Virus record (IMG/VR): IMGVR_UViG_3300023223_000374
Location: 1 to 26,531 of that record
DNA from: a virus
Reading direction: 5' to 3' (one strand)
Length of the DNA: 26,531 nucleotides
Below are positions 1-26,531 of the stretch, one piece after another. Every line of letters begins with the position of its first letter. The stretch's first letter is position 1. The translations under genes were made by a program, and so were the position numbers. The notes below the pieces were generated by a model that saw only the letters and a list, made by a program, of their open reading frames with translations, ran no database searches and had not been told where the DNA came from.

Positions 1-2
1 AA

Positions 3-35
3 GCGGCGGAAGAGATTATGGACTCAATTGAATAA
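3..35 (+). CDS. C-terminal tail of an upstream late gene (partial)
   Basis: The first bases read as ten codons ending in TAA at 33-35 (peptide AAEEIMDSIE). The stop overlaps the AAGGAG Shine-Dalgarno of the next gene, which is the tight junction used throughout this genome. It is probably the end of a gene cut by the window edge. The stretch is too short to identify, and only the frame and the junction support it. Confidence 0.45.
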   Translation, partial: AAEEIMDSIE

Positions 36-45
36 GGAGAATGAT

Positions 46-249
46 ATGAATAAACTAGATGGAAACAAATTCTATACGGGTATCGCTGCTGTAATCTTGG
101 TTGCTCTTGGTCAAGCCTTTGTACCAGAGACAACAAGCAATCTAATTCACGAGATTGACTTGCTTGACATTTCTGGCGTTGAGGGTCAGGGCTGGTTGGC
201 ATGGATGCTATACGCATTCAGAAACGCCATGAAGAAAATGGAACGCTAA
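46..249 (+). CDS. Small membrane protein, possible holin
   Basis: A 67-residue protein. I chose the ATG at 46 because AAGGAG lies six bases upstream; the upstream TTG at 28 has no comparable site. Residues about 9-27 form one hydrophobic segment. A polar middle follows, then an amphipathic end (GWLAWMLYAFRNAMKKMER) with a basic C-terminus. Small size, one membrane segment, a charged tail and a place at the end of the late operon beside another membrane protein and the tail fibre fit a holin or similar lysis protein. No family signature was recognised and no endolysin is visible nearby, so the lysis role is inference. Confidence 0.6.
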   Translation: MNKLDGNKFYTGIAAVILVALGQAFVPETTSNLIHEIDLLDISGVEGQGWLAWMLYAFRNAMKKMER

Positions 250-272
250 GTAGTCCCGTAGAAGGAAGTGTA

Positions 273-863
273 ATGAATAGTATTATAGCTTTTATCATAG
301 GATTACTTGGTGCTATAATATATCGCTTCAGAGGCGCAGCGACCCCCCTTAAACGCTACCTGCCTCGCCCAATCTCCCAGATAGTATTCTCTCTCCCCTA
401 CGCCTATGTGGCGTTTCTATCTGGGGGATTTTGGGTTAGCTTTTTTTGCCTCTTGCTTACGTTGGCCTTTGTCTGCACTGGACATGGAAACGGCCATGAT
501 TTAGGTAGTGCTGACAGGGGAGAAGACGAAACATTAGAAATACTCGTTAAATGGCTCTATGGAAAAATACCTGAATACTGGTATGATGTTATCCTTATGT
601 TGGTTCTGGGTGTGTGTATAACCATTCCATGCGGCCTAGCGGCAGGGAGCATGCTTATCGCCCTCAGTGGCTCCCTGAAGGCACCTGCTTACATGATTGG
701 TCACTGGGTATATAACAACTCGCCCAAGGTAAGTAAAATTGACAGTAGCGGTAACGGCTATAAAGGTGTAAAATACCTTCCGCATCACCTCGACCATGCA
801 ACGGCGATAGGTGAGTTTGTAACCGGACTTTTATTATGGAGTAGCTTATGTCTCTTAGTTTAA
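273..863 (+). CDS. Multi-pass membrane protein of unknown function
   Basis: A 196-residue integral membrane protein. The start at 273 has GAAGGA upstream; a longer in-frame start at 201 would overlap the previous gene by 49 bp. Hydrophobic stretches lie near residues 3-19, 40-70, 108-135 and at the C-terminus. A soluble loop carries GHGNGHDLG, rich in His, Gly and Asp and possibly a metal site. The protein resembles uncharacterised phage membrane proteins that pair an N-terminal glycine-rich helix with a GHG motif, but I recall no assigned function. Its end overlaps the tail fibre gene by 16 bp, so the two are probably translated together. A lysis or host-surface role is possible but unproven. 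Confidence 0.75.
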   Translation: MNSIIAFIIGLLGAIIYRFRGAATPLKRYLPRPISQIVFSLPYAYVAFLSGGFWVSFFCLLLTLAFVCTGHGNGHDLGSADRGEDETLEILVKWLYGKIPEYWYDVILMLVLGVCITIPCGLAAGSMLIALSGSLKAPAYMIGHWVYNNSPKVSKIDSSGNGYKGVKYLPHHLDHATAIGEFVTGLLLWSSLCLLV

Positions 864-2365
864 ATTTAGGGACAGATTTGTCCTCAGCATTAGAAAGATT
901 CTCTCCTAGTAGAATAGAGGGTCTTACGGGTGAGTGGGATTTATCCGATATATCATCCATCACTTTCCAATCAGGTAGCGGTGTTGGCGGGATTATCGGG
1001 AATATCGCCAACTTAGTTAATCCGGGCACCCTAGACCTAGCATCCTCTTCCATCGTTCTATCAGGTTCATTTGGTGAGGAGCCGACTCTCCTATTCGATA
1101 TGAGCGGAAGACTCTCAGCATCTAACCTCGATGACAACACAATGGATTTATTCTCTGACGTTGTTATCTCACAACCTTATACGATTTTCCAAGCCGGTCG
1201 TGTTTACCCAGATGATTTTGATAATTCCTCTACCGCACAAAAGTTCGGTGGTATGAATTCAAATGCTAGCCTTCAAGTCGGTACTGATGATGACCTTGAT
1301 TATGTACGCAATGAAGCAAATATGACAGTGCAGGTATCAACGGGCTTTGATAAATCAGAAGATTTGCATATTAGGGTTATGAATGTTTCATCTACATCTA
1401 GTGGAACAATGACTCACTACGATAGTTCGTCTCAGGTCGGAACGTCCGGTGATTTTGACCCTGAGAGCACAAATGGAGTAGATAATAATTTCATCAGACC
1501 GCTTGGCATCTCAACAGGTGCAGGCGCTCAGAGCCTTAGATACATGCTCTATTACAACCGTGCTTTAACCAGCGCAGAGGAATCTCAGGTTATTGCCTTC
1601 ATAAGAGGTAGGTTCGGCGTTGTAACAACCCAAAAAGCATTCCTTGGCATGTTGCAATCAAACATGGTTGGAGACGCTAATCTAGGGACAGCCACAAGAT
1701 TCCCCTATGAGGATAGAATGAAGGTATTTCCCAACGACCAAGTGTTAGCCGCTTACAGTCACCTTGTAGCCATAGATAAGATTGCTGGGAGCGTTCTAAC
1801 GGTTCTTGACGACACGACCCCCCAATACTCTATGGGCGCGTCATTTATGAATACATGGAGCCGCTCAAGGGCAGAGCAACCAGTCTTTGCTATAGCGGCT
1901 AAAGGTGGTATTTCAGTTGAGGCATGGCTTGCATCTAGGAATGCATCCGACCCCGACGATACAACAACCCTATACGGAGCCGCCCTCACCCAATATCTAA
2001 GATTACGCGATACTGAAAACATAGACGTAGCTGGAATTATCCTACAGGGCTTGGAAACAGACGCAGCCAATAGCCGGACAGAGGCGCAAATGGATAGCGA
2101 CCTATCCGACCTTATTGACTTTATCCGGTTAGATACAGGTGATAACGTTCAATTCTCCCTAGGAGCCCCCACAGACGCGTTGCCCATTGGATCATTCCCA
2201 ACAAGAGACGCCGCAATTTTAGCCGTGCAGAACTTCTCTAAGGCTGGTGTGTTCATTGCAGATACATCTGATAGTACGATATTCACAGTAAAGGCAGATA
2301 ATATTCACTTTGACGTTGCTGGCATGGATTTAGTAGGTGCCTTACACGCAGCTAACTTTATCTAG
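848..2365 (+). CDS. Tail fibre/tailspike with SASA-type carbohydrate acetylesterase domain
   Basis: A 505-residue protein, start at 848 with GGAG upstream. Residues about 70-258 look like a LamG/concanavalin beta-sandwich, ending in the usual AEESQVIAFIRGRFG pattern. Residues 265-505 match SGNH/SASA acetylesterases (sialate O-acetylesterase family): block I QSNMVG at 270-275 with Ser271 as nucleophile, GGISVEAW at 353-360, QGLETDAA at 400-407 in the place of the family's QGExDA, and the Asp/His pair DNIH with D484 and H487. In block I the usual GQSN glycine is Leu here. The protein probably removes O-acetyl groups from host capsule or O-antigen during adsorption. It ends the rightward operon and shares its last four bases (CTAG) with a converging gene. 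Confidence 0.82.
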   Translation: MSLSLNLGTDLSSALERFSPSRIEGLTGEWDLSDISSITFQSGSGVGGIIGNIANLVNPGTLDLASSSIVLSGSFGEEPTLLFDMSGRLSASNLDDNTMDLFSDVVISQPYTIFQAGRVYPDDFDNSSTAQKFGGMNSNASLQVGTDDDLDYVRNEANMTVQVSTGFDKSEDLHIRVMNVSSTSSGTMTHYDSSSQVGTSGDFDPESTNGVDNNFIRPLGISTGAGAQSLRYMLYYNRALTSAEESQVIAFIRGRFGVVTTQKAFLGMLQSNMVGDANLGTATRFPYEDRMKVFPNDQVLAAYSHLVAIDKIAGSVLTVLDDTTPQYSMGASFMNTWSRSRAEQPVFAIAAKGGISVEAWLASRNASDPDDTTTLYGAALTQYLRLRDTENIDVAGIILQGLETDAANSRTEAQMDSDLSDLIDFIRLDTGDNVQFSLGAPTDALPIGSFPTRDAAILAVQNFSKAGVFIADTSDSTIFTVKADNIHFDVAGMDLVGALHAANFI

Positions 2366-2514
2366 CACATGACGCACTTGCCCTTGTGACAGCCACACGT
2401 GCATGCATTCATCTCCGTTAAATCCCTAACGCTAATGCCCATTTCCTCAAGCTCTTCACTTGTTTTATCGTTAAGAGACTCAGGCATTCTAGCTAATTTA
2501 CAACAACCAAACAT
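2362..2514 (-). CDS. Cys-rich 50-residue protein
   Basis: A 50-residue leftward gene with AAGGA seven bases before its ATG at 2514. It begins MFGCCK and ends with a cysteine cluster (CTCGCHKGKCVMC) holding five Cys and one His, which suggests zinc or another metal. The middle is acidic and probably helical. It is the last gene of the leftward early operon. Its stop codon overlaps the stop of the tail fibre gene on the other strand. Function unknown. The opening FGCCK recurs in an unrelated-looking small gene at 25593. Confidence 0.65.
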   Translation of the reverse strand: MFGCCKLARMPESLNDKTSEELEEMGISVRDLTEMNACTCGCHKGKCVMC

Positions 2515-2525
2515 TTTTCATTCCT

Positions 2526-2708
2526 TTATTTAGGCGATACATTATATTTACTTGTATCAACAACAACAAACCCCTCGCCCATCTCAACATAGCCGCCTAG
2601 ACGCTTGCAGGCATCCTTTGCGTTCTTCAATATTCTATTTCTTTTGGCTCTCCTAGCGCAAACAACACTGGAAGCATCTCTTTCTATATAGTCTTGTTTA
2701 TGTCTCAT
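2526..2708 (-). CDS. Small basic protein, unknown
   Basis: A 60-residue protein. The ATG at 2708 is preferred because GGAGG lies just upstream; an in-frame ATG at 2720 contains that site. The N-terminal half is strongly basic and helical (RRAKRNRILKNAKDACKRLGG) and the C-terminal half is a short beta-like stretch (YVEMGEGFVVVD). Nucleic-acid binding is possible from charge alone. No family recognised. It is 11 bp upstream of the Cys-rich gene in the same operon. Confidence 0.6.
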   Translation of the reverse strand: MRHKQDYIERDASSVVCARRAKRNRILKNAKDACKRLGGYVEMGEGFVVVDTSKYNVSPK

Positions 2709-2785
2709 TTTATCCTCCATAGGCGGGACAGCCAGCCACCGACTTAAGCACTAAGGCTAATGACCAGCTGCCCCATAAGTTCTCG

Positions 2786-3109
2786 CTATTGCGAATCCTT
2801 TAAGTTCTGTATGTGCATTAACTTACGTGCCGCCTTTTCCTGCTTTTTGTAGAGGATTTTCAGAGACTCGATTATAAGTTCAGCATGCTTATTGATGTTC
2901 TCAAAGTCCATCTTGGCGTCTTCGAGTAACGCCTCTAGGTGGGGGTCTCCATTGGTCATATCGTACTCCATCTTCGGCCTCATCATCCCCGTCATAGCGT
3001 GAAAGTTAGGGTGGGTGTATTCGAAGTCTTCGTCCTCATAGATAGGCATTTCCATTTTTACATTGCTATTCTCAATTACCCATAAATTCATATCAATTAC
3101 TTTGCTCAT
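2786..3109 (-). CDS. Hypothetical early protein
   Basis: A 107-residue protein. Its ATG overlaps the previous stop as ATGA and has GGAG upstream. It has an acidic, methionine-rich N-terminal half and a long C-terminal helix (about residues 55-105) with coiled-coil character and a basic end. No family recognised. A 65-bp spacer downstream on this strand holds only a weak TCGC-AATA-GCGA hairpin. Confidence 0.65.
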   Translation of the reverse strand: MSKVIDMNLWVIENSNVKMEMPIYEDEDFEYTHPNFHAMTGMMRPKMEYDMTNGDPHLEALLEDAKMDFENINKHAELIIESLKILYKKQEKAARKLMHIQNLKDSQ

Positions 3110-3315
3110 GATCTCGCTCCATTTAATTTGATGTTTTTAGATACTCTGTTTCCGTCTACGCAGTGTATAATATCAACCTTGTCTGATTTCTTGTTTCCGC
3201 AATAAATATCAGCTACATTTTTTGATTCGTCCTTAGATAGTCCGCACATAGAGTCAACGGTTTCGTTAAAGGGGGCTTTCCCCTTCCAGTGAGCTAATAC
3301 GGAGTAATCACTCAT
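3106..3315 (-). CDS. Hypothetical early protein
   Basis: A 69-residue protein linked to both neighbours by ATGA overlaps, so it is translationally coupled. It has three cysteines (MCGL, YCGN, HCVD) in a mixed alpha/beta sequence. Nothing identifies its function. Its tight place between the NinB-like gene and the next hypothetical gene supports real coding. Confidence 0.65.
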   Translation of the reverse strand: MSDYSVLAHWKGKAPFNETVDSMCGLSKDESKNVADIYCGNKKSDKVDIIHCVDGNRVSKNIKLNGARS

Positions 3316-3713
3316 CTCGAATATCCTCTATCTTCCTCTGGGTCTGGGTATCTCAACCCCAACTCCATGCAAATCAACTGAGCAGCTTCTATGATAGCAG
3401 AATACTGACCAACCTTTAAGCCTGATGTAGACATTGGTATGCTCTTAACCTCCCCATCATCAGTAATAAACTCCTCTCGCAAGTGGCAGTTCCAAGCAAT
3501 CCGGCGCTTCATGTCGGCCTTTTCATCCCCGTTAAATGAACATATGATATCCACAAGCTTATGGAAGTATCGCTCTTGGGATCGGCTTTTATTCTTTTTG
3601 TGCTTCTTTATGATAACTTCCCACTCAATCTCCTTATCAAGAGCATTAATGAAATTCATAGCCGTATAGCGCACGCTGTTATCGGGTCGGATGATGTAAA
3701 CTTCCTCACTCAT
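3312..3713 (-). CDS. NinB-like recombination protein
   Basis: A 133-residue protein. The start at 3713 is set by an ATGA overlap with the preceding 57-residue gene; an in-frame ATG at 3719 is an alternative. It resembles lambda NinB (Orf), a DNA-binding recombination mediator that helps load annealing and exonuclease proteins onto SSB-coated DNA. The supporting pattern is a basic stretch followed by KSRSQERYFHKL (about residues 42-53), then a C-terminal STSGLKVGQY region and an E-x-G-L-R-Y-PDPEE tail. It lies in one operon with an ERF-like annealase and an HNH nuclease, the usual company for NinB. The family call rests on remembered patterns, not an alignment. Confidence 0.65.
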   Translation of the reverse strand: MSEEVYIIRPDNSVRYTAMNFINALDKEIEWEVIIKKHKKNKSRSQERYFHKLVDIICSFNGDEKADMKRRIAWNCHLREEFITDDGEVKSIPMSTSGLKVGQYSAIIEAAQLICMELGLRYPDPEEDRGYSR

Positions 3714-3883
3714 ATGCATCTCACTAAATTAACATTTCTCCATGAACGCATACTTTCTTCTTTTGCTATGCGCTTACATTCAGATATAATCTGCTTTGGC
3801 TTAAGACGAACAAGGTAATGAATGCTATCAACCCTATGGTTCTCAATCATAATGTCGTATTCATGTAAAAAACTAACGTTCAT
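3710..3883 (-). CDS. Small basic protein, unknown (57 aa)
   Basis: A 57-residue gene filling the gap between two others. Its ATG at 3883 shares one base with the upstream TAA (TAATG) and its TGA overlaps the next ATG. It is helical and basic, with a likely amphipathic segment (KPKQIISECKRIAKEESMRSW). The junctions on both sides are the main evidence. Function unknown. Confidence 0.65.
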   Translation of the reverse strand: MNVSFLHEYDIMIENHRVDSIHYLVRLKPKQIISECKRIAKEESMRSWRNVNLVRCI

Positions 3884-4218
3884 TAGTACAAATCCTCGCT
3901 GTAAAGGTTTTTGAGTGTGCCTTGTTGATGGGGCTCTAAAAGCTGTCCTTTGCGCAACGCTATTTTGAAAGCCTCTAGTCGAGATATATAGTTGTTGTAA
4001 TTGTCGACAAAACCCTGTCCTGATATAGCTAGATCATCCGCAGAATACCCCATCATTTTCGCCTGCAATATCATCTGAGGGCAACAATGACGAATACCCA
4101 TGACGATTGTACCGTCTGCCATTAGATTGGCCGCACTAACCACGCGCCGGTTATCTTCATAATCCTTAGAGAATTCTTGCTGCTCTTTTATGGCCTCTTT
4201 TATATCTTCAATTTTCAT
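3883..4218 (-). CDS. Conserved-looking phage protein, unknown
   Basis: A 111-residue protein, ATG at 4218 inside the end of the HNH nuclease gene (11 bp overlap). It begins with a helical acidic and basic segment. It carries GIRHCCPQMILQ near the middle and a GQGFVDN...RLEAFKIA helix later, a pattern I associate with small uncharacterised phage proteins encoded near recombination genes. The HCC could bind metal. No activity can be assigned. Confidence 0.65.
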   Translation of the reverse strand: MKIEDIKEAIKEQQEFSKDYEDNRRVVSAANLMADGTIVMGIRHCCPQMILQAKMMGYSADDLAISGQGFVDNYNNYISRLEAFKIALRKGQLLEPHQQGTLKNLYSEDLY

Positions 4219-4561
4219 TTTTAAAATCCCTTATAAGTTCTAATGCTCTATCTTCATCACCCGTACACTCATGCAATGCTTTAGCTAGCTCTGTTGCTCT
4301 TTCAGTTCCCCCGTAACGCTCCCAGAACACCGACTCGCCCCACAACCTCTCTTTATCGTGGCAACCAGTCCAGCCTATCCCAGAGCAGCACAGAGGGACT
4401 ATATGCGAATCATCCGGCTTAAACCCCATACCGCCACCGTTATTCTTACGGATATGTGCCGCTTGAGTACGCCCCTCCTTCCCACATATACAAGCGAGGC
4501 TCGCGATGAATTTACGATGCTTACGGGACTTAATGCGCTCATGTTTAAAGTTGGAAACCAT
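4208..4561 (-). CDS. HNH-type nuclease, DUF968/Ref-like
   Basis: A 117-residue protein. CxC at 24-26, AAHIR with H36, and HIVPLCCSGIGWTGCHDKE (about 53-71) form the layout of the DUF968 group of phage HNH endonucleases, related to P1 Ref and found where other phages carry RusA or NinG. It probably cuts DNA during recombination or resolves branched intermediates. The Shine-Dalgarno is weak. It sits between an SSB-like gene and the NinB-like gene, consistent with a recombination cassette. The family is fairly clear; the substrate is inferred. Confidence 0.7.
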   Translation of the reverse strand: MVSNFKHERIKSRKHRKFIASLACICGKEGRTQAAHIRKNNGGGMGFKPDDSHIVPLCCSGIGWTGCHDKERLWGESVFWERYGGTERATELAKALHECTGDEDRALELIRDFKNEN

Positions 4562-4575
4562 GTTTTACTCTTATA

Positions 4576-4845
4576 TTACAACATCTTAGCAAATGGAATC
4601 TCATCACTAAAATCTTCTGGAATACTAGGAGCGCTCTGCACCGCCTCCTTAGCAGCTTGATAGCCCTCTCCCTTCATCTTTGGCGGGAATACCTTTACCC
4701 ATTGTCCGAGGAACTTAATAACATATTCCCCTTCCTCCTCGTTTAGCCAGAGGCTTCCCAGCTGGGTATTCTTCCACTTGGTTTCACCGTTTTTTTCGTA
4801 TTTCTCACCGTGGACAATATCGCCCAGTATTTTAAGTTTACTCAT
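4576..4845 (-). CDS. Putative single-stranded DNA-binding protein
   Basis: An 89-residue protein. The ATG at 4845 is chosen because AAGGAGA lies upstream and it overlaps the previous stop by eight bases; an earlier in-frame ATG at 4893 lacks this. The first 55 residues alternate as expected for a small beta-barrel (ILGDIVHGEKYEKNG, then ALW-like and VIKFLGQWVKVFPPK strands). The C-terminus is PEDFSDEIPF followed by four residues. DEIPF closely resembles the DDDIPF tip with which SSB recruits partners, though here it is not the very end. With an annealase and NinB-like gene in the operon, ssDNA binding is the best guess. Confidence 0.5.
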   Translation of the reverse strand: MSKLKILGDIVHGEKYEKNGETKWKNTQLGSLWLNEEEGEYVIKFLGQWVKVFPPKMKGEGYQAAKEAVQSAPSIPEDFSDEIPFAKML

Positions 4846-5059
4846 CGTCTTCTCCTTTATAGTCTGGATGTTGTTCTTCAAGGTCATGCTCATGCGCGTT
4901 TTCTAGCGTGAACTCCTTAGCCTCGTAATCAGCGTTAGCCTGTATCTCCTCGTTCCAAGATTCAGCAGCCACTTCCTGAGCCTCATTGTGAGACTCGGCC
5001 TCTATAATCTCCACGGAATCCCCGTATCCGGCGTCCCACCTAATTATGTATTTAGTCAT
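4838..5059 (-). CDS. Small acidic protein, unknown
   Basis: A 73-residue, very acidic protein (DLEEQHPDYKGEDDE at the end). It starts MTKYIIRWDAGYGDS, a pattern I recognise from unnamed small phage proteins. It is coupled by ATGA to the upstream annealase gene and overlaps the SSB-like gene by eight bases. The acidity could suit a DNA mimic or a partner of the ssDNA-binding proteins, but nothing shows this. Confidence 0.65.
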   Translation of the reverse strand: MTKYIIRWDAGYGDSVEIIEAESHNEAQEVAAESWNEEIQANADYEAKEFTLENAHEHDLEEQHPDYKGEDDE

Positions 5060-5928
5060 TTTAGTTCTCCTAGTTTTTTATTATAAAGATTTGCCAGCGT
5101 TGTGTGTGGATTTAGCCCATCACGCTTATACTTATCCGCTTTTAATGCCTGCTCTAGTGCGTCAATTCTATGCTTCCATTTCTGATAGTAAGCCTCCAGT
5201 AAGGGCAGATTATCGAATGCGCCGATTTTAGCCTTCATTTCCACATAAGAATCACACGCGTGATTAACATTAATGAATGAATACTTAAGGCTCTGCGCCT
5301 GATTACCAGCTTTCCAAACCGCTTTCATCTCTACGGCACTTTCGTTAATCGCATCATGGCAGACCGGATCACCAAACTCTCCCATATCAACCTGATATTC
5401 CTCAAACACATTAGCTAAATCAGCCTCACTCTGCCCGCACTTAATTATATGGCAAATATCATTAATCGTGCGCTTCTCGTCTTCGGTGGGTTCGTATGGC
5501 ACAACCTCTTTATGTTTGTCCTTCATTGAGTCAACGTATTTGTTATCGTCAAACTTCCCAAGGAACACATCAGCATTAAACCCTAGATATGATAGACACT
5601 TTGTCAAACCGTCCGTGATGGCCTTCTTAGCCGCGTCCTCATCCGCCCCATTGCTTGCGTTCAATTTCTTTTGTCCCGCTTGCCTAACAACTTGGTCTTG
5701 CTTGCCGTGCCATAGCGAAACATTGGCAATTACTGTATCATTCGGCGGGAAGATTAACTCATAAGACCAGCCCCAACCAACACCAACAGCACCGAATTGA
5801 CGTGTGGCCTCTTGAATTTGATACATAGCGTCTATAGCTGTAAAGCCACCACGCTGATTAACTTTTTTTGTGTGTGCGGGGTCTGTCTCGCAAACCGAAT
5901 TCCACAATTCCATATTTTCATCATTCAT
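5056..5928 (-). CDS. ERF/Rad52-like single-strand annealing protein
   Basis: A 290-residue protein, ATG at 5928 with AAGGA upstream. The N-terminal part (LWNSVCETDPAHTKKVN, then GGF near 27-29, then FGAVGVGWGW at 45-54) and the segment DEDAAKKAITDGLTKCLSYLGFNADVF (about 96-122) match phage proteins of the ERF/Rad52-like annealase class. These pair complementary single strands during recombination-dependent replication or circularisation. The C-terminal third is helical and variable, probably for partner contact. SSB-like, HNH and NinB-like genes follow in the operon. I am confident of the class and less sure which annealase subfamily it belongs to. Confidence 0.65.
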   Translation of the reverse strand: MNDENMELWNSVCETDPAHTKKVNQRGGFTAIDAMYQIQEATRQFGAVGVGWGWSYELIFPPNDTVIANVSLWHGKQDQVVRQAGQKKLNASNGADEDAAKKAITDGLTKCLSYLGFNADVFLGKFDDNKYVDSMKDKHKEVVPYEPTEDEKRTINDICHIIKCGQSEADLANVFEEYQVDMGEFGDPVCHDAINESAVEMKAVWKAGNQAQSLKYSFINVNHACDSYVEMKAKIGAFDNLPLLEAYYQKWKHRIDALEQALKADKYKRDGLNPHTTLANLYNKKLGELK

Positions 5929-5939
5929 TATTTTTTTCC

Positions 5940-6200
5940 TTATTTCATCATACTCATGGCTTCGCGCTCGATTACAAGAACATCAAAATCATGCTCCCCG
6001 TCCCCACCTGTTCCCTCGCCGTGGATGCCATCTCCATCATAAGACCACCAGTCTTCCCCAGCGTGGTATCCTTCTATTTTTATTTGTATCGGGTAAAACT
6101 CACCGCCCCCATTATGGTTGACCTCCCTCACAACAGAGACACCCCCGTTGCGAAAAGTTATTTGGTCGCCTACCGCTACTTTGGCAAAATTAAAGTCCAT
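5940..6200 (-). CDS. Hypothetical protein, small beta-barrel type
   Basis: An 86-residue protein. The ATG at 6200 shares one base with the upstream TGA (TGATG); a TTG at 6203 is unlikely. It contains VAVGDQITFRNG near the start, then a His/Gly/Trp/Asp-rich middle (DWWSYDGDGIHGEGTGGDGEHD). This layout recurs in small phage proteins of unknown role that look like SH3-type barrels. No catalytic residues can be named. Confidence 0.65.
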   Translation of the reverse strand: MDFNFAKVAVGDQITFRNGGVSVVREVNHNGGGEFYPIQIKIEGYHAGEDWWSYDGDGIHGEGTGGDGEHDFDVLVIEREAMSMMK

Positions 6201-6397
6201 CAACCTATCTCCCTACATTCAACGTCTGTTTCTTCCAAGTAATCCTTGTGGCATCCAAGGGCGTGCATGAACTCGCGCCAAGCGTCTTCAGCCCCATCAG
6301 CCGCCTCTATTTGCCCCGCGTGTGCCTTCCGGAAAAATATGCCCTGTTGGATTGTGTATGCAATGTCATTTGGTGGGTTTGTGAATTTGGCTTCCAT
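6200..6397 (-). CDS. Hypothetical early protein
   Basis: A 65-residue protein. The ATG at 6397 shares one base with the preceding stop and has AGGAG upstream. It is mixed helical, with a HALGCHKDYLEETDVEC segment near the C-terminus. No family recognised. Coupling on both sides supports it as a real gene. Confidence 0.6.
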   Translation of the reverse strand: MEAKFTNPPNDIAYTIQQGIFFRKAHAGQIEAADGAEDAWREFMHALGCHKDYLEETDVECREIG

Positions 6398-6708
6398 TAC
6401 GCTTCTCCTGACTGTTTACACAAATACCTGTTATCAGAGCCGCCTGTACGGGTTAAGCCCCCATATGCAGCGCAGGCTTCTTTGTGTTCTTGAACAATGG
6501 GATCAGGCGCCCTTACAAAAGCTCCGGTTATCCCGTCCTGCCATCTCTTAGCCTTATTGTTGTATACAGGCTTATGTGCCTTCTCGTATCCGGATATCTT
6601 GGCATTCAGGTGAATGATTTTAATCTCCGCAGCTTCCCAATATTTATATGCTTCATTACGGGAATCTTTCCAGTAATCGCGGTCTTTAGTTGTGGTTAAT
6701 CCAAACAT
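6397..6708 (-). CDS. Hypothetical early protein, helical
   Basis: A 103-residue protein, ATG at 6708 behind AAGGAGAGAGA. The N-terminal half is a charged, tyrosine-rich helix (DYWKDSRNEAYKYWEAAEIKI). The C-terminal half contains AHKPVYNNKAKRWQDGITGAFV and two cysteines. The function is unknown. It overlaps the next gene by one base. Confidence 0.6.
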   Translation of the reverse strand: MFGLTTTKDRDYWKDSRNEAYKYWEAAEIKIIHLNAKISGYEKAHKPVYNNKAKRWQDGITGAFVRAPDPIVQEHKEACAAYGGLTRTGGSDNRYLCKQSGEA

Positions 6709-6718
6709 ATCTCTCTCC

Positions 6719-6916
6719 TTATTTAATGATTATGGGGTTTACACCACCGTGTTTAACAACCTGCTTCATTATTTTCTCCCAACATTTATCTGGGTCTTGT
6801 GATGTGATGACAAATACATTAACAACCGTTGTTGAATTATCCTCTATGCCGTTTCCCCAATTCTGAGCGGTGGACTTTCCCGTTTTCTTATTAACAGTTA
6901 TATTTGCTTTATCCAT
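6719..6916 (-). CDS. Hypothetical early protein
   Basis: A 65-residue protein with GGGAGAGAGA just before the ATG at 6916. It has a short, polar, lysine-rich N-terminus, a beta-type centre (STTVVNVFVIT) and a helix followed by GGVNPIIIK. It is unidentified. A 10-bp gap separates it from the next gene. Confidence 0.55.
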   Translation of the reverse strand: MDKANITVNKKTGKSTAQNWGNGIEDNSTTVVNVFVITSQDPDKCWEKIMKQVVKHGGVNPIIIK

Positions 6917-6927
6917 TTCTCTCTCCC

Positions 6928-7122
6928 TTAATAGTTGTGTGCGCGGGTCGCGAAGCTTTCCACCGCGCTGTTAATAAATTCCGTATCGCCGCTGTCGCTT
7001 AATAGGTCGGCGGCTAGGTTTTGAAGTTCGGCGGTAATTGTGCCAACACCCCATTTCTCCATATGGTCGCCGCAAAACTCAGATAGCAATTCTTCAAAAT
7101 CTGTCGTGTCAGTGAATTTCAT
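6928..7122 (-). CDS. First gene of the leftward early operon, acidic, unknown
   Basis: A 64-residue acidic helical protein with GGGAGAGAGA before the ATG at 7122. As the promoter-proximal gene of the leftward operon it holds the place often taken by anti-host or regulatory peptides, but the sequence shows no recognisable domain. The leader upstream (7123 to about 7218) can form a stem between GAGGTC and GACCTC. Confidence 0.6.
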   Translation of the reverse strand: MKFTDTTDFEELLSEFCGDHMEKWGVGTITAELQNLAADLLSDSGDTEFINSAVESFATRAHNY

Positions 7123-7223
7123 TTCTCTCTCCCTTGTTAAAGTTGAGGTCAGCGGGGCTGTGCTAACCCGTTACGGCGAAAACTGAACAGTGTTACCTAC
7201 ACTTCGCTCCCGACCTCACAACA

Positions 7224-7252
7224 AACTTAACCCAGTGTTTCACCCACGTCAA
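7224..7252 (-). promoter_or_regulatory. Candidate leftward early promoter
   Basis: Read on the minus strand, TTGACG (7252-7247) is followed after 17 bases by TAAGTT (7229-7224). The -35 matches five of six consensus bases but the -10 only three. It points at the leftward operon about 100 bases away, and an ACACTG repeat (7233-7238) lies in its spacer. Plausible, not strong. Confidence 0.35.
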
Positions 7253-7286
7253 TAGCTTTTTTATTAATTTTCTCTCTTTTTTATTA

Positions 7287-7314
7287 TTGACATTATATAT
7301 AGGTGATGTATAAA
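7287..7314 (+). promoter_or_regulatory. Rightward sigma70-type promoter
   Basis: TTGACA at 7287-7292 and TATAAA at 7309-7314 with a 16-base spacer: a perfect -35 and a five-of-six -10. Transcription would start near 7320-7322 and give a leader of about 187 bases before the HTH gene at 7508. It is the strongest promoter in the divergent control region. Confidence 0.7.
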
Positions 7315-7319
7315 TAGGG

Positions 7320-7493
7320 TGAGGTTGTTGCGAGGAAGTAGCAAATAGCTTGTGATTGGTCGGAGCTGTCGACACTGGGTAAGGTACACTAACCCTAGAG
7401 CTGGTCACTTGTTAAGGCAGTTGAAAGGTGCATCTTAAATACACTGTATAAGAAACTATATCGGCAGAACGCCCTTGGGCAACCTCATTTTTT
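7320..7493 (+). promoter_or_regulatory. Leader RNA with end-to-end pairing before a U-run
   Basis: The first transcribed bases TGAGGTTG (7320-7327) are exactly complementary to CAACCTCA (7480-7487), which is followed by six T (7488-7493). A tight GCC-CTTG-GGC hairpin (7471-7480) and a GGGT/ACCC hairpin lie between. This looks like a terminator or attenuator with a long internal domain, 14 bases before the HTH gene's start. It could also be a chance pairing. Confidence 0.35.
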
Positions 7494-7507
7494 AACTAGG
7501 AGATAAT

Positions 7508-7708
7508 ATGTCACAAGATACATGGAATTGGCGCATAGTGCGCACAGGAGTAAACCAAGAGCAGTTTGCAGAGGACGCGGGTGTAACTTACCCCGCCCTT
7601 AAGTCGTACCTGAAAACAAAACCCTCAGAGCCGTCTAAAAGCAACTACGACAAGATAGAAACCACCCTAAAGCAAATGGAGAACGAAGATGAGTCCGGCA
7701 CAAATTGA
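7508..7708 (+). CDS. Small helix-turn-helix protein (Cro-like position)
   Basis: A 66-residue protein with TAGGAGA before the ATG at 7508. Residues about 15-35 (VNQEQFAEDAGVTYPALKSYLK) fit a lambda-repressor-type helix-turn-helix, with QEQFAEDAG as first helix and turn and TYPALKSYL as recognition helix. The charged C-terminus is a probable dimer or tail region. It is the first rightward gene after the divergent control region, where lambdoid phages carry Cro. It may act on the ACACTG repeats there. Repressor versus activator cannot be told from sequence. Confidence 0.65.
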   Translation: MSQDTWNWRIVRTGVNQEQFAEDAGVTYPALKSYLKTKPSEPSKSNYDKIETTLKQMENEDESGTN

Positions 7709-7955
7709 AATATTACTTTGGTATCACACGCGCCCTGTTGATTACGCGGGCGATCTTGGGCAAAAGTACGTTGACGAGCAAACCGCATACTTCACCGAAG
7801 AGGGGCTTCTTGACTGCGACCTTGCTGGGGTGTTTGGAAAAAACACAGTCTATAAAATGACAGAGCAAGGACATTTCTACGTAGAGCATGGAATATGTGC
7901 CGTACCCCTTCCCGTGCAAACATTCGCAATTCCACACAAGGACACAACCCCATGA
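7689..7955 (+). CDS. Small phage protein, winged-helix-like
   Basis: An 88-residue protein whose start lies inside the end of the HTH gene. The pattern SPAQIEILLWYHTRP, then EEGLLDC, then VYKMTEQGHFYVEHGICAVPLPVQTF resembles a common small phage protein in which a winged-helix-like core (LT-x-x-G) precedes a PLP motif. The family has no proven function that I know. It is joined to the next gene by ATGA. Confidence 0.65.
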   Translation: MSPAQIEILLWYHTRPVDYAGDLGQKYVDEQTAYFTEEGLLDCDLAGVFGKNTVYKMTEQGHFYVEHGICAVPLPVQTFAIPHKDTTP

Positions 7956-8188
7956 AAACAGAACATAAAAAAGACGAGCTTGAGGGGTGGCAACCGATTG
8001 ATACAGCGCCCAGAGATGGGTCTACAATGCTAATTACCACACAGTGGGGGGTAATGTTTGTTGGTTATTGGTATATCCCGTCAGAAAAGGAAGCGTCCGA
8101 GCCGTATTGGAGGCCAGTAGGCACAAGAATAGCCGCTAAACCCTCTCACTGGATGCCCCTGCCTAACCCACCCGCAAACAAAGACTAA
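7952..8188 (+). CDS. DUF551-like protein
   Basis: A 78-residue protein. The start at 7952 is set by the ATGA overlap; an upstream in-frame ATG at 7895 would overlap the previous gene heavily. It has the DUF551 signature: GWQPIDTAPRDGSTML near the N-terminus and HWMPLPNPP at the end, with a GYW strand between. DUF551 proteins are common in phages and prophages and have no known role. It is the last gene before the long non-coding stretch. Confidence 0.75.
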   Translation: MKTEHKKDELEGWQPIDTAPRDGSTMLITTQWGVMFVGYWYIPSEKEASEPYWRPVGTRIAAKPSHWMPLPNPPANKD

Positions 8189-8212
8189 CCCCTATACCTA
8201 ATTCCCTAACTA

Positions 8213-8246
8213 GCCCTGCATCTTAAACTATGCGGGGCGTTCTTTT
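8213..8246 (+). terminator. Terminator-like hairpin after the early rightward genes
   Basis: GCCCTGCA (8213-8220) pairs with TGCGGGGC (8231-8238), with one G-U pair and a ten-base loop, followed by GTTCTTTT. The same region offers a rival stem, CATCTTAAA (8219-8227) with TTTAAGATG (8244-8252). Two mutually exclusive stems could make this a switch. A plain terminator is simpler. Confidence 0.5.
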
Positions 8247-8588
8247 AAGATGGTTTGGCAAGGGGGAGTTGGCAGGTCGCTACTCCTACTTACTTTGCAC
8301 GGTTGCGAAATCCAAACACCATAGTCACTTCAAGGGTTTCCCCTATCTCGAATCACAAAGCATAAGCTCGTCAACTTAACGGGTCTGCATTTCCCCGCCT
8401 CAACTCACCTATCATTATAAACTATACCTAAGTTAAAGCAAGTAAGATTGTTTGCAGGTAGTGGGTCTGGCAGGTTGAGTCGCAACACACGAAGTTTACC
8501 TTTATCTCCTGCTTTTAACACTATCACCCGTTAGGGCAGACCCCGTAGGCTAAGCCTGTATGTATTATATCAGTATAGAAGGTGTTTA

Positions 8589-8739
8589 CAAGGGGGAGTT
8601 TGTGAGCATGCAGGGTATCCCCCGCTCTATTGTTGGACTTCTTACCTCCGATCCAACGGCCGAATGTGTTACTAAAGGGTAAGCGTTCACACATACAAGG
8701 CTGCTCACAAAACCAGTATAAACTTTATTTACCCCCTTG
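8589..8739 (+). other. RNA domain with two stacked long helices
   Basis: CAAGGGGG (8589-8596) pairs with CCCCCTTG (8732-8739). Two bases further in, TTTGTGAGCA (8599-8608) pairs with TGCTCACAAA (8702-8711). Inside lie GTTGGA/TCCAAC and ATGTGT/ACACAT arms. Perfect eight- and ten-pair helices nested this closely are unlikely by chance. An alternative partner for the outer strand is 8258-8266. Confidence 0.5.
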
Positions 8740-8781
8740 CAAGACAATAATACATGGTGTAGAGTTTAATAACTAAGCGGC

Positions 8782-8855
8782 ATTGTGGGCTGTGAAGAAA
8801 CCTTTGACGTAGTCTGTAGTGCCACAATCACGCAGATTACCTCAGAGGTTTTTTT
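8782..8855 (+). other. Possible pseudoknot followed by T7
   Basis: ATTGTGG (8782-8788) pairs with CCACAAT (8822-8828). AAACCT in its loop (8798-8803) can pair with AGGTTT (8846-8851) downstream, giving an H-type pseudoknot. A run of seven T (8849-8855) overlaps the last strand, and a small ACCT-CAG-AGGT hairpin competes. This could be a terminator splitting the region into two RNAs. Confidence 0.3.
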
Positions 8856-8963
8856 GTGCCTCAATTGCTTTACGTTCTTTTGGGGAATATCCGTACAGCT
8901 CTTATGATATATTCCTACACTGGTTGCTAAGCCCCAGAAGTAATTTAGATACCTCGGGGGCAC
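8856..8963 (+). other. Layered RNA arm
   Basis: Successive nested pairings: GTGCCTC (8856-8862) with GGGGCAC (8957-8963), AATTG (8863-8867) with TAATT (8941-8945), CTTTTGGGG (8877-8885) with CCCCAGAAG (8932-8940), then GGAATAT (8884-8890) with ATATTCC (8909-8915), sharing a boundary base or two. Each of the first three contains a G-U pair. This is typical of one long RNA arm with internal loops. Confidence 0.5.
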
Positions 8964-8973
8964 TTTACCTGAA

Positions 8974-9226
8974 GGTTATTTTAAGAGTATGCGGCGTGGA
9001 AAGCTAGGTATGTCTAACACTGATACCTTGGAGACACGCAGAGTTGAGCGGCTTGGAAGGATGTTATCTCGCCTGTGTTGGAATACAAGTTAGGTAAACA
9101 AGCGGAAGACAGGAGCATCCTATAAGCTTGGTGAAAATATTTACGTCTGTCCCTCAATGCGAGGTGCTAACTAACACCAAGTATAATTCAGCAGGATTAG
9201 CGCCCTGCCATACTCTTAAAGTGACT
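8974..9226 (+). other. RNA multibranch domain closed by an 18-pair helix
   Basis: TTTAAGAGTATG (8980-8991) is perfectly complementary to 9209-9220. Six more pairs including three G-U extend it outward to 8974/9226. Inside are arms GCGTG/CACGC (8994/9035) holding AGGTAT/ATACCT (9006/9023), AGGATG/CATCCT (9058/9116) holding CCTGT/ACAGG (9072/9109), CTTGGTG/CACCAAG (9127/9175) holding CCTC/GAGG, and GCAGG/CCTGC (9191/9204). All are compatible and form a four-arm junction. Confidence 0.55.
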
Positions 9227-9400
9227 GGAGGGGTTTCCGACCCGCTCAAATGCTTGATATAGGCTATGAGTGCAACACAGCGTTTTCGTACGATACTATG
9301 ATAGTTCTTACAACTGAATTAAATGTAAGTCGGGGGTGAAGGGCAACACTATAAAATAGCTAGCTGTGCTAAACGAGGCTAATATATATCTCCCTTGGTG

Positions 9401-9436
9401 CCGTTGTGATGTACGTGAGTATATCGGGGATAACGG
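9401..9436 (+). other. RNA hairpin with a GNRA tetraloop
   Basis: CCGTTGT (9401-9407) pairs with ATAACGG (9430-9436). Directly inside it GATGTAC (9408-9414) pairs with GTATATC (9419-9425) around a GTGA loop; a GGGG bulge (9426-9429) interrupts one side. Fourteen pairs, two of them G-U, capped by a GNRA loop are a strong RNA signature. Confidence 0.5.
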
Positions 9437-9512
9437 AAAAGGAACTATGACTTTAAATTAATTAAGGCTACTACACTGCGTAATTATTAAACATAACTAA
9501 AGGAGAGATACT

Positions 9513-9971
9513 ATGGATAAACTAAAAATGGCGCAGGATATTCTTACAAACCCTATGGCTATGGGGGGAGAATGGTGCGGGGGGTTTAACTCCAGAATAC
9601 TAGGCGACACCTACAGCGAGTCCATTGGCGTAGGCGATAGAGAGAGGCTGTGTGGTTGGGTATCGGCTGACGATATGATAAAAGAAGGCAGGCTTTTCTA
9701 CAGGCATATTTTCCCCCACGGCTGCGGCACACATTCCTTTTCTTACGGCGGGATGCAAGTATGCAACTCCTGCAATAGAGATCGCCTAGAAAAACCTTGG
9801 TGGGCTATTAAGGTTTATAAAGATGGTGATGCGTGGTGTGTTGTTGGGTTGGGGTTTGAAGACCTTCAATCGTCCGATAATTACGCTTTCGGTGGCACAA
9901 AAGACGAGGCTTTGTCAGCATACCAAGGCTTGTTTAGTCCACCTACAGGCAGCGAGGACGCGGCGCCATGA
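9513..9971 (+). CDS. Hypothetical protein with Cys/His pairs
   Basis: A 152-residue protein with AAAGGAGAGA upstream of the ATG at 9513. It is rich in Gly, Trp and aromatic residues. HGCGTH and CNSCNRD in the middle (about residues 69-91) could form a zinc site. A KPWWAIKVYKDGDAWCVVGLGFEDL strand-rich region follows. No family recognised. It is the first gene after the structured RNA region and is linked to the next by ATGA. Confidence 0.65.
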   Translation: MDKLKMAQDILTNPMAMGGEWCGGFNSRILGDTYSESIGVGDRERLCGWVSADDMIKEGRLFYRHIFPHGCGTHSFSYGGMQVCNSCNRDRLEKPWWAIKVYKDGDAWCVVGLGFEDLQSSDNYAFGGTKDEALSAYQGLFSPPTGSEDAAP

Positions 9972-10249
9972 AAGATAGCATGAAACAACGCCTAGAGGAC
10001 TCAGAGGGCTATTACTCCCTCCCGCGCATAACAGAACCCTTTGAAGGCCAAGTTATAAAGCTGGATGCAAAAGCACTCAACATGCTCTATCAAACATACT
10101 CAATGAATGGAGACCAATATCAATTTATAGAGAAGATAGAGAAGATGGATATCTGGATGGCTGACAAACCCCACAAGGTCTACGCCGACATGAAGTGGTT
10201 AACACTGATTGTTTCTTGGTTGCAACGCGACAAGGATAGATATGGTTGA
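9968..10249 (+). CDS. Hypothetical protein, helical
   Basis: A 93-residue protein coupled by ATGA to the gene before. The C-terminal part (DMKWLTLIVSWLQRDKDRYG) has the W-x-x-x-I-x-x-WL-x-R look of C-terminal helices in some phage replication proteins, but no primase or helicase-loader motif is present. I would call it unknown. Confidence 0.6.
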   Translation: MKDSMKQRLEDSEGYYSLPRITEPFEGQVIKLDAKALNMLYQTYSMNGDQYQFIEKIEKMDIWMADKPHKVYADMKWLTLIVSWLQRDKDRYG

Positions 10250-10363
10250 TTTTATATTTGGGATAAGGTAGTATGTTTCTAGCAATGTTGTAGGTTGCCT
10301 GAGTCCTTTTAAATGTATTCTTTGTGCTACAACCACGGAGGGTACAATTAAGAGGATTTTCTT
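10250..10363 (+). other. Spacer before the first homing endonuclease
   Basis: A 114-base spacer with no gene. GTTGTAG (10287-10293) and CTACAAC (10327-10333) could form a seven-pair stem with a 33-base loop. AAGAGGA near the end is the ribosome site of the next gene. It may be an insertion scar or leader of the mobile endonuclease gene. Confidence 0.35.
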
Positions 10364-10867
10364 ATGAAGGTTCGTGAACTTCCAGAACTAGAAAAATTAA
10401 ACAAACAATTCCATTATGACTTTGCAACAGGGTTGCTTTACCGTAAGAAATTAAGGTCAGGTTCTTTTGTGTTGAAAGAGGTAGGGTCTCCGTTGAATGG
10501 CTATGTAGTGGTCGGGTCGGGAGGCGCAACTTATTACGCTCACCGCATAATTTGGAAAATGATGGCGGGTGAAGACTTTTCGGGCGAGATAGACCACATC
10601 AACGGAGATCGTTCTGATAACAGGATAGAGAACCTAAGGCAAGTTAGCAAACAAGAGAATAGGAAGAATAGAAAGCGCCCCAAAAGCAACACCACAGGGC
10701 ATATGGGAATATCTTGGAATAAGAGATCCTGCGCGTATAGAGTGCGCTTGGCGGTAAATAAAAAAACGCACTATCTCGGTTATTACAAAGAATTAGATGA
10801 CGCAATAAAGGCATGGGAAAAAGGCCGTGAGTATTACGGGTTTCATAAAAACCACGGAAGAGAATAA
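10364..10867 (+). CDS. HNH homing endonuclease with AP2 domain
   Basis: A 167-residue free-standing homing endonuclease. AHR at 59-61, DHING at 77-81 and DNRIENL (85-91) form the HNH_3 beta-beta-alpha metal site. A basic linker (about 98-108) leads to an AP2-type DNA-binding domain (TGHMGISW from 111, then YRVRLAVNKKTHYLGYYKELDDAIKAW). Such proteins cut an allele lacking the gene and spread it by repair. It stands apart from its neighbours, with spacers on both sides rather than the overlaps usual here, as expected for an inserted gene. No intron or intein is seen. Confidence 0.85.
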   Translation: MKVRELPELEKLNKQFHYDFATGLLYRKKLRSGSFVLKEVGSPLNGYVVVGSGGATYYAHRIIWKMMAGEDFSGEIDHINGDRSDNRIENLRQVSKQENRKNRKRPKSNTTGHMGISWNKRSCAYRVRLAVNKKTHYLGYYKELDDAIKAWEKGREYYGFHKNHGRE

Positions 10868-10927
10868 CGAAGACAGGGCAGATAAGATAGAAAAGCTGTC
10901 AGTAAAGAACAATGAAAGAGGAGAGAG

Positions 10928-11125
10928 ATGATGTACGACAAAGCTAAATTAGAGGGGCAGATTGCCTATCTTTTAAATAAGCAGGGGCTTGACAGCAAAT
11001 ATAATACACCAGACTTTGTTTTGGCGGCACACTTAATTAGGTGTCTTGAATCGTTTGGCGATGGGGTTGCGGCAAGAGAAAAGTGGCTTGGTGTCGCCTC
11101 TATAGCTGAATACGTGAAAAAGTGA
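10928..11125 (+). CDS. Small conserved phage protein
   Basis: A 65-residue protein with GAGGAGAGAG before the ATG pair at 10928. It contains SKYNTPDFVLAAHLIRCLESFGDGVAAREKW, a pattern shared by many small unnamed phage proteins (NTPDF-x-LA-x-x-L-x-x-CL). The function is unknown. Its TGA overlaps the start of the methyltransferase gene (TGATG). Confidence 0.7.
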   Translation: MMYDKAKLEGQIAYLLNKQGLDSKYNTPDFVLAAHLIRCLESFGDGVAAREKWLGVASIAEYVKK

Positions 11126-11904
11126 TGTTAAAAGTATTAGATTTGTTCTCTGGTATTGGTGGGTTTTCTTTAGGATTAGAGAGAGCGGGACCATTTAAAA
11201 CCGTTGCTTTCTGCGAGATAGAGCCGTTTTGTCAAAGAGTGCTAGCCAAACATTGGCCTGATACACCAATCTACAACGATGTAAGGAATTTAAATTATGA
11301 AGGAACAGTTGACGTTATTTGTGGAGGTTACCCCTGCCAGCCGTTCAGCGTTGCAGGAAAAAGAAAAGGTAAGGACGACCCTCGCCACCTCTGGCCTTTT
11401 ATGTTTAAGCTCATCCAAAAGCACAGGCCGCGTTGGGTCATTGGAGAAAATGTTATTGGTCACATCAATATGGGACTCGATGAAGTTCTCTTTGACTTGG
11501 AAAGTGAAGGATACACCGTTAGGGCGTTTAGTATTCCAGCTTGCGCCGTTAATGCTCCCCACAGAAGAGAGCGTATTTGGATTGTCGGCAACCTTGACAG
11601 CAGTAATGCCAGTGGAGAGCAAAGACCCGAAGGACAGGATAAGGGTTCTGGACAGCGGGCGCCCAAGAAAGACATCAAAGAAAGGGGTGAGTGGTTCTCT
11701 GAATTGGTCGCAAGAGATGTTGCACAGGGGGTTAATACCTACGCCGGAGCTAGGGGAGCATTGGATGGGATACCCGATAGGATGGACAGACTTAAAGCCT
11801 TAGGTAATTCAGTAGTCCCACACATACCATACATAATAGGAAAAGCAATATTAGAGGCCGACAATGAACGACAATTTACCCGAGATAACAGAGAATCAAT
11901 TTAG
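11125..11904 (+). CDS. DNA (cytosine-5) methyltransferase
   Basis: A 259-residue C5 methyltransferase that would methylate cytosine in phage DNA using SAM, probably to block host restriction. Motif I DLFSGIGGFSLGLE is at 6-19, motif IV GGYPCQPFS at 67-75 with catalytic Cys71, ENV at 108-110, the motif VIII RRERIW region at 148-152 and motif X LKALGNSVVP near 223-232. The target-recognition part between VIII and X is only about 70 residues, so the enzyme is small; its site cannot be predicted. Start: ATG at 11125 in a TGATG overlap, or GTG at 11122. About two thirds of the gene also reads as a plausible protein in another frame. It is a lone methylase with no restriction partner seen. Confidence 0.88.
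   Translation: MLKVLDLFSGIGGFSLGLERAGPFKTVAFCEIEPFCQRVLAKHWPDTPIYNDVRNLNYEGTVDVICGGYPCQPFSVAGKRKGKDDPRHLWPFMFKLIQKHRPRWVIGENVIGHINMGLDEVLFDLESEGYTVRAFSIPACAVNAPHRRERIWIVGNLDSSNASGEQRPEGQDKGSGQRAPKKDIKERGEWFSELVARDVAQGVNTYAGARGALDGIPDRMDRLKALGNSVVPHIPYIIGKAILEADNERQFTRDNRESI
11297..11803 (+). CDS. Possible overprinted protein inside the methyltransferase gene
   Basis: A 168-residue frame lying wholly inside the methyltransferase gene, shifted by one base. AAGGA sits nine bases before its ATG. The protein is not random in appearance: it starts MKEQLTLFVE, has SLTWKVKDTPLGRLVFQLAP in the middle and ends HWMGYPIGWTDLKP. I recognise these patterns from separately annotated phage proteins found with cytosine methyltransferases. 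The last motif is the alternate reading of methyltransferase motif X, so the two families may be a recurring dual-frame pair. Whether it is translated is unknown. Confidence 0.4.
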   Translation: MKEQLTLFVEVTPASRSALQEKEKVRTTLATSGLLCLSSSKSTGRVGSLEKMLLVTSIWDSMKFSLTWKVKDTPLGRLVFQLAPLMLPTEESVFGLSATLTAVMPVESKDPKDRIRVLDSGRPRKTSKKGVSGSLNWSQEMLHRGLIPTPELGEHWMGYPIGWTDLKP

Positions 11905-11959
11905 AGACTTAGTGAGGGCAATCAATAACCCTCCAGAGGAGAGAGACGATGAAACCTAA
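11864..11959 (+). CDS. 31-residue overlapping peptide
   Basis: A short frame from ATG at 11864 to TAA at 11959 bridges the end of the methyltransferase gene (41 bp overlap) and the start of the next gene (11 bp overlap). AGAGG lies upstream. The peptide is acidic (PEITENQF, then PPEERDDET). Bridging coupled neighbours is typical here, but so short a frame could be accidental. Confidence 0.4.
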   Translation: MNDNLPEITENQFRDLVRAINNPPEERDDET

Positions 11960-12320
11960 AGAGAAAAAACCGGATACCGTATACAGAATAATCCAGAGAG
12001 ACACAGGTAAGGCACAGGGCGTGTATAGCCGAGCATATTGTGACGAATATGATTTTAACTCGCCGAGCCAAGCCCGAAACTCTAATTGCAACGATATTCA
12101 CAAGGATAAGGACAAGTATTCAATAGCAAAATATAGGGTGATTTACGAATTGATCGACCCAGATTGTGACGACGATGCAGACGGTGTTATTGAGAGAGAA
12201 AATCAGAGGGAGGCAGACAGTAAAGACCCCATGCAAATAGCCATGAAGATGATTGTTGAGGAGAAGAATAGAGCGATGGCTAGGTCATTATTTAAAACAA
12301 GGGATGGGGGCGATGAATAA
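11949..12320 (+). CDS. Hypothetical protein
   Basis: A 123-residue protein with GAGGAGAGAG before the ATG at 11949. The N-terminal half is beta-like (TVYRIIQRDTGKAQGVYSRAY), a pattern of phage proteins that seem related to small sensor or binding folds. A DCDDDADG acidic patch and a charged C-terminal helix follow. No family assigned. It overlaps the start of the VRR-NUC gene by eight bases. Confidence 0.65.
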   Translation: MKPKEKKPDTVYRIIQRDTGKAQGVYSRAYCDEYDFNSPSQARNSNCNDIHKDKDKYSIAKYRVIYELIDPDCDDDADGVIERENQREADSKDPMQIAMKMIVEEKNRAMARSLFKTRDGGDE

Positions 12321-12714
12321 CGAAGGCCAAAAATACACAGAGAGCCAGCACCAAAAGCACATAGTCGTATGGCTGCGTGAACAAAAAGCATTAAGAAAAC
12401 TTTCCTTTGACGTAGGAATGGAAGGCATAAGACTTAAACCCTATCAAATCAATCAAGTTAAATCACAGGGCATGGACGCGGGTGTGCCGGACATAAAGAT
12501 AAAACTCCCGAATGGCATACTGGTGCATGTAGAACTCAAGTGCTGGTCTAACTATAATGGCCTCAGTTCCCCACAGGAGGCCGAGCACGCGCTTTTAACT
12601 GAATTAGGTCATATAGTGTACATGGTGAGAGAGAAGACCCCTGAGCAGGCTTTAAATCGGGTTAAAGAAATAATCAAAATAAATACAAATAAGGGTTGCG
12701 CTGCATCTAAATAG
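12313..12714 (+). CDS. VRR-NUC domain nuclease
   Basis: A 133-residue stand-alone VRR-NUC protein (PD-(D/E)xK superfamily). Visible signature: H13 and W20 at the start, then GMDAGVPDIKI with P59-D60, ELK at 74-76 and the SPQEAE glutamine at 88, all in family order. Phage VRR-NUC proteins are thought to act as structure-specific nucleases, for example on Holliday junctions or in packaging. The start at 12313 has GGGGG nearby; ATG at 12304 and 12253 are other in-frame options. No RusA or other resolvase gene is visible, so it may fill that role together with the HNH nuclease. Confidence 0.8.
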   Translation: MNNEGQKYTESQHQKHIVVWLREQKALRKLSFDVGMEGIRLKPYQINQVKSQGMDAGVPDIKIKLPNGILVHVELKCWSNYNGLSSPQEAEHALLTELGHIVYMVREKTPEQALNRVKEIIKINTNKGCAASK

Positions 12715-12761
12715 GGTGCATAGTCGTTTCATAGAGGGGAATTAACCCCATGGAGAGAGAC

Positions 12762-13034
12762 ATGACTAAAGCAATGATGAAAAAAATAAACCCAAAAAAT
12801 TTAAAGGTTGGGGATACTGTGACAATACTCGAATGGACATCACATAAAGACAATTCATGGAAGGGTGATTTGATAAGCATAAAAGCAATAAATCAACCGT
12901 ATATTTTCGCGGAAATTACAAAACAGTATGGTGAACCGTCAAGACACAGGTTTGATAGCCGAGGTGTTATTTTTGCAGAGGTTACTGATGACTATGTAGA
13001 AAATGTGTTGTGGTTAAAGGGCGAAAAGAAGTAG
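12762..13034 (+). CDS. Hypothetical protein, SH3-like
   Basis: A 90-residue protein. I prefer the ATG at 12762, with GGAGAGAG directly upstream; that site forms the first codons of a longer version starting at 12750. NLKVGDTVTILEWTSH and later strands suggest a small beta-barrel. A GGGG-AATTAA-CCCC hairpin lies just before 12750 and could affect the start choice. The stop is directly followed by the next ATG. Function unknown. Confidence 0.6.
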   Translation: MTKAMMKKINPKNLKVGDTVTILEWTSHKDNSWKGDLISIKAINQPYIFAEITKQYGEPSRHRFDSRGVIFAEVTDDYVENVLWLKGEKK

Positions 13035-13223
13035 ATGAGTAATTTCAAACAACAAGTACACGACTGCGGCCTATCACCACAAAGCCTAACACGCTTACTC
13101 GATGGCAACCACAACACAGTAAAAAGCTGGATGACAGGGCACCGCACGCCACCCAAAGAAGCGGTAGACAAGCTAACAAAACTTAGTAAGCAAATTAACA
13201 AGATATTTGGCGAGAAACCCTAA
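13035..13223 (+). CDS. Small helix-turn-helix protein
   Basis: A 62-residue protein. LSPQSLTRLLDGNHNTVKSWMTGHRTPPKEAVDKL (about residues 13-47) is a clear HTH of the type seen in phage regulators and antitoxins: helix two SLTRLLDG, recognition helix NTVKSWMTG, then the R-x-PP-x-x-A turn. It probably binds DNA and regulates middle or late genes; the target is unknown. It starts directly after the previous stop. No toxin partner is apparent next to it. Confidence 0.7.
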   Translation: MSNFKQQVHDCGLSPQSLTRLLDGNHNTVKSWMTGHRTPPKEAVDKLTKLSKQINKIFGEKP

Positions 13224-13271
13224 CAGAGATATGTGAGAGCATAAAAGAAATAACCGATAGGAGGAGAGACA

Positions 13272-13481
13272 ATGTTTCTTAATATAAATGCAGTTAAAAA
13301 AGACTTTGCTGACCAACCGGAAATTTTTATCAAGCTATATAAATCAGGCTGGGATCGACAAGGTAAGGATGAGGCTATAGCGATGGCTAAAGATCAATGC
13401 TTCGCCTGCCCCACCGATGAGTGGACATTCGGGCAATCAATATTTGACGCAATCGCCGAACATTTTGGAGAGACAACATGA
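13272..13481 (+). CDS. Hypothetical protein
   Basis: A 69-residue protein with AGGAGGAGAG before the ATG at 13272. It is acidic and helical, with a DQCFACPTDEW motif in the middle whose CxxC could bind metal or form a disulfide. It is joined to the next gene by ATGA. Not identified. Confidence 0.6.
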   Translation: MFLNINAVKKDFADQPEIFIKLYKSGWDRQGKDEAIAMAKDQCFACPTDEWTFGQSIFDAIAEHFGETT

Positions 13482-13714
13482 CTGGAACATTAAATAAAGC
13501 ACTTGAGGCGCTGGAGGAGGTAGCTAATATTTACTCGCCCCAGACGCAGCCGGAGAGAATGGTATTCGACCTAGTAGAGAAAGCCCACGCAGAGCTTAAA
13601 GCTTATATTGAGGGGATACCCAAAGAAGAAGATTTTAGCCGCACCATAATGTTCGATATGGCTGCTATTACACATCTATTTAAAGGAATAAAGGAGCAAG
13701 AAGATGATGTTTAG
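13478..13714 (+). CDS. Hypothetical helical protein
   Basis: A 78-residue, mostly helical acidic protein (LNKALEALEEVANIY, then LVEKAHAELKAYIEG). Similar small helical proteins are common in phage accessory regions, without known function. ATGA overlap upstream; AAGGAG for the next gene lies in its 3' end. Confidence 0.6.
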   Translation: MTGTLNKALEALEEVANIYSPQTQPERMVFDLVEKAHAELKAYIEGIPKEEDFSRTIMFDMAAITHLFKGIKEQEDDV

Positions 13715-13859
13715 ACACAACACCCCACAAGTACGCAAACAAAAGATTACAGACGCAGTAATACTAACCGCCGCCGCATTAATTATGTTTGTAGGCTCAT
13801 GTTCATATATCACTTACTGGGCGGGAACGCCGGAATGTACGCAGGAAGGATGTGTTTGA
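13704..13859 (+). CDS. Small membrane or lipoprotein (51 aa)
   Basis: A 51-residue protein with AAGGAG seven bases before the ATG at 13704. A basic N-terminus (RHNTPQVRKQK) precedes a hydrophobic segment at about 17-31 that ends VGSC, a passable lipobox. A short tail with two more Cys follows. It may be an exported lipoprotein or a simple membrane peptide; Rz1-like lysis proteins have this shape but normally lie with lysis genes. The stop overlaps the next start (TGATG). Confidence 0.6.
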   Translation: MMFRHNTPQVRKQKITDAVILTAAALIMFVGSCSYITYWAGTPECTQEGCV

Positions 13860-14041
13860 TGGATGATAAGCATGATGTAAGGCACGCTTTAGATGTTTTC
13901 CACGGATTGCTCACGGCATTAAATAACGACATTAAGCGGTCGACAAACGAAAATATAATACCCATTGACGCGGTGGATTTGAAATATAAGAACGCACACG
14001 CCGCCCTACAAAACCTGAAAACAAAGGAGATAACAGATTGA
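13859..14041 (+). CDS. Hypothetical protein
   Basis: A 60-residue protein. The ATG at 13859 is set by the TGATG junction; the longer frame from 13799 would lie on the preceding gene. It is helical (HALDVFHGLLTALNNDI, then YKNAHAALQNLKT). Unknown function. Its end overlaps the TTG start of the next gene. Confidence 0.6.
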   Translation: MDDKHDVRHALDVFHGLLTALNNDIKRSTNENIIPIDAVDLKYKNAHAALQNLKTKEITD

Positions 14042-14562
14042 AAGACCGTAGAGAGATTTGGAAAGCAGTAGTGGGGTTTGATGGAGCTTATGAGGTATCA
14101 GACCTTGGCCGCGTTCGCTCAATCGATAGGGTTATTGTCACAAGTGCGGGTGTGTCTAGGGCGATAAAGGGCGCAATAAAGGGAGGGAGGGTAACCCCGT
14201 ATGGGTATCATAGGGTCAATCTTTGCGTAAAAGATAAGCGAACCAATAAATTCGTACATAGGCTCGTTATGGAGGCGTTTCTTGGTGAGAGTGAATTAAT
14301 GACTGACCACATAGACGGGATTAAAACCAACAATAACGTAGACAATTTAGAGTATGTCACCCCAAGGGAAAACGCACGCAGGTATCATGCGAGCAAGGGT
14401 GGCCTCCCTACTGGGGTTTCTGTTGGAAAAATTACAGGTGAATATTGCGCGAAAATACTTATCAACAGAAAGGCGGTGCACCTCGGCAACCACAAGACAA
14501 TAGAGGGCGCGCGAAACGCATATTTAGAAAAACTTGAATCAATAGGGGAAAAAGAAGGATGA
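14038..14562 (+). CDS. HNH homing endonuclease, NUMOD4-HNH-AP2
   Basis: A 174-residue homing endonuclease. NUMOD4 (EIWKAVVGFDGAYEVSDLGRVRS) is at 6-28, HNH with VHRLVMEAF (73-81), DHIDG (90-94) and VDNLEYVT (101-108), and an AP2-like end (about 125-165). It should cut DNA at a homing site and copy itself. The start is probably TTG at 14038, with AAGGAG eight bases upstream and a TTGA overlap with the gene before; no nearby ATG fits. Unlike the copy at 10364 it is well fitted into the chain of overlapping genes, which suggests an old insertion. Confidence 0.85.
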   Translation: MKDRREIWKAVVGFDGAYEVSDLGRVRSIDRVIVTSAGVSRAIKGAIKGGRVTPYGYHRVNLCVKDKRTNKFVHRLVMEAFLGESELMTDHIDGIKTNNNVDNLEYVTPRENARRYHASKGGLPTGVSVGKITGEYCAKILINRKAVHLGNHKTIEGARNAYLEKLESIGEKEG

Positions 14563-14753
14563 CTAATTTATTAATTGGAATGTGCATAGGTGTAATAGCA
14601 GCAGGGATGTTTGTAGAATTCTACGTGCCTGCAAAGGTCATTTATAAATGCACGGATGAGGAAAAGACTAGCGCAATTATATCTAAACTCGCTTTGATTA
14701 TCGACGGGGATAAGCTGATATATGCGCCAACGCCACGGAGAAAACCGCGATGA
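14559..14753 (+). CDS. Small membrane-anchored protein
   Basis: A 64-residue protein with an N-terminal hydrophobic helix (about residues 4-22, LLIGMCIGVIAAGMFVEFYV) and a soluble tail ending PRRKPR. Probably a single-pass inner-membrane protein. Possible roles include superinfection exclusion, but no family supports that. ATGA overlaps on both sides. Confidence 0.6.
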   Translation: MTNLLIGMCIGVIAAGMFVEFYVPAKVIYKCTDEEKTSAIISKLALIIDGDKLIYAPTPRRKPR

Positions 14754-14842
14754 TTTTTGATTTAACCATACACATCCTAAGACAACAACTCGTAAGGGCG
14801 CAGGCTAATACGGATAAAGTTATCATGGAGATAGTGCGGTGA
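14750..14842 (+). CDS. 30-residue linking peptide
   Basis: A short frame exactly filling the space between two genes: its ATG overlaps the previous TGA and its TGA overlaps the GTG start of the next gene. It is helical with basic and hydrophobic sides (IHILRQQLVRAQANTDKVIM). The perfect coupling on both ends is the reason to keep it. Confidence 0.5.
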   Translation: MIFDLTIHILRQQLVRAQANTDKVIMEIVR

Positions 14843-15339
14843 CCCCACAAGCCCAAAAGATATGCACAATGCTCGAAGCTGTGAACGATGATACAGCGGT
14901 GGAGGTGTTGGGTGAGATTGACGTTTTAATGGCGTTGTATGTAGCGGAAAATGTAACAGATGATGGGCGGCAAATCTTTGTAGATAGGAGTTTGTTTGCC
15001 GTTTACAAAACAGACACCCTAGATTGTGAGCTGTTCCGCAAAAAGGGCTCTTGGTTAGAAACATCTGATTTATTTATATGCGGCAACACTGATAAACAAT
15101 ACACCCGCTCCAGAGACGCGCTCAAGGCTGTTCGTGATGCTGAGTTGGAGGGGCATATGCTCACTATAATCACAGACTGTAACAGGAAAACATACGCGAC
15201 TATAACAATTCCTGCGCACAGCGAGGGGCTTGGGGACTATTTCGAATATTTTGAAGCCCCTAAACTACACACAGAAACCATCGCAGAGGCACACGCAATA
15301 ATAGCTGCGATTGACTGGAAGAGGCAAAATGATGAATGA
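14839..15339 (+). CDS. Hypothetical protein, phage ABA-sandwich-like end
   Basis: A 166-residue protein starting with GTG in a GTGA overlap. The C-terminal half (TRSRDALKAVRDAE, a strand-rich part, then ETIAEAHAIIAAIDW) resembles the small alpha-beta-alpha sandwich domain common in unnamed phage proteins. Its last residues, IDWKRQNDE, are nearly repeated at the end of the next gene, a homing endonuclease. The function is unknown. Confidence 0.65.
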   Translation: MTPQAQKICTMLEAVNDDTAVEVLGEIDVLMALYVAENVTDDGRQIFVDRSLFAVYKTDTLDCELFRKKGSWLETSDLFICGNTDKQYTRSRDALKAVRDAELEGHMLTIITDCNRKTYATITIPAHSEGLGDYFEYFEAPKLHTETIAEAHAIIAAIDWKRQNDE

Positions 15340-15880
15340 GATTTGGACAAAAGTAGAGGGGTGGTCTTTTTATGAGGTGTCTAATCTTGGGCGCGTCAGG
15401 GTAATAAGTAGGACGGTAAACCCAAAAAACGGCGGGCGACCATACACCCGAGATGGTAGGGTTCTGGCTCATGGCATAAGTAATTGCGGATATCCCCGCG
15501 TATCATTTTATGAGAACAAAAGAAGAAAAACATATACAGTTCATTCACTGGTGGCCAATGCTTTTTGCTACAAACCGGAAGGGTCAGAGTGTGTCCACCA
15601 CAAGAACAGTATAAAAACAGACAACCGAGAGGATAATCTTGAGTGGGTAACTTTTAGAAAAAACATAATTGAAAAGTGGAAACATCACAGACCCATTAAA
15701 ACGGGCGCGCATCTGGTTAAAGGGAAAAAGGTTAGGCCGTGGCGCTCTTCCATCTGGGTTAGTAAGGAAAATTATGTTTGCCTTGGTTATTACGATACAG
15801 AAGATGAGGCTTGCGCCGCGTACAATGGAGCGACAAGATTAATGAAATCAATAGATTGGAAACGAGAGAATGACAGATAA
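15329..15880 (+). CDS. HNH homing endonuclease, NUMOD4-HNH-AP2
   Basis: A 183-residue homing endonuclease, ATG at 15329 (or 15332) inside the end of the gene before. NUMOD4 (EIWTKVEGWSFYEVSNLGRVR) starts near residue 4. The HNH part has VHSLVANAF, VHHKNSIKTDN and DNLEWVT; the first catalytic motif is HHKN rather than DHID. The C-terminal AP2-like part includes a LGYYDTEDEACAAYNGA helix. The final residues IDWKRENDR copy the ending of the upstream gene, so the overlap with the downstream gene is kept. It differs from the other two copies and is not a recent duplicate. Confidence 0.83.
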   Translation: MMNEIWTKVEGWSFYEVSNLGRVRVISRTVNPKNGGRPYTRDGRVLAHGISNCGYPRVSFYENKRRKTYTVHSLVANAFCYKPEGSECVHHKNSIKTDNREDNLEWVTFRKNIIEKWKHHRPIKTGAHLVKGKKVRPWRSSIWVSKENYVCLGYYDTEDEACAAYNGATRLMKSIDWKRENDR

Positions 15881-16190
15881 CATCAAGATTGTTCGGGAGG
15901 CCGTGAACAAGCTGTGGATTAAATCCAATAAGTACGCCCTCACCGTTGCTTCGGCGAAAGATGTATCGGGACGAAAGATACTGCTTGGTATCAATTCAGA
16001 CACCAAGAGCCAAGCCCTGACCGCCCTCGATAACCTCTACGATAAAGCCGAGCTGATAGAATGGTTGGAGGGGCAGAAGTATGCAACGCCAGTATTTAAG
16101 GGCGCGGTATATAAGACGGACATATATAGGCGCGGTGCCCACAACGCCCAAATCGAAGCCACACTAAGCAAGCTGAAGGAGAACGGATGA
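15870..16190 (+). CDS. Hypothetical protein
   Basis: A 106-residue protein starting inside the end of the homing endonuclease gene. It is alpha-beta, with a basic surface: SNKYALTVASAKDVSGRKILLGI, then helical YDKAELIEWLEGQK. No family recognised. Before the endonuclease arrived, it probably followed the gene ending at 15339 directly. Confidence 0.6.
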   Translation: MTDNIKIVREAVNKLWIKSNKYALTVASAKDVSGRKILLGINSDTKSQALTALDNLYDKAELIEWLEGQKYATPVFKGAVYKTDIYRRGAHNAQIEATLSKLKENG

Positions 16191-16573
16191 TGGAGAATAA
16201 ACATACAGGGGTGCTATTGGAGGTTCGGGAGGGTATGCGTTTTCACATTAGAAGCTTACGAGCAAAAGCCGCGTTGATAGACAACAGAAACCCAAACGGA
16301 GAGCTTAAGGAAATTACTGACGATATGAGGTTAGCCGCGTTTAGCATGGAACGTAAGTATATCACCAAACTAGACGCTCTGATTGATGCCAAACCTAAAG
16401 GGCTTGATGTCGGTCTCATGAACGCCGTAAAACCCGCCGACGAGACAGAGGATCGAGGAGAATGGGCGCTTTGGTGCGGGAATGAGCATAACGCTCAAGC
16501 TGTGCTGGATGCCGCTAAAATGTTCCAAGAAGCAACAACACCATTAGAAAACCATGATTATTCAGGAGGATGA
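16187..16573 (+). CDS. Hypothetical protein
   Basis: A 128-residue protein, ATG at 16187 in an ATGA overlap (a second ATG follows at once). It is mainly helical and charged. It contains EWALWCGNEHNAQAVLDAAKMF near the C-terminus. Unidentified. Its stop lies just before the start of the Lar-like gene. Confidence 0.6.
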   Translation: MMENKHTGVLLEVREGMRFHIRSLRAKAALIDNRNPNGELKEITDDMRLAAFSMERKYITKLDALIDAKPKGLDVGLMNAVKPADETEDRGEWALWCGNEHNAQAVLDAAKMFQEATTPLENHDYSGG

Positions 16574-16577
16574 GAAG

Positions 16578-17003
16578 ATGAGCGAAGAAATTAAACCATG
16601 CCCGTTTTGTGGAGGTGATGCTGAGCTATTAACGTGGTTCGAGGAAACAGAAGCGAGGCACATCCAGTGTACTGATTGCAAATGTATGACTGGAATTCCT
16701 CACTTTGAGCGAAGTTTTGCGTATGACCAATGGAACACCCGCACAACACCACCCATTGACAATGCGGAGCGTGACGAAGCTTTAGAGGACATTTGGGAAT
16801 ATCATTACGGCCGGATGACAGCCGAAAAGTATTTATACCTTCACAGAAAGACATTTCAAGCAGCCCTACAGCAACCACAATTAAACGAGCTTCGGGAGAA
16901 GGTGGATGAGGAATTGCGGGAATATTTTCTTGGTGAGCCAAAACTCACTGATTATAACAAAGCACTAGACGATGTGCTGGCGTTGATTGGGGGGAAGCCA
17001 TGA
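16578..17003 (+). CDS. Lar-like zinc-ribbon protein
   Basis: A 141-residue protein. The ATG at 16578 has GGAGG upstream; the in-frame 16554 start is inside the previous gene. IKPCPFCGGDAELL (5-18) and IQCTDCKCMTG form a zinc ribbon of the Lar (restriction alleviation) type, followed by an AYDQWNTR sequence usual in this family. Lar of the Rac prophage modulates host type I restriction; for most phage members the role is unproven. The remaining 80 residues are a helical extension. It lies in an operon that also encodes a DNA methylase, so anti-restriction is a reasonable guess. Confidence 0.65.
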   Translation: MSEEIKPCPFCGGDAELLTWFEETEARHIQCTDCKCMTGIPHFERSFAYDQWNTRTTPPIDNAERDEALEDIWEYHYGRMTAEKYLYLHRKTFQAALQQPQLNELREKVDEELREYFLGEPKLTDYNKALDDVLALIGGKP

Positions 17004-17212
17004 GTAAGAAGCTTACAGGAAAGACACGATACAGGAACGACAAAAAAGGGCGGTTTATTTTACAAGCCGAATACAAGCACCGCCATATATCGCTTACCGG
17101 CGGTCATATCGATGGAGTGGATAAAATTAGCTGGCAGGATGTAGACACCGAAATTTATACAATGCTAAACCTAACGCCGCCAACAAAGGAAAAGAACGAT
17201 GATACCAATTAA
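17000..17212 (+). CDS. Hypothetical basic protein
   Basis: A 70-residue protein joined by ATGA. It is basic in the first half (TGKTRYRNDKKGRFILQAEYKHRH), with a strand-rich pattern then ISWQDVDTEIYTM. It could bind nucleic acid but shows no known motif. Confidence 0.55.
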   Translation: MSKKLTGKTRYRNDKKGRFILQAEYKHRHISLTGGHIDGVDKISWQDVDTEIYTMLNLTPPTKEKNDDTN

Positions 17213-17486
17213 AGAATTAAATGAGGCTTTAGAGCAATACAGCCATTACGATAGGTGCAAGAATAAGCATCTGGCTAATATCCACGCATCAACCAAATTC
17301 ACCAGAAACCTCCTACAAGCTATATCTGACGGAAAAATAGCTGTTGTGCTTTGTGAGGCTACGGATGATATAGAAACCGCCCTTGAGAACGGTTTCCAGT
17401 ATAGAAGCACGACAAAGAAAACTTACAAAGCTGCCATAAAAGCATCCCCTAATGTTACCGATGGGCTATGGGAGGATAAGACATGA
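17199..17486 (+). CDS. Hypothetical protein
   Basis: A 95-residue protein whose ATG at 17199 lies within the last codons of the gene before. It is helical, with a DRCKNKHLANIHASTKFTRNLL segment. No family recognised. Coupled to the next gene by ATGA. Confidence 0.6.
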   Translation: MIPIKELNEALEQYSHYDRCKNKHLANIHASTKFTRNLLQAISDGKIAVVLCEATDDIETALENGFQYRSTTKKTYKAAIKASPNVTDGLWEDKT

Positions 17487-17824
17487 TTGATAATGAAGAG
17501 TTGAGAGAGGCTTTAGAGAAAATAGACGGATTTGGGTGTGATAATGAGGTGGAAATTATAATCCAAGCAGCCCAAGCATACTTAAAGCAAGCCCCCTGCA
17601 TTGAGGCTATCAAGGCTGCGCGGAGGGAGGCTACAGAGGGTAGGTGGATGCTAGAGGCGCACCCGACATGCGACCCTATACCGTTGCGTATAGCTGTAAG
17701 ACAAGAAGATGGCGGTTTTGTGCCAGCGGTTAGCTTTAAGGACAGTAGCACGTTTCGTGGGTGGGAGTTCGCAAAGATAGCCGCTAATGAAGCAACACGA
17801 TTAATAGATATGGATAAACCTTGA
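17483..17824 (+). CDS. Hypothetical protein, end of the accessory operon
   Basis: A 113-residue protein joined by ATGA. A helical acidic N-terminal half is followed by DPIPLRIAVRQEDGGFVPAV and a helical end. It has the look of small modular phage accessory proteins but no named family. A 70-base spacer without a gene follows it. Confidence 0.6.
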   Translation: MIDNEELREALEKIDGFGCDNEVEIIIQAAQAYLKQAPCIEAIKAARREATEGRWMLEAHPTCDPIPLRIAVRQEDGGFVPAVSFKDSSTFRGWEFAKIAANEATRLIDMDKP

Positions 17825-17894
17825 ACTACTCAATAATATTTGATAGACTACCTTAAACTCCCTGAGCACGAGGTAGGGGTGATTAAGGATAGAT

Positions 17895-18317
17895 ATGGAA
17901 GCCAACCTAGTCCCCATAAGATACAGAGAAACAGCCACCCGTGACCGTATAGGGATGATGCGCAAATCCTACCACAATGTATGGAAGAACCTCACAGATG
18001 AAATGCAGGACGCTTGTAGGGAGATAGAGGTAGGGTTTAAATGCGTAGCTGGGCACATGGGCTACCCAGACAGCGATTTACTAAGAACAAGAGGCACAGG
18101 CTCGGGGGGCCATCAAGAGTTTTCCCTACGCATGGCTGACAAGGTTAAGAAGTGGCGCAACGAGGGGGATATAAAACACACTGGGGCAGTAATTGACTTT
18201 GTGGTACATGGGGTATCATTTAAACAGATGGGCGAAGTAAGACAAAGAACCCGGCAAACCATAAGCACATATTTCTATCAGGGTTTAAACGAATATTGTG
18301 AAATGCACTTTAGTTGA
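17895..18317 (+). CDS. Putative late-gene transcription regulator (Q/ArpU-like position)
   Basis: A 140-residue basic protein with AAGGA before the ATG at 17895. The C-terminal third (GAVIDFVVHGVSFKQMGEVRQRTRQTISTYFYQGL) reads as a sigma-region-4-like HTH: FKQMGEV as first helix and RTRQTISTYF as recognition helix. Its position, the last gene before the late promoter and terminase operon, is that of Q-type antiterminators or late activators. A TTAACA-18-TGG-TATAAT promoter begins four bases after its stop. The role is inferred from place and HTH, not from a family match. Confidence 0.55.
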   Translation: MEANLVPIRYRETATRDRIGMMRKSYHNVWKNLTDEMQDACREIEVGFKCVAGHMGYPDSDLLRTRGTGSGGHQEFSLRMADKVKKWRNEGDIKHTGAVIDFVVHGVSFKQMGEVRQRTRQTISTYFYQGLNEYCEMHFS

Positions 18318-18320
18318 CAT

Positions 18321-18350
18321 TTAACAGGTATCTGTATATGTTGGTATAAT
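18321..18350 (+). promoter_or_regulatory. Late promoter with extended -10
   Basis: TTAACA at 18321-18326, an 18-base spacer, and TATAAT at 18345-18350 preceded by TGG (extended -10). It is a near-consensus sigma70 promoter 26 bases before the first late gene. The spacer holds a loose palindrome (AACAGGTAT ... TATGTT, about 18323-18342) that may be a binding site. A TTGACA at 18314 is too far away (25 bases) to be its -35. Confidence 0.7.
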
Positions 18351-18375
18351 AGAATTTCCAGCACAGGAGTAATAC

Positions 18376-18696
18376 ATGGCAGGCGAAGTAAATATCATTG
18401 AATACAGCGCACAGATTTTCGAAAGCGATAATTTTATTGACGGAATCCCCAAGATTGTAACAACGCAAGCCGTAACAGTAGGAGCCCGTTCGGCTGCCTT
18501 GAATTCTAAGACTGCATACGTCCGTGTTAAGTCAAATGGAACTGCAATTTGGATACGGCCCGGCGACTCGGCAGTAAATGCTGTCATCGACACAGCCGAG
18601 AATATTTACATAGCGGCAGATGGAGTCGAGGAATTCCCAATAGCAGAGGACGGATTACCTCTTTATACTCACATTGACACGGTTCAAGACTCGTAA
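18376..18696 (+). CDS. Putative virion protein, beta-rich
   Basis: A 106-residue protein, first gene after the late promoter, with a CAGGAG ribosome site. It is beta-rich and poor in basic residues, with TAYVRVKSNGTAIWIRPGD and DGVEEFPIAEDG. This resembles small capsid decoration or fibre proteins that present a G-x-AW-(I/V)-x and D-G-x-x-(F/L)-P pattern, and weakly resembles the protein at 25284. The structural role is inferred. Confidence 0.55.
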   Translation: MAGEVNIIEYSAQIFESDNFIDGIPKIVTTQAVTVGARSAALNSKTAYVRVKSNGTAIWIRPGDSAVNAVIDTAENIYIAADGVEEFPIAEDGLPLYTHIDTVQDS

Positions 18697-19040
18697 TGCC
18701 TGATTATGTTATAACATCCGAAGACAACCAGCAAATATTCAATGACGCTGACAATAAGGGTGCAGCTATAACATATCAGTTTGATTATAACCCATGGTCA
18801 GAGGATAATAATAACGTAACAACGGTAACATGGACGATCAAATCAGGTCAGGCGACGATTACCAATGAGGCATTAGCCAGCAATGTAGCCAGCTCGCTTA
18901 TAACATTAAACGAGATAGGCGGCACACTCATTGAGGTTAAGGCTGACACAGGCACGCAGATATACGTTACGTTCCTAAACATCCTAGCGAGAGACCAGAA
19001 TAGAATTGTAAGGGATTACGGGTTAGGAGATTGCCTATGA
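18696..19040 (+). CDS. Putative virion protein
   Basis: A 114-residue beta-rich protein that begins on the last base of the gene before. VTTVTWTIKSGQATITNEALASN has the look of an Ig-like or fibre-adaptor fold found in phage structural proteins. No exact family can be named. Coupled to the next small gene by ATGA. Confidence 0.55.
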   Translation: MPDYVITSEDNQQIFNDADNKGAAITYQFDYNPWSEDNNNVTTVTWTIKSGQATITNEALASNVASSLITLNEIGGTLIEVKADTGTQIYVTFLNILARDQNRIVRDYGLGDCL

Positions 19041-19198
19041 AACAAGTATTTGACGACCCAAACACAGAGTTATTCTTTAGGATGTGCGGCGGTAAGATTA
19101 AACCTGACTGGGCAAGGCACCTTGAGAGCAAAGGCATTGAAGTAAACCCAAGATGCTACATACCTCAGGAATACATAGACGAGATTAACGGGGAATGA
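19037..19198 (+). CDS. Small protein, unknown (53 aa)
   Basis: A 53-residue protein from an ATGA overlap at 19037. It carries FFRMCGGKIKPDWARHLESKGIEVNPRCY, with two Cys. It is the first of a string of tiny genes ahead of the terminase. The function is unknown. Confidence 0.6.
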   Translation: MKQVFDDPNTELFFRMCGGKIKPDWARHLESKGIEVNPRCYIPQEYIDEINGE

Positions 19199-19269
19199 AC
19201 TTTATATTCATAGTGGCCTGCATTGTTTGCGCCCTGTGGATTTGGAATATAATTGAGGAGTTAAGATGA
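19195..19269 (+). CDS. 24-residue single-helix membrane peptide
   Basis: A frame of 24 codons from an ATGA overlap (19195) to a TGA that overlaps the next ATG. Nearly all of it is hydrophobic (NFIFIVACIVCALWIWNII), then EELR. Coupling on both sides argues for translation, but it is at the limit of what can be supported. Confidence 0.45.
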   Translation: MNFIFIVACIVCALWIWNIIEELR

Positions 19270-19397
19270 GCACTGATGGTAAAGATATTATATGGTTAGT
19301 GCTGGGGTCAAAGGACTTTAGAGCAGCAACAAAATTATACATAATCAAAAACATTCTTCTAAGGAGAGTTAAGGGGTTATGGGATGCTAATTATTGA
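19266..19397 (+). CDS. Small basic protein (43 aa)
   Basis: A 43-residue frame starting in an ATGA overlap. A hydrophobic start (DIIWLVLGSK) is followed by a basic helix (KLYIIKNILLRRVKGLW). Possibly membrane-associated. No family recognised. Confidence 0.5.
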   Translation: MSTDGKDIIWLVLGSKDFRAATKLYIIKNILLRRVKGLWDANY

Positions 19398-19482
19398 TGA
19401 GCCCGAGACTGTGAGGGAATTCACACAAGAGCAAATAGACGCAGTTCTGAGGTACCAAACAACTTACGTGAAGGATGAGTGA
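19384..19482 (+). CDS. Small acidic peptide (32 aa)
   Basis: A 32-residue frame overlapping the end of the previous one by 14 bases, with AAGGGG upstream. Acidic: DEPETVREFTQEQIDAVLRY. It ends where the next gene starts. Plausible but short. Confidence 0.45.
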   Translation: MLIIDEPETVREFTQEQIDAVLRYQTTYVKDE

Positions 19483-19483
19483 G

Positions 19484-19675
19484 ATGAGAGCGGCAGCAAT
19501 AAGCAAAGAAGAGCACAAACTCATTCTTAAGGACATCAGCGACAAGCGCCCTGATTTCACAGGCACGCTACACGCCGCAACGATTGAAGAAGACAACCAA
19601 GAGCGCATAATCACATACGGCTTTAGAGATGGTAAGATTACAGGCGCACACGAAGAGGTTAGAATTATTGAGTGA
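19484..19675 (+). CDS. Small protein, unknown
   Basis: A 63-residue protein. The ATG at 19484 has AAGGA eight bases upstream; an ATG at 19475 sits too close to that site. It is alpha then beta (KEEHKLILKDISDKRPDF, then TLHAATIEEDNQERIITYGF). Unidentified. Its stop forms TGATG with the next start. Confidence 0.55.
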   Translation: MRAAAISKEEHKLILKDISDKRPDFTGTLHAATIEEDNQERIITYGFRDGKITGAHEEVRIIE

Positions 19676-19869
19676 TGAAGGGTAAGTATTTGTTGGTAGA
19701 CGCACCGCTTAAGTTTGACATTACCCAGCATATTTTAGACGAGCTTTATTCCAAGATGGTGAGCAGCACGCCCGCGTTAGACCATTACAACGAATACATG
19801 ACAAGCATACAAGCCACAGCGGCAGAAGTTATCTATAAACAAATACATAAATCAGAGATGTACAAATGA
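19675..19869 (+). CDS. Small protein, unknown
   Basis: A 64-residue helical protein from a TGATG junction (GTG at 19672 is an alternative). It contains QHILDELYSKMVSSTPALDHYNEYMTSIQATAAEVIYKQI. It lies directly before the putative small terminase, coupled by ATGA. No function can be assigned. Confidence 0.55.
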   Translation: MKGKYLLVDAPLKFDITQHILDELYSKMVSSTPALDHYNEYMTSIQATAAEVIYKQIHKSEMYK

Positions 19870-20267
19870 GCGGTGATAAAACAATTAAGAACACCCATTT
19901 GAAAGCCCCTTGGAAAGAGGGAGAGAGCGGAAACCCTAAGGGAAGACCCAAAGGAGCTAAGTCCAAGTTCTCTGAAAGCTTCTATCAAGACATGCTCTCA
20001 GCTTGGCAAGAGGGTGGTAAAGCAGTAGTAGAGAGTGTAATGAGAGACGATCCAAGCACGTTCCTACGTGTAGCTGCTTCAATACTCCCTAAGGACATAA
20101 ATATTAACAACACACAAGACGTAGCCTTTGACGCATTCATAGAGGGCTTGGAGGGCGAACAATTACATGAACTCGTTGCCGGACTTCAATCACTCGGTCG
20201 CTCTAGAGAGAGCAAAGAAGGAAATACAGAAGCGAGAGTATCAATCGAATCTGATATCGTTCACTAA
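19866..20267 (+). CDS. Putative terminase small subunit (DUF5681-like start)
   Basis: A 133-residue protein. APWKEGESGNPKGRPKGAKSK near the N-terminus is the DUF5681 signature (x-GQSGNPKGRPKG), often encoded next to large terminases. A helical region (FYQDMLSAWQEGGKAVVESVM, then STFLRVAASILPKDI) follows. Small terminase subunits bind the packaging site and load the large subunit. The last 101 bases are also the start of the large terminase gene in another frame, so its tail overlaps an essential gene. Role inferred from position and signature. Confidence 0.65.
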   Translation: MSGDKTIKNTHLKAPWKEGESGNPKGRPKGAKSKFSESFYQDMLSAWQEGGKAVVESVMRDDPSTFLRVAASILPKDININNTQDVAFDAFIEGLEGEQLHELVAGLQSLGRSRESKEGNTEARVSIESDIVH

Positions 20268-21648
20268 GTATTCCTTTGCGTCTAGGGGCGATAAGTTCAT
20301 AGAGAACTGGCACCACGAGGCTATATCTGACGCCCTTGCTAAAGTAAGGTCTGGTGAGATAAAGAACTTATTGATTAACATGCCCCCTCGTTACGGCAAG
20401 ACTGAGATGGCCGTCATTAATTGGGTCGCTCAGTGCATAGCTGACAACCCTAAAAGCAAATTCATACATCTAAGTTACTCTGACGATCTAGCCCTTGAGA
20501 ACAGCTCTAAGGCTAAGGAGCTTATACTTAGTGATGAGTTCCAAGAGTATTGGCCAATCAAGCTTAAGGATGATTCAAAGAGTAAGAAGAAATGGTACAC
20601 AACTGAAGGAGGTGGTCTTTACGCTACCGGCGCAGGGGGAGCTATTACGGGCTTTGGCGCTGGTTCTACTGAGTCCTCTGAGTTTAGCGGTGCTATTATT
20701 ATTGATGACCCGCTTAAGGTGGATGACGCAGAAAGAGACGGAGAGCGGTCAAGGATTAACGACCGCCTCAATGCGACAATCAAGTCCCGTAGGAATAACC
20801 GCAATACGCCAATTATTATAATTATGCAAAGACTGCATGAGGAGGACATGAGCGGATACGTATTAGATGGCGGTATGGGTGAGGACTTCTTTCACCTCAA
20901 ACTGCCTGCTATATGCGATGGGAAAGCTCTGTGGCCGTTTAAACATACATTAGAAGACCTAGAGACAGAGCGCAGAGCTGACCCTCGTACATTTGCAGGC
21001 CAAATGATGCAAGAGCCCTCACCCGAAGATGGTGAGTTCTTTAAGCGCGATTGGTTTGAGAGATTTGAGATAGGTAAAGAGCCAGAGTTATATAAGTACG
21101 GCGCGAGTGATTACGCTGTAACGGAAGGTGGGGGAGACTTTACCGAACATGGTATAGCTGGCTTCGATGAGAAGGAAGACCTTTGGTTTGTTGATTGGTG
21201 GTACGGACAAACGGCTCCAGATACATGGATTGATGAGGAAATAAGGCTCGTACAGGCACATGAACCCTACACATGGGTAGCAGAGGGCGGGCCGATTAGA
21301 AGGTCGATAGAGCCGTTCCTAAAAAGAGAGCAACAAAGACAGAAGTGTTATTTCTCTACCGAGTGGATAACCTCCAATAAGAACAAAGCGGCTAACGCAA
21401 GAGCGTTCCAAGCATTAGCTTCACAGGGCAAGGTACACATACCAAACACACCTTGGGGAGAGAGACTGATAACCCAGCTCCTAAAGTTCCCCACGGGTAA
21501 GTATGATGATGCAGTTGATGTATGTGGGCTATTTGGGAGAATACTCGACCAGACATTCGGGCCAAGGAAGCTAATCCAAGAAGAAACACGGGAGTCCGAT
21601 GCATATGGAAGCTATGAAGATGACGCAGACGACTGGCAAACTGGTTAG
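20167..21648 (+). CDS. Terminase large subunit
   Basis: A 493-residue packaging ATPase and nuclease. The ATPase part has MPPRYGKTE (Walker A, 72-80), AIIIDDP (Walker B, 176-182) and QRLHEEDM (coupling motif, 221-228). The RNase H-like nuclease has D315 in ASDYA, D324, and KYDDAVD at 445-451. It pumps DNA through the portal and cuts it. The length is normal. The start at 20167 lies 101 bases inside the small subunit gene; the conserved region FTKYSF...NWHHEAI just after it makes later starts unlikely. Headful packaging is usual for phages with this terminase and a P22-type portal, but the sequence does not prove it. Confidence 0.95.
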   Translation: MNSLPDFNHSVALERAKKEIQKREYQSNLISFTKYSFASRGDKFIENWHHEAISDALAKVRSGEIKNLLINMPPRYGKTEMAVINWVAQCIADNPKSKFIHLSYSDDLALENSSKAKELILSDEFQEYWPIKLKDDSKSKKKWYTTEGGGLYATGAGGAITGFGAGSTESSEFSGAIIIDDPLKVDDAERDGERSRINDRLNATIKSRRNNRNTPIIIIMQRLHEEDMSGYVLDGGMGEDFFHLKLPAICDGKALWPFKHTLEDLETERRADPRTFAGQMMQEPSPEDGEFFKRDWFERFEIGKEPELYKYGASDYAVTEGGGDFTEHGIAGFDEKEDLWFVDWWYGQTAPDTWIDEEIRLVQAHEPYTWVAEGGPIRRSIEPFLKREQQRQKCYFSTEWITSNKNKAANARAFQALASQGKVHIPNTPWGERLITQLLKFPTGKYDDAVDVCGLFGRILDQTFGPRKLIQEETRESDAYGSYEDDADDWQTG

Positions 21649-21778
21649 CATCACGGATGATGGGAAATTTATAATAGATGCCGGAGGGGAATTAGAGAAG
21701 ATATCTCCATTGGATATGTATTTAAGATTATTAGAATTAAAAACACCAAAAATGAAACCCGCAGAAAACAGCCAATAA
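21599..21778 (+). CDS. Small protein between terminase and coiled-coil gene (59 aa)
   Basis: A 59-residue frame overlapping the end of the terminase gene by 50 bases. GGAG lies near the ATG at 21599; ATG at 21605 or 21614 are alternatives. It reads TGKLVSITDDGKFIIDAGGELEKISPLDMYLRLLEL, a sensible alpha-beta pattern. Family unknown. Confidence 0.55.
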   Translation: MHMEAMKMTQTTGKLVSITDDGKFIIDAGGELEKISPLDMYLRLLELKTPKMKPAENSQ

Positions 21779-21832
21779 ATGCTATAGCGCCACTACTAAA
21801 ACACTTTGATTAACTATGGATTGGAAAATCAC

Positions 21833-22300
21833 ATGAACGACAAGAAACGAAATGAACTTATCGAAGTGCTTAGCACGACTGATGGTAAGAATAAGGCTTT
21901 GCAGGGTCTGAAGGATAAGATTACGGAGCTTGATGATGCCACGGAGACTTACGATAAATCCAAGGCAGCGCATAAGAAGGAGTTTCTGGCGTTGAGTAAA
22001 GAGCGTACGGCGCTTGAGGTTGTTAAGGATGAGATTGCGGCGGGTCAGGAAAAGACCAAGAAGAATCTTTCACTGTCCCTTGATATTGTTAGTGCCAACG
22101 TAGCCGCTAAAGATGCCCTCGCCGAGCGCGAAACAGAACTAGCCTCGCTCGAAAAGAAAACCAAAGCCTCATGCCGCAGGAAAGAAACAGCCGCAGAGAA
22201 AGCTCTGGCGGAAGCTGAGACATTGAAGGCAGAAGCACAAGAGCTTAAGTCTAAATACGAAGCACAGTATAAAAAACTTCAGGACGCAATGAATGGCTGA
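21833..22300 (+). CDS. Coiled-coil protein before the portal
   Basis: A 155-residue protein, almost all helical, rich in Lys, Glu and Ala, with heptad-like stretches (for example LASLEKKTKAS, EKALAEAETLKAEAQELKSKYEAQYKKLQ). I chose the ATG at 21833; the TTG at 21806 is unlikely and the ribosome site is weak. Coiled-coil proteins next to the portal may be scaffolds or ejection/packaging accessories. Scaffolds usually follow the portal, so I leave it as a structural or assembly protein. It overlaps the portal start by eight bases. Confidence 0.7.
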   Translation: MNDKKRNELIEVLSTTDGKNKALQGLKDKITELDDATETYDKSKAAHKKEFLALSKERTALEVVKDEIAAGQEKTKKNLSLSLDIVSANVAAKDALAERETELASLEKKTKASCRRKETAAEKALAEAETLKAEAQELKSKYEAQYKKLQDAMNG

Positions 22301-24164
22301 TATCACGGTTTTACGAGACCAGATTAATAGATACATCACGGATACGGATGAGTCTCGAAGACTATCCGAACGTGATAGAGACTATTATGACCACAAGCAG
22401 TGGACAGATAACCAAGTATCAAAGCTCCGGTCTCGCCAACAAGCCGCTATTGTAGTCAACCGCATCAAGCCAAAGGTTGAGGGTTTGATTGGTCTTTACA
22501 ACATGCGTCAGACCGACCCTAAAGCTTTCCCGCGCACCGAGAAGCATGAAGAGGCAAGCCACGTTATTACGGACGCCCTGAGGTTTGTGGCTGATAACAA
22601 TGAGCTCGATATGACTAAGGCTGACGTTGCTGAGGATTTCTTTATTGAGGGAACCGCTGGGGCGATTACAGACGTAAAGCAAAACGCTTCCGGCGAGATT
22701 GAAATACGCATCACACGCATTCCATGGGATAGAATCTATTTCGATACGCATTCGAGAGAGAAAGACTTCTCGGACGCACGTTACATGGGGCAGATGGTTT
22801 GGCTATCTGAAGACCAAGTTAAAGAATTATTCCCCAAGACAAGCAAGACCGTACTTGAAAACCTCCTCGCAGGCGGACAAGAATTAGAGGGTGACGGTGA
22901 GACATTCGAGGACAGACCCCGCTGGCAAGATAGAGACCGCCGCCGCATTCGTGTAGCGTTTCATTTTTATATCAATAAGGGTAAGTGGTGGTACGCAATC
23001 TTCTCCGGTGATGAGTTCCTTGTTAAACCTAAGGAAAGCCCCTTCCTTGATGACGAGGGTGAGCCGAGTAATATTATAGAGCTGGTCTCTGCAAACGTTG
23101 ACCGCGATAACCGCCGCTATGGCGAGGTGAGAGCCTACATCGACTTACAAGACGAGATTAACCACAGACGCTCTAAATCCCTGCACCTTCTCTCCGTGCG
23201 CCAGACATTCGGGCGTCAGGGTAAGGAAAAAGACATTGACGCTATGAAGCGCGAACTTAACAAGCCCAATGGGCACGTCCAGTTCACAGGTGAGAAGTTT
23301 GGGCAGGACTTCGGTGTTCTTCCTACTGCCGACATGACACAGGGACAATTTGAGTTCTATCAGGATTCCAAGAACGAATTAGACGCCATTAGCTTTAACG
23401 CTCAGTTAGCTGGTGAGAGGGGTTCAGGTGAGCTTTCAGGGCGCGCGATTGATAAGCTACAGCGTGCAGGTACAATAGAGCTAAACAGACAGTTTGCCGT
23501 GCTTAATGCTTGGGAGAAACGCATCTACAAGCAAATATGGGCTCGTATCAAACAGTTCTGGAACGAAGAGAAGTGGATACGGGTAACGGATGACCAAGAC
23601 AATCTACGTTGGGTGGGTTTAAATTCCCAAGTAACAACACAGCAATGGCTTGAGGAGCAGATTAACGATGAGTCCTTGTTGCTAGAAGATAGGCAGAAGT
23701 TTGCCGCTTCGTTCCAATTCTTAATGTCCGCCGCGCAAAACCCCGATACATCTCAGCAAGCAAATGCCAAGCTAAACGAAATCATTGAAGTAAGGAATGA
23801 AACCTCGGGATTAGATATTGATATTATTCTTGACCAATCCTTCGATGTTATTAACGCACAAGAAGAACAGTTCAACGCTATCCTTCAATTTGCGCAGGGC
23901 GGGGATATTGATATTGTTGATTTGATAGCCCTTGCACCTGATGTAAGAAACAAGGATGAGTTGATTGAGAAGATAGAGAAACGCAGAGCAGCGGCAGCGC
24001 AGGCGGCGGGCAACGTGGCACAATTGGAGGCTCAGGATCAACAGGCCAACACAGCTAAGACAATGTCAGAGGTTCAACTCAACACTCAAGACGCGATAAC
24101 CAAGCAAATAGAAAATACTATCCTTGTAAACAACCCTGACCCCACACCGCAGGTGAATACATGA
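22293..24164 (+). CDS. P22-like portal protein
   Basis: A 623-residue portal, the 12-subunit ring at the capsid vertex through which DNA enters and leaves. The N-terminal part matches P22-type portals: RDYYDHKQWTDNQVSKLRSRQQAAIVVNRIKP, then VEGLIGLYNMRQTDPKAFPR and RIPWDRIYFDTHSREKDFSDARYMGQM. The middle has the ELSGRAIDKLQRAGTIELNRQFA stem/crown region. The end (about 560-623) is a glutamine/alanine-rich helix like the P22 barrel, but shorter. Length is within the family range. It follows the coiled-coil gene by overlap and is followed by virion genes through an ATGA. Confidence 0.92.
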   Translation: MADITVLRDQINRYITDTDESRRLSERDRDYYDHKQWTDNQVSKLRSRQQAAIVVNRIKPKVEGLIGLYNMRQTDPKAFPRTEKHEEASHVITDALRFVADNNELDMTKADVAEDFFIEGTAGAITDVKQNASGEIEIRITRIPWDRIYFDTHSREKDFSDARYMGQMVWLSEDQVKELFPKTSKTVLENLLAGGQELEGDGETFEDRPRWQDRDRRRIRVAFHFYINKGKWWYAIFSGDEFLVKPKESPFLDDEGEPSNIIELVSANVDRDNRRYGEVRAYIDLQDEINHRRSKSLHLLSVRQTFGRQGKEKDIDAMKRELNKPNGHVQFTGEKFGQDFGVLPTADMTQGQFEFYQDSKNELDAISFNAQLAGERGSGELSGRAIDKLQRAGTIELNRQFAVLNAWEKRIYKQIWARIKQFWNEEKWIRVTDDQDNLRWVGLNSQVTTQQWLEEQINDESLLLEDRQKFAASFQFLMSAAQNPDTSQQANAKLNEIIEVRNETSGLDIDIILDQSFDVINAQEEQFNAILQFAQGGDIDIVDLIALAPDVRNKDELIEKIEKRRAAAAQAAGNVAQLEAQDQQANTAKTMSEVQLNTQDAITKQIENTILVNNPDPTPQVNT

Positions 24165-24490
24165 GTTCTTTCTCAAAGACCATTACATCAAATGGTTCTT
24201 TGCAATTAATCAGAAAGTACCAAGAGCATAAGCAGCCTATTACGGGATTGATTGAAGCTGGCGGCTCTTTCGGCGGCGGTGTATTGGGTTTCTTTTTGTC
24301 GTTATCTGACGGGGATAATATACTTCCTTGGAATGACCTAACGGGCACCCAGTTTCAGATAAACACTGCCGAAACAAGAGAATTTAATCTGCCTGTGGTA
24401 AGTATGAATAGCGGGCAGATGAGGATTTACTACACGTTGACAGGGGCTACTAATCCAAACATCACCCTGACTATAGGTGATAACACATGA
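24161..24490 (+). CDS. Putative virion protein
   Basis: A 109-residue protein joined to the portal gene by ATGA. A basic helical start (LQLIRKYQEHKQPI) is followed by a glycine-rich segment (IEAGGSFGGGVLGFFLSLSDG) and a beta-rich end (TREFNLPVV, MRIYYTLTGATNPNITLTIG). It fits a small capsid-associated protein. No named family. Confidence 0.55.
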   Translation: MSSFSKTITSNGSLQLIRKYQEHKQPITGLIEAGGSFGGGVLGFFLSLSDGDNILPWNDLTGTQFQINTAETREFNLPVVSMNSGQMRIYYTLTGATNPNITLTIGDNT

Positions 24491-25284
24491 CCATAAAGCA
24501 CCTTAGTTTTCAGGATTTCGGGGCCCAAGTGGCTTTAGGGAACGTAGAGGGCGTAAATTCCTTGCTATTGGTGGGAAGGGTGCCGGTTATCGTCGCTGGG
24601 GACGGCCTTTACACGGTATGGGATGCAGCCTCCACGACGAACAAGCTGTATACATATCTCACAGCGGATACAGGATTGTTTTTATCTAGCTCCAGCGCCG
24701 CCGATACGATGCTTGTATTTATATCCGGCATGGATGACACTTTTTCACCCGTCACCCAGCTTAAAACACTCACAGGGCAAACACCCATAGCGATTGGTAC
24801 TGATTTATTCAGAGTGTTTGAGATAAGAGCCCTTGGAGCGACAGAACCACTAGGTGATATTTACCTAACTAGCACTAGCGACGTTACAGGGGGTGTTCCA
24901 GACAACGAAGATGAAATAAAATCTAAGATTATACAGGGGAGAGGGAAGTCCAATATGGGTCTGGTTACCGTCCCTGCTGGGAAGACTATGACATCCTTGT
25001 TGTTTAGGGTAATTCTCTCTAAAGGGGCTTCTGTAACTATTGAAACAGACATACGACCACAAGGGGGGTTCTTTGCTGTTGAGGGAGAGTTCCCCGGGTA
25101 CCAGAATAATTTAATCACCGATGTGCCCGGTAGATTTGCCATCCCCGAGAAGACTGACATAGAGATTAGAGCATCGGCTGTTGACGTTAATACTTCCGTG
25201 TTCTTTTCTAACGACCTTCATGCCTATGATAACAGCTTAATAGGCGCTACAGCTTCATTCACAAACCAATGGGATAATTTTTAA
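24487..25284 (+). CDS. Putative structural protein (265 aa)
   Basis: A 265-residue protein coupled by ATGA. The C-terminal half (KSNMGLVTVPAGKTMTSLLFRVILSKGASVTIETDIRPQGGFFAVEGEF ... IPEKTDIEIRASA) matches a pattern seen in uncharacterised phage virion proteins: VPAGKT, then RP-x-GG-x-F, then (E/K)TDI-x-(I/V)RA. It is probably a beta-sandwich that decorates the capsid or connector. There is no major capsid protein in the window; it would be expected beyond the right end. Confidence 0.6.
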   Translation: MTIKHLSFQDFGAQVALGNVEGVNSLLLVGRVPVIVAGDGLYTVWDAASTTNKLYTYLTADTGLFLSSSSAADTMLVFISGMDDTFSPVTQLKTLTGQTPIAIGTDLFRVFEIRALGATEPLGDIYLTSTSDVTGGVPDNEDEIKSKIIQGRGKSNMGLVTVPAGKTMTSLLFRVILSKGASVTIETDIRPQGGFFAVEGEFPGYQNNLITDVPGRFAIPEKTDIEIRASAVDVNTSVFFSNDLHAYDNSLIGATASFTNQWDNF

Positions 25285-25592
25285 TGGCTGCAAGGATAGG
25301 AAGAAATAAAAACACAAACAACGAGGCAGACGTTGATTCGGCGGTGGCTCTAAACGCCACAACCTCCACTGCCGTCCTGTCGTCTAATTCAGAAAGAATT
25401 TACATTGCAATAGCGGTTACTGGTGGCGATGCATGGGTAAAGTTACAGCCCGCAGCTATGGATAATGATAAAAAGGGCATACCAATATGCGACGGGCAAA
25501 CATACGAGTTGCCAACGGATAATATGTACACTGGAGAGATATCCGCGATAGCCGTAAGCGGAACGCCTAACGCTTATCCAACGGAGTTTTAA
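25284..25592 (+). CDS. Putative virion protein, related in pattern to the one at 18376
   Basis: A 102-residue beta-rich protein beginning on the last base of the gene before. It contains SERIYIAIAVTGGDAWVKLQPA and KGIPICDGQTYELPTDN, reminiscent of the 18376 protein and of small decoration proteins. The structural role is inferred. The next frame starts directly after its stop. Confidence 0.55.
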   Translation: MAARIGRNKNTNNEADVDSAVALNATTSTAVLSSNSERIYIAIAVTGGDAWVKLQPAAMDNDKKGIPICDGQTYELPTDNMYTGEISAIAVSGTPNAYPTEF

Positions 25593-25951
25593 ATGCCCAT
25601 ATTTGGATGCTGTAAAGACTATAGGAATTATGAGGAAGACAATACGCAGGCAACAACAACCTCCGAAACCCCGCAATTAATATTTACTTCTACATTTACC
25701 CCAGCAAGGTTAGATGAATACATGCTGGGTGCTCTTTACGGCACCTTGACGACGTTGAGATAGACACGTTTACAACCTATCCAGTTGGCGAGGATGACAA
25801 CGCAGACGCGAACGAGCCTATGACATGGGAAAGCAAACACACGCTAACAGCAACCTCCCACACTTTAAAAATGTACCTTAGCTCCGGCGAGTCGGGCAAA
25901 GAGGTCGCGGTTAATGACAAGACATTCACAGTAGAAACGTGGAGTACGTAA
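25593..25951 (+). pseudogene. Frame-broken late gene next to the inverted repeat
   Basis: A frame opens at 25593 (MPIFGCCKDYRNYEED...) and stops at 25763 after 56 residues. A second frame, open from 25718 to TAA at 25951 and lacking any start codon with a ribosome site, encodes a sensible sequence (VEIDTFTTYPVGEDDN, later SSGESGKEVAVNDKTFTVETWST). A one-base change between 25718 and 25760 would join them into one protein of about 119 residues. The perfect inverted repeat ends at 25742, inside that zone. No slippery site for programmed shifting is visible. A sequencing or assembly error, or a real mutation, is likely. Confidence 0.5.
25599..25742 (+). repeat. Left arm of a perfect 144-bp inverted repeat
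   Basis: Every base from 25599 to 25742 is complementary to 26531 back to 26388; I checked the alignment at both ends. The match stops sharply at 25743. The arms flank 645 bases. The arm covers most of the short frame at 25593. Confidence 0.95.
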
Positions 25952-25952
25952 C

Positions 25953-26420
25953 GTGGCAATATATACATATTCAAGTCAGACTATTAGCAATCCATATGTA
26001 CTTAGGGAGGCGCTGATAGCAAAGGGAGAGACTTTGCCCGTTTATACGGTAATTGGTTCTGATATAAGTGTAGAGACAAGTGTATTAACCGAGACGCAAA
26101 CTGATGACGCTGTTTCCGATGCGAATGATAGCACTTTATTTGCCAACAAAGAGGTCAAGAAGCGCCAGATTAGAGATAATACGGATACTTACGTAGATGT
26201 TGGCGTTGAAACATGGAGTACGGGTGTTTACGTTAAGCTGACAGAGAAAGTGGCGAATGGATATTACGAGGATTGGCAGTATTTAACAGCCAATTCATCA
26301 AAGTTATCCGCCGCCCAGCCTTACATTGTTGATACGCTTACGGGCGATGTGGACACAACAACAACAATCGGAGATATATTAACGCTAGCCGTAAAGAGCA
26401 CCCAGCATGTATTCATCTAA
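25953..26420 (+). CDS. Putative late protein, probably false at its end
   Basis: A 155-residue frame starting GTG at 25953, one base after the previous stop. It is mostly beta, acidic and threonine-rich (LTETQTDDAVSDANDSTLFANKEV, then VETWSTGVYVKLTEKVANGYYEDW), as in phage structural or fibre proteins. Residues from about 147 (VKSTQHVFI) are encoded by the inverted-repeat arm, whose other copy lies in a different gene. The true C-terminus is therefore doubtful; the gene may continue with other sequence in the real genome. Confidence 0.5.
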   Translation: MAIYTYSSQTISNPYVLREALIAKGETLPVYTVIGSDISVETSVLTETQTDDAVSDANDSTLFANKEVKKRQIRDNTDTYVDVGVETWSTGVYVKLTEKVANGYYEDWQYLTANSSKLSAAQPYIVDTLTGDVDTTTTIGDILTLAVKSTQHVFI

Positions 26421-26531
26421 CCTTGCTGGGGTAAATGTAGAAGTAAATATTAATTGCGGGGTTTCGGAGGTTGTTGTTGCCTGCGTATTGTCTTCCTCAT
26501 AATTCCTATAGTCTTTACAGCATCCAAATAT
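26388..26531 (-). repeat. Right arm of the 144-bp inverted repeat, running to the window end
   Basis: Exact reverse complement of 25599-25742, reaching the last base given. Because the window ends here, the true length of the repeat is unknown. The last ten codons of the 25953 frame lie in it. The junction shares only GCC with the unrelated flank. Confidence 0.95.

Follow-up and report, generated by a model that had tools for sequence, protein, structure and literature searches.

The 1,324 bp at 8189-9512 of this viral contig, between genes 7895-8188 and 9513-9971, may be the source of a large RNA. The single most likely reading, to which we give a probability of roughly 0.4, is that the stretch specifies an orphan, structured, untranslated + strand RNA whose core spans about 8745-9495; its transcription, boundaries, strand and function are what we infer from the observations below. 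A large structured non-coding RNA is in keeping with the lack of genes and with a core, 8745-9495, that shows excess folding on the + strand and an unusually well-defined ensemble.

The window, by which we mean the whole 26,531 bp of viral DNA that was analysed, is otherwise densely coded with genes. Leftward genes run from 7408 to 2362 and include annealing-protein/exonuclease-like genes and genes for small proteins, and rightward genes run from 7508, the site of a Cro-like HTH gene, to the terminase and portal genes at 20-24 kb. The ORF-less stretch is placed after three short rightward genes; its upstream neighbour, 7895-8188, is DUF551-like/phrog_924, and the gene that follows it, 9513-9971, encodes a moron-like protein, homologues of which occur in phages of Pseudomonas, Vibrio and Leptospira. 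The sequence-only reading had called this a phage early region, a label that fits its position adjoining the putative Cro-like gene and beside divergent operons. A tRNA/tmRNA scan of the contig, which may be incomplete, found none, and the phage collection searched held no close relative of the contig. Three HNH endonuclease genes (phrog_99/phrog_59 families) lie within 5.5 kb, at 10364-10867, 14038-14562 and 15311-15880, which suggests homing-type mobile genes. A second, shorter stretch with no obvious gene (19041-19474, ~430 bp) is found upstream of the terminase genes.

That the stretch lacks credible genes had been claimed earlier and was borne out here. The longest ORF in 8189-9512 is 65 aa, and in all six frames stop codons are found at the density of chance (24-31 per ~440 codons, where base composition predicts 5.5%). 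Those 40-codon windows with the best codon usage each hold at least three stops, and no 40-codon window of the stretch reaches gene-like codon usage without stops. When 10 ORFs from it were compared with Pfam and PHROGs there was no significant match and at most one chance-level match (E 0.036). A decayed gene was rejected on the absence of codon bias and of significant family matches. Interior gaps of at least 1 kb are rare: the other contigs examined, 1.9 Mb in all, gave two such calls, of which one (contig L117) contains ORFs that the caller had missed.

The core folds better than its own shuffled sequence. The MFE of 8745-9495 (~750 nt) on the + strand is -229.6, where 200 dinucleotide shuffles give -202.0 +/- 6.95 (z -3.97), a z-score somewhat favoured by selection since the core boundaries were picked after helices had been seen. 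In this comparison, which the sequence-only reading had named as a possible refutation, the core stayed more stable than 200 of 200 shuffles. Its z on the + strand is also not reached by any of 24 segments of equal length taken from elsewhere in the contig (+ strand mean -0.13, sd 1.12, minimum -2.25; - strand minimum -3.08). The core has 107 pairs with P>0.9, compared with at most 105 in any of 60 shuffles, and an ensemble diversity below that of 58 of the 60. The orderly nesting described earlier was borne out in part: across 8213-9437 the fold surpasses shuffles to a moderate degree only (z -2.24 for the + strand, -1.98 for the - strand), and the excess lies in 8745-9495 on the + strand; the stretch upstream of the core is unexceptional on the + strand. 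Two features used to recognize large phage ncRNAs were found here, an ORF-less stretch of the 0.6-1.2 kb class in a phage genome (8189-9512) and a fold that surpasses shuffles in both stability and definition (8745-9495), the latter not being a specific one.

Much of the core excess is supplied by a hairpin at 8779-8869 (z -5.4), and among local 160-nt windows only the area of this hairpin stands out. With the hairpin left out, 8870-9450 has a z of about -2 on both strands and no strand preference, and within 8910-9290 the better fold is that of the - strand (-3.3 vs -1.9 on +). For the whole core the + strand is favoured by its composition (G>C) and by the enrichment of unpaired A relative to shuffles (z +1.1 on +, -2.4 on -). 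Enrichment of unpaired purines was dropped as evidence, as it tracks the unpaired fraction.

Six other ORF-less phage gaps (L002, L107, L140, L102, L091 and L077), chosen by length with structure disregarded, gave z ranging from 0.0 to -4.7 across the two strands; L140 is known to carry a C4 antisense RNA. Because comparable z are seen in these gaps, the folding excess separates the candidate from coding DNA and not from phage non-coding DNA. It is not specific to RNA genes and is by itself no proof of one, a warning that shuffle z-scores, which are high in ordinary phage gaps, cannot alone identify RNA genes. The L117 gaps were not counted in this negative control, being partly coding. In L117, 3950-5511 contains few ORFs, with repeated short proteins at 4311-4550 and 4572-4760 on the - strand, and carries two perfect CGATACGAATTCGTATCAAA copies 1,150 bp apart; z is -8.2 on the - strand.

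The candidate RNA would have a closed, branched fold, with a closing stem P1 (8746-8762/9471-9488; P 0.93 in the 8745-9500 fold), a long hairpin (8779-8869) and, in the centre, a domain that the pairing 8974-8991/9209-9226 holds together. Within the long hairpin (P 0.97, z -5.41), 8793-8821 pairs with 8829-8856 over 27 pairs and the element ends in TTTTTTT. A hairpin formed by GCCCCAGAAGTA/TACCTCGGGGGC at 8931-8961 is predicted with P 0.97 in the core fold and 0.63 in the full fold. Predicted on the + strand in both foldings are an arm at 9058-9121 closed by 9058-9065/9114-9121 (P 0.81-0.87), a layered hairpin at 9126-9182 (9126-9133/9175-9182, inner 9149-9155/9161-9167; P 0.79-0.96) and a GTGA (GNRA-type) capped hairpin at 9401-9436 (P 0.64-0.99), which is the GTGA-capped arm noted earlier at 9401.

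The helix 8974-8991/9209-9226, singled out by the sequence-only reading as the best, is present as described, with 18 continuous pairs (12 perfect, 3 Watson-Crick and 3 G-U) and P 0.99 in the 8745-9500 fold. A perfect 12-base complement occurred in 4.7% of 300 dinucleotide shuffles of 8213-9437, which agrees with the earlier chance estimate of about 0.05, and a stack of at least 18 pairs, G-U allowed, occurred in 1.7%. The stacking energy of the helix is not exceptional, and because 6 of 40 shuffles hold an equally good helix by this measure, the helix alone is weak evidence. Nor was it upheld as part of a unique fold. When the whole of 8190-9512 is folded, the helix gives way to 8323-8337/9212-9226, P1 is lost, and new pairings include 8301-8337 with 9212-9242. 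Since helices change with the flanking sequence, the structure depends on the 5' end of the transcript.

Directly after the upstream three-gene operon lies an intrinsic-terminator-like hairpin on the + strand (8213-8238; 9-bp stem then GTTCTTTTAA), which was picked out by a terminator scan and has a pair probability of 0.95 in the predicted fold. Pattern scans gave no convincing + strand sigma70-like promoter inside the gap, and the terminator scan gave no terminator at its 3' end, beyond 9440. The RNA, if real, probably arises within the long rightward early transcript, either as a segment of it or by processing, and would be copied after read-through of the terminator at 8213-8238. On the - strand, pattern scans alone point to a leftward sigma70-like promoter at 8591-8564 (TTGTAA-16-TATAAT, extended -10 TG) with a predicted TSS at about 8557. 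This strong leftward pattern sits inside a nested inverted-repeat domain at 8560-8755 (8560-8568/8747-8755, 8589-8596/8732-8739, 8599-8608/8702-8711 and inner hairpins), whose - strand (z -4.49; as stable in 0/60 shuffles) gives a better fold than its + strand (-2.28). The direct repeat CAAGGGGGAGTT at 8259-8270 (+) has an exact second copy at 8589-8600. Both copies are complementary to CCCCCTTG at 8732-8739, which can pair with either, so the two copies either compete for this partner or are shared protein sites. CAAGGGGG has four exact copies in the contig, three of them within 480 bp.

These signals could instead belong to a composite early control region and not to one RNA. The terminator at 8213-8238 would close the Cro-like operon, the leftward promoter would give an antisense or leader RNA, the inverted repeats (8560-8755, with the three clustered CAAGGGGG copies) would bind protein, and an attenuator at 8779-8862 would set read-through into the genes from 9513. 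The 27-pair hairpin runs into seven Ts and is mutually exclusive with an alternative 16-bp hairpin (8779-8794/8808-8823), an arrangement that looks attenuator-like. The attenuator-like hairpins, the CAAGGGGGAGTT/CCCCCTTG pairing and the - strand preference of 8560-8755 make such a region a serious rival to a single RNA, and it is the leading one. It would also account for the promoter and terminator patterns, the alternative hairpins at 8779-8856, the three CAAGGGGG copies within 480 bp and the concentration of folding excess in the hairpin at 8779-8869 and the repeat domain at 8560-8755. However, past the attenuator-like hairpin there are 650 bp more of ORF-less sequence, which exceeds the need of such a control region, promoter and terminator patterns are about as numerous across the whole region as in shuffles, and the alternative hairpin, with its 16 pairs, is far less strong than that of 27 pairs. 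On balance we regard a composite region as quite possible, if short of probable.

The inverted repeats at 8560-8755 might also act as DNA, in a replication origin or other DNA-level site. The stretch lies near the cumulative GC skew minimum, close to the switch between leftward and rightward genes, but gene orientation also explains this minimum. Iterons are absent, the direct repeats amount to a single 12-bp pair, and no replication initiator gene was identified beside the stretch in the contig, so that an origin appears distinctly unlikely.

The sequence-only reading had suggested that the region might be a GOLLD or ROOL RNA, and this identity was not upheld. The covariance search that it proposed was run against all 4,227 Rfam families with E up to 10 and permissive filters, and no credible match to GOLLD, ROOL or any other family was found in the stretch. 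The dedicated models for GOLLD (RF02032, conserved 3' region, gathering score 150 bits) and ROOL (RF03087, gathering score 99.1 bits) likewise gave no match at E<=10, though in one of the ROOL searches the control genomes were also without a match. A divergent GOLLD or ROOL would share the comparable length, the phage setting and the absence of ORFs, but given the empty permissive and dedicated searches and the absence of tRNA genes nearby we consider it very improbable.

Homologues of the stretch were sought in several sets, from which records very close to the contig's own may have been left out, and none was found. By blastn there was no homologue in phages, plasmids and E. coli, and no relatives of the stretch were present in viral contigs reached via the neighbouring proteins. 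Relatives found through the terminase share mainly the packaging module with the contig, and their records gave only chance-level matches to the stretch. Four phage genomes with homologues of the gene-9513 protein were examined, and no comparable stretch lies beside the homologue in them. In exact-motif scans of viral contigs all matches share the seed only. A set of 7 bacterial or archaeal genomes that have related prophages or contigs gave no homologue, nor did 369 genomes from the class to which one of them, the Marinobacter relative, belongs. The closest relative, L002, has a terminase that is 75% identical, and its gap was rejected as a homologue, being a different AT-rich region. That gap (L002 2149-3175) is a 1-kb AT-rich ORF-less stretch with several operator-like CGATACG-type repeats, unrelated to 8189-9512. 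The sets searched thus supplied no homologue for covariation, which is the accepted proof.

The lack of relatives in any set searched, and a folding excess that resembles that of other phage gaps, would be expected if the DNA were without function or newly acquired and no RNA in it were under selection, its structure arising incidentally from terminators and palindromes. However, none of the 200 shuffles reached the stability of the core, and gaps this long were rare in the 1.9 Mb examined. Phages rarely retain more than 1 kb of unused DNA. We therefore think this explanation unlikely.

Large structured phage RNAs are few, are abundant where present, and have no known function. More tentatively, the structured + strand RNA that we prefer may belong to a new class of large structured RNAs in phages, ~750 nt long, made in the early phase and without kinship to GOLLD, ROOL or the ICP1 transcript; we hold this to be possible but doubtful. 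By analogy with those three, the candidate might act as RNA itself in infected cells, where it could serve as a scaffold, for instance, or as a sink that takes up host factors. If the reading is true, another unrelated large RNA, located in an early region, widens the known set and suggests that many ORF-less stretches of phages hide such RNAs.

Phage early leaders with terminator and antitermination control are known from the lambda tR1/nutR region. Like that leader, the stretch follows a Cro-like gene and has terminator hairpins and then a rightward operon, but unlike it the stretch is more than 1 kb long. With GOLLD it shares the size class, the phage setting and an ornate predicted fold, and with ROOL the size class and phage setting; it differs from both in giving no covariance-model match and in having no neighbouring tRNAs, GOLLD often being found beside tRNA genes. 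GOLLD has been reported to form an RNA-only multimeric cage (PMC12286853). In the Vibrio phage ICP1, an ORF-less transcript of ~800 nt has been verified by RNA-seq and is the most abundant of that phage (PMC7567579). The ICP1 stretch (NC_015157 80097-81107) shares no sequence similarity with 8189-9512, its transcription is proven, and its RNA ends in an ordinary terminator. In both, however, about 1 kb without ORFs lies in a dense phage genome with no tRNA genes nearby, no match rises above an Rfam gathering score, and the folding excess is comparable. Proven large phage RNAs thus also escape Rfam. In the same folding test the ICP1 stretch gave z -2.9 when 751 nt were folded and -1.9 for 840 nt, and the candidate core folds at least as well as this proven case.
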